From NCBI GenBank assembly GCA_020630575.1, contig JAHDBD010000002.1, forward strand, positions 62,001-126,000: a stretch of DNA of 64,000 nt, read 5' to 3'. The notes under the pieces were generated by a model. It saw only the letters and a list, made by a program, of their open reading frames with translations. It was not told the origin of the DNA and ran no database searches. Source of the stretch: Bernardetia sp. (GTDB taxonomy: Bacteria; Bacteroidota; Bacteroidia; Cytophagales; Bernardetiaceae). This document shows, piece by piece, positions 1 through 64,000 of this stretch (the stretch's first letter is position 1; each line of letters opens with the position of its first letter). The translations under genes and the position numbers were made by a program.

Positions 1-728
1 AGAATTCTTTCCAATTCATTATGACGAGAATAGCCTCCCCAGTCTTCTTGACGAAAAAAATGTTTGTTTTCTTTTATTTGATAGTTTTCTTTCAAATCTA
101 TAGTCGTCAATAACTCTCCTTTCAGATGGGTTTCGTTTATCTCAAAATTTAATTGAAAGTCTTGTAAAGTAGTATTTTTAAACTGCAAATCTATATAATT
201 ATAAGCTACTGTTGCACCACTTCCAAAAGGTACTTTTCGCTGAGCATCAGGAAAAACATCATAACTATGTCGCCAACGTTCAGTTATTTCCAAAGGTGAA
301 TGTAATAAAATCCAATGTAGAAGGTTAGCAAGCTGACACAATCCTCCCCCAATTCCAACAGCTGTTTTTCCTTTTTTTAAAACTAAACCTTCTAAAAAGC
401 CTCTTTTTTTGGTTGGTTTTCCTACCAAAAACCAAAAAGAAAAAGTTTGATTTGGTTTTATAATAAGTCCATTTATTCTATCGGTAGCAAGTTTCAAATT
501 TGTAATTTTTTGTTCTTGGAGTTTCATATCTACACCCATAAGTGGACGCAGAAGCATAGATTGATGATTTTTGACTAAAAAAGGGAGTTTTTTTTGAGTT
601 TGTCTTTCTTTTGCAAAATTATTTGTATAAAAATACCAACGAAAATATCGTTTAATACGATAGTATTTTTTACCTAAAAAGATTCTTAATTTTGTTCTTG
701 TAATAGGTTTGGGTAAATAGAGTTGCAT
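1..728 (-). CDS. VanW family protein (3' end outside window)
   Basis: The minus-strand frame is open from an ATG at 728 to the window edge, giving about 242 residues without a stop, so the C-terminus is missing. The conserved VanW core is visible: a segment FSFWFLVGKPTKKRGFLEG, then GIGGGLCQLANLLHW, then RHSYDVFP and PFGSGATVAYNYIDL. These match the motifs that define the family (Pfam VanW). The family is named after a gene of the vanB glycopeptide-resistance cluster, but most chromosomal members have no known role and are not resistance genes. No signal peptide or membrane segment is visible in the part present. It is divergent from the CHAT gene that follows, with about 220 bp between them. 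Family assignment is confident; function is unknown. Confidence 0.8.
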   Translation of the reverse strand, partial: MQLYLPKPITRTKLRIFLGKKYYRIKRYFRWYFYTNNFAKERQTQKKLPFLVKNHQSMLLRPLMGVDMKLQEQKITNLKLATDRINGLIIKPNQTFSFWFLVGKPTKKRGFLEGLVLKKGKTAVGIGGGLCQLANLLHWILLHSPLEITERWRHSYDVFPDAQRKVPFGSGATVAYNYIDLQFKNTTLQDFQLNFEINETHLKGELLTTIDLKENYQIKENKHFFRQEDWGGYSRHNELERI

Positions 729-948
729 AAGGTAAGGTTTTAATGACTATTTTTTTGTAATTTCGATTTACAATCTAAAGTAAAACTCGGTTCATCAGTA
801 TTTTTATTTTACAGTTTTATATCATCTATAAATAATCTATTTTTAGATAAAATATGTAAATGTGTTAATTTTTTGGATTCAGAGAAAATATATTCATTAA
901 ATAAAGATAATTGTATTCTAATTTTTCTTCATCAAGAAAATAATTTTT

Positions 949-3900
949 ATGTCAAAAAATAATATACTACTATTTATATTCTTTCTCCTTTTTACTTTAC
1001 AGCCTACTTTTGGTTTTGCACAAGAAAATGGAGCTGAAAGACAATTACAGAGAAACTTAGAAATCTGTGAACGCTATTTTGAAGATGGAGATTATAAAAA
1101 AGCTTTATCTGAAGCTGAAAAACTCTATAAAAAAACTCAAAGAAGAGGAAATATTGATTTATCTACAAAAATAGAAAAGTATTTAATCAAATATTACGAA
1201 GCAACAGGCGAAATTTCAAAGTTTCATGCCATAACACGAAAATTTATAGCTAATCGCAAAAAACAAGGTGAGAATAGTAAAGGATATGGATTAGCACTCT
1301 TACAGGCTGCAAAATATTATGCTGAATATTCATTTACACAGCAAGCAGAAAACTATTTGAACGACGCTAAAAAAATAGTAGGAGAAAAACCAACTGAAAA
1401 TTATATTTTTTCAGATTTATATTATACACAAATACTGATTGATTTTCAAAGAGGGAACTTTTTAAATTTATTAGATTATCAAATTCAAGATTTATTGAGT
1501 GTACGCAAATCACTTATTGGAAAAGAAACTCAGTTTTTTAGTGATGTTAGCAAGCAAACTGAAACTCGTAATCTGTCGGATAGAGAAGAAATACGAAAAA
1601 AAACAGATTATGCTGAAATACTATCTTTACAGGCAGATGCTGCCCGACTAGCAGGAAGATATAATGAAGCAAGTAAATATATAGAACAAGCAGATAACTT
1701 TATAAAACAAGAATTATCTATTCGTCAGCTTGCTTATGTGCGTAATCAATATGTCAGAATTCAACTCATGATTGATAATGGAGAGGAACGAGATGAAATA
1801 CGAAAACTACTAGAAAAGACACTCTATCGTGCTGAAAGAACTGTCGGAACAGTACACAAAGATTATATCAAATTACATGCTTTATTAATTGATTATTATG
1901 TAAATAGTGGTTTTGTGGTTCAGCAAGACGAAGAAAGCAAAGGATTTTCTTTAAAGCCAAGATTTTTACAAAATATAAAGTATAGCACCCAAAATGTTCG
2001 TCAGCGTTGGGAGTTAGAACGCAATGCAGCAAAATATTATGGTACAGGACATTTGCAATATTCTACGGCACTTCAAGCAGATGCAATGTGGAACTATGAA
2101 AACCAACGCTATTCTCAATCGCTGAAAATGCTGACAGATATGTATAAAAATACAGCATTAGTTCCTAAAGATCATCAAAAACGTTTGGCTATCATAGAAG
2201 ATATTTATTATGTTCGTTTGGCTGCTGATGATTACAAAGAAGCAGGAAAGTTAATGGAAGAGTGGGTAGATTCTCATGCACGTATTCATGGAAAAAATAC
2301 GCTTGGTTATCATTTAGCAAATCTAAAACTTGCTAAATATTATTTTAATTATACTGAAAAATTTAAAGAAGCTGGTCAGCTTTATAGCACTCACATGCAG
2401 TCATTGACAAAGTTTGTCGAACCTAAAAGTCTTATTTATATCAATTCATTAAATGATTGGATTGATTATTATATGGCAAATGACCAGTTTGAAGAAGCAA
2501 ACAAAAAATCAAAGGAAGCACTAGATTTGATTCAACAAAGATATGGCGACAAACACCCACGTTATGCTGCTCAACTTGAAATTGCTGCACGTCTGAATAT
2601 GCAACAAAGTAACTACAAAAAAGTAGATGCACAAGTAAGCCAAATGCTACAAATCTATGAAAAACAATATAACCCTTCTTTAGCTTTCGAACATGCTCAA
2701 GCACTAGAAACGGCAGCTCATTATTATATGATAATGGGACTTTATGACCGTGCAGAAGATTTATTAAATCAAGCTAAAAGAAGATTTAATCGTTCTAGTC
2801 AATCCATTGCAAACTCCAGTACAGCAGAAGAATTAGCTTTTTTATATATAGAAACGGCTGATTTTAGTGCAGCCGAACAGCTTTTAAAAGAAACAATTGC
2901 AGAAAAAGAAAAAAGATATGGAACAAATAGTCGTTTTCTAATCAATACATATAATCAGAGTGCACATTTAGAATTTGCCAACGGAAAGTATGTAGAAGCA
3001 GAGCAGTTTGCTAATAAAGCATTACTGATTGCTCAAAATATATTCGGTCAAAACTCGCTTCGTACAGTAGAAAGTTTGAGTATTTTGGCTGATTACAATC
3101 TAGCTATTGGAGATTATGAAAAAGCTCAAGAATTTGCTCAAAAAGCACTCAAAATAAAAACGGATATACTTGGCAGTGAGCATTTGGATAGAGCAAGTAC
3201 ACTTATTCAACTTGCCAGAATTAATTTTTACTCTACAGCTGATTGGAAAAAGGTAACCAATGAGCTTGATGAAGCTGATAAAATGCTTGTAGCCAATTTA
3301 GGAGAAAATACGCCTGTTTATGCAGGATTTTTGAAAACATCGGCAGAACTTTATGTGGCTCATAAAGACATAAAAAGTGCTTCTGATAAGCTAGGAAAGG
3401 CATTAAATATCCTAGAAAAACTTCCTTCGGCATCACTTGTAAGTTTGGCAGAAATAAATGTTTTGCTGGGAGACTTACAGATTCAACAAGACAACCCTGA
3501 TAAAGCAAAGGATTTTTATGAAGATGCTCGTAAGAAATATGCTAAGGTTTTTAGTGAAGTTCATCCAAAATACGTGCATGTATTGGCTCGTATTGCTCGT
3601 ATGTATTATGTGAAAAATGATTACAAAAAAGCTGAAAAATACTTGAGCGAAGTTTTGGATAAACATAAAGAGTATATCAATACTACTTTTGCTGTACTTA
3701 GTGAACGAGAAAAAGCAAAAAACTGGGAACAGATTCGTCCAGACTTTGAGTTTTTCACACATTTAGTCATTCAATTACAACCCAAAAAGAAAAAATTGTT
3801 ACGTGATTTGTATGATAATATTTTACTTACAAAAGGAATTTTGTTAGGGCAATCTCAAAAACTGCGTAATGAAATTTACAAAAGAAGTCCTGATGACACA

Positions 3901-5235
3901 TTGCGTATTAATTTTGAAAAATGGCAATTAAAGAAGATTAGGCTCAATGCAGCTTTGGCGTTAAATCCAGAACAGTTAAAGCAAGAAAATATAGATGTTC
4001 GTAATTTGCAGAAAGAAATTGAGGATTTATCAAAAATACTTTCTCGTCAGTCTTCTGATTTTGCAGCAGCTACTAATCAAAAAGCAATTAGTTGGAAAGA
4101 TATTCAGAAAAATTTAGAAAATAAAGAGTATGCTGTCGAAATTATTCGCTATCGTCAGTTTGATAAAGAATTTACAGATAGTATTAAATATATTGCTTTA
4201 GTGTTGCCTTCTTCTGGTAATATCAAGTTGGCTCAAATGCCAAATGGAAATAAAATGGAAGACGGTGATTTACAATATTACAGAAATACAGTAGAATTCT
4301 CTTTAGAAGATTATGATTCTTATAAAATTTATTGGAAACCTATCGGAGATAAAATAGATAAAAATGCAGGTAAAATTTATCTTGCTTGTGATGGAGTTTA
4401 TAATCAGCTTAATGTGGAAACATTTAGAATGGCAGATAATGATTTTGTGATAGATAATTATTTCGTTGCACAGCTTACTAGCACTCGCCAAATTGTTGAA
4501 GAAAAAGTAAAAAATGTATTTCCTAATAATTTTGTTTTGTTTGGAAATCCTCTTTTTTATGTAGATTATAAAGGTGCGCAAAGTTTCCCTACACTTTTAG
4601 GAGCAGAACGTGAGGTAGAAATTATTTCTACTCAACTAGAAGGAGGAAATAAAAATGTAACTACCTACTTAAAAGAAAATGCAAAGGAAAAACAAATAAA
4701 AGAACTAAATAGTCAGAATAATACTGTTTATCATATTGCTACCCATGGTATCTTTAAAGAAGATATTTCAGAGAAAGAACGTGAACGTTCGGCTGTTTTG
4801 GGAACATATAATGATCCTTTGATGCGTTCTGGATTACTTTTTACAGGTGGTGGCGATATGGTTCAAAATAAAAGTGTACACGAATATAACAAAGCTGATG
4901 GTGTTCTAACAGCTTCTGAAGTAGCTACAATGAATATTAATTCTCCTCTTTTTATTCTTAGTGCTTGTGAAACGGGGCGTGGAGAAAGTAAAGTGGGAGA
5001 AGGTGTGTATGGTTTGCAAAGTGCCTTTTTACTTGCTGGTGCAGATGCACTTCTAATGTCTTTATTTAAAGTAGATGACGATGCAACTCAAGAGTTAATG
5101 CGTATTTTCTATACAAGATGGAAAGAAACAGGTGACAAACGAGTAGCTATCAGAGAAGCAAAACGAGAACTTCGTCAAAATCCAAAATATGTAGATCCTA
5201 TTTATTGGGGTGCGTTTGTAATGATAGGAAGATAA
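949..5235 (+). CDS. Exported TPR-repeat protein with C-terminal CHAT peptidase domain
   Basis: 1428 residues. A Sec signal peptide (about 1-25, ending FGFAQ) is followed by roughly 900 residues of tetratricopeptide-like helical repeats, for example ALxxAxxLY and YEKAQEFAQKALKIK units. A coiled-coil linker comes next, and the last ~350 residues form a CHAT (caspase HetF-associated TPR) domain. The His-Cys dyad is present: H1266 in IATHGIF and C1340 in LSACETG. The C-terminal GADALLMSLFKVDD and DPIYWGAFVMIG segments are also typical. Some CHAT proteins are caspase-like proteases, such as the Craspase TPR-CHAT subunit. The signal peptide here would place the domain outside the cytoplasm. No partner gene for a toxin, nucleic-acid sensor or substrate is adjacent, so the substrate is unknown. 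Confidence 0.88.
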   Translation: MSKNNILLFIFFLLFTLQPTFGFAQENGAERQLQRNLEICERYFEDGDYKKALSEAEKLYKKTQRRGNIDLSTKIEKYLIKYYEATGEISKFHAITRKFIANRKKQGENSKGYGLALLQAAKYYAEYSFTQQAENYLNDAKKIVGEKPTENYIFSDLYYTQILIDFQRGNFLNLLDYQIQDLLSVRKSLIGKETQFFSDVSKQTETRNLSDREEIRKKTDYAEILSLQADAARLAGRYNEASKYIEQADNFIKQELSIRQLAYVRNQYVRIQLMIDNGEERDEIRKLLEKTLYRAERTVGTVHKDYIKLHALLIDYYVNSGFVVQQDEESKGFSLKPRFLQNIKYSTQNVRQRWELERNAAKYYGTGHLQYSTALQADAMWNYENQRYSQSLKMLTDMYKNTALVPKDHQKRLAIIEDIYYVRLAADDYKEAGKLMEEWVDSHARIHGKNTLGYHLANLKLAKYYFNYTEKFKEAGQLYSTHMQSLTKFVEPKSLIYINSLNDWIDYYMANDQFEEANKKSKEALDLIQQRYGDKHPRYAAQLEIAARLNMQQSNYKKVDAQVSQMLQIYEKQYNPSLAFEHAQALETAAHYYMIMGLYDRAEDLLNQAKRRFNRSSQSIANSSTAEELAFLYIETADFSAAEQLLKETIAEKEKRYGTNSRFLINTYNQSAHLEFANGKYVEAEQFANKALLIAQNIFGQNSLRTVESLSILADYNLAIGDYEKAQEFAQKALKIKTDILGSEHLDRASTLIQLARINFYSTADWKKVTNELDEADKMLVANLGENTPVYAGFLKTSAELYVAHKDIKSASDKLGKALNILEKLPSASLVSLAEINVLLGDLQIQQDNPDKAKDFYEDARKKYAKVFSEVHPKYVHVLARIARMYYVKNDYKKAEKYLSEVLDKHKEYINTTFAVLSEREKAKNWEQIRPDFEFFTHLVIQLQPKKKKLLRDLYDNILLTKGILLGQSQKLRNEIYKRSPDDTLRINFEKWQLKKIRLNAALALNPEQLKQENIDVRNLQKEIEDLSKILSRQSSDFAAATNQKAISWKDIQKNLENKEYAVEIIRYRQFDKEFTDSIKYIALVLPSSGNIKLAQMPNGNKMEDGDLQYYRNTVEFSLEDYDSYKIYWKPIGDKIDKNAGKIYLACDGVYNQLNVETFRMADNDFVIDNYFVAQLTSTRQIVEEKVKNVFPNNFVLFGNPLFYVDYKGAQSFPTLLGAEREVEIISTQLEGGNKNVTTYLKENAKEKQIKELNSQNNTVYHIATHGIFKEDISEKERERSAVLGTYNDPLMRSGLLFTGGGDMVQNKSVHEYNKADGVLTASEVATMNINSPLFILSACETGRGESKVGEGVYGLQSAFLLAGADALLMSLFKVDDDATQELMRIFYTRWKETGDKRVAIREAKRELRQNPKYVDPIYWGAFVMIGR

Positions 5236-5270
5236 AAACAAGAGACAAAAATTTACACTTGTGAAAGGAG

Positions 5271-5301
5271 TTGATAAATTAAGGTAAAAAAGTTACCTTT
5301 G
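5271..5301 (+). promoter_or_regulatory. Bacteroidota-type promoter of the pyrophosphatase gene
   Basis: TTG at 5271-5273, 20 bp spacer, then TACCTTTG at 5294-5301, matching the TTG / TAnnTTTG consensus of the primary sigma factor in Bacteroidota. It overlaps the TTG codon at 5299 that could open a longer reading frame, so transcription would begin downstream of that codon. This supports the internal ATG at 5389 as the real start. Confidence 0.6.
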
Positions 5302-5388
5302 CACTCCCTTTTATCAAAACCAAGATGGGACATATCACACGAAATAAAATTAATTAGCACTATTTATTCTAATACAAATAAAAAAATA

Positions 5389-5919
5389 ATGGCAGATCAA
5401 AAAGATTTTACTTTTGACGTTATCGTTGAGATACCAAAAGGAAGCAGAAACAAATACGAATACGATGCTGAAAAACGCATGATTCGTTATGACCGTATGA
5501 TTTTTTCTTCAATGCACTATCCAAGCGACTATGGATTTGTTCCTGAAACACTTGCTTTAGATGGAGATGCCTTGGATGTTTTGGTTTTAGTTTCTGAGCC
5601 TACTTTTCCTGGGTGTTTGATTGAAGTACGTGCTGTTGGTATTTTCAATATGACAGATGAAAAAGGTCCTGATGCAAAAGTGCTTTGTGTACCTGTTTCT
5701 GATCCTATTTGGAATAGCATCCATAAATTTGAAGATGTAAATCCTCACTTACTAAAAGAGATTGGACACTTCTTTGAAGTTTATAAAGACTTAGAAAAGA
5801 AAAAAGTTTCAGTAGAAGATTGGCAAGACGAAAAACATGCTGTTGAAATCGTTTTACAATGTCAGGAGCGTTACAAAGAAAACAAAAAAGAAGTATTTTC
5901 TATCCGTCCAGGAATATAA
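5389..5919 (+). CDS. ppa: Inorganic pyrophosphatase, family I
   Basis: The protein hydrolyses pyrophosphate to phosphate in the cytoplasm, pulling biosynthetic reactions forward. The chosen start is the ATG at 5389 (MADQKDF), giving 176 residues, the usual length for bacterial soluble PPases. The frame is open back to 5299, but a promoter overlaps that end. The metal-binding signature DGDALDVLVL is intact, preceded by RMIFSSMHYPSDYGFVPETL and an N-terminal VEIPKGSRNKYEYD active-site segment. The gene stands alone, convergent with a transketolase subunit gene, with a shared terminator at about 5941-5976. The identification is secure. Confidence 0.96.
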   Translation: MADQKDFTFDVIVEIPKGSRNKYEYDAEKRMIRYDRMIFSSMHYPSDYGFVPETLALDGDALDVLVLVSEPTFPGCLIEVRAVGIFNMTDEKGPDAKVLCVPVSDPIWNSIHKFEDVNPHLLKEIGHFFEVYKDLEKKKVSVEDWQDEKHAVEIVLQCQERYKENKKEVFSIRPGI

Positions 5920-5940
5920 AATATATCAAAATTATTATTA

Positions 5941-5976
5941 AAAAAGGCATAGATTATTACAATCTATGCCTTTTTT
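5941..5976. terminator. Bidirectional intrinsic terminator
   Basis: A perfect 10-bp stem (GGCATAGATT, 5946-5955, with AATCTATGCC, 5961-5970) closes a 5-nt loop and is flanked by A5 on the left and T6 on the right. It can end ppa transcripts from the left and the transketolase transcript from the right. Confidence 0.85.
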
Positions 5977-6027
5977 GAAACTAAAATAATTCACTTTGTA
6001 TTTCAAAATAATTTCTAATTATTCATT

Positions 6028-6897
6028 TTAGTAATCTCCATACGTAGATTCATTTTGAGTTAAAGCAGTTTCTAATTGTTCATCATTTGGAGCTACACCA
6101 TGCCATTTATGAGTTCCCATCATATAATCTACACCATGTCCCATTTCAGTTTTCATTAAGATAACTGTTGGTTTATGATTTCCTGTAAGGTCTTTTGCTT
6201 GTCTAATGATTGGGATTAAAGTATCAAAATCATTTCCATTCTGACATGTCAAAACGTTCCAACCAAAGGCTTTATATTTTTGCTCTAATCCTTTTAAGTC
6301 GCCTAAATCCATTACATCTTTTACATCTCCATCAATTTGTCTTCCATTGGCATCAATAATTGCAATTAGATTATCTACTTTTTGATGGGCTGCAAAAATA
6401 GCAGCTTCCCAAACCTGTCCTTCTTGCTGCTCACCATCTCCCATCAAAACAAAGACAGTTTTGTTGTCATTGTTCATTTTTTTAGAAAGAGCTGCACCAA
6501 TAGCTACTGAAAGTCCTTGCCCCAATGAACCTGAAGCAATACGAATTCCTTCCAAACCTTCTTCTGTTGCTGGGTGTCCTTGCAAGCGAGAATTTATTTT
6601 ACGAAAAGTAGCCAAATCATTGATGCTAAAATAGCCACTACGAGCCAAAACACTATACCAAACAGGGGAGATATGCCCATTTGATAAGAAAAACAAATCC
6701 TCATTATTTCCGTCCATATCAAAAGAAGGATTGTGTTCCATAATCTCAAAATAAAGTGCTACCAACAGTTCGGCACAACCCAAAGAACCTCCAGGGTGTC
6801 CAGAATTTACTTGATGAACCATTCTGACAATGTCTCTACGGACTTGTGAGACCATATTTTCTAAGAATTCCTTATCATTTTTTTTGTACGAAGCCAT
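6028..6897 (-). CDS. Transketolase, N-terminal (thiamine-diphosphate) subunit
   Basis: 289 residues covering only the first domain of transketolase. Motifs: SGHPGGSLG near residue 32, a thiamine-diphosphate pocket GDG (153-155) with N184 about 30 residues on, and IASGSLGQGLSVAIG near 120. In split transketolases this subunit pairs with a separate C-terminal subunit of about 310-320 residues to transfer two-carbon units in the non-oxidative pentose phosphate pathway. No C-terminal partner gene lies in this window, so it must be elsewhere. The next upstream gene on this strand is recQ, 136 bp away, and there is no sign of functional linkage. Confidence 0.93.
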   Translation of the reverse strand: MASYKKNDKEFLENMVSQVRRDIVRMVHQVNSGHPGGSLGCAELLVALYFEIMEHNPSFDMDGNNEDLFFLSNGHISPVWYSVLARSGYFSINDLATFRKINSRLQGHPATEEGLEGIRIASGSLGQGLSVAIGAALSKKMNNDNKTVFVLMGDGEQQEGQVWEAAIFAAHQKVDNLIAIIDANGRQIDGDVKDVMDLGDLKGLEQKYKAFGWNVLTCQNGNDFDTLIPIIRQAKDLTGNHKPTVILMKTEMGHGVDYMMGTHKWHGVAPNDEQLETALTQNESTYGDY

Positions 6898-7033
6898 TTT
6901 GAAGTAGATTTGAAATGAGTTTTATAGTTGATTTTTTATAGTTACATCGTTGAAATGTGTCTATTTTACAAAAGTACGAAAGTGTAGCTATTCAAACTAG
7001 AATTAAGAATGCAAATTTTGGATAAATATGAGT

Positions 7034-9187
7034 TTATGAAATAGCTTCTTGATTTTTCTTGTATGAAACAGCAGCACGTAATTTTACATAACTCATTTTT
7101 TCTTCTAAATATTCATAGACAAATTTCATTCGGAATGTTTCATCTTTTGGAATACGCTTTCTAACTGTCTTGATAGCTTTTTCAATAATTTCAATTTCTT
7201 CCAAACTTACAAACTCTAACCAATCGATTTCAAAACCATCTTGACTTGCTTTATATAAATGTCCTAAAGCAGTTCCTTCGGTAATATTTCGCTCTTTGGC
7301 TATTTGTGCTAGTGATTTATTTTCGTTGGCAAACATTTCATAAGTTACTTGGTGCGAACTGGTCAGTTTTGCTTGGTCTGCTACCTCTTGATTTTTGAGA
7401 TAACTTACTACTGTATCTAAAAATATTTGTCCAAATTCTCTCAATTTTACATCTCCAACTCCAGAAACTTGACGCATCTGAAACAAATGAGTAGGCGATT
7501 TATCAACCATATCTTTCAGTGTTGCATCTCCAAAGACCATATAAGGAGCAATTCCTTTTGAGTCTGCAATTTGTTTTCGGAGCTGACGCAATTCTTCGAA
7601 TAATCCGTCTTGAAGTTCACGTTTTTTGCTTTTTGGTCTTTCAAACTCTTTTTCTCTTTCTTTCTTAGATTTAAACTCAAACTTAACCAAATCTACTTTC
7701 TTTTTTTGAAACAAAACAGCTTTAGCAGCGTCAGTAAGTTTCAACGCATTGTTTTGGTCATAAGCAATTTCTATAAGTCCCATATTGAGAAATTGTAACA
7801 AATGCTGTTGCCAAATGCCTGCTGAAATATCCGAACCTGCGCCATACGTTTTTATTTTATCATATCCTTTTTCCAAAACTTCCTGACGCTGCGAACCACG
7901 CAAAACATCAATTAGCATCGTAAAACCCACTTTTTCATCCATTCGCATCATTGCAGAAAATGCTTTTTGTGCGATAATTGTTCCATCAAAATGCTTAGGA
8001 GGATTTCTACACACATCACAATTCCCACAATTTTCACTTAGTGTTTCTCCAAAATAACTCAATAGAATTTTCCGTCTACAAATCTGAGCATCTGCATATT
8101 GTTGCATACGTTCTAGTTTTGCAAGTTGCAATTCTTTTTGACCACTTTCTTCTGCAAAACCCTTCAAAACTTCCAAATCATTAAAGCTATAAAAAAGCAT
8201 TGTGTCGCCTTTCAAGCCGTCTCGTCCTGCCCTTCCAATTTCTTGATAATAGCCTTCAATATTTTTGGGAATATTGTAGTGCATAACCCAACGAACATTT
8301 GGCTTGTCAATCCCCATTCCGAAGGCGACTGTTGCGCAAACAATAGGAGTTCGGTCTGCAATAAAATCATCCTGAACTCGGTTTCGTTCGTGGGCATTTA
8401 GTCCTGCATGGTAAAAATCAGCTTTTACACCTGCTTTTTGAAGTCGTGCAGCTACATTTTCAGTATTTTTTCTACTCAAACAATATATAATTCCTGACTC
8501 ATTTGGTCGTCTTAAAATATAACTCACAATGCTATCCATACGTTTGTAAGCTGGCAAAACATTGAGCGAAAGGTTAGGACGATTAAAAGAAGCTACAAAT
8601 TCTGTCGGATTTTCAAGTCCCAATTGACTGACAATATCTCGTCTTGTTATTTTGTCTGCCGTTGCAGTAAGAGCAATCATTGGAACGAAAGGAAAACGGT
8701 CTTTCAATGTCTTTAGCTGTGTATATTCAGGGCGAAAATCGTGTCCCCATTGCGAAATACAGTGTGCTTCATCTACTGCAAAAAGCGAAACATTAAGAGA
8801 TTGTAAAAAATAGAGAAACGAATCTGTCAATAATTTTTCAGGTGAAACATACAGAAGTTTGATTATTCCTTGTTTTACTTCTGACTCAATTTCTCTTTGT
8901 TCTCCCATATCTTGAGAAGAATTGAGAAAAGCTGCCGAAATTCCATTTGTTTGGAGTGCATTTACTTGGTCTTTCATTAGGGCAATCAAAGGCGAAATAA
9001 CGATACAAATTCCGTCTAAAGTAACAGCAGGAATTTGATAACAAATAGATTTTCCTCCACCTGTTGGCATCAAAACAAGCGTATCATTTTTTGCATACAC
9101 AGAAGAAATAATATCTTCTTGCAAAGGACGAAAAGATGAGTAACCAAAATATTGTTGTAAGGCGTGGCGAGCTTTATTGAGATTCAT
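7034..9187 (-). CDS. recQ: ATP-dependent DNA helicase RecQ
   Basis: 717 residues, a 3'-5' superfamily 2 DNA helicase of recombination and repair. Walker A PTGGGKS is at 41-47 and the DEAH box at 139-142, followed by the aromatic-rich loop [10 protein letters not shown]. The helicase C domain contains [18 protein letters not shown] and [10 protein letters not shown]. The RQC zinc site shows four cysteines (C, then CGNCDVC, about 370-395). Near residue 550-610 a region ([25 protein letters not shown]) is a typical HRDC domain. A helicase-associated helix-turn-helix ([20 protein letters not shown]) follows, then a charged C-terminus. Domain order and length match the RecQ type common in Bacteroidota. 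Confidence 0.96.
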
Positions 9188-9719
9188 TTATTTTTTTTGA
9201 GTGGGCAATTAGTAAAACCATTCGATTTATTTTTACAGCTTTAAAGGTAAGTATTTTTTGCAAAAAACTATTTTCTTTAGCACAAAAAATACAGATTTAT
9301 AAAAAACAACCCAAAATTGAAATAAATCAGTTGTCTAATATTTTTTGTGATAAGATAAAAAATCGTTGATGAGAACATCAAAAATGAGGAAGTATTGTCA
9401 GATAACCAAAAAATTTTCTATTAAAATACTCGTTTTTTCAGATAAAATTACTTTATTGAATAAAGAGAAATATTGTTAAATTTGTAAGACTTAGGAATAT
9501 TACAATGAATAAATTTACACTTTGAAAAATTCACGCATTAATAAACAGGGTTAAAACTCTGTTCAATTAAAAAACTACCTTTTATGATTTTTCAAAAAGA
9601 TATGTTTTTCAAAAATAGGCTATGAATTATAAATTGGTTTTTATAGATAGCTAAAAATGTAAATTTATTTTTTTAGTCTTCCTTATTTATATCTATCCTC
9701 CCAAACAAAAAAAATATTT
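9188..9719. other. Intergenic region with a dispersed repeat
   Basis: 532 bp between recQ and the CorA-type gene with no convincing ORF. The right half (9490-9652) is a dispersed repeat described separately. The left half is AT-rich with no recognisable RNA or promoter pair. Confidence 0.6.
9490..9652 (+). repeat. Dispersed ~165-bp repeat, copy 1
   Basis: By eye, about 85-90% identical to the reverse complement of 38364-38540. Shared blocks include CACGCATTAATAAACAGGGT, CAATTAAAAAACTACCTTTT and CTATGAATTATAAATTGG. This copy lacks a 17-nt palindromic arm (CAGGGTT...AACCCTG type) that the 38.4-kb copy has just before TTTTTATAGATAGC. Its remaining arm, CAGGGTTAAAACTCTG, has one mismatch. It has the character of a non-coding, hairpin-bearing mobile or MITE-like repeat. 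Confidence 0.75.
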
Positions 9720-10625
9720 ATGATAAAAACTATTCTAGAAGCCGAATCGGGTTATCAATGGATAGACGTAATCAGTCCGAGTGATAAAGATTTAAGAGAA
9801 CTTATCCGTCAATACAAAATGCCAGCTTCTGCTGTCAAAGATTGTATGGCTGCTTTTCATATGCCAAAAGTAGAACCAATAGGTGACTGGACTTATTTTA
9901 TTGTAAGATATTACGACCTCTATTGTGAAGATGATGCAGATACAATTCAAGAAATTACAAATAAAGTAGCCATTTTTGTAAGCAAAGAATATATTCTTAC
10001 CATTCACAGAACAGGTCAGCCTACACTTGCACAACTTGCCAACGAATGGCGCAATGGCTCACATACACGTTATGAAAACAGCGAACATTTTACATACAAA
10101 CTTTTAGACATGCTCTTAAAAACGTATGAGTTAGGAATGAATCAGGCTAGTGAGCGTTTGGATGCGTATGAAAAAGAGGTTTTTAGAGAAATGAAAGACG
10201 GCTCAATCTTCGAAAGATTGTATCAGTTAAAAAGACGAGGTTCTGTTTTTAAAAGAATGCTTTATCTTACCAAAGAACTCATTCAGAACTATATGAGGTA
10301 TTCTAAAGATTATCCTTTAGCACATCACAATATCGAATTTGCAGACTCTCTTTATTATAGAGTGGATGAGTTACATGAAAATGCAAACAACCTAATTAAT
10401 CTTCGTTTGTCTTTGGCTTCTCATAGAACTAACGAAATTATGGGAATTCTGACAATTTTCTCAGTTTTTTTTCTTCCTCTAACTTTTATTGTAGGAGTTT
10501 ATGGAATGAATTTTAAAGATATTCCAGAGCTAGAAGTAGAAAACGGTTATGCTATTGTTTGGATGGTAATGATTTCGATGGTAGTAGGTATTTATTTTTG
10601 GTTTAAGAAAAAAGGCTGGATTTAA
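9720..10625 (+). CDS. CorA-like Mg2+/metal ion channel
   Basis: 301 residues. The N-terminal ~235 residues form the cytosolic funnel with long charged helices. Two C-terminal membrane helices follow, and the first ends in the signature VYGMNF with G262-M263-N264, the selectivity loop of the CorA family. The C-terminus is short and basic (FWFKKKGW), as usual. Members carry Mg2+, Co2+ or, in the ZntB branch, Zn2+. The following acidic loop (KDIPELEVENG) does not settle the substrate. A strong terminator follows at 10679-10710. The gene is monocistronic. Confidence 0.92.
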   Translation: MIKTILEAESGYQWIDVISPSDKDLRELIRQYKMPASAVKDCMAAFHMPKVEPIGDWTYFIVRYYDLYCEDDADTIQEITNKVAIFVSKEYILTIHRTGQPTLAQLANEWRNGSHTRYENSEHFTYKLLDMLLKTYELGMNQASERLDAYEKEVFREMKDGSIFERLYQLKRRGSVFKRMLYLTKELIQNYMRYSKDYPLAHHNIEFADSLYYRVDELHENANNLINLRLSLASHRTNEIMGILTIFSVFFLPLTFIVGVYGMNFKDIPELEVENGYAIVWMVMISMVVGIYFWFKKKGWI

Positions 10626-10678
10626 ATTAAAATTTAGATTCTCTAAAGAAATTATGAAATTATCAAAAAATATAACTC

Positions 10679-10710
10679 AAAAACCTACAAATTTGCTTGT
10701 AGGTTTTTTT
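10679..10710 (+). terminator. Intrinsic terminator after the CorA-like gene
   Basis: A perfect 12-bp stem, AAAAACCTACAA (10679-10690) with TTGTAGGTTTTT (10697-10708), 6-nt loop, followed by a T-run. Confidence 0.88.
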
Positions 10711-10849
10711 TATACTTTTCATTTAGCAAATCATTTTTTTATCTTTGGTACAGCTATTTATCTTAAATTCTGTTTTTTTATGAAAAAATAGCTAATTATT
10801 CTATTCCCTTTCCCTTTCTAAGCTGAAATAAACTAAGTAAAGCAAAATT

Positions 10850-12091
10850 ATGAAAATAAATATCCTAATCTATATCTCGTTTCTTAGTGTTTTTCTTTTT
10901 TGTTCTACTTTAATGGCTCAAACTAATGAAGCAAGTGGAAATGAAGAGGATACAGAAGAAACAGAAAAACAACCTCCTTATGATAAAAAGTGGAATGTAG
11001 ATATTACAGGAAAGTTTTTTGAAAATCAACGAACAGCACCACTTATAGTAATTGATTCGGTAGAGAATATATATTTAGCAGGAACTTTTTCAGATGAACT
11101 AAAAATTAATGAGCAAACAAGTCTGAACAGTAAAGGAGGAACAGATGCGTTTTTATTAAAATTTGATACAAATGGAAAACTTCTTTGGAAAAAACAAGCA
11201 GGAGGAATAGGAAATGATTATGTAGGTTCGATGCGAATTTCTCAAGAAGGAGGTGTAATTCTATCTGGACATTTTGCAGATTCAACTTTTTTTGATAGAA
11301 TAAAAGCCGATAAAAAAGAAGGTGGGTATGTTGCTAATTACGATAAAAGTGGTGTTGTTCTTTGGGTAAAGACAGAAAACAAAACAGCTTATTCTCTACC
11401 TCAAACTGACCGTCAGCTTAATCTTTATTTAGCAGAAGCCTATAAAGACAAAGTAAAAATAGACACCACCTTGATAAATAACCCTACTCGTTATTACAAT
11501 AGTTATTTATCCAAATATGACAATAATGATAATTTAGAATGGTTTACTATTATTAATAAAATGAATAAAAATGGACGTGGAGAGGTCAAAACATCAGATA
11601 TGGCAATTGATAGAGAGGGAAATATTTTTTTAGGAGGAACATTCAAATATGCTCCTGTTTTTGACAATATAGAAGTTCGTAGTGGTAAAGAAGACGATGT
11701 ATTTTTAGCAAAGTACAATAATGAAGGTAAATTAGGTTGGGTTTTACAGCTTACCAACAGCGACGATGCCTATACAGTAGACCGAGTTTATATACACGAT
11801 GGTAATATTTGCCTACGTGCAACAGCTAAGGTTATAGAAAATGGAGATACAACCGAAACACATCATCAATTTGAATATAATGAACATGCTACTTCAGTAG
11901 AATACCATTCCTTTTATGGTTGGGAAGTAGGCGAAAATATTACAGGAGACTCACTCAATTATCAGTACAGCAATTTTACACAAAATACAGTCAAAAATAC
12001 AGTCTATAAATTTGGAATAATAGGCGAGAAATTAATGCTTATGAAATTTCTTAGAAAACCTCTTACAAATGCTAGAAAAGAAGATGAATAG
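10850..12091 (+). CDS. Secreted protein with SBBP-type beta-propeller repeats
   Basis: 413 residues. A Sec signal peptide ends at ...STLMAQ (about residue 24). An acidic low-complexity stretch follows, then repeats of the form GTF-x(n)-GGTDAFLLKFDTNGKLLWKKQAGG and EDDVFLAKYNNEGKLGWVLQL. These are typical of SBBP (seven-bladed beta-propeller related) repeats in surface or secreted Bacteroidota proteins. No T9SS sorting domain is visible at the C-terminus (GEKLMLMKFLRKPLTNARKEDE), and there is no lipobox. A TATCTTTG element at 10740-10747 could be its -7 box, but no good -33 accompanies it. Fold call reasonably sure; role unknown. Confidence 0.7.
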   Translation: MKINILIYISFLSVFLFCSTLMAQTNEASGNEEDTEETEKQPPYDKKWNVDITGKFFENQRTAPLIVIDSVENIYLAGTFSDELKINEQTSLNSKGGTDAFLLKFDTNGKLLWKKQAGGIGNDYVGSMRISQEGGVILSGHFADSTFFDRIKADKKEGGYVANYDKSGVVLWVKTENKTAYSLPQTDRQLNLYLAEAYKDKVKIDTTLINNPTRYYNSYLSKYDNNDNLEWFTIINKMNKNGRGEVKTSDMAIDREGNIFLGGTFKYAPVFDNIEVRSGKEDDVFLAKYNNEGKLGWVLQLTNSDDAYTVDRVYIHDGNICLRATAKVIENGDTTETHHQFEYNEHATSVEYHSFYGWEVGENITGDSLNYQYSNFTQNTVKNTVYKFGIIGEKLMLMKFLRKPLTNARKEDE

Positions 12092-12538
12092 AATTTAGAT
12101 AAGATTTTAATAGAAGTTACACCATATATGAGATAATCCTTTAATGTGAAACCGATTTTTATCTACTTTCCTTTTCATCTTTTATTCCAAGAAAACAAAT
12201 GCTCAATAGACAGAAAAAATATGAATTTCTGTTATACAAGTGAATGAAAGATGGTATTATTCGGAAGAAAGATTTAATTAAAAATACAGCTAAGAGTATT
12301 ATTTTGAAATTATTAGTGAAAAATTTGTAATTTTGATACACACAACTCGTTCAAGCGTCGACGCCTAAACGAGTTGTGTGTAAAATTTTCCTAAGAATTT
12401 CCACGCAAATCAGTATTTGATTAAAATAGAATTGATTATAATATAATATTCCTAATACAGGATTTATAAACATAATTGACTACATCGTCTTTCAATTCGT
12501 AATTATTTCTAATACTTTGCGTCAAAATATATATAAAA
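12092..12538. other. Intergenic region containing a long perfect palindrome
   Basis: 447 bp without a credible gene; a 60-codon minus-strand frame here has no supporting features. The only clear structure is the 46-bp palindromic element at 12337-12382. Confidence 0.5.
12337..12382. repeat. Long inverted repeat with nested palindrome
   Basis: Perfect 15-bp arms, TACACACAACTCGTT (12337-12351) and AACGAGTTGTGTGTA (12368-12382), enclose 16 nt. That loop contains the 10-bp palindrome GCGTCGACGC (12355-12364). The loop is unusually GC-rich for this region. There is no T-run directly after the stem, so a simple terminator is less likely than a REP-like element or protein-binding site. Confidence 0.7.
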
Positions 12539-13909
12539 ATGAGTTGTAATTCATGTGCAACTAATGCACAACAAACCAATACAGAATTAGATGAGCAAAA
12601 CGAAAACAATCCAAATGAAGAAGCAAAAGGCTGTAAAAGCAATGGAAATTGTGGAACTTCGGGCTGTAATCGTCTAAATTCGTTTGATTGGCTTTCTCAA
12701 ATGGAACTCCCTGATACAAAACCATTTGAAATTGTAGAAGTAAAATTTAAAGGAGGTAGAAAAGCCTTTTGTAGAAATATAAATAACATCCATTTAATTA
12801 CAGGTGATGCCGTAACATTGGAAGTAGAAAGAGGTTTTCATGTAGGTCATATATCTTTACAAGGTGAACTTGTGCGTCTTCAAATGCGAAAAAAACGCAT
12901 CAAAATGGACGATGAAAGTATTTGTAATATTGAAAGAAAAGCTACCCAAGACGATTTAGACAAACTCATTGAAGCTAGAAATAGAGAGCTTCCAACAATG
13001 TACCGAACACGAGAAATCATTAACCAAACTCATTTGGCAATGAAACTCTCTGATGTAGAATACCAAGCAGACTGTACAAAAGCAACTTTTTATTATTCGG
13101 CTGACTCAAGGGTAGATTTTCGTGAACTTATCCGAATGTTGGCAGGAGAATTCAGAATTCGTATCGAAATGCGACAAATTAGCCTCCGACAAGAAGCCAG
13201 CCGAGTAGGTGGAATTGGTGTTTGTGGGCGTGAGCTTTGCTGTTCGACGTGGCTTTCAGATTTCAAACCTGTCAGCACAACAGCAGCACGTTATCAAAAT
13301 CTTTCTTTGAACACATCCAAACTTTCAGGACAATGTGGAAAACTAAAATGCTGTCTAAATTATGAATTGGACACTTATTTAGATGCTCTTAAAGATATTC
13401 CAGAAGTAAAATATTTACGTACTCAAGAAGGTGAAGCACAGTTACAGAAAACAGATATTTTCAAAAAACTGATGTGGTTTAGCTATAATTCTGAAAATGT
13501 TTGGTATGCTTTAAACATTGAAGAAGTAAATTTAATTTTAAAACTCAATGAAAAAAACGAGTTTCCTCCATCCTTAAAACCATCTGAATGGCTTTTAGAA
13601 GGCGAAACATTAGATACAACACTTCAAGACAATCATATTATTGATGCTGAAGAATTTGAACGAAATGTAAGGCGAAAAGCTGAAAGTGGAAATTCTAATA
13701 CAGAGAAGCCTCGTAAAAAAAGACCACGTACAAGAAAACCACGTAAAAATATCTCAAAGGCAGAAGAAGTAAACAAAACAACTTCTAGTTTAGAAAATGG
13801 TAAAGAGAATAATAAGCAAAATCAGGCAAACAAACGCAAAAAAAGAAAGGGTAATCCTTTAAGACAAAAAAAAATACAAAATGGGGAATCAAAAAATAAT
13901 CAAAATTAA
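12539..13909 (+). CDS. RicT/YaaT-like PSP1-domain protein
   Basis: 456 residues. The PSP1 C-terminal domain carries the two cysteine clusters of the family: C229, C234, C235 (VCGRELCCSTW) and C266, C271, C272 (QCGKLKCCLNYE). In Bacillus RicT these help hold iron-sulfur clusters in the RicAFT complex, which affects RNase Y and phosphorelay control. Whether that applies in Bacteroidota is not known. The N-terminus adds its own cysteine-rich segment (CNSCATN, CKSNGNCGTSGC). The last ~90 residues are a disordered lysine/arginine-rich tail, which suggests nucleic-acid contact. Followed after 43 bp by the AhpD-like gene. Confidence 0.85.
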   Translation: MSCNSCATNAQQTNTELDEQNENNPNEEAKGCKSNGNCGTSGCNRLNSFDWLSQMELPDTKPFEIVEVKFKGGRKAFCRNINNIHLITGDAVTLEVERGFHVGHISLQGELVRLQMRKKRIKMDDESICNIERKATQDDLDKLIEARNRELPTMYRTREIINQTHLAMKLSDVEYQADCTKATFYYSADSRVDFRELIRMLAGEFRIRIEMRQISLRQEASRVGGIGVCGRELCCSTWLSDFKPVSTTAARYQNLSLNTSKLSGQCGKLKCCLNYELDTYLDALKDIPEVKYLRTQEGEAQLQKTDIFKKLMWFSYNSENVWYALNIEEVNLILKLNEKNEFPPSLKPSEWLLEGETLDTTLQDNHIIDAEEFERNVRRKAESGNSNTEKPRKKRPRTRKPRKNISKAEEVNKTTSSLENGKENNKQNQANKRKKRKGNPLRQKKIQNGESKNNQN

Positions 13910-13952
13910 TTAATTTTCTAGTAATTACTATTAAACAACCACTATTAGAAAG

Positions 13953-14291
13953 ATGAATCAAGTAGAAGAATTCAATGCCTATCGCAGCAAAATGAACGAA
14001 AAAATTATGGCTGCTGATAATAAAGTATTAAAACGTATTTTTAATTTAGATACTAATGCGTATGCAGAAGGAACGCTAGATATCAAAACAAAAGAACTTA
14101 TTGGACTTACTTGTTCGATGGTTTTGCGCTGTGATGATTGTATCAAATATCACTTAGGAAAAGCAAAAGAAGCAGGTATTTCAGACGAACAAATCATTGA
14201 AGCGATGGCAATTGCAAATCTTGTAGGAGGAACAATCGTAATTCCACATCTTAGAAGAGCAATGGAATATTTGGAAGAGTTGAATAAATAA
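13953..14291 (+). CDS. AhpD-like / carboxymuconolactone decarboxylase family protein
   Basis: 112 residues, the size of single-domain CMD-family proteins. The redox motif CDDCIKYHL (CxxC-x3-H, near residue 50) is intact; it is the disulfide centre of AhpD-type alkylhydroperoxidases. That makes a thiol-peroxidase role more likely than decarboxylation. The C-terminal half (IIEAMAIANLVGGTIVIPHLRRAMEYLE) is a standard family helix pair. It lies between the RicT-like gene and an aldehyde dehydrogenase gene on the same strand, but a strong terminator sits right after it. Confidence 0.88.
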   Translation: MNQVEEFNAYRSKMNEKIMAADNKVLKRIFNLDTNAYAEGTLDIKTKELIGLTCSMVLRCDDCIKYHLGKAKEAGISDEQIIEAMAIANLVGGTIVIPHLRRAMEYLEELNK

Positions 14292-14297
14292 TAAGTA

Positions 14298-14338
14298 AAC
14301 TCTGTTTCAAGTTTTGACACTTGAAGCAGAGTTTTTTT
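14298..14338 (+). terminator. Intrinsic terminator between AhpD-like and ALDH genes
   Basis: A 14-bp stem with one G-U pair, AACTCTGTTTCAAG (14298-14311) with CTTGAAGCAGAGTT (14320-14333), 8-nt loop, followed by seven T. It lies only 25 bp before the next start codon, so it may also attenuate read-through. Confidence 0.85.
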
Positions 14339-14362
14339 TAATAAAAAAGCACGACACAAACC

Positions 14363-15814
14363 ATGAAAAAACTAAACAACTACATAGGAGGAGATTTTAT
14401 CAATCCTTTTTCAGATAAATATATTGAAAATGTCAATCCATCAACAGGAAAAATTTTCTCATTGATTGCTGATTCTGATGAAAATGATGTAAACTTAGCT
14501 GTCGAAGCTGCAAAGGCTGCTTTTCCAGAATGGTCTTCTAAAGGTGCTGAATTTCGCTCAAAATGGCTTTTAAAATTAGCCAATTACATAGAGGAAAATA
14601 TAGAAAAATTTGCACAAGCAGAAACTGAAGACAACGGAAAACCAATTTCCCTTTCTCGTTCGATGGACATTCCTCGTGCTGTTCAGAATTTATCATTTTT
14701 TGCAACGGCTATTTTACACGATAAAGATGAAGCCTATCATACTTCTACACATGTTTTGAATTACACACTGCGCCAACCTTTGGGAGTTGTGGGTTGTATT
14801 TCGCCTTGGAATTTGCCTTTGTATTTATTTACTTGGAAAATTGCGCCTGCACTTGCTAGTGGTAATTGTGTCGTTGCCAAACCTTCTGAACTTACGCCTT
14901 ACACTGCTTATTTACTCTCCGAAGCCTGCCAAGCAATAGATTTTCCTGCTGGTGTTTTGAATATTGTACACGGTTACGGACAAAAAACAGGTGCTGCCAT
15001 TGTTGCACATAATGATACAAAAGCAATTTCTTTCACAGGAGGAACACAGACAGGAAAAACAATTGCCTCAGTAGCTGCTCCCATGTTTAAAAAACTTTCT
15101 TTAGAATTAGGAGGAAAAAATGCAACAGTTATTTTTGCAGATGCTGATTTAGAAGAAGCTACAGAAACAGCTGTAAAAGCTGCTTTTACCAATCAAGGAC
15201 AAATTTGTTTATGTGGTTCTAGAATTTTGGTAGAAAATAAAATCTATGAGAAATTCAAAACAAAGTTTGTAGAAAAAGTAAAGCAATTACAATTAGGTGA
15301 CCCTTTGGACGAAACGACACAACAAGGTGCGACAGTTTCACAAGCACATCAAGAGAAGGTTTTATCTTATATAGAACTTGCCAAACATGAAGGAGGAATT
15401 GTTTTGACAGGAGGCAATAAAGTAACTTCTGAAAACCTTCCAGAAGGATGTAAAGATGGATTTTTTATAGAGCCAACTGTTATTGAAGGACTTTCTGCTT
15501 TTTGTAGAACCAATCAAGAGGAAATTTTTGGTGCAGTAACGACACTCATTCCTTTCGAAAATGAAAACGAAGCCATAGAGTTTGCCAATTGTACTCCTTA
15601 CGGACTTTCTACATCAGTTTGGACTCAAAACTTACCAAAAGCGCACCGAGTAGCAAGTCAGCTAGAAACAGGTATTGTTTGGATAAATACGTGGTTATTG
15701 CGTGATTTGAGAACGCCTTTTGGTGGTGCAAAACAATCAGGTGTAGGACGAGAAGGTGGCTATGAAGCTCTTCGTTTCTTTACAGAAGAAAAAAATGTTT
15801 GTCTGAAATTTTAA
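14363..15814 (+). CDS. Aldehyde dehydrogenase, ALDH8 / 2-(amino/hydroxy)muconic semialdehyde type
   Basis: 483 residues, NAD(P)+-dependent aldehyde oxidation. General ALDH motifs are intact: ISPWNLPLYLFTWKIAPAL, SFTGGTQTG, LELGGKN with its catalytic glutamate, and nucleophile C282 in NQGQICLCGSR. The C-terminal WINTWLLRDLRTPFGGAKQSGVGREGG is characteristic of the hydroxymuconic/aminomuconic semialdehyde dehydrogenase branch rather than betaine or generic ALDHs. Such enzymes act in kynurenine or meta-cleavage catabolism. No other gene of those routes is in the window, so the substrate is inferred from motifs alone. The AhpD-like gene upstream is separated by a terminator. Confidence 0.88.
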   Translation: MKKLNNYIGGDFINPFSDKYIENVNPSTGKIFSLIADSDENDVNLAVEAAKAAFPEWSSKGAEFRSKWLLKLANYIEENIEKFAQAETEDNGKPISLSRSMDIPRAVQNLSFFATAILHDKDEAYHTSTHVLNYTLRQPLGVVGCISPWNLPLYLFTWKIAPALASGNCVVAKPSELTPYTAYLLSEACQAIDFPAGVLNIVHGYGQKTGAAIVAHNDTKAISFTGGTQTGKTIASVAAPMFKKLSLELGGKNATVIFADADLEEATETAVKAAFTNQGQICLCGSRILVENKIYEKFKTKFVEKVKQLQLGDPLDETTQQGATVSQAHQEKVLSYIELAKHEGGIVLTGGNKVTSENLPEGCKDGFFIEPTVIEGLSAFCRTNQEEIFGAVTTLIPFENENEAIEFANCTPYGLSTSVWTQNLPKAHRVASQLETGIVWINTWLLRDLRTPFGGAKQSGVGREGGYEALRFFTEEKNVCLKF

Positions 15815-15822
15815 CACAACTA

Positions 15823-15920
15823 TTAAAGGTTATCACGGTTATTTTTGTATAACAGTCTTCCAGACTGTTGAATTTGATAAAATACTGTCTTTGATGTTCA
15901 GACTGGAAGTCTGAACTACC
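15823..15920. repeat. 29-bp repeat module plus paired hairpins
   Basis: 15823-15852 (TTAAAGGTTATCACGGTTAT plus TTTTGT) matches the reverse complement of about 33443-33472 at 24 of 29 positions by eye. It is followed by two perfect hairpins, AACAGTCT-TCC-AGACTGTT and TTCAGACT-GGA-AGTCTGAA, whose cores are complementary to each other. There is no gene in 15815-16080. Confidence 0.6.
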
Positions 15921-16080
15921 TTAATGCAAACCTTGATAAAGTTTATTTTTGTATTTTCTATTCTATTCGAATAGTTGCAATTCTAAAACTTTCCTACTAA
16001 CTTTCTATTCTAATCAATAGTAGTCTAAACTATCTTTTTGTGATTTTTTTGAACTCTTAAAAGCAATATATTCCATTTCA

Positions 16081-17742
16081 ATGAAAAAGCCTATCATTTT
16101 TTCCATAGACGACGACCCACAAGTAGCAAGAGCAATTGAGAGGGATTTGCGTAGTGAGTTTCGTAAAGAATACAAAATCATTAGTACCACTTCGGCAAAT
16201 GAAGCATTAGAAAGTCTAGAAGAATTTAAAAAACAGAATGAAGAAATTGCGCTTTTTTTGGTTGACCAAAGAATGCCTGATATGCTTGGAGTAGAATTTT
16301 TAGAGAAAGCAAAACCATTTTATCCGAGTGCAAAACGTGTGTTATTGACAGCTTATTCAGATATTGATGCAGCCATAAAAGCAATTAATGATGTCCAGTT
16401 AGACTATTATTTGCACAAACCTTGGAATCCTCCACAAGATAAATTATATCCCGTTTTATATGATTTATTAGAAAGTTGGAAAACTTCTTATCAGCCAGAT
16501 TTTGATGGACTTAGAGTAATTGGTTATCAATTTTCACCACAATCTCATGAGTTAAAAGACTTTTTGGCAAGTAATCTTTTTCCCTATCAATGGCTAGATT
16601 TTCAACAAGACCAAAAGGCAAAACAGCTTTCAGAACTTCATAAATTTAATGAAAATGATTTGCCTGTCGTGGTTTTTGAAGAAGGAGAAATTTTAAAAAA
16701 ACCATCAAAAACAGAGTTAGCCGAAAAGCTAGGACTTTCCACAACGGCTTCACAAGACATTTATGATGTAGTAATTATTGGAGGAGGACCTGCTGGACTT
16801 GCAGCAGCCGTTTATGGTGGCTCAGAAGGATTAAGAACACTTTTAATAGAAAAACATGCCCCCGGTGGACAGGCAGGAACAAGTTCAAGAATAGAAAATT
16901 ATTTAGGTTTTCCGACTGGATTAAGTGGTTCAGAACTTGCCAAACGAGCAACTACACAAGCACAACGTTTTGGAGTAGAGTTTTTAGTTCCACAAGAAGT
17001 AACAGGAATTTCTTTAAAAGACAAGTATAAAATTTTGAAATTAGCTGACGATAAAGAAATTATTGCTAAAAGTGTAGTGATTACTTCTGGTGTTTCGTAT
17101 CGAAAACTAGAAGCAAAAGGAATGGATGATTTCACAGGGGCAGGAATTTATTATGGCGCAGCTACAACAGAAGCACTTTCTTGTTCAGAAAAGAGTGTTT
17201 ATATAGTTGGTGGTGGAAATTCGGCAGGTCAGGGTGCTATGTATCTTTCTCGTTATGCAAAAAAAGTAAATATTGTAGTCAGAAGAGAAGATTTATCTTC
17301 CTCAATGTCGCAGTATTTGATTGACCAAATTGATGGAACAGAAAATATAGAAGTTTTGCCATTTACTGAAATCATAGAAGCAAAAGGCGATGGACATTTA
17401 CAAAGTATAACTCTACAAGATACAAAAGATAATTCTACAAGAGAAGCAGAAGCTGATGCTATGTTTATTTTTATTGGAACAAAACCTCATACTGAATGGA
17501 TTGATTTAGAAATAATTAAAGATGAAAAAGGATTTGTAGAAACTGGGAGAAATCTCTTAGGTTATGATCAAATAAAGAAAATTTGGAAACACAAAAGAGA
17601 ACCATTTACATTAGAAACTTCTATAAAAGGAATTTTTGCAGCAGGCGATGTACGTGCAACAGCTATGAATCGTGTTGCTTCAGCAGTTGGAGAAGGGGCA
17701 ATGGCAATTAGCTTTGTGCATAAATATTTGGCTGAGAACTAA
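16081..17742 (+). CDS. Response regulator fused to thioredoxin-reductase-like FAD oxidoreductase
   Basis: 553 residues in three parts. Residues 1-~130 are a receiver domain: acidic pocket D10-D12, phosphoacceptor D62 in LVDQRMPD, threonine in LLTAYSD and K113 in HKPW. Residues ~140-220 form a linker. From ~228 a pyridine nucleotide-disulfide oxidoreductase follows: FAD motif GGGPAG (234-239), EKHAPGGQAGTSSRIENYLGFP, NADPH motif GGGNSA (377-382) and a C-terminal GIFAAGDVR. The redox-active CATC of true thioredoxin reductases is replaced by A360-A361-T362-T363. It therefore cannot work as a classical dithiol reductase, which suggests a signal-gated NAD(P)H:acceptor oxidoreductase. No histidine kinase gene is adjacent. 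Confidence 0.9.
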   Translation: MKKPIIFSIDDDPQVARAIERDLRSEFRKEYKIISTTSANEALESLEEFKKQNEEIALFLVDQRMPDMLGVEFLEKAKPFYPSAKRVLLTAYSDIDAAIKAINDVQLDYYLHKPWNPPQDKLYPVLYDLLESWKTSYQPDFDGLRVIGYQFSPQSHELKDFLASNLFPYQWLDFQQDQKAKQLSELHKFNENDLPVVVFEEGEILKKPSKTELAEKLGLSTTASQDIYDVVIIGGGPAGLAAAVYGGSEGLRTLLIEKHAPGGQAGTSSRIENYLGFPTGLSGSELAKRATTQAQRFGVEFLVPQEVTGISLKDKYKILKLADDKEIIAKSVVITSGVSYRKLEAKGMDDFTGAGIYYGAATTEALSCSEKSVYIVGGGNSAGQGAMYLSRYAKKVNIVVRREDLSSSMSQYLIDQIDGTENIEVLPFTEIIEAKGDGHLQSITLQDTKDNSTREAEADAMFIFIGTKPHTEWIDLEIIKDEKGFVETGRNLLGYDQIKKIWKHKREPFTLETSIKGIFAAGDVRATAMNRVASAVGEGAMAISFVHKYLAEN

Positions 17743-17769
17743 ATGTAAAACCCTTTTCAATTTATAATT

Positions 17770-17790
17770 CGTCGGTGTTCACACTGACAA
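17770..17790 (-). repeat. GTCRGTGT-N4-ACCGAC hairpin, copy 1
   Basis: CGTCGGTGTTCACACTGACA, read on the minus strand, matches the hairpins at 26196 and 38286. It is preceded by TTCAATTTATAATT, a block also found beside the other two copies. Confidence 0.6.
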
Positions 17791-17797
17791 GAACAAA

Positions 17798-17828
17798 AAA
17801 AACCTTCACTCAAAAAGTGAAGGTTTTT
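17798..17828. terminator. Bidirectional intrinsic terminator
   Basis: A perfect 13-bp stem, AAAAACCTTCACT (17798-17810) with AGTGAAGGTTTTT (17816-17828), 5-nt loop. It lies between convergent genes with A- and T-tracts on both sides. Confidence 0.88.
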
Positions 17829-17849
17829 GCTTTTAATTGTTTATTTAAA

Positions 17850-20800
17850 TTATTCAATGATAATTTTCTTGATGATAGTTCCTTGTTCTGTGTCAATAGT
17901 AAGCGCATACATTCCTGCTGCATACTGACTCAAATCAAGTGTTTGAAGTGTAGAAACTTCATTTGCTTTTATAGTTTTGCTCTCCAAAACACGTCCAATA
18001 TTATCTGTAAATGTAAAAGTAACATCAGAAGTAATTGAGCTAGAAAGCTGAACTCTAAAAACACCTGTATTACTTGGATTTGGATAAATAACTGTTTCTA
18101 CATCAATTATTTCTTCTTCTCCTGTAACAACATCAGGTACTTTGTAATACGCTGTACGAGTAGTATTTTCACAACCTGTATCAAATGTAACACGAGCAGA
18201 ATAATAACCTGTTACATCTGGTGTAAAGCTCATTTGTCCTTCAAGTGCTGTATTTTCTTCATTATCTAAGAACCAAACTACATTTGTAATTGGTGTAACA
18301 GATTCTAATGATAAGGCATTATCAATTAAACGCAAATAAACTGGCTCTAAAGCAATGCGAGTAATAACAACTGATTCAGAAGAACGAACAGTACAATTAT
18401 TTTTAGAAGCCTGTACACTATACTCTCCTTGACTAGAAGTTGTATATTCAGCTCCTGTAACATTAAGAATTCTACCGTTTCTCATCCATGTATATGTAAC
18501 ATCTGTTTCTGGATTTTCTACGTTTAGAGTTACTTCTTCTGTTGGACAGAAAGAAGTTTTAGACGCTAAAACAGTAATGCTTGAATTCAATGTAGTAACC
18601 TCTACTGTAACTTCGTCAGTTGCAGTACAACCATTTTGAGTTACTGTCAATGTATAATTTCCAGATTCAGAAACTGAAACAGAAGCAGTATTTCCAACTA
18701 CTACATTATTACTTGTCCATTCGTAAATTGCATCAGTACCTGCATCTTTTGCACTAAGTATAGCATCTACATTACAAGCACGAACTAATGAACCTTGAGT
18801 AATTTCTGCCAAAGGAACAAAGTTTAAACGAACAGGAGTAATACTTGAAGTAGTAGCACAACCATTCGCTACTACTCGTACTTGATAATTACCAGAACGA
18901 GTTACTTCAAAAGAAGAAGTAGTAGTAGTTGCTACAGAAGTACCATTCAATAACCAGAAATAAGTAGCTCCAGTCACTTCTTCAGCTGTTAAGGTTGCTG
19001 TAGCAGAACAAGAGAAAATACTTTCTTCAATAATATTTGCAGTAGGCAAAGGATTTACAATTACTTCAACTTCAGTACGCTCGCTTTCCAAACCATTACT
19101 CAATACACTTACATAAAAAGTAGTTGTTTGAGTAAGAACTGGAGTAACAATTTGATTATTATCTATTTCAAATAATGGAGTTGTAGAAGTAGCATCTGCA
19201 TAAATACGATAAACTACACCTGTTGAATTAACAGTAATGATTCCTGTACTTCCGTTACAAGCATTTATTACAGAAACTAAAGAAGGAGCAGCAGGCAAAG
19301 TACGTGCATTTGTTTGTGCTGGGTCAGACTGTGCACCTCCATTTGTAGCTACTAGTTTGTACCCATAAAATGTATCAGCATTCAATCCTGTATCTTCAAA
19401 AGAAGTAACACTAGCTAATGTAGCAATTACTGTATTATCTCTATAAAGAATATAACCTGTTGCACCACTTACAGCAGTCCAAGTAAGATTGATTTGAGAA
19501 GTAGAAACAGCTAAAGCTCTAAAATTAGTTGGTCTACCTACCGAGGTAGTTCCACCACCTCCACCACCTGTGGTAGCAGTAGCAGTTGTAAAGTTCCAAT
19601 TTCCAGTAACTAAGCCTGCAAAATCAGCACCTGTACCAGCTTCTTCTATTACACCAGCATCAATAAGAACATCGTAATCTGTACTGTTTGCTAAGTTAGC
19701 TGTAAGGTTTATAGTTAATTCATCATTTGAAATGGTAACTGTTGCATCAGCATTACCAGCAATAGGAAACGTAATTGGCGTAGTTCCATCTGTAACTGTA
19801 ATATTTCCTGTTCCTGCTTGTATATTTCTATCAAAAGTAACTACAAGGTTTGTAGTAATAGCTACGTTTGTAGCATTATCAGCAGGTGATAGAGTTACTA
19901 CTGTTGGAGGAGTTGGCGTTAGAGCTAAAGTAGTTGCATCTGTAAATACCCATTCAGAGAAATTACTTGCAGATTCTTCTGCACGAACACGGAAGAAATA
20001 TTGTGTACTTGCATTCAAACCTGTAACAACTGCATTGATACTATTAGCTGCAAATGGAGAGCCTGTAATAGCAGTCCAACCTGTTGTTCCATCTAAAGAA
20101 ACTTCCACTACATAGCTAGTTTCTATATTTGTGCTATCTGTCCAGTCTAATGTAATTTGGCTACTACTATTTGCAGTTGCTGTAAATTCACAAGAAGCAA
20201 TAGGAACAATTTCGAAACGAGCTGATACTAAGAAGTGATCCGAAACCGTATTTGTATAATCTGAATCAAAAAATTCATATCCAACACTTACAGAATTTGG
20301 AATATAACCAGAAGCAAGTTCATTAGAAGCCATAATATGGTCAATCATATTTTCACGGAAAGCATACGAACGACGACCTGCTAAACTCAAAGCCTCAGAA
20401 ACAATTGTGTAATCAGTAGGACGAGTAGTAAACGCATCAAAAGAAGTAAGTGTAGAAGGAATATCAGCAACTGTAAAATCTACATCATCGTTATAATCTC
20501 CACTCATAATGATTTTCTTACCTGCAAGCATACTGTTTGCACGGATAGAATCTTCTAAAACAGTTACATCATAACGACGCATATCATATCTTCCTTGTGC
20601 ATCCGATGAGTTGTTTGCACGTCCGTGTATAACAATAAAATCAACTTCTTGGCTAGAACCGTTTAAAGTAACATTTGCACGCATCCAAAATGGAAGACGA
20701 CCACTTGCCCAAAAACGACTTCTATCAGCATCAGGGTAACCTACTAAAGCAGAATTATCACCACCATTATAGCTTGGGTGCACACTCTGAAGCATTGCAT

Positions 20801-23141
20801 AACTAAAGACAGGATCAATGATATTTGCTTTATACAAAAATCCTACTCGTTGAGAAGTTGAATTTGCAGGAGGATTAGAAGTAAAATCAGAAAAGAGTGC
20901 AGCCCAAGGCTCTCCTGTTTCAGTAGTAAGCTCGGCTGCAAGTTGATTGATAAGAGCTATATCAACAATTTCTACTAATGTATAAATATCGGCATTATTT
21001 GCTTTGATAATTACTTTTACACTATCTTTTTGTACTACATCTGCTTGCGCTCCAGCAGGACTATTTCCCTCATCTCCAAACCATTCGATATTGAAAGTAG
21101 AAACTTCCAATGTTTTGGCAGCAGAAATACAAGAAGTAATAGTAGATGAAGTAGAAGATACATAAGGAGTTGCACAAGGCAAATCAGCTCTAAAGCGAGG
21201 AATAAGTTGAGAGAATCCTGTAGGATTAGTTGAGCTAAAATAAGCAATTACACCTGTGACATCACAAGTAGCAGGTTGTGTATACCCTGATAAATTAGTA
21301 TCTCCATCAATGCGAACATCTCCAGAATTACCACCATTTGTTACTGTATAATTTGAATTTCCGAAAAGCAAATCACCTGCTTGTGGGAAAGCTACATTTG
21401 AGATAGTTACTAACTTACCTCTGTTTGCTTCCATTTGGTCAAGTGTAATTACTTGAGGAACAACTGGCGTTGCTGCACCCAAATCAGTTAAAGCAGTTAC
21501 ACTAGAAAGTTGAATTTGATTATTAAAATCAACACGTTCAGCAGTGAATCTAAGTCTCTGACCAATAGGATAAGTTCCACCATGTACTTGTGAATCAAAA
21601 ACAGCTATACCACCTGTTGCATCTTGTATAAATGCAGGGCCATTTAACTGGTCAGCTACTGTTAATATACCTTCAATAGTTACTAACTCCCCAACAGGGC
21701 GAGTACGAGCCGTTGCAATATCCATCAAAGAAGGAGGTACTGTTCCTGTAACAGCTATATTTTGAGTAGTTGCTCCTGTACTTGCATTTGCAACATCTCC
21801 AGAGTGAGAAGTACCAGCAGTAGGTAAATAACGAACAAAAATAGTAGTATTTCCTGCATTTGCATCAGCAAAAGCAACTGTTACACTATTTCCAAAACCT
21901 GCTCCACTTGTTAATGAAACTTGAAAACTTGCAGGAGCAGTAATAGTAATATCAGTAGTAAGAGCTGTTCCACTTACTTGATAAGACTGTTCAGCAGAAG
22001 GAATATTTAAAGCAGTAGTAGTGAATGCTGTTAATGGTGTTCCCGTTATATTTATAAGTTGTGTTGGGCAATGTTCTCCTAATCCATCAATAGTATTTTG
22101 AGGAAAAACATCCCAATCTGTAGGCGCATAAGCATCTGTCTCGTCAGTATCTCCAGAGGTTACAGAGCAATTACGACGAAGCGTAAATTCAGAAGTAGCA
22201 CCAGTTCCTACTGTCCAGTTTATTCCTGGATCACCACCACCAACTTGACCAATCGCATCTATAACAACTCCATTCTTTTTTAATACAATAGCATCATCAC
22301 CATTATAAAAAGTTATACTTCCTGTATTAATATTTACAAAAGGAGAAGATGCAAAAGTAGCACTAGGGTTGGCAATTACAAATGTACCTCCTGCTGCAAT
22401 CGATCCAGTAAGATTTAATACATCTGAAACGGTTGCACCACCACTATTATACCTCTCAATAGTATAGAATCCTGCAGCCAAATCTACTGCAGCACCAGTA
22501 GGATTATAAATTTCAAGTGCTTTTTCATTACTGCTTCCCTCTACATATTCTGAGAAAAATAATGTAGTAGTAGCAGGTGTTCCTTGTATTTTTACATTAT
22601 CAAAACGCCAAGTTCCTGTACTAGCTTCTGCATTATAACCATAGATACGAAAATAAATAGTAGCTTGATTATTTAGTGCAGTTATACTTGATAAGTCAAA
22701 GGAATGTGAACGATAAGATGTATTATCAGGCACATTTGTTACAGTAGTAGGAATAGTTGTAAAAGTTGTTTCATCTGTACTGTATCTAACTTCTAAATCC
22801 CTAATACCTGTACTTGAGCGACGCTCATCAAATAAAAACTGAATATCTTCAAATCCAGAAGTAGAAGTAGAGAACTGAACATAAGCATCTGTATCTATTG
22901 CTCCATCACTCCAACCAGTAAAAGACCAAGAATCTCCACCACCATTACCAGCTGGAAAACTCTCATTACCTACACCTGTTCCAGCAGTAGCTGTTCCAGT
23001 TCCTGTTGCAGTAGTGGATACATCTCCTTCAAATGTCCACGTGACAATATCAGTTTGTGCTTGTACTTGCAATCCAAAAATGGAAAACAATAAAATCACA
23101 GCAAACGACATTTTTTTTAGTATGCTTTTTTGCATCATCAA
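17850..23141 (-). CDS. Secreted multidomain nuclease (endonuclease/exonuclease/phosphatase) with T9SS sorting domain
   Basis: 1763 residues. Order: signal peptide 1-29 (ends GLQVQAQ); a beta-rich module to ~190; a lamin-tail-like domain ~192-345 (FFSEYVEGSSNEKALEIYNP); a beta domain to ~465; an OB-fold-like region ~470-665 (GELVTIEGILTVAD); and an endonuclease/exonuclease/phosphatase domain ~690-1020. That domain shows FNIEWFG, IYTLVEI, GDYND (~879) and SDHFLV (~967). Then come fibronectin III, Big-5-like, a second fibronectin III and several Ig-like repeats. The end is a type A T9SS sorting domain (YPNPSNTGVFRV ... AAGMYALTI ... KKIII). The architecture resembles the ExeM/NucH group of extracellular DNases. 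A role in using external DNA or remodelling biofilm is inferred. A Gly-run separates the modules at ~1250. Confidence 0.9.
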   Translation of the reverse strand: MMMQKSILKKMSFAVILLFSIFGLQVQAQTDIVTWTFEGDVSTTATGTGTATAGTGVGNESFPAGNGGGDSWSFTGWSDGAIDTDAYVQFSTSTSGFEDIQFLFDERRSSTGIRDLEVRYSTDETTFTTIPTTVTNVPDNTSYRSHSFDLSSITALNNQATIYFRIYGYNAEASTGTWRFDNVKIQGTPATTTLFFSEYVEGSSNEKALEIYNPTGAAVDLAAGFYTIERYNSGGATVSDVLNLTGSIAAGGTFVIANPSATFASSPFVNINTGSITFYNGDDAIVLKKNGVVIDAIGQVGGGDPGINWTVGTGATSEFTLRRNCSVTSGDTDETDAYAPTDWDVFPQNTIDGLGEHCPTQLINITGTPLTAFTTTALNIPSAEQSYQVSGTALTTDITITAPASFQVSLTSGAGFGNSVTVAFADANAGNTTIFVRYLPTAGTSHSGDVANASTGATTQNIAVTGTVPPSLMDIATARTRPVGELVTIEGILTVADQLNGPAFIQDATGGIAVFDSQVHGGTYPIGQRLRFTAERVDFNNQIQLSSVTALTDLGAATPVVPQVITLDQMEANRGKLVTISNVAFPQAGDLLFGNSNYTVTNGGNSGDVRIDGDTNLSGYTQPATCDVTGVIAYFSSTNPTGFSQLIPRFRADLPCATPYVSSTSSTITSCISAAKTLEVSTFNIEWFGDEGNSPAGAQADVVQKDSVKVIIKANNADIYTLVEIVDIALINQLAAELTTETGEPWAALFSDFTSNPPANSTSQRVGFLYKANIIDPVFSYAMLQSVHPSYNGGDNSALVGYPDADRSRFWASGRLPFWMRANVTLNGSSQEVDFIVIHGRANNSSDAQGRYDMRRYDVTVLEDSIRANSMLAGKKIIMSGDYNDDVDFTVADIPSTLTSFDAFTTRPTDYTIVSEALSLAGRRSYAFRENMIDHIMASNELASGYIPNSVSVGYEFFDSDYTNTVSDHFLVSARFEIVPIASCEFTATANSSSQITLDWTDSTNIETSYVVEVSLDGTTGWTAITGSPFAANSINAVVTGLNASTQYFFRVRAEESASNFSEWVFTDATTLALTPTPPTVVTLSPADNATNVAITTNLVVTFDRNIQAGTGNITVTDGTTPITFPIAGNADATVTISNDELTINLTANLANSTDYDVLIDAGVIEEAGTGADFAGLVTGNWNFTTATATTGGGGGGTTSVGRPTNFRALAVSTSQINLTWTAVSGATGYILYRDNTVIATLASVTSFEDTGLNADTFYGYKLVATNGGAQSDPAQTNARTLPAAPSLVSVINACNGSTGIITVNSTGVVYRIYADATSTTPLFEIDNNQIVTPVLTQTTTFYVSVLSNGLESERTEVEVIVNPLPTANIIEESIFSCSATATLTAEEVTGATYFWLLNGTSVATTTTSSFEVTRSGNYQVRVVANGCATTSSITPVRLNFVPLAEITQGSLVRACNVDAILSAKDAGTDAIYEWTSNNVVVGNTASVSVSESGNYTLTVTQNGCTATDEVTVEVTTLNSSITVLASKTSFCPTEEVTLNVENPETDVTYTWMRNGRILNVTGAEYTTSSQGEYSVQASKNNCTVRSSESVVITRIALEPVYLRLIDNALSLESVTPITNVVWFLDNEENTALEGQMSFTPDVTGYYSARVTFDTGCENTTRTAYYKVPDVVTGEEEIIDVETVIYPNPSNTGVFRVQLSSSITSDVTFTFTDNIGRVLESKTIKANEVSTLQTLDLSQYAAGMYALTIDTEQGTIIKKIIIE

Positions 23142-23428
23142 ATATGAATAAATTGTTAATAAAAAAGAAAAATTCTATTGAGTAGTAAAGACAGAATAAA
23201 ATAAATTTATTAAATCAGCTTTTAAATTCTAAATTTTAAGAGTCTAGAAGGTAAAAAATCAGCATTTGACAAACATTTTAGAATGAGTGCTACTCAAATC
23301 TATTATTCACAAAATTAACTACTTTATATTACTTGAATGTGAACAAACAAAGGAGATTTGATGGAGTGTAAGAAAATAATGCAATTAACTGTTTTGATTT
23401 TTACTGAATTGTGCGTTTTCATGAAAAC

Positions 23429-24766
23429 TTAGGATTTTATTTTTTCACATAAAATGACGATTTTTTCATCTAAAGATTTTGAGGTAATAGTAGTAAAAAA
23501 CAAAAATTGATTATCTCCTTCTAAAATAGAAAATTGTTTTCTTAGCTCTTTTACACTCATGGGAAAATTACGAGTAACAATATTAAGCTGTTTTTTACCA
23601 AACTTTCTTTTAACTTCCTTCTTAGAAAAAGAAATTACTTCTATTATTTTAAATATTTTCCCTACAAAATCTTTTTTTAACTTTTGTGAAGTATACAAAT
23701 GAGTATTATTAGAAAATTTATTTAATTGATATTTTTTAGCAATACTTTTAAAAGCTCCTGCCTTTAAAACAGCTACATTAGGCTCATACAAAAAATTTTG
23801 AATTTCATTTTTTATAGAATAATCAATAAAAATTTCCTTTTCTGACTCTAAAAGAAAATCAAAACTTTCTATTTGAGTTTTTTCAAAATTTTCTTCTGAA
23901 AAATTTTGTTCGTGTAAGTTTATTGTATTTATACCTATTTTTTCACTATCTGCCTTTCTAAGAGAACTATTAGAGCTATCAAGCTGATACAGAACCTCTT
24001 TGCATTCATTTTTAAGAGCTACTACTTCTACTTTTTTTATATGAGTTAATCTATTGATAACCAATTGAATATCCAGTAAAGGAGCTGTTTTGAGAAGCCA
24101 TTTTTTACCAACATCTTTAAAAGACTTCCATAACTCAACCATATTTGGTTGAGAGTCTTCTAACAAAAAAACTTTTTTTTGTATGTTATCTCTACGAGCA
24201 GGGTCAAGATAAATCCAGTCAAAGACTATATTTTCATTTTTTACTTTTTCTAAAAAATCTTCTGAATTACCACAAAGCACTTCTATATTTTTTGCCCCCA
24301 ACTGTTCGAAATTATGCTTTGCTATATTTGCCAAAAGCTCATTTTGTTCTATGTAAATAACCTTTTTTACTTTTTTAGAAAAATAAAAACTATCTACTCC
24401 CATTCCTCCTGTCAAATCTACAAGAGTTTGATTTTCGCCATTTATTTTATCATTGTTTTCTATTAAACTCGCCTTGTACTCTGCCGTAATTTCAGAAGAA
24501 GCCTGTTCTATGGATAAAGAAGGAGGAAAAATAATATTATCAGAAGTATACCAAAGAGCAAGTTTTGACTTTGATTTTTGAAGTGATTTGATTTGATTAC
24601 CAATTTCTATTCGTAATTCTTGATATTCTTTAGGAAGCTTCAGAAGGGTTTGCGTGATTTCTTTGTCTTTATTTTCTTCTATAAAAATCTGAATATCATC
24701 TTGTAAAAGCGCATTGTAATTGGGATAATTTTCTGATAAGGATAAACTAGACAAAATAGGTTTCAT
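23429..24766 (-). CDS. Class I SAM-dependent methyltransferase with THUMP-like domain (PG_1098 family)
   Basis: 445 residues. The SAM-binding motif VDLTGGMGVDSFYFS (about residue 118) is followed by an acidic IEQNELL and an FDWIYLDPARRD motif near 190. The N-terminal ~110 residues are helical. The C-terminal third (KELRKQFSILEGDN, VGKIFKIIEVISF) resembles the ferredoxin-like plus THUMP-like tail of the PG_1098 family, which is nearly restricted to Bacteroidota. An RNA substrate is likely because DPARRD resembles base-methyltransferase motif IV and THUMP-like folds bind RNA, but none has been assigned. It is divergent from the AztD-like gene. Confidence 0.8.
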   Translation of the reverse strand: MKPILSSLSLSENYPNYNALLQDDIQIFIEENKDKEITQTLLKLPKEYQELRIEIGNQIKSLQKSKSKLALWYTSDNIIFPPSLSIEQASSEITAEYKASLIENNDKINGENQTLVDLTGGMGVDSFYFSKKVKKVIYIEQNELLANIAKHNFEQLGAKNIEVLCGNSEDFLEKVKNENIVFDWIYLDPARRDNIQKKVFLLEDSQPNMVELWKSFKDVGKKWLLKTAPLLDIQLVINRLTHIKKVEVVALKNECKEVLYQLDSSNSSLRKADSEKIGINTINLHEQNFSEENFEKTQIESFDFLLESEKEIFIDYSIKNEIQNFLYEPNVAVLKAGAFKSIAKKYQLNKFSNNTHLYTSQKLKKDFVGKIFKIIEVISFSKKEVKRKFGKKQLNIVTRNFPMSVKELRKQFSILEGDNQFLFFTTITSKSLDEKIVILCEKIKS

Positions 24767-24831
24767 AGATATAAAATTGGATAAATAAGACTACAAAAAT
24801 ACATCAAATCTACTATCCTTCAAAAAAATAT

Positions 24832-24876
24832 TTGCAACACTGTTGCATTTAGTTTTATATTTGCAACACTGTTGCA
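24832..24876 (+). promoter_or_regulatory. Promoter with two 7-1-7 palindromic operators upstream of the AztD-like gene
   Basis: Two identical sites, TGCAACACTGTTGCA, lie at 24833-24847 and 24862-24876, 29 bp apart. Each is a perfect 7-1-7 inverted repeat, the geometry of Fur-family boxes. TATATTTG (24856-24863) is a Bacteroidota -7 element overlapping the second site. TTG (24832-24834), 21 bp upstream, would be the -33 and overlaps the first. A repressor on either site would block RNA polymerase. Zur is the favoured regulator because of the downstream gene; this is inference. Confidence 0.7.
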
Positions 24877-24915
24877 TTTAAGCAATAGTATATATTATCT
24901 AATTCAACCATAAAA

Positions 24916-26121
24916 ATGAACATTTTAAAAAAATTAAGTCTTGTAGTTTTAGCTATTTCTATCCTTTCTAGTTGTCAAAAAAATGATGACGTTGTTCCTA
25001 CGACTGATGCAAAAGAGTTTAAATTTATTAATCTCTTGGTAAGTGATGCAAACACCAAGCAATTATCTTTGATAACTCCCCAAACAGGACTCATTAGAAA
25101 TTACGATGCTAAGTTTGCTAAATCAGCACTTTATGCCACTTCATCAGGACGTTTTGCTGTCTTAGTGCATCGTGCTGACAACTTCGTAGAAACTTTTGAC
25201 ACAGGTTTCGAAACTCACAGCGACCACGTAGATATAAAAGGTACGCCTAAGTTTGGAGCTATAACAGGGAGTGGTATTTTACCTACGCATTTTAAATCAC
25301 ATGGTAGTGAAATTGCTGTTTTTAATGACGGTGATGGTACTTTACTTACTGCCAATGAAAACGATTTTCACATTTCAGGTATGAAAATGACGTCCGTTCA
25401 GGTAGGAAATGATGCTCATCATGGTGCTATGGCAAAATTTGATAATGGCTCGTATGCCATTACCGAAAAAGACGGTTCAATAGCTGGTACTTTGCCAGAA
25501 AGAGTAAAAATTATAAATACAGATGGTACATTGATAGCTCCATCAACCATACAAACAAAAGGTATTCATGGTAATGCTACAAATGGAAAATTTGCTGTTT
25601 TTGGCTCTGCAAGTGGGATATTAGTAGTTGGAAGCGACGGTGAACAAAAATTAATTGATTATCCTAAAAACTTTGAAACAGCTTGGTTTGGGACAATTTT
25701 GGAAGGTAAAAAAGTAGGTAAATTTATTGGTTATACTGCTGCAAAAGGTGCTTATTTTATTGATATACAAGCAGATAAAGTTACACCAATTATAGAAAAT
25801 ACAGATATTATGCAGTGTAAAGTAGATTATGAAGGTGCTAATTTGTTAGTTTTACTTTATAGTGGAGAACTTCATATTTTTGACCTTGTTTCAGGAACAT
25901 TGAAAAATAAAGCTATTGTAATAAATCAAACAGATAAAACAGTGACACAGAAACCACAACTCGTTGGTACACAAAAATATATTTATATAGCCTCTCCCAA
26001 TACAGGTGAAATTATGCAAATACAAACGTCAAATTTATCAAATATCACTAAATTTAAAATAGGTGGTACGCCAACTAACCTAGTTATTTTGGGTACAGAA
26101 ACTAGCAAAGGACATGACTAA
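24916..26121 (+). CDS. AztD-like periplasmic zinc metallochaperone lipoprotein
   Basis: 401 residues. A lipoprotein signal ends at SILSSC (C20). The body is a beta-propeller with the histidine motifs of the AztD family: FDTGFETHSDHVDI, PTHFKSHG, FNDGDGTLL, DAHHGAMAKF, a LPERVKIINTDG segment and KGIHGNA. In Paracoccus, AztD delivers zinc to the AztC solute-binding protein of the AztABC transporter. No AztABC genes are adjacent here, so this member may work with a distant transporter or TonB receptor. Two Fur-type palindromes at its promoter fit zinc-starvation control. Family call is by motif recognition. Confidence 0.72.
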   Translation: MNILKKLSLVVLAISILSSCQKNDDVVPTTDAKEFKFINLLVSDANTKQLSLITPQTGLIRNYDAKFAKSALYATSSGRFAVLVHRADNFVETFDTGFETHSDHVDIKGTPKFGAITGSGILPTHFKSHGSEIAVFNDGDGTLLTANENDFHISGMKMTSVQVGNDAHHGAMAKFDNGSYAITEKDGSIAGTLPERVKIINTDGTLIAPSTIQTKGIHGNATNGKFAVFGSASGILVVGSDGEQKLIDYPKNFETAWFGTILEGKKVGKFIGYTAAKGAYFIDIQADKVTPIIENTDIMQCKVDYEGANLLVLLYSGELHIFDLVSGTLKNKAIVINQTDKTVTQKPQLVGTQKYIYIASPNTGEIMQIQTSNLSNITKFKIGGTPTNLVILGTETSKGHD

Positions 26122-26195
26122 ACTAGCTTTATTCTATTTTATCACAATATAAAATATAAAAAAGGGTTAAAACCTGTTCAATTTATAATTTTGCC

Positions 26196-26220
26196 ATTAT
26201 TGGTGTCCCCACCGACGATA
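26196..26220 (+). repeat. GTCRGTGT-N4-ACCGAC hairpin, copy 2
   Basis: ATTATTGGTGTCCCCACCGA at 26196-26215, continuing CGATA, aligns with the copies at 17770 and 38286. It is preceded by TTGCC, as in the 38-kb copy, and by CCTGTTCAATTTATAATT. Confidence 0.6.
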
Positions 26221-26243
26221 GTAAAACGCAAATAAACTTATGT

Positions 26244-26340
26244 TAAGTAATTGAGCAGAATTCATACTGCTATCCCATAACTAAAGTTATGGGTTTCATT
26301 CTATAAAAATAACTTACAAATAATTTTGCTCAATTACTTA
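26244..26340. mobile_element. 97-bp MITE-like element with 19-bp inverted ends
   Basis: The ends TAAGTAATTGAGCAGAATT (26244-26262) and AATTTTGCTCAATTACTTA (26322-26340) are inverted repeats with one mismatch. Inside is a perfect hairpin, CCCATAAC-TAAA-GTTATGGG (26274-26293). It has no coding capacity. No clear target duplication was found, so insertion as a mobile unit is inferred from structure alone. Confidence 0.55.
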
Positions 26341-26387
26341 CCACACTGTATTAGTAAAGTATTTAATAAATTTTATTAGGTTTTGAA

Positions 26388-26411
26388 TGTGTACTCAGTT
26401 CTGAGTACACA
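26388..26411. promoter_or_regulatory. 24-bp near-perfect palindrome, possible operator
   Basis: TGTGTACTCAG-TT-CTGAGTACACA: 11-bp perfect arms around a 2-bp centre. It lies about 50 bp upstream of the TGCAAC-type site at 26462 and 160-185 bp before the lipoprotein ATG. There is no T-run, so it looks like a dimer-binding operator rather than a terminator. Confidence 0.5.
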
Positions 26412-26461
26412 AACTGAATCACAAAAATACATAAAACCCATTTTCTATTCGAAAAAACAAT

Positions 26462-26528
26462 TGCAACATAGTTGCATTTACAAAAAATCGGTTTTATATT
26501 TGCAGTCATCATTTGCAACATAGTTGCA
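26462..26528 (+). promoter_or_regulatory. Promoter with two TGCAAC-N3-GTTGCA operators upstream of lipoprotein gene
   Basis: TGCAACATAGTTGCA occurs at 26462-26476 and 26514-26528 (6-3-6 palindromes). TTG (26472-26474), 20-bp spacer and TATATTTG (26495-26502) form a Bacteroidota promoter lying between and overlapping the sites. The half-sites are the same as those before the AztD-like gene, so one regulator probably controls both. Confidence 0.7.
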
Positions 26529-26572
26529 TTTATAATAATTTTTATTTTATATTCTCTCAATTTTTTAATGTT

Positions 26573-27145
26573 ATGATTTTATCAAAAAATGTATCTTCAT
26601 TCCTAATTTTATTTTTCTCTAGTTTAGTTTTATTTTCTTCTTGTAAAGATGACGAAGATCCAATAATTCCAAACGAAGAGGAATTAATTACAACATTTAC
26701 TTATACACTAACTCCAGAAAATGGTGGAAATGCTGTTGTTTTGTCTTTTAAAGATTTGGATGGTGAGGGTGGAACTGCTCCTACAATTACAGGAGGAACA
26801 TTAGCTGCCAATACAGTTTACAAGGGTTCTATTGATTTATTAAATGAAATAGAAAGTCCTGCTGAAAGCATCACAGAAGAAATTGAGGAAGAAGATGACG
26901 AGCATCAATTTTTCTTTGCTACCACAGGTGGTTTGAATGCTACAGTAGTTTATGATGATAATGATGGAACAAATCCAGTAGGTTTGAAAACTAAAGTTAC
27001 AACTGGTGAAGGCTCTCAAGGAAAATTACGTATTACTCTGCGTCACGAACCAAACAAAAACGCAAGTGGTGTAAGTGATGGAAATATCGCTAATGCAGGA
27101 GGGGAAACAGATATTGAAGTAGAATTTGATGTAACAGTTGAATAA
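26573..27145 (+). CDS. Lipoprotein co-regulated with the AztD-like gene
   Basis: 190 residues from the ATG at 26573. An upstream in-frame start at 26513 is rejected because the operator at 26514-26528 would lie inside the gene. A lipoprotein signal ends at LVLFSSC, followed by an acidic linker (KDDEDPIIPNEEE) and a single beta-rich domain. That domain contains an acidic loop with one histidine (EEIEEEDDEHQFFF), DDNDGTNPVGL and RITLRHEPNKNAS. No named family was recognised with certainty. Regulation by the same palindromes suggests a role in the same metal (probably zinc) response, perhaps as a partner of an outer-membrane receptor. That is inference. Confidence 0.75.
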   Translation: MILSKNVSSFLILFFSSLVLFSSCKDDEDPIIPNEEELITTFTYTLTPENGGNAVVLSFKDLDGEGGTAPTITGGTLAANTVYKGSIDLLNEIESPAESITEEIEEEDDEHQFFFATTGGLNATVVYDDNDGTNPVGLKTKVTTGEGSQGKLRITLRHEPNKNASGVSDGNIANAGGETDIEVEFDVTVE

Positions 27146-27164
27146 TCTTTAATTTTAAAAGTTA

Positions 27165-27205
27165 TATGAAGTTAGAGTTTAGAAAAACTAAACTCTAACT
27201 TCATA
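27165..27205. terminator. Stem-loop terminator between convergent genes
   Basis: A perfect 15-bp stem, TGAAGTTAGAGTTTA (27167-27181) with TAAACTCTAACTTCA (27189-27203), 7-nt loop, extended by two A-T pairs. The T-tracts are weak, but position and stem strength fit termination for both genes. Confidence 0.7.
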
Positions 27206-27214
27206 AATCTAATT

Positions 27215-28627
27215 TCATTTAGGAGCTTTATATCCACCAAAAACACCTTCTAAATGCTTTCCAACAGCAAAACAAATATCTTCTCTAAACATATTTGCTG
27301 TTATCTGAACACCAATAGGCAAACCTTCTTTTGAAGTTCCACAACGAACCACTAAAGTAGGCAAACCAGAAAGATTATGAATTTGGGTATAAATAAAATC
27401 ACTTATAGAATCATAGGTTGTTCCATGTAAAGGTGCTGCACTTATCGTAACAGGAGAAATAATAACATCAGCTTGTTGAAAAATGCCATTTAATTGTTTA
27501 GTTATAATATCCCATTGCATCAAAAACATCTGAAAATCAGTTAGAGAAACTATATTTTCAGGTTTATCCATTTCAGCAAAAAGTTTTTGCAAAACAATTC
27601 CATATTCTGTTGTATTAAAAAATTGCTCTAACGCAAATTTTGTAGGCATACTTCCTCCTCCTCCAGTAAAAAGAGTAAACCAAGTAGAAAATGCTTTTTC
27701 TAAAAAAACAGGATTTATTTCTTTTATTGAATGTACATCTTTTTTGAGTGCTTCAACTACATTAGTTACTGTTTGTAATGTATCTGAGTCAATTTCTACA
27801 ATTCCTTCAAAACCTGTATAATAGGCTACTTTTAGCTTTTTTATATCTACTTTTTTACTTGACGCTAATGGATAAGTAATAGAGCGTGGGTCTTTTCCAT
27901 CATTCCCAATAAGTTGATGATAAACAAATTCAACATCATCTACATAACGAGCCATTGGTGAAACATACGCCAAAAAACTAATCATTCCATTTGTTTCAGG
28001 CAAAATTCCAGTCAGAGGAACACGTCCACGAGTAGGTTTTATTCCTACAATTCCTGTATAATGAGCTGGAACACGAATACTTCCACCTGCATCTGTTCCA
28101 ATTCCTAAAGGCGAACCTTGCGCTGAAATTAAAGCTGATTCTCCTCCACTGCTTCCACCTGAAGTGCGATTTGTGTCATAAGGATTATTTGTTCTGCCAT
28201 AAATCAAATTATCAGTTTCATAAGCTCCACCAAATTCTGCCATATTACTACATCCCAAAACGATAGCACCAGCATCTTCCAAACGCTGAACAATAGTAGA
28301 GTTAGTTTTATTTACATTTCCTTCCAAGCCTTTAAGACCAAATGTAGAAATTCCTCCTTTTACTTGTACGTGGTCTTTCACTGTTACTGGCAATCCTAAA
28401 AGAGGTTGTTTTTTATCTTTTTCTTTATTGTTGCTTTTATTATCTAACTCTTTTGCTTTTTCTCTTGCTTGTTCGTACAACGGAACAGCCATTGCATTTA
28501 GGGTAGGATTAATTTCTTCAATTTTAGAAATATGAGCATCTATAACTTCAGAAATTTTAAATTCATTTTTTTTTATACCTTTTAGAATATCAATAGCAGA
28601 TAATTCTGTTATATTTTTTTTAATCAT
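27215..28627 (-). CDS. Amidase-signature family amidase
   Basis: 470 residues, hydrolysing amide bonds by a Ser-cisSer-Lys triad. The triad is visible: K84 in LPVTVKDHV, cis-Ser S159 in the TSGGSSGG run, and nucleophile S183 in DAGGSIRVP, with spacings equal to those in known members. The rest (GIVGIKPTRGRVPLTG, MARYVDD, LPIGVQI near the C-terminus) is standard. It resembles GatA, but nothing else of the GatCAB complex is nearby and the protein has its own substrate-binding C-terminus. A free-standing amidase of unknown substrate is the safer call. Confidence 0.9.
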   Translation of the reverse strand: MIKKNITELSAIDILKGIKKNEFKISEVIDAHISKIEEINPTLNAMAVPLYEQAREKAKELDNKSNNKEKDKKQPLLGLPVTVKDHVQVKGGISTFGLKGLEGNVNKTNSTIVQRLEDAGAIVLGCSNMAEFGGAYETDNLIYGRTNNPYDTNRTSGGSSGGESALISAQGSPLGIGTDAGGSIRVPAHYTGIVGIKPTRGRVPLTGILPETNGMISFLAYVSPMARYVDDVEFVYHQLIGNDGKDPRSITYPLASSKKVDIKKLKVAYYTGFEGIVEIDSDTLQTVTNVVEALKKDVHSIKEINPVFLEKAFSTWFTLFTGGGGSMPTKFALEQFFNTTEYGIVLQKLFAEMDKPENIVSLTDFQMFLMQWDIITKQLNGIFQQADVIISPVTISAAPLHGTTYDSISDFIYTQIHNLSGLPTLVVRCGTSKEGLPIGVQITANMFREDICFAVGKHLEGVFGGYKAPK

Positions 28628-28727
28628 GTGAGAATAGAATTTTGTTACATTTTTTAATAAACGTTAAATGTATAAAATTCTTTCATTTTTGCAAATTCAT
28701 ATTCTTTTTAATTATCATTCGTGCAAT

Positions 28728-28762
28728 AAAAAAGCTCAAATAAGATTTATTTGAGCTTTTTT
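28728..28762 (-). terminator. Intrinsic terminator of the YfhO-family gene
   Basis: A 16-bp perfect stem, AAAAAAGCTCAAATAA (28728-28743) with TTATTTGAGCTTTTTT (28747-28762), 3-nt loop. It lies just downstream of the minus-strand gene and gives a U-run in that direction. Confidence 0.88.
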
Positions 28763-28789
28763 ATTTTGTTTCATAATTCAATTTATAGT

Positions 28790-31315
28790 CTAACTTCCTA
28801 ATTGCTTCTTAATTCCTATTCCTAAGCTAATCAAAACAACAAGTAAGACAAGCCACGAAGAGATTTGAGTAATTAGTGCGCCTGTTTTGTAGGAGTCAGA
28901 TTCAAAAGTAAAGACAATTTTGTGTTTTCCTTTCGGAATCTCTAAACCACGAAGAACATAATTTACAGAAACAATATTTGCTTCTTGTCCGTCAATAGTA
29001 GCAGTCCAGCCTTTTGGATAATAGATTTCTGAAAAAACAGCAAAACCATCATTAGAATTATTGCTTTCATATTCTAACACTTTCGAATCGTATTTTGTCA
29101 GTTTTATAGTTGCTGTACTATCTTTTTGAAAGTCGGTTTTTGCAACATTAAATTTTGACTTATCTAAAATAGCTGTTTCTTCTAAATTAATTGCTTTTGC
29201 TGTACTTGCACTCATCAAAGCAGCCATTTCTTCATCAGGATTATTTACTTGATTTATTTTAGAAACAAACCAAGCATTTCCATACGCATTCGGATTGAAA
29301 AGCATTTGTTCTTTTTGCATTCCATACGTAATATAACGAGTATTGAGCATATTCAAAACCTGTGTCTGAGCAAAATCTGGGCGTTTTTGAGATTGAAGAG
29401 AAGACATAATAAAGCCTTGTTCTTGTCCTAGAGGTCTTTCTAATAAATCTTGATAACGTTGCATTTTGGCAGCAAAATATCCTCCAATAGAACGATGAAA
29501 ATAAGAAGTATGTGTCTCTTGTTGGAAATTTTGAAGCGACATAACTCTATAACCTAAATCTTTATCTTTAAGAATTTCTACATCAACTGGTGCAGGATTC
29601 ATAGTAGCTTGTGCAGCTCCTTTTTCAAATTTTGAAGCAGGAAGATAGTTTTTCCCTATCAAAAACACATCTCCAACAGCCAAAAGAGCAATCAAAGCAA
29701 AAGCAGCCATAGCAGGAATTGTCTTTTTGACATATAAATAAATTGCACCTACTACTAAAACAATCAAAAATAAAGAACGAAAAGCACTAGAACGAATCAT
29801 TGATAAACGGTCTTGACGAACATAATCAGCAAGCTGACCAAGCTGAGAATCTGAAGCTGCATTCAAATCTATATTTCCAGAGAAAAGTAAAATCAAAATT
29901 ACTGTTCCTGCCGTAATTCCTCCAGCAATAAAAAGATTTTTGAGAAATGTTTTTTCTTTAATTACATCATGTTTTTCATTTCCTTTTATAAAATAATTTT
30001 CAAGTTTTTGACTCAGGGTTTCAAAAGCTAAAACAGTCATTAATAAAATCGTCAAGGCAAGAGCCATCGAAACTGAACGGAATTTATTAAATCCAGGTAC
30101 GTAATCAAATAAGAAATAATTAAGAGCAGCAAAATTTTGTCCCCAAGCGAGCATTGCCATAAAAAGTGCAGCTACTAAAATCCACCATTTTTCACGATTA
30201 TCTAATACTACTAATCCCCAAACAAATAAGAAACACAAAACTGCTCCTGCATAAATAGGTGCAGCCGTAAATGGTTGGTCGCCATGATAAAGAGGAATAG
30301 GCAGTTCTTGAAGTTGTTTCTCTGAATATTGTCCACTTTGTCTTAAAATATTATATGTTTCAGAATCTTTGTCTAAAATTTCAGAAGACGAACCACCATA
30401 TAAATAAGGAACAAGCAAAGTAAACGTTTCTCCAATTCCTTGACTCCAACTAAAAGCATAATCTTTACTTAATCCATCATTACTTTGAGATTGGCTGTTT
30501 GGATTTGTATTCGTTTTATCAACAGTTAGTTCTGTACCTCCACGAGTAGAATAAGGACTATATTCCATTGTGGTCAAAATCTTTCCTGCATTTACACCTA
30601 CTCCTAAAATAAAAGCAACAATTAAAAAACCTGCTTGCTTCACAAAAACAGGAATTTGATTATTCTTTACAGAGAAAATAAGTTCATTTATTCCAAAAAT
30701 CAAACAAATAAAGCCTAAATAATAGGTAATTTGATAATGACTCGCTTTGACTTCTAAAGCCATTCCTAAAGCTGTCAGTGCAAAACCTAGCCAATACTTT
30801 TTATCAAAAGTGAGTTTCATTCCTCCTAAAATAAGTGCAGCATAAGCAATTGCCCAAAGTTTGGTAACATGTCCAACTTCTATCAAAATCAAATTGTAGG
30901 TCGTAAAAGCAAAAACAGCCCCTCCCACAGCACTCCAAATAGGTTTAGTACCAAAACACAAAAGCATTATATAGGTACAAAACATAGCCAAAAACAAAAG
31001 ATGTGCTCCTGTCTGCTCGGCAAAACCACCACGCAAAATAGCTTCAAAAATAGGCAATGCACCATAGGGAAAAATTGGATAGGTCATGTAGGCAGGCATT
31101 CCCGAAAACATACGCCCATTCCACATAGAAGGCTCATCGTGATTTTGAAGGTATTGCGAATTTTCTTGTACCATTCCTTTATATTGCATCATATCACTTT
31201 GTCTGAGTGATTTGTCATCTAATAATTCGGGAGCGAAATAAGCAAAAGTAAGGAGGTAGAAAGCTACAATAGCAATCAGATGAGGTAAAAGACGAGCAAA
31301 AGAAAAGTTTTTCAT
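28790..31315 (-). CDS. YfhO-family integral membrane protein
   Basis: 841 residues from the ATG at 31315 (MKNFSFARLLPH). The frame is open to 31372, but those extra residues are not hydrophobic and overlap the probable promoter (CAAATATA at 31359-31366, a minus-strand TATATTTG). About a dozen membrane helices are followed by an ~250-residue outer domain with the late motif YPKGWTATIDGQEANIVSVNYVLRGL and a last membrane helix. YfhO proteins are GT-C-like; in Gram-positives they glycosylate lipoteichoic acid. In Bacteroidota they probably move sugars in envelope glycan or protein glycosylation. Substrate not known. Confidence 0.88.
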   Translation of the reverse strand: MKNFSFARLLPHLIAIVAFYLLTFAYFAPELLDDKSLRQSDMMQYKGMVQENSQYLQNHDEPSMWNGRMFSGMPAYMTYPIFPYGALPIFEAILRGGFAEQTGAHLLFLAMFCTYIMLLCFGTKPIWSAVGGAVFAFTTYNLILIEVGHVTKLWAIAYAALILGGMKLTFDKKYWLGFALTALGMALEVKASHYQITYYLGFICLIFGINELIFSVKNNQIPVFVKQAGFLIVAFILGVGVNAGKILTTMEYSPYSTRGGTELTVDKTNTNPNSQSQSNDGLSKDYAFSWSQGIGETFTLLVPYLYGGSSSEILDKDSETYNILRQSGQYSEKQLQELPIPLYHGDQPFTAAPIYAGAVLCFLFVWGLVVLDNREKWWILVAALFMAMLAWGQNFAALNYFLFDYVPGFNKFRSVSMALALTILLMTVLAFETLSQKLENYFIKGNEKHDVIKEKTFLKNLFIAGGITAGTVILILLFSGNIDLNAASDSQLGQLADYVRQDRLSMIRSSAFRSLFLIVLVVGAIYLYVKKTIPAMAAFALIALLAVGDVFLIGKNYLPASKFEKGAAQATMNPAPVDVEILKDKDLGYRVMSLQNFQQETHTSYFHRSIGGYFAAKMQRYQDLLERPLGQEQGFIMSSLQSQKRPDFAQTQVLNMLNTRYITYGMQKEQMLFNPNAYGNAWFVSKINQVNNPDEEMAALMSASTAKAINLEETAILDKSKFNVAKTDFQKDSTATIKLTKYDSKVLEYESNNSNDGFAVFSEIYYPKGWTATIDGQEANIVSVNYVLRGLEIPKGKHKIVFTFESDSYKTGALITQISSWLVLLVVLISLGIGIKKQLGS

Positions 31316-31379
31316 GGATTGAACTATATAAAATTCTGTTGTAGTTTTTTTAGTGTTACAAATATAGAACAAATTATTT

Positions 31380-31438
31380 AGTCTGTAAATTTATGATGCA
31401 GGAAAGAAATTTAGTTTTTATCAAGCATTCTTCTTTTA
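31380..31438 (+). repeat. Imperfect direct repeat, copy upstream of arr
   Basis: About 73-75% identical by eye to 32049-32108, sharing the frame GT(C/T)TGTA(A/G)ATTTATGAT, a GAAA-TTAGTT block, TCAA and CTTC-TTT. It may be a decayed IS110 left end, because the other copy lies inside the proposed left end of the element at 32.0 kb. Confidence 0.4.
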
Positions 31439-31570
31439 TGAAGTTTTTTTCAGAACTGAAAAAATAAATACACTTTTATTCGTTTCGATAGAAATAAATT
31501 TCAAATTCGAAATCTATTGAACTATTTAACTTAATGAAAATGACAATTAACAAATTTAATCCATAAAAAT

Positions 31571-32017
31571 ATGACACAGAATACCAACACTAATTCATCT
31601 CCCACTATTCATACTGTATTCCAACAAACTTACTTTCATGGCACAAAAGCCAACTTACAAATTGGAGATTTAATCCAAGTTGGCTTTAACTCAAACTATG
31701 GAAAAAGAAAAAATGCAAAGTATATCTTTCTGACAGCAACACTAGATGCTGCTATTTGGGGTGCTGAACTTGCTGTAGGGGAAGGAAAAGAAAGAATTTA
31801 TTTAGTAGAACCAACAGGAGTTATTGAAGATGATCCAGATTTAACTGATAAAAAATTTGTAGGCAATCCAACAAAATCATATCGTTCAATACATCCATTT
31901 AAAGTTGTAGGCGAAGTTACAAGTTGGCAAGGACACCCAACAGAACAAGTAAAAGCCATGAAAGACGGATTAGCTAAACTTAAAGAACAAGGTATTGATT
32001 CTTTAAATGACCAATAA
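31571..32017 (+). CDS. arr: NAD+-dependent rifampin ADP-ribosyltransferase
   Basis: 148 residues, about the full length of Arr enzymes, which inactivate rifamycins by ADP-ribosylation. Hallmarks: YFHGTKANLQIGDLI with H23, KYIFLTATLDAAIWGAELA with Y51, RIYLVEPTGVIEDDPDLTDKKF and GNPTKSYRS. All key positions seem present, so the product should be active, but the substrate has not been shown here. The gene stands alone, 353 bp before an IS110 transposase. Imperfect ~55-bp direct repeats lie on either side (31382-31437 and 32050-32108), which suggests arrival or movement with IS-derived DNA. Confidence 0.88.
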   Translation: MTQNTNTNSSPTIHTVFQQTYFHGTKANLQIGDLIQVGFNSNYGKRKNAKYIFLTATLDAAIWGAELAVGEGKERIYLVEPTGVIEDDPDLTDKKFVGNPTKSYRSIHPFKVVGEVTSWQGHPTEQVKAMKDGLAKLKEQGIDSLNDQ

Positions 32018-32146
32018 GTTATATTCTTGTATTTAAAAAAGTGACTTTTTTAAGTTTGTAGATTTATGATTTAGAAGAAGAAAATTAGTTCTGTTCAATC
32101 ACGCTTCCTTTAGGTTTGTAATATATTAAATAGGTGTAATTTCTTA

Positions 32147-32341
32147 TCTTGTATTTAAGAATTCATCTAACAGATAAAGAACTTAAGACGCTTCTTGATT
32201 TATAAATCTATCCTCAGATTTAGTCTTTATCTGCCTTTATTCCATCTCAAACTTAGATAGTTTTCGCAGTATTTTTATTGAGCTAAAAATAAACTCATTA
32301 GTTAAGGTACTAAGTCTGATTGAATAGGATTAATCACTTTT
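32147..32341 (+). ncRNA. Candidate bridge RNA of the IS110 element
   Basis: This non-coding stretch before the transposase has two large stem-loops. The first pairs CAGATAAAGA (32171-32180) with TCTTTATCTG (32224-32233), with an inner AAATCT/AGATTT stem. The second pairs ACTTAG (32251-32256) with CTAAGT (32310-32315), with an inner TATTTTTA/TAAAAATA stem (32270-32291) and unpaired stretches on both sides. Short guide-like matches to the left flank, right flank, right end and left end occur in that order along it. IS110 elements are known to encode a bridge RNA in this position. Folding was by hand only. Confidence 0.4.
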
Positions 32342-32369
32342 AAATTAGCCACCCTAAATTAACTTTTTT

Positions 32370-33383
32370 ATGCCAACTTACCAAAATTTTATAGGTATTG
32401 ATGTTAGTAAAGACCATTTAGATATTGCTCTTTTTCAGGAAGGTAAATCAATAAAATCCGACCACATTGTCAATAGTTTAGAAGCTATAAAAGCCTATCT
32501 TTCTTCTTTTCAAAACCTGTATGAAATTAGAGAGAGTCTATTTTGTATGGAGCATACAGGTGTTTATATTAACTGGCTTTTGATTGCTTTAGGTGATTTT
32601 AACTGTTCCATTTGGGTAGAAAATGCCCTTGAAATAAAGCGTTCTGGAGGAGTTACAAGAGGTAAAAATGACAAAGTAGATGCTGAGCGTATTGCTATTT
32701 ATGCTTTCCGTTTTCAAGATAAAGTCAATCTATATTGTCCTGCTAGTGAACAATTAGAAGCCTTAAAAACACTTCAAACACTACGAAAAACGCTAGTTAA
32801 TCATAAACAAGAGTTAGAAACCTATGTGAATGAACAAAGCCAATTTAGTAAAACTTCTATTCAAAAATTACTTAAAGAAAATTCTAAAACTACTTTAGAA
32901 CATTTGACAGAAAGGATAAAAGAGCTTGAAGAAAAAATGATTCAAATTATAAAAGAAGACCCACAACTCAAAGAATTATATCGGCTCACTATTTCTGTAA
33001 CAGGAGTAGGAAAAGTAACTGCCATTCAATTGTTGATAGTTACAGAGGGATTTACCAAGTTTGATACAGCGAAACAATTAGCTTGTTACTGTGGAGTTGT
33101 TCCCTTTGAAAACTCTTCTGGAAAATTCAAAGGAAAAGCTAGAGTATCAAAAATGGCTAACAAAGCACTTAAAACAACCTTGTATATGTGTGCTTTATCA
33201 GCTTTACGAGTGAAAGGAGAATTAAGAACTTATTATTTAAGAAAAGTAGCAGAAGGCAAGAACAAAATGAGTGTCATTAATGCCTTACGCAATAAAATTA
33301 TTCAACATATTTTTGCTTGTGTAAAAAACAAAATTTTATACGATAGAAAGGGAATAGATTTTAACAATTTTTCTAAAGGTTAG
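32370..33383 (+). CDS. IS110-family transposase (DEDD recombinase)
   Basis: 337 residues, the usual IS110 length. The N-terminal RuvC-like domain has the DEDD residues D11 (FIGIDVSKDH), E61 (CMEHTGVY), D101 and D104 (KNDKVDAERIA). A helical coiled-coil region spans ~120-200. The C-terminal Tnp domain has the helix-hairpin-helix TGVGKVTAIQLL and the serine motif ENSSGKFKGKARVSKMANK with candidate catalytic S249-S250. The frame is intact, so the enzyme should be functional. In this family the long non-coding leader makes the guide RNA that pairs donor and target DNA. Confidence 0.95.
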   Translation: MPTYQNFIGIDVSKDHLDIALFQEGKSIKSDHIVNSLEAIKAYLSSFQNLYEIRESLFCMEHTGVYINWLLIALGDFNCSIWVENALEIKRSGGVTRGKNDKVDAERIAIYAFRFQDKVNLYCPASEQLEALKTLQTLRKTLVNHKQELETYVNEQSQFSKTSIQKLLKENSKTTLEHLTERIKELEEKMIQIIKEDPQLKELYRLTISVTGVGKVTAIQLLIVTEGFTKFDTAKQLACYCGVVPFENSSGKFKGKARVSKMANKALKTTLYMCALSALRVKGELRTYYLRKVAEGKNKMSVINALRNKIIQHIFACVKNKILYDRKGIDFNNFSKG

Positions 33384-33418
33384 ATTTGGTTTTACCATAG
33401 TTTTCTGAAGAAGCGACA

Positions 33419-33472
33419 AATTCGTTTGTTAGCAAACGAATGCACAAAAATAACTGTGATAACGGTTAAAAA
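33419..33472 (-). repeat. Hairpin plus 29-bp repeat module
   Basis: ATTCGTTTG-TTAG-CAAACGAAT (perfect 9-bp stem) is joined to a module whose reverse complement reads GTTATCACAGTTATTTTTGT. The same module occurs at 15823-15852 next to a different hairpin. The IS110 right end abuts this repeat, which may be its target. Confidence 0.55.
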
Positions 33473-33484
33473 TTAAACAACAAA

Positions 33485-33520
33485 AAAAAGCATTTCCAAA
33501 TTTAATTAGAAATGCTTTTT
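33485..33520. terminator. Terminator between IS110 and SRP RNA genes
   Basis: A 12-bp perfect stem, AAAAAGCATTTC (33485-33496) with GAAATGCTTTTT (33509-33520), 12-nt loop. It can serve rightward IS transcripts and leftward SRP RNA transcripts. Confidence 0.75.
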
Positions 33521-33601
33521 GTATTCAAATGAATACTAAGTAGGATAGAATTGGATAAATTCTTAAAAATAGAACTAATATCAATTCATAATGTCTTAAA
33601 A

Positions 33602-33690
33602 ATGTAGCCGACAATACACCGCTCAACCATCTACCCTTGCTGCCTTCCGACCCTGGGGGAGTTCAACAGGAGCTAGTCACGCCGACCACG
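33602..33690 (-). ncRNA. ffs: Signal recognition particle RNA (small bacterial type), copy 1
   Basis: The minus strand contains the universal SRP domain IV: AGGGTCGGAAGGCAGCAAGG with its GGAA tetraloop and flanking asymmetric loop, preceded by GACTAGCTCCTGTTGAAC and followed by GTAGATGGTTGAGCGGTG. The ends pair as GTGGTCGGC with GTCGGCTAC (9 pairs including G-U). TTG at 33721-33723 (complement), 19 bp and TACCTTTG (33694-33701 complement) form a Bacteroidota promoter that puts the start near 33690. A T-run follows the 3' end. SRP RNA binds Ffh and targets membrane proteins. A second copy lies 325 bp away. Confidence 0.92.
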
Positions 33691-33693
33691 ATG

Positions 33694-33723
33694 CAAAGGT
33701 ACTACTTTTTTTTAGAGATGCAA
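33694..33723 (-). promoter_or_regulatory. Promoter of SRP RNA copy 1
   Basis: On the minus strand TTG-N19-TACCTTTG, with the -7 element 4-5 bases before the RNA start. Identical elements and spacing occur at copy 2, while the spacer sequences differ. Confidence 0.75.
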
Positions 33724-33853
33724 GCAAAAGGCAGTATTTTTTTTATCTTTTTTCTTATTATTTTCAAATAAGTCAATAACTACTTAAAAATCATTGAGTT
33801 ACAAATAGTATTTTTTTTGAAGAAAAAAATAAGCATTAAAAAAAACTCAATAA

Positions 33854-33902
33854 AAAAAGGTATTTCTAAATCAGAATAAAACTGAGTTAAAAATACCTTT
33901 TC
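33854..33902 (-). terminator. Stem-loop downstream of SRP RNA copy 2
   Basis: AAAAAGGTATTT and AAATACCTTTTC form an ~11-bp stem around a ~25-nt loop that holds a smaller helix (ATCAG/CTGA). It lies about 25 bp past the 3' end of the copy 2 RNA and separates it from copy 1. Confidence 0.55.
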
Positions 33903-33926
33903 AATGTCTTCTATTTTCATAAGAAA

Positions 33927-34015
33927 ATGTAGCCAGCAATACACCGCTCAACCATCTACCCTTGCTGCCTTCCGACCCTGGGGGAGTTCAACAGGAGCTA
34001 GTCACGCTGACTACG
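33927..34015 (-). ncRNA. ffs: Signal recognition particle RNA (small bacterial type), copy 2
   Basis: Same length as copy 1 with four substitutions, all in the terminal helix, which reads GTAGTCAGC paired with GCTGGCTAC. One helix position is a double compensatory change (G-C in copy 1, A-U here), and two others switch G-U to A-U or G-C. The whole SRP54-binding domain is identical. The promoter has TTG (34046-34048 complement), 19 bp and TACCTTTG (34019-34026 complement). The preserved pairing argues that both genes are functional. A 66-codon plus-strand frame over this RNA is not a gene. Confidence 0.92.
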
Positions 34016-34018
34016 ATG

Positions 34019-34048
34019 CAAAGGTACGAATCTTTTTCAGACATGCAA
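34019..34048 (-). promoter_or_regulatory. Promoter of SRP RNA copy 2
   Basis: Minus-strand TTG-N19-TACCTTTG, same spacing as for copy 1 with an unrelated spacer, so the conserved hexamers are under selection. Confidence 0.75.
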
Positions 34049-34181
34049 TAGCTTCAATAAAAATTTATGAAGAAATTTGGCTAAAAACAGTCTTTAAATT
34101 TTGAATTGTGATTTAAGTTACTTATTTTCAAGGTTTTGTGTAAATTAATTAATTTTTAAAATATATCTAAAAAGTATTTTT

Positions 34182-35534
34182 TCAAGCAGATTTCAGTTCC
34201 AAGACCGTAATTTCTGGCAAAATTCCAATTCTTCCTGGGTAACCCAAATAACCAAAACCACGATTGACATATAGATACTGGTTTTCATGTTTGTACAAAT
34301 CTGCCCATTGTTCATACATATATTTCACAGGACTCCATTTGAAAACTTCTGTATCGATACCAAACTGCATTCCGTGTGTGTGTCCTGCTAAAGTCAAATC
34401 AATATCTTTGAAAGCTCGTTTTTGAATATTCATTTTATCATAATAGTCTGTATAAAGTTTTGCCTTCGAACCATTTACTTGTGCATCCCAATGACTAGGG
34501 TCATGAGAAAGTAAAATCTTTACAGGTGCATCTTCACTTCCTTTATAGGCTTTTTCCAAATCTCCATGACGAGCAAAATTTCCTTTTGCACCCCAGTTTT
34601 CAATTCCGATAAGAGCAATTTTTTCACTATTAGTTTCTAAAAAATGGTGTTCATTCATAAGTAACTTCCAACCCATTCTACCATGGGTTGCTTTTAAATC
34701 TTCTAAGTTTTTGCGTTTCGCTGCTGGAGATTCCCATTGTACATAATCCCCGTAATCATGATTTCCTAACGTAGAATAAACCCCCATTGGAGCTTTGAGT
34801 TTACTAAAAATATCTTGATAGTCTTTCATTTCCTTTGCCATATTATTTACCAAATCACCCGTAAATAAAATAACATCAGGCTTTTGTTTCATAATCAAAT
34901 CAATTCCACCCTCAACGGCTTTTTTATTAAAAAAACTTCCCGAATGAACATCTGAAATCTGAACCATTTTTATTCCATCAAAAGCCTTTGGAAGATTTGG
35001 CAAAACGATTGTCTTTTTTCTGACCGTGTAATCATGCGCCCCTGAAACAATTCCCCAACTAAGTGTAACTAAGGGAGTAGCCATTGCTACAACACCTGCT
35101 TTCATCAAAAACTCTGAACGAGGAATTTTATTTGCTCCCTCTTTAATTTCTTCTGTATTTTGAGCAGTCGTTCCTACGACATCAGAAATTTCAGGAGTAA
35201 TTGACGGATTTATTTTGTAATATACCCAAGTGAAAAGACGAATTACATCATCAATTATAAGAAATAAAGCACCAAAAATTTTAGAAATATAGAGCATAAA
35301 TGCCCAAGTCAGTAAAAACTGCCTAAATGTATAAGGAATTTGGTCAGCAGGAAAGAAATTATAGACTACAATTCCTCCAAGTGTCAGAGCATTTATTCCC
35401 CAATAAATAAAATGAATAGTTTTGCGAGTACTTTCACTTGAGGAAATAGTAAGTGTTTTGACAAGTTGAAAAATATAAACATCTAATAAAAGAAGTGTAA
35501 CAACAAAGACAAGTGAGAATAATTGTCGATTCAT
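34182..35534 (-). CDS. Membrane-anchored metallophosphoesterase (YkuE/YaeI type)
   Basis: 450 residues. Four membrane helices occupy roughly 1-115. After a linker, IPRSEFLMKAGVVAMATPLVTLSWG looks like another hydrophobic anchor, and the phosphoesterase domain begins near 185. Metal motifs are complete: ISDVHSG, FTGDLVNN, LGNHDYGDY, LLSHDPSHW and LAGHTHGMQFG. Members act on phospholipid or nucleotide phosphoesters at the membrane; the substrate here is unknown. The next plus-strand gene starts 463 bp away. Divergent, monocistronic. Confidence 0.9.
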   Translation of the reverse strand: MNRQLFSLVFVVTLLLLDVYIFQLVKTLTISSSESTRKTIHFIYWGINALTLGGIVVYNFFPADQIPYTFRQFLLTWAFMLYISKIFGALFLIIDDVIRLFTWVYYKINPSITPEISDVVGTTAQNTEEIKEGANKIPRSEFLMKAGVVAMATPLVTLSWGIVSGAHDYTVRKKTIVLPNLPKAFDGIKMVQISDVHSGSFFNKKAVEGGIDLIMKQKPDVILFTGDLVNNMAKEMKDYQDIFSKLKAPMGVYSTLGNHDYGDYVQWESPAAKRKNLEDLKATHGRMGWKLLMNEHHFLETNSEKIALIGIENWGAKGNFARHGDLEKAYKGSEDAPVKILLSHDPSHWDAQVNGSKAKLYTDYYDKMNIQKRAFKDIDLTLAGHTHGMQFGIDTEVFKWSPVKYMYEQWADLYKHENQYLYVNRGFGYLGYPGRIGILPEITVLELKSA

Positions 35535-35997
35535 AAAAGTAAAAAGTGGAAAGTGAAAATTTAAAGAAGATCATTTATTGACTTCTATTTTGAAGCAAAA
35601 TCATCAACCCTTGATTTATTTCGACGAGTAAATTAAAAAAGCCGATTGATAAATTCAGTTTGGTAAACGAATTGAACTTTGTTTGGTTAGTTTTAAAACG
35701 TTATTTGATAGAAATTAAACACTATTTAACTTCATTGTAAATTATCTAATTAAGATATGTTTTACCTAGTAATTTATGTAGTTAATTAATTATGATTATT
35801 TCGCTTCGTTTTCTTCAAAGTTTTGTTTGAAGTTTTAGGAAAATCAATATCTATCTACTATTTTTAGGCTAGTTTGAATAAACAAGCTGACAAAACTAAA
35901 AAATACAGATTATACCAATTCATTTAATTCAATTTTTAAATAATTGAGTTCAAATAATAAAATTTAGCATACAGACATTTAATAGCTTAATATTTTT
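35535..35997. other. Gene-free AT-rich region
   Basis: 463 bp between divergent genes. It probably holds both promoters, but no clear TTG/TAnnTTTG pair, operator or RNA was recognised. Confidence 0.5.
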
Positions 35998-38217
35998 TTG
36001 ATGAAACAACGCTCTACCTTTCTTTTATCTCTTCAAAAATTCACTCGTTATTTAGGCAGAGAGTGGCTTTCTAGTCTTATCTTTCAACGTATTTTTCTAG
36101 TTGTTTTTGCTATTGGTATTTATACCAATACATTTACACATGAGTATGCAACAGAAGGTTCTCGTTTGCTTTCTCAGAGTGATATGGCTCATAAAGGTTT
36201 GGGAGTAGATGGAATCATGAACATCTTTAAACAAGATAGTTATGCAGATGTAAATAGTTCAAAATCAAAATTTATTCCTGCCAATGAGCATTATCAGCCT
36301 GTTACACTTCTTACTTTTGCCATTGAATATACACTTTTTGGAGAAAGTCCAAACATAAGTCATGTCATAAATGTACTCTTGTATGCACTTACAGGAATGC
36401 TTTTGTTATCTGTTTTGAATCGGATTTTTTCTGGTTATTTGGAAGAGCGTCCTCGTAAAATTCTAGCCTTTGTAGCTACTCTTATTTTTATTGCACATCC
36501 TGTTCATACTGAAATTGTAGCTAGTATAAAAGGACGAAATGAACTTCTTTCATTTTTGTGGTTACTTTTGATGACTTATTTATTGCTTCGTACGGCTTTT
36601 GCTAGAGGAGCAATTCGTTTTGTATATCTTCCCTTAGTTGCAGTTTCATTTTTTCTAGCTCTTTTGACAGAAGAAACGGCAATTTCTTTTATGTTTATTT
36701 TGCCTTTAATTCTTTATTATTTTATTCCACTTCGAAAGGTAGATATTTTTGTTTTAGCTATTCCTATTTTATTTACAGCTTTTGGCTATTGGCAGCTACG
36801 GGACTTTTTTACAAAGGATGTAGAACAAGCACATCTGATGCACAGTATTTTAAACAATCCATTTGTATATGCTGATTTGTCTCAAAAAATAAGTACACTC
36901 ATTTTTGCTTTTGCCAAATATATAGAACTTTTAATAGCTCCTATTAATCTTTCTCACGATTATTCTTTCAATCAAATTACAATTAAAGAATGGACAGATG
37001 TTCGTGTAGTAATGACATTTTTGGGAATAGTAGGTGCAGGCGTTATTTCAGTTATAAATATTAGGAAAAAAGGAATTTATACTTTTGCTTATTTTTATTT
37101 TATTGGCTATTTACTATTTATTTATGTAACTGAATTTTTAATTAACCCTAATGAATTTGTTTTTCTTTCTCCTGGAACTATTATTTCGGAAAGATTACTT
37201 TATTTGCCTTCTTTAGCTTTTTGTATTGCAACAGCGTTCGGCTTATATGATTTGTTTGGTTGGTTGGTCGCTAATAAAAAAAGGGCTGCACGATGGGTTT
37301 ATACTTATACTTTTGTAGGAACTTCGCTAGTATTGGTGCTTTATAGCATCAAAACAGTTGTTAGAAATGAATCGTGGAAAAACGACATGACACTTATGAA
37401 AGCTGATGTTGATAATTCCCCTAATAGTGTTCGACTTCGTTATATGCTTGGTAGAAGCTATATTATTGAAGCTGATAGTACGGTTTCATTTAGACAAAAG
37501 GCGAGGTATTTGGAAAAAGCAGCCGATCAACTTCGAAAAGCTGTTACTATCTATCCAAGTTATGCTGATGCAATTGCACTTCTAGGAACTGTTTATACTG
37601 ATTTAGGACAAGAAGATAAAGCAGGGCGTTATTACAAAAGAGCCATTCAAATCAATCCTCAATCTATTGTAACCCAAGAAGAATATGGAAAAATGTGTTT
37701 AGCAAATGGTGATTATCATCAAGCTGTAGAGTGTTTTAAACAGTGGGGAATTTTGGAAATGAACCCAATAGCCTTTTTATACTTAGGAAAAACTTATGAG
37801 TTTTTGGAAGAACCTGATTCTGCTACGGCTGCTTATGGACTTGTAGTTTCTTTTAAAGATTCAGACCATAATGAAGTGGTTGGAGATGCTTATTATAGAA
37901 TGGCAAATATTTATGTTAGTGAAAGTTTGAACGACTCAACAACTAATAAAACCAAAGATGCAGTTGATTTGTATATGAAAGCTGTAAGTAAAAATAAGCG
38001 AAATTTAGATGCTTATCTAAAACTAAGTAGCCTTTATGAAAAAGAAGGAAAAGTAACAAAAGCCATTTATACACTTGAAGGTGCAATTATTTACTTCCCA
38101 AAATCAGAAGAGTTGTATAGAACAATAGCTAGGTTATATGGAATCGAAGAAGATGAAGAAAAACAACAACTTTATATAAAACAGGCTGATTCTGTTTCGG
38201 GATTGAATGGAGAATAA
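35998..38217 (+). CDS. TMTC-like GT-C glycosyltransferase with C-terminal TPR repeats
   Basis: 739 residues. About ten membrane helices fill 25-455. A luminal-type loop near the start contains FIPANEHYQPVTLLTFAIEY, followed by AHPVHTEIVASIKGRNELLSF; this pair of motifs marks the TMTC group of O-mannosyltransferases and their bacterial relatives. From ~475 to the end there are five or six TPR units (ADAIALLGTVYTDLGQEDKAGRYYKRAIQINP and similar). The protein is probably in the inner membrane with TPRs in the periplasm, moving sugar from a lipid carrier to proteins or glycans. That function is inferred from the fold; TPRs may recruit the acceptor. Confidence 0.8.
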   Translation: MMKQRSTFLLSLQKFTRYLGREWLSSLIFQRIFLVVFAIGIYTNTFTHEYATEGSRLLSQSDMAHKGLGVDGIMNIFKQDSYADVNSSKSKFIPANEHYQPVTLLTFAIEYTLFGESPNISHVINVLLYALTGMLLLSVLNRIFSGYLEERPRKILAFVATLIFIAHPVHTEIVASIKGRNELLSFLWLLLMTYLLLRTAFARGAIRFVYLPLVAVSFFLALLTEETAISFMFILPLILYYFIPLRKVDIFVLAIPILFTAFGYWQLRDFFTKDVEQAHLMHSILNNPFVYADLSQKISTLIFAFAKYIELLIAPINLSHDYSFNQITIKEWTDVRVVMTFLGIVGAGVISVINIRKKGIYTFAYFYFIGYLLFIYVTEFLINPNEFVFLSPGTIISERLLYLPSLAFCIATAFGLYDLFGWLVANKKRAARWVYTYTFVGTSLVLVLYSIKTVVRNESWKNDMTLMKADVDNSPNSVRLRYMLGRSYIIEADSTVSFRQKARYLEKAADQLRKAVTIYPSYADAIALLGTVYTDLGQEDKAGRYYKRAIQINPQSIVTQEEYGKMCLANGDYHQAVECFKQWGILEMNPIAFLYLGKTYEFLEEPDSATAAYGLVVSFKDSDHNEVVGDAYYRMANIYVSESLNDSTTNKTKDAVDLYMKAVSKNKRNLDAYLKLSSLYEKEGKVTKAIYTLEGAIIYFPKSEELYRTIARLYGIEEDEEKQQLYIKQADSVSGLNGE

Positions 38218-38285
38218 ACAGATTTTGTTTTAAAAAGAAATTGTCTGTTATAATCTAAAAAATTAATAGAAATAATCTTTTTGCC

Positions 38286-38308
38286 GTTGTCAGTGTCTTA
38301 CCGACAAC
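38286..38308 (+). repeat. GTCRGTGT-N4-ACCGAC hairpin, copy 3
   Basis: GTTGTCAGTGTCTTACCGAC followed by AAC: stem GTTGTC.../...GACAAC. It aligns with the copies at 17770 and 26196. Confidence 0.65.
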
Positions 38309-38363
38309 ATAAATTAAAAAATCCATAGAACTGATTTATAAAATAAATTCTATGGAAAAAATA

Positions 38364-38540
38364 AGCTATCTATAAAAACAGGGTTGAAACCCTGTCCAAT
38401 TTATAATTCATAGCATATTTTTGAAAATATATCTTTAGTAAAAAATCACAAAAGGTAGTTTTTTAATTGAACAGGGTTTTAACCCTGTTTATTAATGCGT
38501 GAATTTTTCAAAGTATAAACTTATTCATTTTATATTCCTT
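38364..38540 (-). repeat. Dispersed ~175-bp repeat, copy 2 (MITE-like, complete)
   Basis: It contains a 115-bp core, 38376-38490, whose 26-bp ends are inverted repeats with two mismatches. Each end is itself a palindrome of the form ACAGGGTT-N2-AACCCTGT. Sequence beyond the core (TTTTTATAGATAGC on one side, CACGCATTAAT on the other, read in reverse) is also shared with 9490-9652, so the mobile or duplicated unit is larger than the core. It ends 12 bp from the stop codon of the aldo/keto reductase gene and may double as its terminator. Confidence 0.75.
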
Positions 38541-38551
38541 AGCTAACTTTA

Positions 38552-39571
38552 CTAGCGAATAATTTTATTTTTATTATCTCCAAACATAAGATTTTGAGCA
38601 TTATCAGACTTCAAAAACTTGTGAGGAAATCCTAAATCAATTTCGCTTACTTTATGTAATTCTTCCAAATTGTCGTTGGAAAGTTCTACTTTCAAACAAC
38701 CCAAAGAATCTTCTAATTGATTTACCTTTCTACTTCCAATAATTGGAATCACACTTGAATCTTGTACTTTAAGCCAAGCCAATGCAACTTGTGCAGGAGA
38801 AACACCTAAATTTTCAGCTATTTCTACCACTTTCTTAGCAATTTTTAGATTATGCTCATTATACTTGACGCTTTCAGCTGAAAGGCGACTACCTTCAATC
38901 ATCTTGTCATTGTATTTTCCTGTCAGAATACCAGAACCCAACGGACTCCAAGGCGTAATGGCAAGGTCAAAATCTTTAGCCATCGGAACTAAATCACGTT
39001 CTACAGTGCGTTCTATCAAGCTCCACTCAATCTGTAAACCCACAAATTGTGACCAACCTCTAAAATGAGCTAATGTATTTGCTTTCGAAACTACCCAAGC
39101 AGGCGTGTCAGAAATTCCGATATAATGAACTTTTCCACTACTGATAAGGTCATCTAGTCCACGCATCATTTCTTCTTCTTGTGTTGTACCATCCCACATA
39201 TGCACCCAAAGCAAATCTATGTATTCTGTATTCAAACGCTTTAGACTAGCTTCCACAGAACGCATCATATTTTTACGATGATTTCCTGCTGCATTTGGGT
39301 CTTTTTTATTATCGTAAAGTGTGTATTTTGTAGCCAAAACAAAATAATCTCTATCTGAATGGATAAATTCGCCTACATATTTTTCACTTGTTCCTTCAGT
39401 GTAACGATTGGCAGTATCTAAAAAATTTCCACCTTCATTAGCAAAGGTTTCAAATAGTTGCTTGCTTGTTTCTTTGTCTGCTCCGTTGCCCCATTCTTCT
39501 CCAAAGGTCATTGTTCCCAAACAAAGTTCAGAAACACGTAAACCACTTTTTCCAAAAAGTTTATAATTCAT
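38552..39571 (-). CDS. Aldo/keto reductase
   Basis: 339 residues, NADPH-dependent carbonyl reduction on a TIM barrel. The catalytic tetrad is complete: D52, Y57 (LDTANRYTEG), K82 (LATKYTLY) and H124 (LWVHMWDG). Family motifs YIGISDTPAW, TPWSPLGSGILTGKY and VIPIIGSRKVNQLEDSL are present. It resembles the YhdN/Tas-like oxidoreductases of broad specificity; substrate unknown. 56 bp downstream of the ATPase gene on the same strand, so co-transcription is possible. Confidence 0.93.
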   Translation of the reverse strand: MNYKLFGKSGLRVSELCLGTMTFGEEWGNGADKETSKQLFETFANEGGNFLDTANRYTEGTSEKYVGEFIHSDRDYFVLATKYTLYDNKKDPNAAGNHRKNMMRSVEASLKRLNTEYIDLLWVHMWDGTTQEEEMMRGLDDLISSGKVHYIGISDTPAWVVSKANTLAHFRGWSQFVGLQIEWSLIERTVERDLVPMAKDFDLAITPWSPLGSGILTGKYNDKMIEGSRLSAESVKYNEHNLKIAKKVVEIAENLGVSPAQVALAWLKVQDSSVIPIIGSRKVNQLEDSLGCLKVELSNDNLEELHKVSEIDLGFPHKFLKSDNAQNLMFGDNKNKIIR

Positions 39572-39627
39572 AATTGTTGTGTTGTTTTAATTCAAATAAG
39601 TTTTTTATTTGGATATTATTTAGTTTC

Positions 39628-41148
39628 CTAATACTCATCAAACTCGTCATCATCATCTGATTCAGGCATAGAGAACATAGAACTAAATAAATCTTTGAAT
39701 ACCATTCCGTTTGCCAAGATATTTTTGTTGAGAGCCGAATATTCAGCCAAACCGTGCAACAAAAATTCCATCAAAAACAGCTTTTCATCGCCTTTTGCTT
39801 TTGGATGTTTTTGAGCTACAATTTTTTCTAACAAAGGAACTTGTTTTAATTGTTTCTCATATTCTTTCTGTGAAGCATCATTCATAATATCGACAGTATT
39901 TCCGTCGCCAAACCATTTGAGCATCATATAATACAAACTATCCTCTTTGAGTTTCTTTTGTTTTTCTGGATCTGGAAAGTATTTTAAGAACTGCTCACGA
40001 ATAGATTTATTTATCAAACTTTCGGCTACAATTCCTGCACCTTCTTGTTCGCCTTCATAAACCAATTCAATTTTACCAGCAATGGCAGGAATAACACCTC
40101 TAAAATCACTCATTCTGACAGAAGTGGTTTTTTCATTATTGATAAGCATCCTTCTTTCAGCAGCAGAAACCAAATTTTCATACGCCGAAATAGTCAGACG
40201 AGCAGAGACTCCACTTTTTTCATCTACATATTCACTATCTCTTGCTACAAAAGAAATTTGTTCTACCAAATCAGTTGCAATTTCTCCTACTTTAATTTTC
40301 TCTTTTTGGGCTTCTGCAAGGCTAGATTCTTGATGTGTAATTTTTTTACTAATTTCTAAAGTCGTCGGATAATGCGTAATAATCTGGCTACCAATTCTAT
40401 CTTTAAGAGGCGTTACGATACTTCCACGATTGGTATAATCTTCTGGATTGGCAGTAAAAACAAATTGAATATCTAAAGGCAAACGAAGTTTAAAGCCACG
40501 AATTTGAATATCTCCTTCTTGTAAAATATTAAAAAGTGCCACCTGAATTCTTGCTTGAAGATCAGGAAGCTCATTAATTACAAAAATACAACGGTGTGAA
40601 CGTGGAATAAGTCCAAAATTAATAACTCGCTCATCTGAATAATTGAGTTTTAAATTTGCTGCACGAATAGGATCGACATCACCAATCAAATCTGACACAG
40701 TAACATCAGGAGTAGCTAATTTTTCTGTATAGCGTTCATTTCTGTGTAACCATTCTATTTCTGTTGAATCTCCTTTTTCAGCTATCAAATCTTTTGCAAA
40801 GCGAGAAAGAGGGCTAAGAGGGTCGTCATTGAGTTCAGAACCTTTCACAAAAGGAATATATTCATCTAAAAGACCAACCATAAGGCGAGCAATACGTGTT
40901 TTTGCCTGTCCACGAAGTCCTAAAAGATTGATATTATGACGTGAAAGAATAGCTCTTTCTATATCTGGAATAACTGTTTCTTCATATCCATAAATTCCTT
41001 CAAATGGATTTCCATTGTTTTGTAGACTACTAATTAGGTTATCTCTTAATTCTTCTTTTATCGTTTTGGACTGATAACCTGCATTTTTGAGGTCTTGAAT
41101 AGTTTTGAGTTCTAAAAGCTGATTGCTTTTGAGTTCGTTATAAGCCAT
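39628..41148 (-). CDS. MoxR/ChlI-like AAA+ ATPase
   Basis: 506 residues. The AAA+ core has a shortened P-loop, LLGLRGQAKTRIARLM, in place of GxxGxGKT. The Walker B segment is IFVINELPDL, with N instead of the first acidic residue, and sensor 1 is FVFTANPEDY. The order fits the magnesium-chelatase-I/MoxR helix-2-insert clade (QIRGFKLRLPLDI). The aspartate-to-asparagine change appears characteristic of this subfamily in my recollection, rather than a loss of function. Such ATPases normally work with a VWA-domain protein, and none is encoded next to it here. A chelatase role is unlikely because no tetrapyrrole genes are nearby. Confidence 0.85.
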   Translation of the reverse strand: MAYNELKSNQLLELKTIQDLKNAGYQSKTIKEELRDNLISSLQNNGNPFEGIYGYEETVIPDIERAILSRHNINLLGLRGQAKTRIARLMVGLLDEYIPFVKGSELNDDPLSPLSRFAKDLIAEKGDSTEIEWLHRNERYTEKLATPDVTVSDLIGDVDPIRAANLKLNYSDERVINFGLIPRSHRCIFVINELPDLQARIQVALFNILQEGDIQIRGFKLRLPLDIQFVFTANPEDYTNRGSIVTPLKDRIGSQIITHYPTTLEISKKITHQESSLAEAQKEKIKVGEIATDLVEQISFVARDSEYVDEKSGVSARLTISAYENLVSAAERRMLINNEKTTSVRMSDFRGVIPAIAGKIELVYEGEQEGAGIVAESLINKSIREQFLKYFPDPEKQKKLKEDSLYYMMLKWFGDGNTVDIMNDASQKEYEKQLKQVPLLEKIVAQKHPKAKGDEKLFLMEFLLHGLAEYSALNKNILANGMVFKDLFSSMFSMPESDDDDEFDEY

Positions 41149-41274
41149 AAATTTTTTATAGATTTTTGTTTAAAAAAACACCAAACTGTATTTTTTTAAA
41201 TGGTATGTAAGTCTTTGCTTTAAAACTCTAAGAACTACTTGTCTTTAAAATAGTTTAGACAAAATTTTACAAAA

Positions 41275-41308
41275 AAAATCCTATTAAAAATTAATTTAAT
41301 AGGATTTT
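41275..41308 (-). terminator. Intrinsic terminator after the 282-residue hypothetical gene
   Basis: A perfect 14-bp stem, AAAATCCTATTAAA (41275-41288) with TTTAATAGGATTTT (41295-41308), 6-nt loop, U-rich on the minus-strand transcript. Confidence 0.85.
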
Positions 41309-41351
41309 GTATTTTATCTTATAAAAAATACTGAAATATCAGATTTGAAGA

Positions 41352-42200
41352 TTACTTGATAAATCCACCACGGATTCCATTCAATAATGCGCCAAGTTCA
41401 GCAGCATGTTTGTCAGACATTGTAAAAGTAGTTCCACCAGTATTTACTACTTCAGGACCATTTTCAGTAATTACTGTTTTAGTGTCACCTGTAGTAGTTT
41501 CCTCTGTTACATTACGATATACTTTTTGTACTTCTTTAAGTTGTGCAATAAGTGTATTGAATTTAGGCTGTGTTTTATGTGCATCTAAAGCCATCATAAG
41601 ACGATCAAGAACTAATTTTTGTTCTGCCAAACGCTCTTTCAATTTAGCATTTTTAGTCTTTTTATGCATATCAGCAAGTAAGTGAGTAGATTCTATCCAA
41701 CCACCCGTTACAAACAAAACGCTCAAATGCTCACGCTTTTCAGTTTGAAGTTGCTCATTGATATCTTGCAAGTTGCGAGTTGAGCTACGAATAAGTTCTT
41801 CTAAATTATCACTATTAGAAGTAAGTTCTTTCAATGTTTCAGCGTCGAAGAATTGTCCAATATTAAGACCATTTGCAAGTTCTTTGATAGCAGAGAGATA
41901 GTCTAATACATCTTGATTTTTGTTATAAATACTTGCGAAACCTAAGTCTGTACCATAAACACCTAAGTTGAGCGCACGCTCATAACTGTCTGTGTATTTA
42001 CTAGCAGAAGAAGAGTTTGCAAGCTCACCTTTCACATATTCTGTACCTGTTTCTTTAATAAGAGTGGTAAGTTCTAATGGATTTGGAATAGATTCGATGA
42101 TTGATTTAATAAAATCATCTTTTGGGCTCATATTCATTGTTGCAGCAGTGCTGAACATCAAGAAAATAACGCCTACAATACCAGCATATACTTTTGTCAT
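41352..42200 (-). CDS. Exported helical protein of unknown function
   Basis: 282 residues. The N-terminus MTKVYAGIVGVIFLMFSTAATMNM is a signal peptide or anchor. The rest is mainly helical and rich in charged and polar residues (ETLKELTSNSDNLEELIRSSTRNLQDINEQLQTEKREHLSVLFVTGGWIESTHLL). A Thr-rich segment, EETTTGDTKTVITENGPEVVNTGG, precedes a final helix. Similar proteins are common in Bacteroidota as hypothetical periplasmic proteins, but I do not recognise a named function. It has its own terminator. Start chosen at the only ATG giving a signal sequence. Confidence 0.75.
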   Translation of the reverse strand: MTKVYAGIVGVIFLMFSTAATMNMSPKDDFIKSIIESIPNPLELTTLIKETGTEYVKGELANSSSASKYTDSYERALNLGVYGTDLGFASIYNKNQDVLDYLSAIKELANGLNIGQFFDAETLKELTSNSDNLEELIRSSTRNLQDINEQLQTEKREHLSVLFVTGGWIESTHLLADMHKKTKNAKLKERLAEQKLVLDRLMMALDAHKTQPKFNTLIAQLKEVQKVYRNVTEETTTGDTKTVITENGPEVVNTGGTTFTMSDKHAAELGALLNGIRGGFIK

Positions 42201-42719
42201 AATGGCTATACAGTTTTAAAGTTTAGAATAAAGATTATTTTGGAATTAACTTGTTTTGTTTTAAAAAAAGCTAAACTAATTTAGAGTATTGAATAATATA
42301 TTTTGATATATTTTAATAAATTCTTAGATTATTTAAAGAGATATATAGCTAATATACAAATACACTACCAACTTTCTGCCTTAATTGAGAAACTACTTGA
42401 AAAATATAAAAATAACTATTTCTTTTTTAGTTTGTTTCTAGCTTTTCTTTCAACTTATTTATTAATTGCTTAATAGAATTTTATGAGTTTTGCTTAATTA
42501 AATTTTCAAAGTTATTAGCTATAATACAACTGTCTTGCCAAATAGCAAATTTATTCAAAAAGGTGTAAAATATTCTTTTCATTAAAGATGTAATAGGATT
42601 TATTATCGACAAACTATTAGTATAGAACTATTAAACTAATAGCAAAAAATTGGTTGCTGTATCGTTTTTTTGACTAGAAATAAAAAAAGTAAAAACCAAT
42701 ACTCTATTATTTATCTATC
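42201..42719. other. Gene-free AT-rich region
   Basis: 519 bp downstream of the phosphatase gene and upstream of the hypothetical gene, both on the minus strand. No ORF, hairpin terminator or conserved RNA motif was recognised. The upper part must hold the promoter of the 282-residue gene. Confidence 0.5.
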
Positions 42720-44759
42720 TTAAGTAAAATCTGAAACTTTTACTCCCAGTACAATAATATCATCAGTTTGTTTTTGGTCAGAAATTTTACTCCAAGCCAT
42801 TACTTCTTCATCTAAAATTTCCATTTGGCGTTGCATTGGTTTTTGATGAATTTCATAAAGTAATTTCTTAAAACGTTTACTTGAAAAAACACGCCCTAGC
42901 TCTCCTCCAAATTGGTCTTTGTATCCATCAGAGAAGAGATAAAAAACATCATCTTTTTGAAGCTGAATTTCGTGAGTAGTAAGCTCTAAGTTTTGTAGTT
43001 TTCTCTTACGAATTTTACTTACACCACCCAAAGAAGCTCTATCAGCTTTTATTTCTGTAAATTCACCATTTCTAAAAAAATACAGAGAACGATGCGCTCC
43101 TGAATATTTCATTTTGAGTGTATCTAAATCAACTGTACAAAAGGCGATTTCCATTCCATCTTGACTATTTTCTGAATGTTCGTCTTGGTGAAGTACCTTT
43201 CTAATATCATAATCTACTTCTTCCAAAACTATAGCTGGTTCTATTTGACCTCCAATAGTTACTACAGTTGTAAGTAAATTATTTCCGAGCATAGACATAA
43301 ATCCACCTGGAACTCCGTGTCCTGTACAATCTCCAACAGCAAATACCAAATAGTTTTTTCCATCTTTGGTAACTTCATCAAACCAATAAAAATCACCTGA
43401 AACTATATCACGAGGTTTGTAAAGAACAAAAGAATGAGGAAAGTATTTATTAAAAATATTGTGTTCTGGAAGTGTCGAACGTTGAATTCGTTCGGCATAA
43501 TGAATACTTGAGGTAATAGATTTGTTTTGTTTCTCAATTTCTTTAAAAGCCTCTCCAAGTGCGCTGTTTTGCATCTCAATTTGGTCTTTTGAAAGTTCAA
43601 TTTCTACTTTTTGTTCATTAATCTGTATATATTTTGATTCTATACGTTCATTAATGGCAGCAAGTTCGATGTTGAGTTCATCTTGCTCTCTCATTTTGGC
43701 TTTGAGTTTATTTGCCATTTGTCCAAAACTCTGTGCTAGTTTTCCTATTTCATCTCGTGTTTTGATATTTGGAACAGCTTCTAAGTTTCCTTCTCCCATT
43801 TCTTTTGCTGATGCTGTTAGGCTTAGAATAGGTTTAGCAAACAGACGAGCTACTACAAAAGCTATTAAGGAAGCAACCAAAATAACAAGGGCTAAAGTAA
43901 CTGCAATTTGTGTACGCAAATCATAGATTGGCTCATAAACTACATCTTCAGGTAAAGCAATTAAAAGAATCCAGTTATTTCCTGCGTAACTTAAATAACC
44001 AGTTTCTAATGTATAAAAATAGATTTTATCTCCAAAAAGATGATATTTTACTTTATCATTCTCAGCAAAATAAGAAAGTTGTTTCATATCGTGATACTTT
44101 TCCTTCAAAACTCCATCAGGATTAGTATTAGAATACAAAATTGTACCTTCTTTATCTAGTAAGTTAATATCTGCATTTCTCATAAGGGAATCTGTAGCCA
44201 TAGATTCTTCAAAAATACTATTGATCCAAGATAAGTCGGCACGAGTAACCACTGTACCTACACGAGTTCCGATATCACTTCTCACAACAGCTGCAAAGTG
44301 CATTACAGGAATTTGTAGTGAAACAGATGGTGAAATATCCATAGTAACCTCTTGCTGTCCTTGGTCTATTTTTTCCCAGTAGGTAGTAAGGTCGTGAGTT
44401 TTTCCAACATTTAGGTTACGAGAATCAGCTAAGCGAAGACGAGTAGGGTCAAAAAACGAAATGCTTTTATACATTCCATTTTTAAGTTGTAGTTCTTTAA
44501 TACGATCAGTTAGTTCTGCTTGACTAATAGACTCATCAGAAAGAATTGGGTCTTGAGAAAGTTGTTGAATATCTGTAACACGCTCATAGATAAAACGATC
44601 AATATTACTGATAGCAAAAGAGGATTGTTTTTCGATACGTGCTGTAATTTGCCTTTCTAATGTCTGTCGTGATTCATAATCTACAAAGAAAAAAACTGTT
44701 CCTCCTGTAAAAGCAACCATAAATAGACAAAGTAGTACAAGTTTTATATATATATTCAT
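42720..44759 (-). CDS. Cache-HAMP sensor serine phosphatase (SpoIIE/RsbU type)
   Basis: 679 residues. A membrane helix at 5-27 is followed by a ~250-residue periplasmic double-Cache-like sensor (SISFFDPTRLRLADSRN, NIDLLDKEGTILYSN in outline) and a second helix near 290 (VTLALVILVASLIAFVVARLF). HAMP (AKPILSLTASAKEMGEGNLEAVP) and a coiled coil to ~430 follow. The PP2C-type SpoIIE domain starts at PRDIVSGDFYWFDEV, with metal motifs GDCTGHGVPGGFMSMLG and FSDGYKDQFGG. It should dephosphorylate an anti-anti-sigma or similar phosphoprotein in response to an outside ligand. No STAS or HATPase partner gene is adjacent. Confidence 0.92.
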   Translation of the reverse strand: MNIYIKLVLLCLFMVAFTGGTVFFFVDYESRQTLERQITARIEKQSSFAISNIDRFIYERVTDIQQLSQDPILSDESISQAELTDRIKELQLKNGMYKSISFFDPTRLRLADSRNLNVGKTHDLTTYWEKIDQGQQEVTMDISPSVSLQIPVMHFAAVVRSDIGTRVGTVVTRADLSWINSIFEESMATDSLMRNADINLLDKEGTILYSNTNPDGVLKEKYHDMKQLSYFAENDKVKYHLFGDKIYFYTLETGYLSYAGNNWILLIALPEDVVYEPIYDLRTQIAVTLALVILVASLIAFVVARLFAKPILSLTASAKEMGEGNLEAVPNIKTRDEIGKLAQSFGQMANKLKAKMREQDELNIELAAINERIESKYIQINEQKVEIELSKDQIEMQNSALGEAFKEIEKQNKSITSSIHYAERIQRSTLPEHNIFNKYFPHSFVLYKPRDIVSGDFYWFDEVTKDGKNYLVFAVGDCTGHGVPGGFMSMLGNNLLTTVVTIGGQIEPAIVLEEVDYDIRKVLHQDEHSENSQDGMEIAFCTVDLDTLKMKYSGAHRSLYFFRNGEFTEIKADRASLGGVSKIRKRKLQNLELTTHEIQLQKDDVFYLFSDGYKDQFGGELGRVFSSKRFKKLLYEIHQKPMQRQMEILDEEVMAWSKISDQKQTDDIIVLGVKVSDFT

Positions 44760-45158
44760 TATTCAAAAAGGCAATATAATAGCAATTTTTGGACGGATTA
44801 TTCTACAAGGCAAAACTGATTAACTAAAAATGAGTAAAAGTATTATTTTATGTTTTGTTCTAGCTTTACTTAAGTTAGGCAAATGACTATGCAATATGCG
44901 TATTTTTTCTTAAAAAACACAAAGAATTCCATAAAAATAGAACTTTCATAACCAATAAACAATGGATTGAGTATAAACTTTAAAGCTCTTTGAAAGAAAT
45001 AGGAGTGCATCGTATGTTTAGCATATTAAAAATTCGTGCCTATTCCCCCAAAAAATATAGTTTTTATACTAAAAGGTTCTATTTTTCGCTCAATTAGCGT
45101 ATTTTTAGCATTAATAAACAAGAAAATTCATTTTTATTTCAATTTAATCATTCATTTT
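44760..45158. other. Intergenic region between divergent genes
   Basis: 399 bp. An upstream in-frame ATG for the M24 gene at 45036 exists, but its codons give hydrophobic, low-quality sequence (IVFILKGSIFRSISVFLALIN) not seen in M24 enzymes, so this region is treated as non-coding. No repeat was seen. Confidence 0.5.
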
Positions 45159-45881
45159 ATGTCTATCAATACTGAAAATTTATCAAAAACACCATTAGAA
45201 TCGTTAATTGAAGCTGAAAAAAAAGCAATTCAGTTGTTTTCTGAAATAGAAAAACGAAATCTCATACAAACAGGAAAATCAGAAGAGCAGCTCAGTCAAG
45301 AAATTTATGAATTAGCAAATGAAATGTTTGGAACTACTCGCCATTGGCACACACGTATTGTAAGAGCAGGAATAAATACACTATTACCTTACTATGAAAA
45401 TCCACCATTGTTGAGGTTACAAGAAGATGATATTTTATTTTTAGATTTAGGTCCTATTTTTCAAGAGTGGGAAGCAGATTTAGGAAGAACTTATGTAATT
45501 GGAAATAACCCAAAGAAACTCAAACTCAAAAATGATGTAGAAAGTATTTGGAATGAATGCAGAAATTGGTATTTAGATAAAATAGAAAACGAAATTCAAG
45601 TAACAGGTGCAGAGCTTTATCAAAAAGCAACAGATTTAGCCAATCAAAATGGTTGGGAGTTTGGAGGAGAAATCGCAGGGCATATTGTCGGACAATTTCC
45701 ACACGAAAAACTAGAGCAAGAAGACAAAACACTTTATATCCACCCAGAAAATCATTCTTCTATGTTAAGCAAAGACAAAGATGGAAATACTAGAAATTTT
45801 ATCTTAGAAATTCATTTAGTAGATAGAGAATTAGGAATTGGAGGTTTTTATGAACAATTACTTACTGGCAGTTACCAATAA
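45159..45881 (+). CDS. M24-family metallopeptidase-like protein
   Basis: 240 residues from the ATG at 45159 (MSINTENL). The pita-bread fold motifs are visible: LFLDLGPIFQEWEADLGRTYV with two acidic ligands, then GHIVGQFPHEKL with histidine, and FILEIHLVD with a late glutamate. Several usual ligands fit, but the protein is shorter than typical Xaa-Pro aminopeptidases and starts directly in the catalytic domain, like methionine-aminopeptidase-size members. Actual peptidase activity is uncertain. Convergent with a small hypothetical gene 31 bp away. Confidence 0.82.
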   Translation: MSINTENLSKTPLESLIEAEKKAIQLFSEIEKRNLIQTGKSEEQLSQEIYELANEMFGTTRHWHTRIVRAGINTLLPYYENPPLLRLQEDDILFLDLGPIFQEWEADLGRTYVIGNNPKKLKLKNDVESIWNECRNWYLDKIENEIQVTGAELYQKATDLANQNGWEFGGEIAGHIVGQFPHEKLEQEDKTLYIHPENHSSMLSKDKDGNTRNFILEIHLVDRELGIGGFYEQLLTGSYQ

Positions 45882-45912
45882 ATAGTAATCAGTTAGTAGT
45901 TGAATACAGTTT

Positions 45913-46329
45913 TTATTTTTTGAATAATGATTTGATTTTGCTCAATATTCTAACCAAAAAAGGACGAGAATTTAGATATATCTGCATTACTTGTTTGCTT
46001 GTTTCTTCCAATTGAATTATATCTTCATGCTTTTCTCCGAATGCAATATGTTTCATATAGATAAGTGAATCTGTGTTATGTTCGGCTGGATGAGAACAAA
46101 ATAAATCACTATCCCATTTCATTTGATGAATACAAAGCATACGATAACTTACTGGTAAATTTTCAGAGGTATTATTATATTTCTGCATCAAACCATTAAA
46201 ATCAATGAGTGTTTTATAAGAAGTATCTACATTTTCTCTTGTAATGGTAGGATTATTCTCAAAAAAATCTATTATTTCATAAATTCGTTTGGCTTCTTCT
46301 GGCTTTACTTTATCAATTAAATAGTTCAT
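45913..46329 (-). CDS. Small hypothetical protein
   Basis: 138 residues, no signal peptide, no recognised domain. Charged and helical at both ends, with a central C/H-containing stretch (MLCIHQMKWDSDLFCSHPAEHN) and a basic amphipathic C-terminus (LVRILSKIKSLFKK). Codon use and base composition match the neighbours. It lies downstream of the glycosyltransferase gene by 200 bp; no functional link is evident. Confidence 0.6.
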   Translation of the reverse strand: MNYLIDKVKPEEAKRIYEIIDFFENNPTITRENVDTSYKTLIDFNGLMQKYNNTSENLPVSYRMLCIHQMKWDSDLFCSHPAEHNTDSLIYMKHIAFGEKHEDIIQLEETSKQVMQIYLNSRPFLVRILSKIKSLFKK

Positions 46330-46529
46330 TTTATACTCCCTTCTTCTTTGATTATTTTTTTGGTTTTGGTTAGAGAAAGCTGATTTTCTAACATTTACAA
46401 ACCGTATTCTGTTAGAGCAGCTTCTGGATGAAACTGAATTGATTTTATGGGAAGTGTTATATAAAAAAATGCCATTAACTTACCATAAAATATATCTAAA
46501 CATCCTACTTATGTAAACATAATGTATAA

Positions 46530-47600
46530 CTAAGACAACTCAAAACTAGGTAAAAACAAAGTTTCTAATTTTGAAGAAGAAGTTTGCTGAGTAGCATAGT
46601 ATTTTTGAATAATTGTCTGTACAAGACGGTGAGCCGAATATTCAAATTTAATTGGCTTTGGATTTTCTTTTTTGAGCCATTTTTCTACTTTATGATATTT
46701 TTTTGATTTTATATTCTTCAAAATAGTTGCTCCGAGAGCTTCCAAACCTGCTGCGTTGTAATGCTGTTCGTATTGATTTTTCATTGGAATAATCAATAAT
46801 TTTTTACCTAAAAAAAGAGCTTCTGCTGGTGCTTCAAAACCTGCTCCACAAACAAAGCCTTTACATGTCCTCAAACTTTCTGTAAAATTTTCCTTATTGA
46901 CTGGACGAATATGAGCATTTTCATCTCTATATTCTGTATCTGTGTGTTTAGAAAAAATTTCCCAATCGATATAAAAAAAGTGTTTACAAAACTTCAAAAG
47001 CTGTTTTTGGTCGTAAGCAGGAAGATAAATTGTATAATGTTCTTTCATTTCTGTAACTGCATTACGAATTTCGGAACGCACCAAAGGAGGAAAGACTGTA
47101 TCAGCCAAAGATAAAAAATGAAAACCATAACCTTCTGAAGTGGGAGCATAATTTTTGATTACAAAATCACCTACTTTATCGCTGTGTTTTGGTTTGGGAA
47201 TATTTGGTAATTTTATGGCTTCTTGATTGCTAACTCCGATACATTTTTTTCCTTTTAGTTTGCACGCCCAAGCCGAAACCGGTTCAAAATCAGAAAGTAT
47301 AATATCATATTTTTCGACGGGAAATGACGTAATTGCTTGTATGAAGGGTTTAAACTTTAGTTTTTTGAAAGTATCTATAAAATCTATCCCTCCATTTTTC
47401 CCAAATGTAAAACTAAGACCTTTAAAATTATACTCTACGTCAAAAGGTAATTTGAGTTCGGCAGAAGTTCCACTAATCAAAACATCTACATCAGCATATT
47501 TCTTAAAAATCGGAATCAGTTCGCAAGCACGGCTAATATGTCCATTTCCTGTGGCTTGAAGTGCGTAAAGTAAGCGAGGTTTTGAGTGATTATTTTTCAT
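46530..47600 (-). CDS. Glycosyltransferase (MJ1255/VC2487-like, GT-B fold)
   Basis: 356 residues. The N-terminus LLYALQATGNGHISRACELIPIF is the glycine-rich loop of MurG/UGT-like enzymes. ILSDFEPVSAWACKLKGKKCIGVSNQ follows, and the donor-binding C-terminal domain contains KGFVCGAGFEAPAEALFLGKKLLIIPMKNQYEQHYNAAGLEALG. Acceptor unknown. The gene directly follows an LpxH-like phosphoesterase gene (57-bp gap, same strand), a pairing that suggests a joint role in glycolipid or envelope synthesis. Confidence 0.87.
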   Translation of the reverse strand: MKNNHSKPRLLYALQATGNGHISRACELIPIFKKYADVDVLISGTSAELKLPFDVEYNFKGLSFTFGKNGGIDFIDTFKKLKFKPFIQAITSFPVEKYDIILSDFEPVSAWACKLKGKKCIGVSNQEAIKLPNIPKPKHSDKVGDFVIKNYAPTSEGYGFHFLSLADTVFPPLVRSEIRNAVTEMKEHYTIYLPAYDQKQLLKFCKHFFYIDWEIFSKHTDTEYRDENAHIRPVNKENFTESLRTCKGFVCGAGFEAPAEALFLGKKLLIIPMKNQYEQHYNAAGLEALGATILKNIKSKKYHKVEKWLKKENPKPIKFEYSAHRLVQTIIQKYYATQQTSSSKLETLFLPSFELS

Positions 47601-47656
47601 AAATTTTGATTTAAACCCTAAGTATCTTCAGAGACTCTTAAGATTTTTTTACTTTG

Positions 47657-48487
47657 TTATTCAAATTCCTTCAAAAGTTGTTCAAATAAATATTCGTTTG
47701 TCAATGGATTTTCTGAAACGATTTTCAAATCTGCTTCTGTTAGATTTTCATCTATTTTATGCACATAAAGTGTCCATTTTTTATCATTGTATTCTAAGGC
47801 TGTCATGTTTTCTACCCAATCGCCCGAATTTAGATAACATACTTTTTCATTTTCTATTTCTATGTCTTTTATTATGGGCTGGTGAATGTGTCCACAAATC
47901 ACATAGTCATATCCATTTTGAATAGCAATTTCAGCAGCCGTAGTTTCAAAATTATTTTTAGATTTAACAGCCGATTTTACGCTATTTTTGATTTGCTTAG
48001 AAAGTGAAATTTTTCCTTTTCCTACTTTTTTAAGAACAGAATTAACTGCTTTATTGAGAAGAATCAGAAAGCCATATCCATCTGCACCCATTTTGGCAAT
48101 CCATTTGGAATGACGCATCGTAACATCAAATACATCTCCGTGAAAAATCCACGCTTGTTTTCCATCTAATTGTAAAACTACTTTATTGACAATTTTGGCA
48201 TTCGAAACTCCAAAACCAACAAACTTTCTCATCATTTCATCATGATTTCCAGTGACATAATAAAGCTGAGTACCTTTACTTATCCAATCCAAAATTTTTT
48301 TGACCACTTCTACATGCGAAGTAGGAAAGTATTTTCTACTAAACTGCCATCCATCTATAATATCACCATTCAATACAACTATTTTGGGTTCTATGCTATT
48401 CAGATAATCTAAAAGGGGAAGAGCTTTTGAGCCATACGTTCCCAAATGCACATCTGAAATAATGACTACTTCTACTTTGCGTTTCAT
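47657..48487 (-). CDS. UDP-2,3-diacylglucosamine diphosphatase-like metallophosphoesterase
   Basis: 276 residues, cytoplasmic. Metal-ligand motifs are complete: IISDVHLGTYGSK, LNGDIIDGWQ, VTGNHDEMM, IFHGDVFDVT and ICGHIHQP, with a helical insertion (lid) between the last two. This set and order match the LpxH/LpxH2 group acting in lipid A synthesis, although some members have other substrates. The adjacent glycosyltransferase fits an envelope role. A separate lpxH elsewhere in the genome cannot be excluded. Confidence 0.87.
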   Translation of the reverse strand: MKRKVEVVIISDVHLGTYGSKALPLLDYLNSIEPKIVVLNGDIIDGWQFSRKYFPTSHVEVVKKILDWISKGTQLYYVTGNHDEMMRKFVGFGVSNAKIVNKVVLQLDGKQAWIFHGDVFDVTMRHSKWIAKMGADGYGFLILLNKAVNSVLKKVGKGKISLSKQIKNSVKSAVKSKNNFETTAAEIAIQNGYDYVICGHIHQPIIKDIEIENEKVCYLNSGDWVENMTALEYNDKKWTLYVHKIDENLTEADLKIVSENPLTNEYLFEQLLKEFE

Positions 48488-48641
48488 AGTATTTTTTGAT
48501 TAAATAGACTAAATCTTTTGTTTGGTTATACGATTTATCTATGTGCAAATTATCGAAAACAAATCAACTCCACTTTATAAAAAAGTGAAGTTGTGATAAA
48601 GATTTTAGAAAAAAAAGGCGTAAATGTGAATAAATAGTGTC

Positions 48642-48681
48642 TAAAAAAAATGACACTCTCTCAAAATAAGAAAGTGTCATT
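48642..48681 (-). terminator. Intrinsic terminator of the 176-residue gene
   Basis: AATGACACT (48649-48657) pairs with AGTGTCATT (48673-48681), with an A-tract on the left giving a U-run on the minus-strand transcript. Confidence 0.8.
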
Positions 48682-48722
48682 ATCAAAAATTAGCGTTATT
48701 TCTTTACAAAAAAATATATTTT

Positions 48723-49253
48723 CTAAAAATACTGCTGAATTTCTTCTTTCATAAATTGTAGAGAGGCTTCATTTTGAGATATTTCTTTTTCTCCTTGTAG
48801 TTCAAAGATACGTCTTGAGAGGTCAAAACCTGTTGCACCTTCAGGAAGTTCTCGGTAGGCTTGATTAATAACTGAAATAAACTCTTCGACAGCACTTTTT
48901 ATGTATTCCCAAGCTGGTTGGCTAATATAAATTTGTTGTGCTACATTATGGTTAAACTCTTCACGGATAGTAAATAATAAAACTTGATGTAGTTCTACAG
49001 CAGACTGTCCTCCTTCTGTAAGACGAGGAATAAGATTATTGACAGAATTTCGCTCTAAAAAAATAGCCATTCTTTCGTACGCCTGTAAGCGAATAGGAAG
49101 TGCAATTTCACTATTTTTAGATTTGAGTTGAAGTAAAGATTGATTCATCTCTCGTCCTATAAACGATTTAACAACTAAAAACATGCCGTATAAAACTGCA
49201 CCTGCTGGCAGTGTAATAATTAAAAGGTCTTTGATTAAAGAGCCGTAATCCAT
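48723..49253 (-). CDS. Membrane-anchored conserved hypothetical protein (DUF7935-like)
   Basis: 176 residues. A single N-terminal membrane helix (LLIITLPAGAVLYGMFLVVKSFI) is followed by a cytosolic helical domain with RLQAYERMAIFLERN, LLFTIREEFNHNVAQQIYIS and EVISV-type helices. The combination is common in Bacteroidota and I recall it as an uncharacterised DUF. A TACCTTTG element (complement of 49316-49323) 63 bp upstream is a likely -7 box. Monocistronic, with a good terminator. Confidence 0.75.
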   Translation of the reverse strand: MDYGSLIKDLLIITLPAGAVLYGMFLVVKSFIGREMNQSLLQLKSKNSEIALPIRLQAYERMAIFLERNSVNNLIPRLTEGGQSAVELHQVLLFTIREEFNHNVAQQIYISQPAWEYIKSAVEEFISVINQAYRELPEGATGFDLSRRIFELQGEKEISQNEASLQFMKEEIQQYF

Positions 49254-49339
49254 AAAAAACGTATTGAATAGGTAATTTTTATCTTAAAAAATCTGATTGT
49301 GATTTTGTATAACTACAAAGGTAAATATTTTTTTGTTCT

Positions 49340-50707
49340 TTAAATAGGGTTTTCTAATCTAAATTTGACAGTCCATTCATTTAAGGCATCTCCTGCTCTT
49401 CTCAAACGTAGTTCAATTTTACGTCCTTCTTTACTTCGAAAAAGTTCATATATTTCATGAATGGTAAACTTATTTATGTTTATTCCATTTATAGCTACTA
49501 TTTGATCATCTAGTTTTACATCAAGTTGAGCAACAGGCGAATCTTTTTCTATATTTGAAATCAAGTAAATAGCTGTTTCAGGAACTGGACTAGATAATTC
49601 TATTCCAGCCATGTTATAGTTAAATTCATCTTTAAAATTTCGATTAGGTCTCAAAATCATTCTATTTTTTGAATAATCAAAAATAACATGAAAACGTCTT
49701 AAAATCTCTGCTCCCAAACTACCATTTCGCTCTCCTTGTCCTTTTACAGTTGCAATAGAAGTAGAATCTGGAAAAGCAGTTGTGACATTTTTTAATTCAA
49801 TATCATTCAAGATAAGTTTCGAAGAACGCCCCAAATAGCCTGTAATATCGCCTCGCATTCCTTTTCCAAGATATGCTTCTTTATTTTTTTGTGGAATTTG
49901 TAGCCTTTCATCAGAAGAAATATCTAACCAAATAGCATGTCCTCCTCCTGTATCGATCAACAACTTTGTAGGAATTGCTGTAGTATCTTTCTGTATAGAA
50001 TCATTATCATTCAAAATAACTGGATTTTGCTGTATTTTAGCCCAAATATAAGGCTTTAGATTAATGATTTCGATAGGAATAACAATATCTTTTTTATGTG
50101 GCTTATATCGATATTTTTCTTTATTATAAAAAACAATTGTTTTGCTTTCATAGTTTACCTTCACTACAAAATCTGCAAAAATACCATACCCCATAATTCC
50201 GTGAATACGCATTCCGAAGCGAGAAGACAAATGAAAAATATCTTCTTTCAAAATTAGTAAATCTTGATGATGCCCTATAATTCCAGAAATATTAAAATTA
50301 TTATTAGGAGAAGCGTAAGCAATTAATTTTTTACCTGCACCTAGACCTGAGAGTTCTATTTCTTTTATATAATCTACTTGTAATTTATCACCTACCCCCA
50401 ATTCTGTTATGAGCATATTTTGAACTCCACTATCTAAAATAAAATGAAGTGTATCTGAATCATTTATCTTAATAGGAATAATAATTAGATTATTAACTAG
50501 ATTAAATTTCAGAATCAAAGCACGTTTATTAGGTCTTTTAAAACTAAACCCATTATATTTATCTCTTTGAGAGTTTTGGGAGTATTTACAAGAACTTAAG
50601 GAAAAAATAAATAAAGTAAGAGAACTAAAAAATAGAATATAAAAAAAGAGCTTAGAAAAACAATAAGGTGTTTTTTTATTAAATGATAAAAGTATATTTT
50701 TTCTCAT
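49340..50707 (-). CDS. Lipoprotein aspartyl protease with PDZ domain
   Basis: 455 residues. A lipoprotein signal ends at FSLSSC (C40). Two retropepsin-like halves follow: DSG at 92-94 (LHFILDSGVQNMLI) and a DTGGGHAIW motif near 240. A PDZ domain comes after ~370 (SPVAQLDVKLDDQIVAINGININ ... KEGRKIELRLRRAG). Members are periplasmic or surface proteases of Bacteroidota; substrates are unknown. The long N-terminal stretch before the hydrophobic segment is basic, so the start could also be slightly internal. Confidence 0.85.
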   Translation of the reverse strand: MRKNILLSFNKKTPYCFSKLFFYILFFSSLTLFIFSLSSCKYSQNSQRDKYNGFSFKRPNKRALILKFNLVNNLIIIPIKINDSDTLHFILDSGVQNMLITELGVGDKLQVDYIKEIELSGLGAGKKLIAYASPNNNFNISGIIGHHQDLLILKEDIFHLSSRFGMRIHGIMGYGIFADFVVKVNYESKTIVFYNKEKYRYKPHKKDIVIPIEIINLKPYIWAKIQQNPVILNDNDSIQKDTTAIPTKLLIDTGGGHAIWLDISSDERLQIPQKNKEAYLGKGMRGDITGYLGRSSKLILNDIELKNVTTAFPDSTSIATVKGQGERNGSLGAEILRRFHVIFDYSKNRMILRPNRNFKDEFNYNMAGIELSSPVPETAIYLISNIEKDSPVAQLDVKLDDQIVAINGININKFTIHEIYELFRSKEGRKIELRLRRAGDALNEWTVKFRLENPI

Positions 50708-50889
50708 AAAAAAGTATAAAGTAAGTTTGTATGTTAAATTGGGTCATATTTTTTAATTCAAAATACTATTTTAACCTTTATAAACCAAAATTTAAAATTG
50801 CTTTTTACTTTAATTGTGAAAATTGATAACTATGAAAGATTTGTTGTATATGATTAATTAATTAGACAAACTTTCTTTCAAAATCTATT

Positions 50890-51714
50890 GTGATGAATAC
50901 AGATTACAGACTAGAATATGAAATTTTTGAAAGCCAAAATGAGAATAGAGAAAATAAAACAAAAGCTCAAATTTGGTTTGCCTTTCACGGAATCGGACAA
51001 AATACAGAAGCATTTAAAAACTTTGCAATTCAAAACAATTTAAAAATATATAGCTTTGGATTGTTTTATCATGAAAAAAATCAAACTAATTTAGAAAAGT
51101 TATCAGATAATGAGAGAAAAACTACATTAAAAAACTGGCTTGTTTTGATGCAGCAATTTTTGGAAGAAGAAAAAATAAACCTTGATTACTCTATTACTAT
51201 CATTGGGTTTTCTTTGGGGGTGCGTCCTGCACTACAGTTTGTTTCTAATTTTTCAAAGTCTGTTTCTATACATCAAATTATCTTAATCGCTCCCGAAACT
51301 TTAGCAATCAGTAACTGGTACAGACTTGGAACACAAACTCTTTTTGGAAATGCTTTGCTCAAAAAAGTTGTTTCTTCTAAAGTATTTAAAGAAATAATTA
51401 TTTCTACTTCCTCATTTATTTTTCCAAAAAACGCCCAAAAACTTATTCGATATCAAGTATATCATGGCATAAATTCGCTTACTTCTGCTTGGCTGGCTTA
51501 CCGTTCTTTTGAAATTTATGAAAAGCAGTGGAAAGAAATTTATGAAAATTATGAAGGCAAAATTACGATTGTGGCAAGTGAAAAAGATGCTTTCGTAAAT
51601 TTAAACACCATTCGAAAATTTGTTAGAAAAAATAGCTCTGATAAAGGAAAATCTATAAAATGGATTCTTTCAAAATCCCCTCACGCTCATTTGCTTAGGG
51701 AATTCAGATTATAA
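50890..51714 (+). CDS. Alpha/beta hydrolase
   Basis: 274 residues. Oxyanion-hole segment FHGIGQN (about 32-38), nucleophile S108 in IIGFSLGVRP, an acidic residue in VASEKDAFVNL and a C-terminal KSPHAHLL with the catalytic histidine. No signal peptide. The substrate is not predictable; membership of a lipase/carboxylesterase-like branch is a guess. Convergent with the DUF3108 gene. Confidence 0.85.
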   Translation: MMNTDYRLEYEIFESQNENRENKTKAQIWFAFHGIGQNTEAFKNFAIQNNLKIYSFGLFYHEKNQTNLEKLSDNERKTTLKNWLVLMQQFLEEEKINLDYSITIIGFSLGVRPALQFVSNFSKSVSIHQIILIAPETLAISNWYRLGTQTLFGNALLKKVVSSKVFKEIIISTSSFIFPKNAQKLIRYQVYHGINSLTSAWLAYRSFEIYEKQWKEIYENYEGKITIVASEKDAFVNLNTIRKFVRKNSSDKGKSIKWILSKSPHAHLLREFRL

Positions 51715-51727
51715 AATTAGAATATAA

Positions 51728-51754
51728 AAAAAGGAAAAGGCAAGCCTTTTCCTT
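51728..51754. terminator. Bidirectional intrinsic terminator
   Basis: AAGGAAAAGG (51731-51740) and CCTTTTCCTT (51745-51754) form a perfect stem with a 4-nt loop between convergent genes. Confidence 0.8.
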
Positions 51755-51783
51755 ACAAATTATAATATTTATAATTCTATTTC

Positions 51784-52650
51784 TTATTTTTCATATTCAG
51801 TTACATCCACCTCAATACCACCAATAAACATATCAGCTCTAATTTTGAGTGGAATTCGATCTTCATCTGCTGACATCCAAATTTTGATAGATTCTTTTCC
51901 ACTAAAAAGACCATTTTCAGGCATAATTGGAGTCATTACAAATGTCTCTTTTTTACCTATTTTAGTTTTGATAGTTTCTTTTCCAATATAACGCACCTTA
52001 AAATCATACACTGAATCTTCAAAGAACGCATCCATTCTGATAATTTCATTTTTAGTCAGTTTTTCATAGTCCACTCTACGCAGAAAATAATATCCACTAA
52101 TCATGTCTTGTACGTTTGTAGGAATTGGATATTCTTTTTTTGTCCAATTTTTATCATCTCTTTTTTTGTACTTTACATTAGCTTGTTTTCCTGAGTGGTC
52201 AAACTCTACTGTTTCTTCTTTTCTATATTTGTTTTCTTTTATTTTTCTATAAAATTTGCGTGGAATGTGTTTTTGTCTGTCAATATAAGAACTCCATTTG
52301 TCATCTACATTAGTTGTCCAACCAAAAACACCAACTGTTTTGCCTTCTACATCTACTTTATAACAACTATTTCCATTTATAGTATGAAAATTATTATCTA
52401 CTTTAACTACAGCTTCACCAGCATTGATAAAACCATAATGCACTAAATAAGAAATTTTTTCTCCCTTTGTAAAATTAACATTAGAGAGCATAGCCACTCG
52501 GTTTCCATTTTGATAAGTCATAAATGCAGATGTAGAAAAAAGCAGAAAACTAACAGCAACTGCCAAAATGACAAACATTCGTAAAGGAGAATTTTTCAAT
52601 TTACTCAAAAATGAAGAACTAGAAATTGTATAAGTATGTAATTTTTTCAT
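51784..52650 (-). CDS. DUF3108-domain exported protein
   Basis: 288 residues from the ATG at 52650 (MKKLHTYTISSSSF). A longer frame starts at 52725 but adds an unlikely N-terminus. A membrane anchor or signal lies around residues 22-42 (MFVILAVAVSFLLFSTSAF). The mature part shows the DUF3108 pattern: FTKGEKISYLVHYGFINAGEAVVKV, YIDRQKHIPRKFYRKI and a C-terminal KIWMSADEDRIPLKIRADMFIGGIEVDV. Thought to be a periplasmic beta-rich protein related to LolA-like folds; function unknown. Confidence 0.85.
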   Translation of the reverse strand: MKKLHTYTISSSSFLSKLKNSPLRMFVILAVAVSFLLFSTSAFMTYQNGNRVAMLSNVNFTKGEKISYLVHYGFINAGEAVVKVDNNFHTINGNSCYKVDVEGKTVGVFGWTTNVDDKWSSYIDRQKHIPRKFYRKIKENKYRKEETVEFDHSGKQANVKYKKRDDKNWTKKEYPIPTNVQDMISGYYFLRRVDYEKLTKNEIIRMDAFFEDSVYDFKVRYIGKETIKTKIGKKETFVMTPIMPENGLFSGKESIKIWMSADEDRIPLKIRADMFIGGIEVDVTEYEK

Positions 52651-52831
52651 AATAGGTATAATAAGGAATTTAGGAATAGATTTTAGGCTTATTTTAAAGA
52701 CGTTTTGAGTAAAAAAATCCCTCATCTACATCTATAAAAATTTAGCAACTAAAATGCTTACTGATGGTAATTTTGCAATAACTATTCCTAAATTTAATTT
52801 CGATATAATAGATAAACAGTTATACATCGAT

Positions 52832-53533
52832 TTAGTTTAAATCACCGTATTCAAACTTAGGAGCTGGTTTTATCTTTACAAATTGTTCTCCCAAAGTAGG
52901 AATTTCATCTTTTTTAACCATCAAGAGTTCATTGAGTTGGCTTGCATAATCTGTATAATTTTTACGCAATAAAAAGTCTGTATCGTCTAATTCTGAAAAA
53001 TAAGTAATGACAGAATAAGGAATCGGATAACGCTCAAGTTCTGGATTATTTTCCTTGATTTGTTTGATAAGAGTCTGAATTTCTACTAGTTTTTTGTCAT
53101 AAGCATCCATTGTTTTTGCACTTTGCATGGTCTTATCATCATAACGTAGTTTGAGAAGAGCTTTTCTTTCTGTTTCCAATTTATCTATCAATTCTTTTCC
53201 ATTAAAACCTTCTACAAAACGAGCTTCACGAACAAATTTTTGTAACATGTCATCCTTTTCACGCTCAGCAGACAAAAGACGATTCCAAGTTACAACAACA
53301 CTATCATTAAGCATAGTGAGTTTGTCAGGTAAAGCAAGTGTATCAGCATCAGGCATATTTGAAGTAGCTTTTTCCCAAAGAGCTTCCTGTTCTGCCATCT
53401 CTTGATTTTCTTGTGAGGTGGTTTCTATATTTTCTTCTTGTGTTTTTTTATCTTTACAAGAGGATAAAAAAAATATATTACTTAAGAGTAAAGCAGCTAA
53501 GACGACAAACGAAAAATGATTTAGTTTTTTCAT
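52832..53533 (-). CDS. Lipoprotein of unknown function
   Basis: 233 residues with a lipobox FFLSSC near residue 26 and a Glu/Gln-rich linker. The rest is a long helical region (LLSAEREKDDMLQKFVREARFVEGFNGKELIDKLETERKALLKLR) and a short beta-rich C-terminus. No known domain recognised. A TATCTTTG (complement of 53624-53631) 90 bp upstream may be the -7 element. Confidence 0.7.
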   Translation of the reverse strand: MKKLNHFSFVVLAALLLSNIFFLSSCKDKKTQEENIETTSQENQEMAEQEALWEKATSNMPDADTLALPDKLTMLNDSVVVTWNRLLSAEREKDDMLQKFVREARFVEGFNGKELIDKLETERKALLKLRYDDKTMQSAKTMDAYDKKLVEIQTLIKQIKENNPELERYPIPYSVITYFSELDDTDFLLRKNYTDYASQLNELLMVKKDEIPTLGEQFVKIKPAPKFEYGDLN

Positions 53534-53864
53534 AGAAATTAAGTTTTTAGTTTTGTTGTTGGTTAAACACTAACAACAGTAACTATTTTTTATTAAATAG
53601 AGTTACTTTTTTTTAAATTGATACAAAGATAATCAAAGAAAAACGTTTTTTGTTTGTTCTCAAAACTGTAAAAGTCCAAAATTATTGTAGCAAAATAATA
53701 ATCAATTTTAAAAACTAGCTAGATTCAATTAGAGTTTGTACTTTTACAGACTATAACTAAAATTACTTTCCTATTCTTTCTAAGGAATGAGTTACAGAAT
53801 GTAGTTTCTCACTCTGAGAAGCAAACTACAGAGCTAAATATTAAATCACAAAAATCAAATTATC
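53534..53864. other. Intergenic region upstream of murG
   Basis: 331 bp between divergent genes. It contains a hairpin, TGTAGTTT (53800-53807) with AAACTACA (53823-53830) and an inner CTC/GAG pair, ending 34 bp before the murG GTG. This may be an mRNA leader structure. No known riboswitch was recognised. Confidence 0.5.
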
Positions 53865-54983
53865 GTGCGAGTAATCATAAGTGGAGGTGGAACAGGTGGA
53901 CATATTTATCCAGGAATTGCTATTGCTGATGCCCTCAAAGCTATAAATCCAAATACAGAAATTTTGTTTGTGGGCGCAGAGGGAAAAATGGAAATGGAAA
54001 AAGTACCAAAGGCAGGTTATCGTGTCATTGGTCTTCCTATTCGTGGTTTACAGCGCAGTTTTTCACCCAAAAATATCTTGGAAAACTTAAAATTTCCAGT
54101 TCGCCTTTTTGGAAGTTTAAATCAAGCACGCAACGTAATAAAAGAATTTAAACCTGATGTAGTCGTCGGAACAGGTGGTTATGCAAGTGGGGCAGTTTTG
54201 CAAGTAGCTACAACAATGGGGATTCCTACCCTTATACAAGAGCAAAACGGACACGCAGGACTTACCAACAAACTTCTTTCACGCCAAGTAAAAGCAATTT
54301 GTGTGGCTTATCCGAATATGGATAGTTATTTTCCAAAACAAAAAATACAGTTTACTGGTAATCCTGTTCGTTCAGATCTAAAAAACTTGCCTAATTCAAC
54401 TCAATCCGATTTTGATTATTTTAATCTTATGAAAGGCAAAAAAACCATTTTGGTAATGGGTGGAAGTGGTGGCGCAAAGGTCATCAATGAAGCTATTCTG
54501 AATGGTCTTGAAACGATTTTAGAACATGATTTTCAGCTTATTTGGCAAACAGGAAAGTTTTATATTGATTCTATAAAAAAACAACTAGCTGCAAAGAATC
54601 TTCTCCATCATCCTCTTCTTTTTGTAAATGACTTTATTTACGATATGAAAAAAGCCTATCAATGTGCTGATATTGTCATTGGTCGTGCTGGTGCTTTGAC
54701 AATTTCTGAACTTACTTTGGTAGAAAAACCTGCTATTTTAATTCCTTCGCCAAACGTAGCTGAAGACCACCAAACCAAAAATGCAATGGCACTTGCAAAA
54801 GAAGATGCTGCTATGCTTATAAAAGATAATGAAGCTGATGAAAGACTTATTCCAACGCTTATTTATGTTTTGAATGATGAAAACCAACAAGAAAAATTAA
54901 AGAATAACATCAAAACTTTTGCTCGTCCTGATGCAGCAAAGGATATTGCTAGACGTGTGATGGAGTTGGGAAGTAGAAAATAG
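53865..54983 (+). CDS. murG: UDP-GlcNAc:lipid I N-acetylglucosaminyltransferase MurG
   Basis: 372 residues, making lipid II from lipid I on the inner face of the cytoplasmic membrane. Motifs: GGGTGGHIYPGIAIADAL (8-25), VGTGGYASGAVLQVA, LIQEQNGHAGLTNKLLS, LVMGGSGGAKVINEAI and RAGALTISELTLVEKPAILIPSP. The start is GTG (MRVIISGGG); no ATG in the right place exists. The gene is outside a dcw cluster: neighbours are a lipoprotein, a 77-codon ORF and a PAP2 phosphatase, and none of murC, murD or ftsW is present. A PAP2 protein close by could act on undecaprenyl pyrophosphate, which would fit functionally. Confidence 0.97.
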   Translation: MRVIISGGGTGGHIYPGIAIADALKAINPNTEILFVGAEGKMEMEKVPKAGYRVIGLPIRGLQRSFSPKNILENLKFPVRLFGSLNQARNVIKEFKPDVVVGTGGYASGAVLQVATTMGIPTLIQEQNGHAGLTNKLLSRQVKAICVAYPNMDSYFPKQKIQFTGNPVRSDLKNLPNSTQSDFDYFNLMKGKKTILVMGGSGGAKVINEAILNGLETILEHDFQLIWQTGKFYIDSIKKQLAAKNLLHHPLLFVNDFIYDMKKAYQCADIVIGRAGALTISELTLVEKPAILIPSPNVAEDHQTKNAMALAKEDAAMLIKDNEADERLIPTLIYVLNDENQQEKLKNNIKTFARPDAAKDIARRVMELGSRK

Positions 54984-54994
54984 ACTGTAAGATT

Positions 54995-55228
54995 ATGAGT
55001 AAAAATAGTAGGATAAAACTTTTTGGAGGAGAAAAAGGTATGCAAAAGATAAAACTTACACTCTTACAAAAAAACGAGTTTAATGTTCCTTTAGATACTG
55101 CTATTTCTAATATTGATAAATTATTAAATGACGAAGAGGTTTATTTAGAATTTGAGAATTTAGAGAAAGCATTATCTTTTATTGAAAAAGCTAAAGATTT
55201 AGGAGTATCTTCTATAACTATACTTTAA
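54995..55228 (+). CDS. Small protein downstream of murG
   Basis: 77 residues, or 62 if it starts at the internal ATG at 55040. Begins 12 bp after the murG stop, so it is probably co-transcribed and translationally linked. The sequence (KIKLTLLQKNEFNVPLDTAISNIDKLLNDEEVYLEFENLEKALSFIEKAKDLG) looks like a small alpha/beta domain. No family recognised. Confidence 0.55.
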   Translation: MSKNSRIKLFGGEKGMQKIKLTLLQKNEFNVPLDTAISNIDKLLNDEEVYLEFENLEKALSFIEKAKDLGVSSITIL

Positions 55229-55434
55229 TTTTCCGAAAAGATAGTAACCTTAGGGGAAGACAAAAAAGCTACTCGTTTTTTGTAGAAAATTTATAGAAAG
55301 TAGTTGGTTTTCAATTATTCAGGCAACTCTTATTTCTATGATTAAAATAGAAGTTCAAAAGAAGATGCCTTACTTTATTTTGAAGTAGAACAATTTTTTT
55401 AAACTTTATAACAAAAAAAACACAAACTTAAAAA

Positions 55435-56163
55435 ATGAAACAAATACTAAAGGAATTTATACGAAAACTAAGAAGCATTTTATTAGGCATTTTCAATAAG
55501 GATAATCCCAATTTATCTTATATTATTACTGCTATAATAGCTTTTATTGTAGTTGTAGGTGGAATGAATGTGTTTATTGAGCTTACAGAACATATAAAGG
55601 AAGATATATTAGCTAGTTATGACACACAAATTGCTGACTACATTATATCTTTTCGTACTCCTTTTCTTACCCGTTATTTTACCTTTGTCACTCATGTAGG
55701 CGATCGTAATGGTTATTTAATTGCCCTTGCTTTGTTTGCCATAATTACTTATTTAGCTTTTAAAAGATGGCGATATGTTCTTCAAACAACAGGTGTTTTG
55801 TTGCTTTCCTCAATTTCTAATATAATGCTTAAAAGATTTATAGATAGAGCAAGACCTAGTGCAGAACATCTAGTTACAGTTACTACGCTGAGTTATCCAA
55901 GTGGACATGCAATGAGTGCAATGGCTTTTTATGGCTTCTTAATCTATTTATGCTATAAATTTCAAATGAATAAATTTTTAAAAATTGGTATCATTACATT
56001 CTTTGTTCTACTTATTTTGAGTATCGGAATTAGCCGTATTTATTTGGGGGTTCATTTCCCTACAGATATAGCAGGAGGTTTTATTGCTGGATTAATTTGG
56101 GTAATCTTTTGTATTTTTATAATCAACCTTATTGATATTTATAGAAAAAAACCTGTAGAATAA
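55435..56163 (+). CDS. PAP2-family membrane phosphatase
   Basis: 242 residues, about six membrane helices. All three PAP2 motifs are present: KRFIDRARPS, YPSGHAMSA, and SRIYLGVHFPTDIAGG with catalytic histidines. The closest functional types are undecaprenyl-pyrophosphate and phosphatidic acid phosphatases. Location two genes after murG makes recycling of the undecaprenyl carrier plausible but unproven. Confidence 0.92.
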   Translation: MKQILKEFIRKLRSILLGIFNKDNPNLSYIITAIIAFIVVVGGMNVFIELTEHIKEDILASYDTQIADYIISFRTPFLTRYFTFVTHVGDRNGYLIALALFAIITYLAFKRWRYVLQTTGVLLLSSISNIMLKRFIDRARPSAEHLVTVTTLSYPSGHAMSAMAFYGFLIYLCYKFQMNKFLKIGIITFFVLLILSIGISRIYLGVHFPTDIAGGFIAGLIWVIFCIFIINLIDIYRKKPVE

Positions 56164-56191
56164 TTTGAACTAGAGGACACAGTTGAGTATA

Positions 56192-56229
56192 AATAGTAAA
56201 GAGAAAAAATTTACTTTCTCTTTACTATT
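56192..56229. terminator. Bidirectional intrinsic terminator
   Basis: A perfect 15-bp stem, AATAGTAAAGAGAAA (56192-56206) with TTTCTCTTTACTATT (56215-56229), 8-nt loop, between the PAP2 gene and a convergent peroxiredoxin gene. Confidence 0.85.
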
Positions 56230-56251
56230 AATTATAGAAAAATGGTATTTT

Positions 56252-56710
56252 TTACTCAAATTTCTTTGTCAGATTTTCTACCACTTCTCTAATTTTGCTT
56301 TTACCAGAAGTTAAGTCACTTTGAATATCCATAATTGTTTTATCTCCAGCCAAAACAAATGTATTTCGTTTGGGAATAGAAACGATAGGAAGTAAAGAAT
56401 CATACAGTTTTGCTACTTTGCCTTTTGTGTCTGCTAAGAGTTCGAAAGGTAATTTATATTCTTCTTTAAAACGCAAATGTGTTTCAATATCATCTTTACT
56501 AATTCCGATAACTGTAACACCCAAATCTCTAAATGCCCCAAACTCATCTCTAAACGAACAAGCCTGTTCAGTACAAACACTCGTAAAATCTTTTGGGTAA
56601 AAATAAATAATACAAGGTTCGTTTCCTACCGAATCATAAAGAGTAAACTGTTCACCTGAAGTAGAATCTAAAGTAAAATTTGGTGCTTTTTCTCCGATTT
56701 TTAGTCCCAT
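56252..56710 (-). CDS. bcp: Peroxiredoxin, BCP/PrxQ type
   Basis: 152 residues. Peroxidatic C46 in YPKDFTSVCTEQ and resolving C51 five residues later, the C-x4-C spacing of the alpha-2 type of BCP/PrxQ. It reduces hydroperoxides using thioredoxin. The rest (FGAFRDLGVTVIGISKDD) is standard. Oriented away from the AhpC-type gene. Confidence 0.93.
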   Translation of the reverse strand: MGLKIGEKAPNFTLDSTSGEQFTLYDSVGNEPCIIYFYPKDFTSVCTEQACSFRDEFGAFRDLGVTVIGISKDDIETHLRFKEEYKLPFELLADTKGKVAKLYDSLLPIVSIPKRNTFVLAGDKTIMDIQSDLTSGKSKIREVVENLTKKFE

Positions 56711-57120
56711 AAGTATATTTTTTAAATTATAAATGAAATATTTAATTGCAAATAATCAAACTGGTTTGATAGTGATTAGTTTGAAAACAAGTAAATTTTA
56801 TATTTGTCTAAAAAATCAAAACTATTTTTGATATAGGAGGTTTTGATATTGAAGTTATTCAATGAATAGAAAAATTATTTTTCCATAAAGTAGGGTTTGC
56901 AAATCTTACTTGGAAAATACACAGCCTTTGTTAGTGTGTTAGTGTAGCGATACCAATAAATACACAAACTATTCTTAAACAACTTCATAGAAAATTAAGT
57001 AAGTGAGTTATTTTAGAAATCGATTTTTTTTCTTAGCTCAAAGTGCTTAATTTTGCATCTTAGTTTTCACAAAGAATAATTAATATTAATTTTCTTACCA
57101 TTTTAAACAGAATCTATACT
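56711..57120. other. Divergent promoter region of two peroxiredoxin genes
   Basis: 410 bp. TAATTTTG (57048-57055), 66 bp upstream of the AhpC-type ATG, fits a -7 element but lacks a clear TTG at the right distance. No OxyR-like operator was recognised. Confidence 0.45.
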
Positions 57121-57750
57121 ATGAATTTAGTGAATCATCCTGCGCCTCGTTTTTCTGCTCCTGCTGTAATTGAAGGCGAAGAAATCATTAACGACTTTTC
57201 ATTAGACCAATATATTGGCAAAAAAAATGTAATCCTTTTCTTTTATCCAAAAGATTTTACATTTGTTTGCCCAACTGAAATTTTAGCTTTTCAAGAAAAA
57301 TTAGCTCTTTTTGAATCTAAAGATACAGCTATTGTAGGGTGTTCTACTGATACAGAAGAAACTCACCTTGCTTGGCTTATGACTCCAAAAAATAAAGGTG
57401 GAATTGAAGGTGTAACTTTCCCAATGGTAGCTGATACAGCTAAAACAATCGCTACAAATTATGGCGTTTTGGGTGGAGACTACACATATGACGATAGAAA
57501 CAATCTTGTTTTTGAAGGCGCACCAATTTGTCTTCGTGGAACATATTTAATCAATAAAGAAGGAATTATCAAGCATATTTCTATTAATGATTTTCCTTTG
57601 GGTCGTAATATTGACGAATATATCCGTTTAGTAGATGCTCTTCGTTATGTTGAGAAACATGGTGAGGTTTGTCCTGCAAACTGGGAAGAAGGAAAAGAAG
57701 CAATGCACGAAACTAGAGAAAGTGTAGCTAATTATTTAGGTAAAAAGTAA
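57121..57750 (+). CDS. Typical 2-Cys peroxiredoxin (AhpC/TSA family)
   Basis: 209 residues. Peroxidatic C50 in YPKDFTFVCPTEILAF and resolving C184 in HGEVCPANW near the C-terminus, the arrangement of dimeric 2-Cys Prxs. No AhpF gene is adjacent, so reduction by thioredoxin is more likely. The long C-terminal arm AMHETRESVANYLGKK is common in Prx1-group members. Monocistronic with its own terminator. Confidence 0.94.
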   Translation: MNLVNHPAPRFSAPAVIEGEEIINDFSLDQYIGKKNVILFFYPKDFTFVCPTEILAFQEKLALFESKDTAIVGCSTDTEETHLAWLMTPKNKGGIEGVTFPMVADTAKTIATNYGVLGGDYTYDDRNNLVFEGAPICLRGTYLINKEGIIKHISINDFPLGRNIDEYIRLVDALRYVEKHGEVCPANWEEGKEAMHETRESVANYLGKK

Positions 57751-57774
57751 TTTTTGCTTTCTAATTGCTCAAAC

Positions 57775-57818
57775 TTAAAAAAACAGATTATCTAAAATAA
57801 AGATTATCTGTTTTTTTT
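57775..57818 (+). terminator. Intrinsic terminator of the AhpC-type gene
   Basis: AAAACAGATTATCT pairs with AGATTATCTGTTTT with one internal mismatch; an eight-T run follows. Confidence 0.75.
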
Positions 57819-57849
57819 GTTTGCACCTTTATAAAGTTTCTGTTTCATG

Positions 57850-57886
57850 AAAAAACCTTTGCCTACCCACTAAGCAAAGGTTTTAT
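57850..57886 (-). terminator. Intrinsic terminator of the small gene downstream of the sigma factor
   Basis: AAAACCTTTGC (57852-57862) pairs with GCAAAGGTTTT (57874-57884), an 11-bp perfect stem with U-run on the minus strand. Confidence 0.8.
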
Positions 57887-57916
57887 TTTATTTATATTTT
57901 ATATAAAAATGAAATG

Positions 57917-58213
57917 CTATTTTTTAGAATAGTTCAATATATTACTTATTGTCTGATTTGATGGCTTGTGTCTTGTTTGGCAATCATCCATTTGTTTTTT
58001 CAGACTTACTATTTCATAGAAAAACTGATTTAGTTTTTCATTAGATTGAAGTAACGACTCTACTTTTGAGTTTTCTAATGAGGAAGTTTCTTGATACACA
58101 TAACGCACTACCATATTTTGAAGATACTGAAAATCAGTTTCTTTATCATTTGAGGCAGTTGTTGATGTAGAATTAATTAATGAGTTAATTTTAGATAGGA
58201 TTGGATTTTTCAT
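57917..58213 (-). CDS. Small hypothetical protein downstream of ECF sigma gene
   Basis: 98 residues, no membrane helix. It ends HKPSNQTISNILNYSKK, and a helical middle contains VVRYVYQETSSLENSKVESLL. Begins 99 bp after the sigma factor stop on the same strand and shares its terminator position, so it may be in the same operon. A regulatory role with the sigma factor is inferred from position only. Confidence 0.6.
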   Translation of the reverse strand: MKNPILSKINSLINSTSTTASNDKETDFQYLQNMVVRYVYQETSSLENSKVESLLQSNEKLNQFFYEIVSLKKQMDDCQTRHKPSNQTISNILNYSKK

Positions 58214-58312
58214 ACGCTTTTTCGCTTATATAGATAGAATAACCTGTGTTTTTTTGAGTTGTTCTGATTCAAGCTCGTATTCAATCTCTTCAATCACTTA
58301 TAATCTAACAAA

Positions 58313-59035
58313 TTAATTAACTGATTTTCTCATATCATTATTGACATCATTGTTAATTCCTTCGCTTGCCTCCATAAGTTTTCTAAGATTGATAAGAGCA
58401 TAACGCATTCTTCCTAGTGCAGTATTTATACTTACATGTGTGGCATCTGCAATTTCTTGAAAACTCATATTAAAATACTGACGCATAATCAATACTTCTC
58501 TTTGAGCATCAGGCAACTGACGCACATGTCTTTTCAAATTTTCACAAATCTCTTGCTCAATGTGAGCTTCTTCAGAAGATTTTTGAGTAAATTCAATTGT
58601 ATTAAAAACTGTACTACCGTCTTCTACAGTAATGGTAGGATAACGTTTTTGCTTTCTAAAGTAATCTATTGCCAAGTTATGAGCAATACGTGAGAGCCAA
58701 GGTAAAAATTTTCCTTCCTCATTATATTTGCCCAAACGAATAGTATCTACTACCTTTATAAATGCTTCTTGCATCAAATCTTCAGCTATATAAGTATCTT
58801 TTACAATTGTGATAAGAATAGTAAAAATTCTATTTTTATGACGATTCAACAGAACAGCAAAGGCGTTATCATCGCCTGATTTGTAAAGTGTAATAAGCTG
58901 ACTATCATTAGCTTGCAATAAGTCTTCTAAAGAAAGAGAATTCTTGTTTCTCTTAGTAGTATTAAAATTAATTTGAGTCTCAGTCTTAGACTTTATAGAC
59001 TTTTTTTCTTTGCGTAAGTTACTTTTAGTTTGCAT
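58313..59035 (-). CDS. ECF-type RNA polymerase sigma factor
   Basis: 240 residues. A ~45-residue N-terminal extension rich in lysine precedes region 2 (AFAVLLNRHKNRIFTILITIVKDTYIAEDLMQEAFIKVVD ... FLPWLSRIAHNLAIDYFRKQKR). Region 4 shows RQLPDAQREVLIMRQYFNMSFQEIADATHVSINTALGRMRYALINLRKL. No anti-sigma factor with a membrane helix is next to it. Conserved sigma factors of this type in Cytophagales appear to be general rather than stress-specific; the regulon is unknown. Confidence 0.92.
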   Translation of the reverse strand: MQTKSNLRKEKKSIKSKTETQINFNTTKRNKNSLSLEDLLQANDSQLITLYKSGDDNAFAVLLNRHKNRIFTILITIVKDTYIAEDLMQEAFIKVVDTIRLGKYNEEGKFLPWLSRIAHNLAIDYFRKQKRYPTITVEDGSTVFNTIEFTQKSSEEAHIEQEICENLKRHVRQLPDAQREVLIMRQYFNMSFQEIADATHVSINTALGRMRYALINLRKLMEASEGINNDVNNDMRKSVN

Positions 59036-59371
59036 CTTCTTAACGTGGCTTAGTAGTGGGTATTGCTTTAAAAAGAAGTACGAAGTGTACTGTGTCTGTA
59101 ATAATTGATTGATATATACAAATATAACAACGTTTTATTAAAAATGAAAGTTACATAGAAAATTTTTATTCGTCATACAAAAACACGCCTATCATTAACA
59201 ATGCCAATTTACATAAACAATAGCTTTACATCGGCAAACAAATCAATATTTTCGACGAATGAACAAAAATCAACGATTAATTTTAATATAAATATAGATT
59301 TATAGAGCGTTATATTTGTTAAAATTAATCAAATAACACATTATAAATTACATAAGATAATTAAACAACAA
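59036..59371. other. Intergenic region between sigma factor and tadA
   Basis: 336 bp, very AT-rich, with divergent promoters presumably inside. Only a weak inverted pair, ATTCGTC / GACGAAT, about 80 bp apart, was seen. Confidence 0.4.
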
Positions 59372-59830
59372 ATGAGTAATTTTTTAACATCTTTTCCACA
59401 CGATTTTTTTATGAAAGAAGCTTTAAAAGAAGCTCAAAAAAGTTTTGAAGCTGGAGAGATTCCTGTGGGTGCTATCATTGTCCATAACCAAAAAATCATT
59501 GCTAGAGCGCATAACATGACTGAAAAACTACAAGATATAACTGCTCACGCCGAACTGATTGCTATTACTTCTGCTGCCAATACATTAAATTTTAAGTATT
59601 TAACAGGTTGTAAGCTCTATGTAACACTTGAACCTTGTGTGATGTGTGCTGGCGCATTGGCTTGGTCACAGATTTCAGAAATTTATTATGGTGCAAATGA
59701 CTTTCAACGAGGTTTTTCTATTCTTACACATTCAAATTTGTTTCCAAAAAAGATAAAAATAGAAAATGAAATTTTGGCGCAAGAATGTGAAGAGTTATTA
59801 AAAAAATTCTTTAAAAAATTGCGTAGCTAA
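59372..59830 (+). CDS. tadA: tRNA-specific adenosine(34) deaminase TadA
   Basis: 152 residues, converting adenosine to inosine at the wobble position of tRNA-Arg(ACG). Zinc motifs: H59-A-E61 and PC-x2-C with C89 and C92 (LEPCVMCAGALAWS). The N-terminal PVGAIIVHNQKII and the FDFQRG-like loop NDFQRGFSIL fit TadA rather than cytosine deaminase. The start could be the ATG at 59372 or the second in-frame ATG 13 codons later. Confidence 0.9.
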   Translation: MSNFLTSFPHDFFMKEALKEAQKSFEAGEIPVGAIIVHNQKIIARAHNMTEKLQDITAHAELIAITSAANTLNFKYLTGCKLYVTLEPCVMCAGALAWSQISEIYYGANDFQRGFSILTHSNLFPKKIKIENEILAQECEELLKKFFKKLRS

Positions 59831-60138
59831 CGATTTATTTTGAAAAATAGTGTTTTAGGAGTAATTACATTGGTTTGCAGATAAAGCGAAAAAAGTAAAA
59901 TTATGAGTTTTTCATTTTTTTTTATTTTTTTTTGTTTCCAACTTTTTGCCTAGAAAAAATCAAAAATAGGAGATAAAAAAAAGTCAATTTAAAAGCTGTA
60001 TTCTACAATTTTTAAATTAACTAAAAATTTAACATTTTTTTATTTAATGTTTTTTAACTTTTAAAAAGAGGTAAATTTTCAACATTTGTCCATTCAAATT
60101 TCCAAATAGTCGTTTTTTGAGCAGAAAATCAGAGTAAA
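59831..60138. other. Gene-free AT-rich region
   Basis: 308 bp between convergent genes with long A/T runs. No perfect-stem terminator was recognised, unlike most convergent pairs in this window. Confidence 0.5.
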
Positions 60139-61023
60139 TCATTCAAAGCCAGCTACCAAATTTGTCATTTCCAAAAAGGAAGTTGGCAATTCTTCAATAT
60201 TACTTATCAAATTGGGATGCTTGGTATTGTAAGTATGATCAGCTTCTTCTACTAAAATCAGTTTTGCATTTTGATTTTGGCTAGTGGTAGACTGACTCCA
60301 TTCAAAAATATCTTGGGCATCTTGTGGTGTCACTGACATATCTTTAACTCCGTGAAGAATAAGCTGTGGTGTATTTGCTGTATTGAGTTTTTGAGTTGCC
60401 TCCTTTACCGAATAGTTTGCAGGATTTTTCTTAAAATCTTCGTGGAAAGATTCAAATAAGGGCATTTTCTGATTTGTACGTCCATTTTCGATAATTACTA
60501 CTCCGTTTTTATGCCATTCTTTTTTATTTTTTTCATTAAAATAACGCTCTTCCAAATTACTAACTGCTGAAAGTGTAATTACTTTTTTGATTCGTCTGTC
60601 TTTAGAAGCATAAATAATAGCCGTACTTCCTCCTCTACTATGCCCAACAAGGCGAATATCTTCTATATTTCTTTTTGGTAAGTCTGACTTTTTATTAAAA
60701 ATGAAATTGATTGCTGTTGCTGTATCAGAAAGTTCTTTTGTAATTGTATTTTGTCCAAAGGCTTCCAAATCTTCAAAATCAAGAGGATTTTCGGTTGTCG
60801 TTCCATTATGAGAGAAATTGACTTTAAAAACTAAAAACCCTTTTTGTGTCCAAATTTGAGCCATTTGATTGAAAGCTCCCCAATCTTTAAAGCCTTTAAA
60901 ACCGTGTAGAAAAACAATAATAGGGGTTTGAGAATTTGTTCTTTGTTCTGGAAGATGATAATCTATAAGAATAGATTTTGCTGGTGCAAGTGGATTAGGT
61001 AGTTTTATTTCTATTTTTTTCAT
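60139..61023 (-). CDS. Alpha/beta hydrolase (dienelactone hydrolase-like)
   Basis: 294 residues. Oxyanion loop FLHGFKGFKDWG (38-49), nucleophile S129 in LVGHSRGGSTA, acid in LILHGVKDMSVTPQDA and histidine in EEADHTYNT. No signal peptide, so probably cytoplasmic. It starts 40 bp after the stop of the unknown gene upstream on the same strand, suggesting an operon. Substrate unknown. Confidence 0.87.
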   Translation of the reverse strand: MKKIEIKLPNPLAPAKSILIDYHLPEQRTNSQTPIIVFLHGFKGFKDWGAFNQMAQIWTQKGFLVFKVNFSHNGTTTENPLDFEDLEAFGQNTITKELSDTATAINFIFNKKSDLPKRNIEDIRLVGHSRGGSTAIIYASKDRRIKKVITLSAVSNLEERYFNEKNKKEWHKNGVVIIENGRTNQKMPLFESFHEDFKKNPANYSVKEATQKLNTANTPQLILHGVKDMSVTPQDAQDIFEWSQSTTSQNQNAKLILVEEADHTYNTKHPNLISNIEELPTSFLEMTNLVAGFE

Positions 61024-61063
61024 AGTTTAGAAATGGGAATTAGGAAATTAACTGATAATAATT

Positions 61064-62431
61064 CTACTGGTTAGTAATTTTCAACTCTTTTACAAAAGAA
61101 AAATAATCAAAGGAAAATTTTGTAAAGTCTTTATAATCAATTTTAGTTTTTTTGTCGGTAATATTGGGATACATTTCTTGCCATGTCTGTAAAATAAAAT
61201 CAATTCGTTTTATAACTAGATTCTTTTGTAAAATAATTTGATTTTCTTTTTTTTCTGAGAAAGTATGGTTTGCTCCCAATGCTTCAAAATAATCTGGACA
61301 AATAATCTGAAAATAAAGATGTAAAAACTCTTTTGTCGGACGTGGTAATCCATAATTAAATAGACAATATCCAGCAATATATTCAAAAACAAAAGGAGTA
61401 AACTCTTGCTGTTCGTTTTTATCAAACCAAGAAGCAGCCTGCAACTGTTTTTCTATTATCTCCTTTATATCTTGTCCATAAGCAGGCTTTGAAATACCAA
61501 ATGTAGCTTTAGTTTCATAAAAATTAGATGCTAATTCTTTATCAGAGAGAGCGAGTAATTTTTCAAATTCTTTTATTGCATAATCATTGCGCTGTACAGG
61601 TAATCTATTTTGGTCATAAAAAACTACTTTATGAATGTCTTCTAATATAGCTGTTATTGTTCCTTCTGGAGTCAGTAAATAATCTATTCGGTACAAGAGT
61701 GTCAATAACATATACGAAATAGCAGAAGCAAGCCGCTCGGTATTTAGTTTTTTTATTTCATCTAATGCTTCTTTTATCCATTTTTTCAAAAAATGGAGTT
61801 TTACCTGCTGCTGTTTTTCTGATAAAAACTCAATATGTTTGTCGTCAATAGATTCTAATTGATTTGTAAATTCATTTAATAATAAATCATCTTGGGCATC
61901 CGAACGGGTAGCAATTTCTCTAAGTCCATTATATAACTTACCTGCAAAGCTATCTACTGTATTAGTTGTAAAACGAATCCAAATTACGCCATCTTCATCT
62001 AACGAAAATCCACTGTACAAAAGGTTATAATTCATTTCCATTAATCGTCTTCCTAACGCAACATGCAAATCACCTTTTACCTGAACGAGTTTTACTTCTC
62101 CTACAAACTCTTCCGAATTAGCAAAACCACGAACTATTTTTGAGCCTTGTTGCAATGTAAAATCTATTTTAAAATCTGCTACATTTCCATCTTTATTAAT
62201 CTGAACTGTATCATAATTCAGATTGCTTTCGTTATCATCTAATAAGTAATTAAAAAATTCTAAATAGGCTTGCAAATAATTTTTCTCTTCGAAAAAACCT
62301 GTCGATCTTGCCCACGAATCATATTTTTCTAATGTTTTGTGGGCGTCAGAATATCTACCGAATCGTATATCAATTCCGTCATTGGTGTCTGTCTGTCCGA
62401 CAAAAGCAGTTATAATTTTTTTAAAAAGCAT
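61064..62431 (-). CDS. Unknown protein with YbjN/T3S-chaperone-like N-terminal domain
   Basis: 455 residues, no signal or membrane segment. Residues ~45-160 (LEFFNYLL ... FKIDFTLQQGSKIVRGFANSEEF ... LHVALGRRLMEMNYNLLYSGFSLDEDGVIWIRF) have the pattern of YbjN-type chaperone-like folds. The remaining ~280 residues are helical without a recognised domain. It is probably co-transcribed with the hydrolase gene downstream. The fold suggestion is by eye; the function is not known. Confidence 0.6.
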   Translation of the reverse strand: MLFKKIITAFVGQTDTNDGIDIRFGRYSDAHKTLEKYDSWARSTGFFEEKNYLQAYLEFFNYLLDDNESNLNYDTVQINKDGNVADFKIDFTLQQGSKIVRGFANSEEFVGEVKLVQVKGDLHVALGRRLMEMNYNLLYSGFSLDEDGVIWIRFTTNTVDSFAGKLYNGLREIATRSDAQDDLLLNEFTNQLESIDDKHIEFLSEKQQQVKLHFLKKWIKEALDEIKKLNTERLASAISYMLLTLLYRIDYLLTPEGTITAILEDIHKVVFYDQNRLPVQRNDYAIKEFEKLLALSDKELASNFYETKATFGISKPAYGQDIKEIIEKQLQAASWFDKNEQQEFTPFVFEYIAGYCLFNYGLPRPTKEFLHLYFQIICPDYFEALGANHTFSEKKENQIILQKNLVIKRIDFILQTWQEMYPNITDKKTKIDYKDFTKFSFDYFSFVKELKITNQ

Positions 62432-62808
62432 ATATCTTTTTTGAATTGGTAAAAATGCAAGTTTTCGAAATTATGTATTCTAACTTTATAAATCAAATTA
62501 CAACTTTATTATTATGTAGTCAATTGATTTAGAAAGTAAAACATAAGTTTTAAAATCAATTTAAGGAAAGAATCTCAAAAATAAGTGGTATTTTTTTGAA
62601 AATACTCTTTATTGTTTGTATTTTTAATAAAAAAAGAAGTCTTAGACTTTAAAGTGCTAGTAAAACCTTAACTTTGAATCTCATTTACTGATTTTATGTA
62701 AGTAACTCAAATTGTAGGTTATAACTATTTCAGTCTTCCTAGTCTGAATAAATCGGTCTTTTTTAATAGTATTCACTATAAAGACAAGCTATACTAATTA
62801 TAAAATTT
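62432..62808. other. Gene-free AT-rich region
   Basis: 377 bp between divergent genes. A degenerate TTCAGTCTTCC-TAG-TCTGAA hairpin around 62730-62750 resembles the one at 15851-15872. No promoter pair recognised. Confidence 0.4.
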
Positions 62809-64000
62809 ATGAAATTTTTATTCTATAAATCACTCTATAAAAAATATTCATTTCTATCATTATTCTTTTTCGGATTGATAGTTGGCTTTTTTAGATGTGT
62901 TCCTATTGAAGACCTTTCTCAGCCTCTTATTGGAGAATTTGCTCTAAATAATCAGTATAATGTATCAGATACAATTTTTTTGAATACTGTTTTGTCTGAT
63001 AACTTTGGAATAGATACAGTAATAATTGATATAAAACCAGCAGAAAATCTTTCTCGTCCGTGGACAAATACTAAAAAAATAAATAATGTAGGAGCAAGAG
63101 TATTAGAATTAAAAGATTCTTCTATTATCGTTCCCTCTTCTTTTTCTTTGGGCAAATACGAACTTACAATTACAACCATTGATATTAGTGGATTACAAAA
63201 TACTATTTCAAGAGAATTTATTGTGGGGGCTGATGCTACAAAACCCACGTTTCCAGATGTTTTATTGCCCAATATTCAAGCTTTTGATGATGGTAGTTAT
63301 CCTGCTTGTAGATTAGAAAAAGTTCCCTTAGGAGGTTTTATTACAGATAATGTTGGAATAAAGCTTATAACAGCACAGTTTGAGACAGGTACTAGGATTA
63401 TTAATCGCACATTTTCTACCAATAATGTTGATTCAGTAAATTTAGCAACTGTTTTTGGTAATGAATTAGTATTTCTAGATGTACCTAATGACTCCTTGCT
63501 TACTTTAACAATAACAGCAGAAGACTTTGAAAACAACGTTAGAAGTGTTAGTATTAATTTTACAATGAATTGCGATACTCAAAGTCCAATCATTGAAAAA
63601 ATTAAAGTCAACCGTCCTTTTAATGAAATAAATGAAATAGAAGTCATACAAGGACAAAAATTATTTATTACTGGTGGAATTATAAGAGATAGCCTTGGAA
63701 CATTAAAAGATGTTTATGTCTATTTTAATAATGATCCAACTCCTTTAATTAGTGGTGAAAATATTAATAACCTAATTTTTAATCTTGTGGGAAATGATTC
63801 TGTTTTTGTTCCTATTCCATCGAATGCTCAAAATCAAGATACTTATACAATTAAATTAGAAGCGACAGATGTTGCTGGTAATGCTCCAACAACAAGAGAA
63901 TTTATTATTAGAATTGTAGAAAATAAACTTCCTGATTTATCAGAACTTCGTTTTGCACTAGATAGTGATTTTTCTGATATAATAAACTTTAGTCCTAACC
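62809..64000 (+). CDS. Large exported protein with Ig-like repeats (3' end outside window)
   Basis: The frame opens at the ATG at 62809 and runs to the window edge with no stop, about 397 residues. The N-terminus has a hydrophobic segment ending SLFFFGLIVGFFRC; the cysteine is placed like a lipobox, but the residues before it are not canonical. At least three beta-sandwich repeats follow with motifs such as SDNFGIDTVIIDI, TDNVGIKLITAQF and RDSLGTLKDVYVYFN. Each ends in TxxAxDxxGN-like segments (EATDVAGNAPTTREFII), as in adhesin or Ig-like surface proteins. C-terminal sorting signals are outside the window. Confidence 0.75.
   Translation, partial: MKFLFYKSLYKKYSFLSLFFFGLIVGFFRCVPIEDLSQPLIGEFALNNQYNVSDTIFLNTVLSDNFGIDTVIIDIKPAENLSRPWTNTKKINNVGARVLELKDSSIIVPSSFSLGKYELTITTIDISGLQNTISREFIVGADATKPTFPDVLLPNIQAFDDGSYPACRLEKVPLGGFITDNVGIKLITAQFETGTRIINRTFSTNNVDSVNLATVFGNELVFLDVPNDSLLTLTITAEDFENNVRSVSINFTMNCDTQSPIIEKIKVNRPFNEINEIEVIQGQKLFITGGIIRDSLGTLKDVYVYFNNDPTPLISGENINNLIFNLVGNDSVFVPIPSNAQNQDTYTIKLEATDVAGNAPTTREFIIRIVENKLPDLSELRFALDSDFSDIINFSPN

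What the first reader, a model, noticed from the sequence alone, without database searches (positions are those of the whole stretch)
32025..33415. IS110 element with a candidate bridge RNA whose guides match both ends and both flanks
The region before the transposase folds by hand into two nested stem-loops. Four short matches run along it in the order expected for left-target, right-target, left-donor and right-donor guides. (1) TCTTGTATTTAA at 32147-32158 is identical to the left flank 32025-32036. (2) CGCTTCTT at 32189-32196 is the reverse complement of AAGAAGCG at 33408-33415, the right flank. (3) ATAGTTTTC at 32257-32265 is identical to the right end 33397-33405. (4) TCACTTTT at 32334-32341 is the reverse complement of AAAAGTGA at 32037-32044, the left end. 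Each match alone could be chance in AT-rich DNA; their joint order and orientation is what makes it notable. Bridge RNAs are known for IS110, so the novelty is this element and its target. Weak points are an unresolved core dinucleotide, and the right-target match sits on the 5' side of my hand-drawn loop.
Basis: partly seen in the sequence, partly recalled or inferred. Interest (0 to 1): 0.75.

Follow-up and report, generated by a model that had tools for sequence, protein, structure and literature searches.

The report
RNA-guided jumping gene with one-letter core
This is a small mobile DNA element whose own guide RNA spells out both the site it jumps into and its own ends; its relatives suggest that the usual two-letter crossover sequence can shrink to one shared letter, which would loosen a known limit of RNA-guided DNA insertion.

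Summary
The element is real: an intact IS110-type insertion sequence (transposase 32370-33383) with a predicted bridge RNA upstream. Of the four matches, (3), the left-donor guide, stands; (2) is really the left-target guide; (1) and (4) are coincidences.

Corrected guides: LTG 32186-32194, RTG 32212-32217, LDG 32257-32265, RDG 32297-32307, placed as in IS621, with a covarying target-loop stem. The target spelled by LTG+RTG occurs exactly five times in this genome (reversed control 0), in REP-like inverted repeats.

Sixty elements with both ends (this one included) share the layout. Two features differ from IS621. (a) Donor and target share C at position 9 but differ at position 8 in 53 of 60. 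RTG base 8 pairs the donor (54 of 56; target 9 of 56); RDG base 8 pairs the target (42 of 45 distinct, wobble included). The RNA thus seems written for the post-exchange 'handshake' state at position 8. (b) Joined ends resemble a Bacteroidota -33/-7 promoter. Independent evolutionary events behind the RDG rule are few, this element's own handshake pairs are poor, and nothing was tested at the bench.

The parts
32108..33405 (+). IS110-group insertion sequence, 1298 bp; C at 32107 is the base shared with the target
   Evidence: Copies start at 32107 (L002, L003, L006, L007 in the same genome) and end at 33405 (L004); 12 left and 16 right junctions in the genus listed; uninterrupted paralogous site L008 has a single C between the flanks
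32370..33383 (+). Transposase/recombinase, 337 aa, DEDD RuvC-like domain plus Tnp_20 domain with catalytic serine
   Evidence: PF01548 and PF02371 above cut-off, NF033542 181.3 bits vs cut-off 140; D11, E61, D101, D104, S250 fall on IS621 D11, E60, D102, D105, S241 in the PDB-chain alignment (an offset of two in the chain numbering is inferred; IS621 residues from PMC11208158)
32099..32107 (+). Left target (LT) TCACGCTTC, position 9 = C
   Evidence: Matches LTG at 7 of 9 positions; ATCACGCTTC|TGAGGA recurs in the genus
33406..33411 (+). Right target (RT) TGAAGA, following C9 at 33405
   Evidence: Pairs with RTG CCTCAG at 4 of 5 positions 10-14
33385..33388 (+). -33 box TTTG of the promoter formed when RE and LE join in the circle
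   Evidence: Spacer 20 bp to the -7 box in the joined ends; TTG at this exact place in 31 of 31 right ends found without requiring it
32111..32118 (+). -7 box TAGGTTTG (Bacteroidota consensus TAnnTTTG) in the left end
   Evidence: TAnnTTTG at this place in 27 of 37 left ends, but 34 of them were located by a motif that forces most of that box; 31 of 42 covariance-model matches start exactly at CCTTTA, a stretch the model itself contains. Consensus from PMC7366714
32131..32169 (+). Bridge RNA 5' stem-loop (inner stem 32141-32146 / 32156-32161)
   Evidence: RNAalifold consensus; the inner stem never varies, so covariation neither supports nor refutes it
32171..32179 (+). Target-binding loop, outer stem 5' arm CAGATAAAG
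   Evidence: 4 of 9 pairs change on both sides, 97.2% of cells paired
32186..32194 (+). Left target guide (LTG) AGACGCTTC
   Evidence: Own left flank 7 of 9; wider set 0 of 20000 permutations
32197..32208 (+). Target-binding loop terminal hairpin GATTTATAAATC
   Evidence: Pairs in 87.5% of cells, no covariation
32212..32217 (+). Right target guide (RTG) CCTCAG, positions 14 to 9
   Evidence: Own right flank 4 of 5 at positions 10-14; wider set 0 of 20000 permutations
32218..32220 (+). Handshake guide of the target loop (ATT; positions 8, 7, 6, read against the donor)
   Evidence: A8 pairs donor T8; positions 7-6 do not pair this element's TTTT donor but pair the AAAT donor of most relatives
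32225..32233 (+). Target-binding loop, outer stem 3' arm CTTTATCTG
   Evidence: See 5' arm
32238..32246 (+). Donor-binding loop, outer stem 5' arm TATTCCATC (3' arm 32318-32326)
   Evidence: 98.4% of cells paired, nearly invariant; one pair of this arm is broken in the window copy
32257..32265 (+). Left donor guide (LDG) ATAGTTTTC
   Evidence: Identical to the right end 33397-33405; changes with it in L042 (ATAGAATTC in both) and across distant relatives
33397..33405 (+). Left donor (LD), right end of the element, ATAGTTTTC
32270..32291 (+). Donor-binding loop inner hairpin TATTTTTA/TAAAAATA
   Evidence: 2 of 8 pairs change on both sides, 93.8% of cells paired
32297..32307 (+). Right donor guide (RDG) ATTA(GTT)AAGG, proposed to pair discontiguously with CCTT-TA of the left end
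   Evidence: Read from the sequence; AAGG found in 56 of 60 elements; discontiguous RDG also reported for IS621 (PMC11208160 section 7)
32308..32310 (+). Handshake guide of the donor loop (TAC; positions 8, 7, 6, read against the target)
   Evidence: In this element only A7 pairs target T7; in the wider set position 8 pairs the target in 42 of 45 distinct elements, wobble included

Best explanation
An intact IS110-group insertion sequence. Shown by sequence comparison: ends at 32107/33405; an IS621-like DEDD-Ser recombinase; a leader with 5' stem-loop, target loop and donor loop whose guides fit target and donor on the IS621 strands. Inferred: after excision the joined ends make a Bacteroidota-type promoter (-33 TTTG, 20 bp, -7 TAGGTTTG) that transcribes the bridge RNA from about 32124; the RNA-recombinase complex holds the donor junction ATAGTTTT-C-CTTTAGG and a REP-like target ACGCTT-C-TGAGGA; top strands are cut after the shared C (position 9) and exchanged. 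In this group RTG position 8 is written for the incoming donor strand and RDG position 8 for the incoming target strand, so donor and target need share only C9. Integration leaves the target's base 8 at the left junction and the donor's at the right.
For: Copies and ends. Protein. RNA: RNAalifold recovers the three-part fold; 96.1% of cells paired vs at most 52.0% when slid, 6 pairs with both sides changed; the covariance model has 40 matches at E <= 0.01 over 94 relative loci, all on the transposase strand just upstream of it. Guides: genus LTG vs own flank 198 of 200000 permutations (10 copies); wider set LTG 0 of 20000 (37 elements), RTG 0 of 20000 (30 elements); LDG equals the right end and varies with it. 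Target: LTG+RTG joined (ACGCTTCTGAGGA) occurs exactly 5 times in the window's genome and 14 times with up to 1 mismatch, reversed control 0; the sites shown mostly lie in inverted repeats. Core: C follows the 8-base donor match in 28 of 29 right ends found without requiring it. Position 8: RTG8 pairs donor 54 of 56, target 9 of 56; RDG8 pairs target 42 of 45 distinct (24 Watson-Crick) vs permuted 27.0 +- 2.5, 0 of 5000, and its own donor Watson-Crick in 4 of 45. Position 7: RTG7 is A in 7 of 10 T7-donor elements and 0 of 46 others (Fisher 5e-7 ignoring kinship). Promoter.
Against: Three of 11 genus copies do not fit their own left flank (L002 5/9, L040 2/9, L044 4/9), and 16 of 60 in the larger set score below 7 of 9. 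This element's own handshake pairs are poor (only A8 on the target-loop side, only A7 on the donor-loop side). Tree-based contrasts for RDG8 vs target 8 are few and none is significant: purine/pyrimidine 3.6 same, 0 opposite of 6 (p 0.125); for target G vs RDG T 2.6 same, 0.3 opposite of 7. So the permutation figures overstate independence. RDG7 pairs the target Watson-Crick in 17 of 45 but its own donor in 15 of 45, RDG6 the target in 7 and the donor in 30, which the handshake model does not predict. Of five pair measures one (further pair types) does not exceed shuffles (471 of 500). The single window leader folds no better than shuffles (z -0.69). No RNA reads, circle or activity seen.
Confidence: 0.83

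Rival explanations
1. Ordinary IS621-like element with a shared dinucleotide core (here TC); the mismatch at position 8 in relatives is tolerated noise and the 'ATT' after the RTG is a fixed structural part of the loop.
For: In the window element target and donor both have T8-C9. ATT is constant in most relatives. Phylogenetically independent contrasts are few and not significant. IS621 itself tolerates GT, AT and TT cores (PMC11208158, passage).
Against: Position 8 differs in 53 of 60 elements. ATT is replaced by AAT, AAA, AAC or CAA in 7 of the 10 elements whose donor position 7 is T, among them the one whose donor position 8 is G (RTG8 = C, L210), and A never stands at RTG7 in the other 46. 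RDG8 takes all four bases and mostly pairs the target.
Confidence: 0.22
2. One reading: left end at 32037, LTG at 32147-32158, RTG at 32189-32196, RDG at 32334-32341.
For: The letter matches exist; the 12-nt match is reached in only 3 of 300 shuffles.
Against: Four other copies in this genome start at 32107 and 11 of 12 left junctions in the genus start with the same letters; the proposed LTG is the same in 7 of 8 aligned leaders although the flanks differ.
Confidence: 0.01
3. A relic: the element is no longer mobile and the guide matches are historical.
For: Only one full-length transposase in the assembly; this copy's guides have mismatches to its own flanks and weak handshake pairs; many end fragments in the genus.
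Against: Open reading frame and catalytic residues intact; further copies in the same genome run into contig ends, as expected for repeats (L002, L003, L004).
Confidence: 0.15

Closest known systems
IS621 (E. coli IS110 group; PDB 8wt6; Durrant 2024 PMC11208160, Hiraizumi 2024 PMC11208158)
   Same: Bridge RNA in the left end with 5' stem-loop, target loop and donor loop; LTG/LDG match the top strand, RTG/RDG its complement; discontiguous RDG; REP-type targets; circle-junction promoter; same catalytic residues.
   Different: IS621 uses a CT core shared by donor and target, T9 almost invariant; its handshake guides are at positions 6-7 and the shared core re-pairs with the incoming strand. Here C9 is the only base shared as a rule, base 8 is free in the target and base 8 of RTG and RDG fits the other DNA. 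The junction promoter looks Bacteroidota-type, not sigma70. Protein only distantly related (79.7 bits).
ISEc21 and seekRNA elements (Siddiquee 2024, PMC11187229; passages seen only)
   Same: Upstream non-coding RNA with two target-matching stretches; circle with junction promoter; natural reprogramming reported.
   Different: Handshake pairing is not mentioned in the passages seen; different hosts.
ISCro4 (PDB 9t56)
   Same: Best PDB sequence match, 79.9 bits.
   Different: Not examined further; no paper on it read.
TIGR-Tas (NF052498)
   Same: Weak match over residues 131-294.
   Different: 51.6 bits, below the cut-off of 100; no TIGR array was looked for.

Membership tests
IS110 family, IS110 group | DEDD RuvC-like domain plus Tnp_20 domain with catalytic serine | tested here: met
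IS110 family, IS110 group | Long non-coding left end (262 bp) and short right end (22 bp after the stop) | tested here: met
   criterion from PMC11208160 section 12
IS110 family, IS110 group | Bridge RNA with target and donor internal loops | tested here: met
   transcription itself not tested
IS110 family, IS110 group | LTG and RTG fit the insertion site, LDG the right end | tested here: met
IS110 family, IS110 group | RDG fits the left end | tested here: inconclusive
   AAGG in 56 of 60 but the left end it should pair with hardly varies, so no covariation test was possible
IS110 family, IS110 group | Circular intermediate with junction promoter | not testable with these tools
   Promoter-like boxes at the joined ends found; the circle itself needs DNA
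IS621-type CT-core elements | Core dinucleotide CT shared by target and donor | tested here: not met
   Window shares TC; 53 of 60 elements differ at position 8; position 9 is C
IS1111 group | Bridge/seek RNA in a long right end | tested here: not met
   RNA lies in the left end; right end is 22 bp
IS1111 group | Sub-terminal inverted repeats of 7-17 bp | not tested
   No dedicated search was made
TIGR-Tas | Tas protein above model cut-off | tested here: not met
   51.6 bits vs cut-off 100

The most novel reading that the evidence does not exclude
In a large group of IS110 elements (Bacteroidota wherever the record names the host; taxonomy recalled), the 'core dinucleotide' is really one base. 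Position 8 is a handshake position: the target-loop guide is pre-written for the donor's base 8 and the donor-loop guide for the target's base 8, so that the RNA encodes the recombined product rather than the substrates. Any target base 8 could then be used without changing the donor.
Probability: 0.62. Interest if true: 0.65.

Novelty: new variant of a known kind. Interest (0 to 1): 0.5.

Why it matters
The element itself is one more IS110. The comparison it opens is more useful. In IS621 donor and target carry the same CT core, so cognate and cross-strand reading of position 8 cannot be told apart; in the published core tests the first core base was changed in both DNAs together with all four guide positions (passage). 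Here donor and target differ at position 8 by nature, and the RNA appears to settle the difference in favour of the post-exchange pairs. That is natural support for the handshake model from outside IS621, and suggests a way round the fixed core that limits bridge-RNA targeting. The published boundary search took the core to be a repeated sequence and gave preference to CT (passage), so elements of this type could have been mis-bounded there (inference). The promoter boxes at the joined ends would help to locate more of them.

Tried and rejected
Rfam at gathering thresholds: no bridge-RNA match in the window, only two small SRP RNAs. Folding of the single leader: not better than shuffles. A CC or CT dinucleotide core was my first reading; rejected because left junctions carry CC (11 of 12) and right junctions C followed by T, A or G. 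CCTAAA at 32353-32358 as RDG: dropped, outside the donor loop and not kept in L002. Position 6 of the RDG as handshake: no signal. Fused-target count for Spirosoma telluris (13-mer taken from L163): 42 sites with up to 1 mismatch vs 10 for the reversed control, 4 exact; weak because the genome is GC-rich. Viral contigs: 3 relatives, not pursued.

Selections that shape the counts. Of the 43 loci aligned, L142 had no ORF by my rule; of the other 42, 8 lacked the left-end motif and are absent, and 6 lacked an acceptable right end and served for left-flank tests only. One search used 37 elements on the left (34 of these plus three of the genus); 30 had a right flank long enough. Searches required C after the donor match; searches did not. 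One search required G in the RTG opposite C9; 114 loci with a transposase ORF gave 64 elements with both ends, 60 with both flanks, some of them several copies in one genome; that set required TTG before the right end, so the -33 claim rests's 31 right ends found without it. RTG statistics use the 56 of 60 with score 4 or more, RDG statistics the 56 of 60 with AAGG, 45 after removing duplicates. LTG position 8 equals the target base in 42 of 44, but the guide was chosen as the best match to the same flank, so this number is biased. In one search the regular expression missed L122, L040 and L043 and took a wrong stretch in L013.

Full report
1. What is there. The ORF at 32370-33383 is an IS110 recombinase (PF01548, PF02371; NF033542 above cut-off). 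Sequence search of the PDB finds IS621 and ISCro4 only (E up to 0.001); D11, E61, D101, D104 and S250 align with the IS621 catalytic residues. Two of the same-order genomes have contigs of the same length as a Microscillaceae MAG and Runella aurantiaca, with the match at the same place, so the order is probably Cytophagales (inference). The element sits 90 bp behind an intact rifampin ADP-ribosyltransferase gene.

2. The ends. BLAST of the region against the same genome gives four other copies (L002, L003, L006, L007) that begin at window 32107 and one (L004) that ends at 33405. In the genus I listed 12 left junctions, 11 starting CCTTTAGG (the twelfth, L045, CTTTTAGG), and 16 right junctions, 15 ending in C (L055 ends TTTTT), 14 of them ATAGTTTTC or ATAGAATTC. 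A paralogous uninterrupted site, L008, reads ACGCTTCTGAGGAAGCG, against ACGCTT|C..element..C|TGAAGAAGCG in the window: one C is shared.

3. The RNA. Eight leaders of the genus were aligned (A2). RNAalifold draws a 5' stem-loop, a target loop and a donor loop, with 7 of 54 pairs kept through changes on both sides. For my five-helix structure 96.1% of cells pair, against at most 52.0% when partners are slid; 6 pairs change on both sides (8 of 500 shuffles reach that), 4 of them in the target-loop stem; the number of further pair types does not exceed shuffles. The 5' and donor-loop outer stems hardly vary and so are not tested by covariation. A covariance model from A2 gives 40 matches at E <= 0.01 over 94 relative loci, all on the transposase strand just upstream of it; 56 at E <= 1, of which a few are short or elsewhere. 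Some of the 94 loci are the same record fetched twice.

4. The guides. In the genus, 9-nt LTGs against own left flanks give 7-8 of 9 for W, L043, L003, L042, L041, L006 and L007, but 5, 2 and 4 of 9 for L002, L040 and L044. With L046 left out, 198 of 200000 permutations reach the observed sum. In the wider set, LTG against own left flank scores 282 vs 231.4 +- 4.6 for permuted flanks (37 elements), and RTG positions 10-14 score 135.5 vs 98.0 +- 3.7 (30 elements); 0 of 20000 permutations reach either. LDG equals the right end and changes with it: TTTTC in the window, AATTC in L042, ATAGAAAT, ATGGAAAT, ATAGATAT, TTAGAAAT or CTAACATT elsewhere.

5. The target. Joining LTG and RTG gives ACGCTTC+TGAGGA. 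I wrote this pattern after seeing L008, so it is not fully blind. It occurs exactly 5 times in the window's genome and 14 times with up to 1 mismatch; the reversed control occurs 0 times. All 6 genomes of the genus have at least two matches with up to 1 mismatch (2 in the poorest, G002, whose control also has 2). Most of the sites shown lie in inverted repeats such as CTTCCTCAGAAGCG...CGCTTCTGAGGAAG, i.e. REP-like; IS621 too goes into REP elements (PMC11208160, passages).

6. Position 8 and the handshake. Hiraizumi et al. (PMC11208158, sections 11 and 12 read) showed for IS621 that after top-strand exchange the target loop pairs with donor positions 6-7 and the donor loop with target positions 6-7, while the CT core, the same in both DNAs, pairs anew with the incoming strand. 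In the 60 elements target base 8 is G 24, A 15, C 15, T 6, while donor base 8 is T 59, G 1; they differ in 53. RTG position 8 pairs Watson-Crick with the donor in 54 of 56 and with the target in 9 of 56 (45 and 9 of 47 distinct). RDG position 8 pairs with the target in 42 of 45 distinct elements, 24 Watson-Crick and 18 wobble, against 27.0 +- 2.5 permuted (0 of 5000); it pairs Watson-Crick with its own donor in 4 of 45. An earlier set of 39 gave 35 pairing, 0 of 20000. At position 7 the RTG base is A in 7 of 10 elements with donor T7 and in none of the 46 others (Fisher 5e-7 ignoring kinship); the RDG base pairs the target Watson-Crick in 17 of 45 vs 8.9 +- 2.0 permuted, but also its own donor in 15. 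Position 6 of the RDG shows nothing for the target (7 of 45) and pairs the donor in 30 of 45. The simplest reading is a one-base core (C9), with position 8 handled as a handshake position.

7. Limits. Related elements are not independent. On a quick tree of 60 transposases target base 8 changes 16 times and RDG8 6 times; for pyrimidine vs purine, independent pairs give 3.6 same, 0 opposite of 6, p 0.125; single-base contrasts give 2 of 3 (C/G), 1.4 of 3 (T/A), 1.0 of 7 (A/T) and 2.6 of 7 with 0.3 opposite (G/T); donor 7 vs RTG7 gives 2.6 of 3, 0 opposite. An earlier 37-row tree gave 2 same, 0 opposite of 3. So the RDG8 rule is consistent but not proven by independent events; the RTG8 rule is firmer, because target base 8 changes often while RTG8 stays with the donor. 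That C9 is shared was a condition of the larger sets; without it, C follows the donor match in 28 of 29 right ends (L160 the exception). The window element pairs poorly at the handshake positions itself: A8 with donor T8, A7 with target T7, nothing else.

8. The promoter. Joined ends read TTTG, 20 bp, TAGGTTTG, the -33/-7 layout of Bacteroidota (TTTG / TAnnTTTG; PMC7366714 and PMC2483708, passages seen; a spacing of about 20 bp is recalled). TTG ends 17 bases before the junction in 31 of 31 right ends located without requiring it; full TTTG in 7. Left ends of the wider set were located by a motif containing most of the -7 box, so that box counts for less there; in the genus it appeared without being sought. 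Promoters re-formed at circle junctions are known for the family (PMC11208160, PMC11187229, passages).

9. Literature. Of PMC11208160 I read sections 6, 7 and 12 and passages, of PMC11208158 sections 11 and 12 and passages, of PMC11187229 passages only. Searches for 'bridge RNA' with 'handshake' (1 paper, PMC11208158), with 'Bacteroid' and 'IS110' (1 review, listing only), and with 'IS110', 'core' and 'target' (13 papers, 12 listed, listing only) brought up no other account of position-8 handshake pairing or a one-base core in what I saw. Most subscription papers and bioRxiv are outside that library, and no supplements were read.

10. Verdict. Observation partly confirmed; the IS110/bridge RNA reading is right, its left end and three of four guide assignments are not. 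As a single element it is ordinary. As an entry into a group with a reduced core it is a new variant of a known kind.

Noticed in passing
window 33598-33692 and 33926-34020, - strand: Two very similar small SRP RNA genes in tandem, about 330 bp apart, right after the element (Rfam RF00169 and RF04183; the copies printed differ at few positions once shifted by two, by eye).
   Followed up: partly
window 31571-32017: Intact rifampin ADP-ribosyltransferase (arr) gene directly upstream of the element.
   Followed up: no
L044 / L011 (G001:C1:4336268-4337585): Copy whose donor guide is split by a 22-nt insertion and whose target guides do not fit its own flanks; its predicted right target (TGGGGA) resembles the flank of another right end, L056, in the same genome. 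Looks like a recombinant.
   Followed up: partly
L041 (G001:C1:379202-379411): Left-end fragment of about 208 bp with the same palindromic sequence on both sides in inverted orientation (TCACTCGGCAAAGCCAAG ... CTTGGCTCTGCCGAGTGA).
   Followed up: no
L052, L055, L057, L060, L062, L063: Isolated right-end stubs of 26-61 bp in the genus; no transposase match is listed at these places. Possible products of abortive recombination or decay.
   Followed up: no
16 right junctions and the 60 elements: Target position 10 is never C in the 16 genus junctions although donor position 10 is C; in the wider set it is C in 13 of 60.
   Followed up: partly
L210 (G372:C6): The only one of 60 elements with donor base 8 = G; its RTG base 8 is C instead of A, and its RDG base 8 is C (target G). 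A natural test case for position 8, though donor and target agree there.
   Followed up: partly
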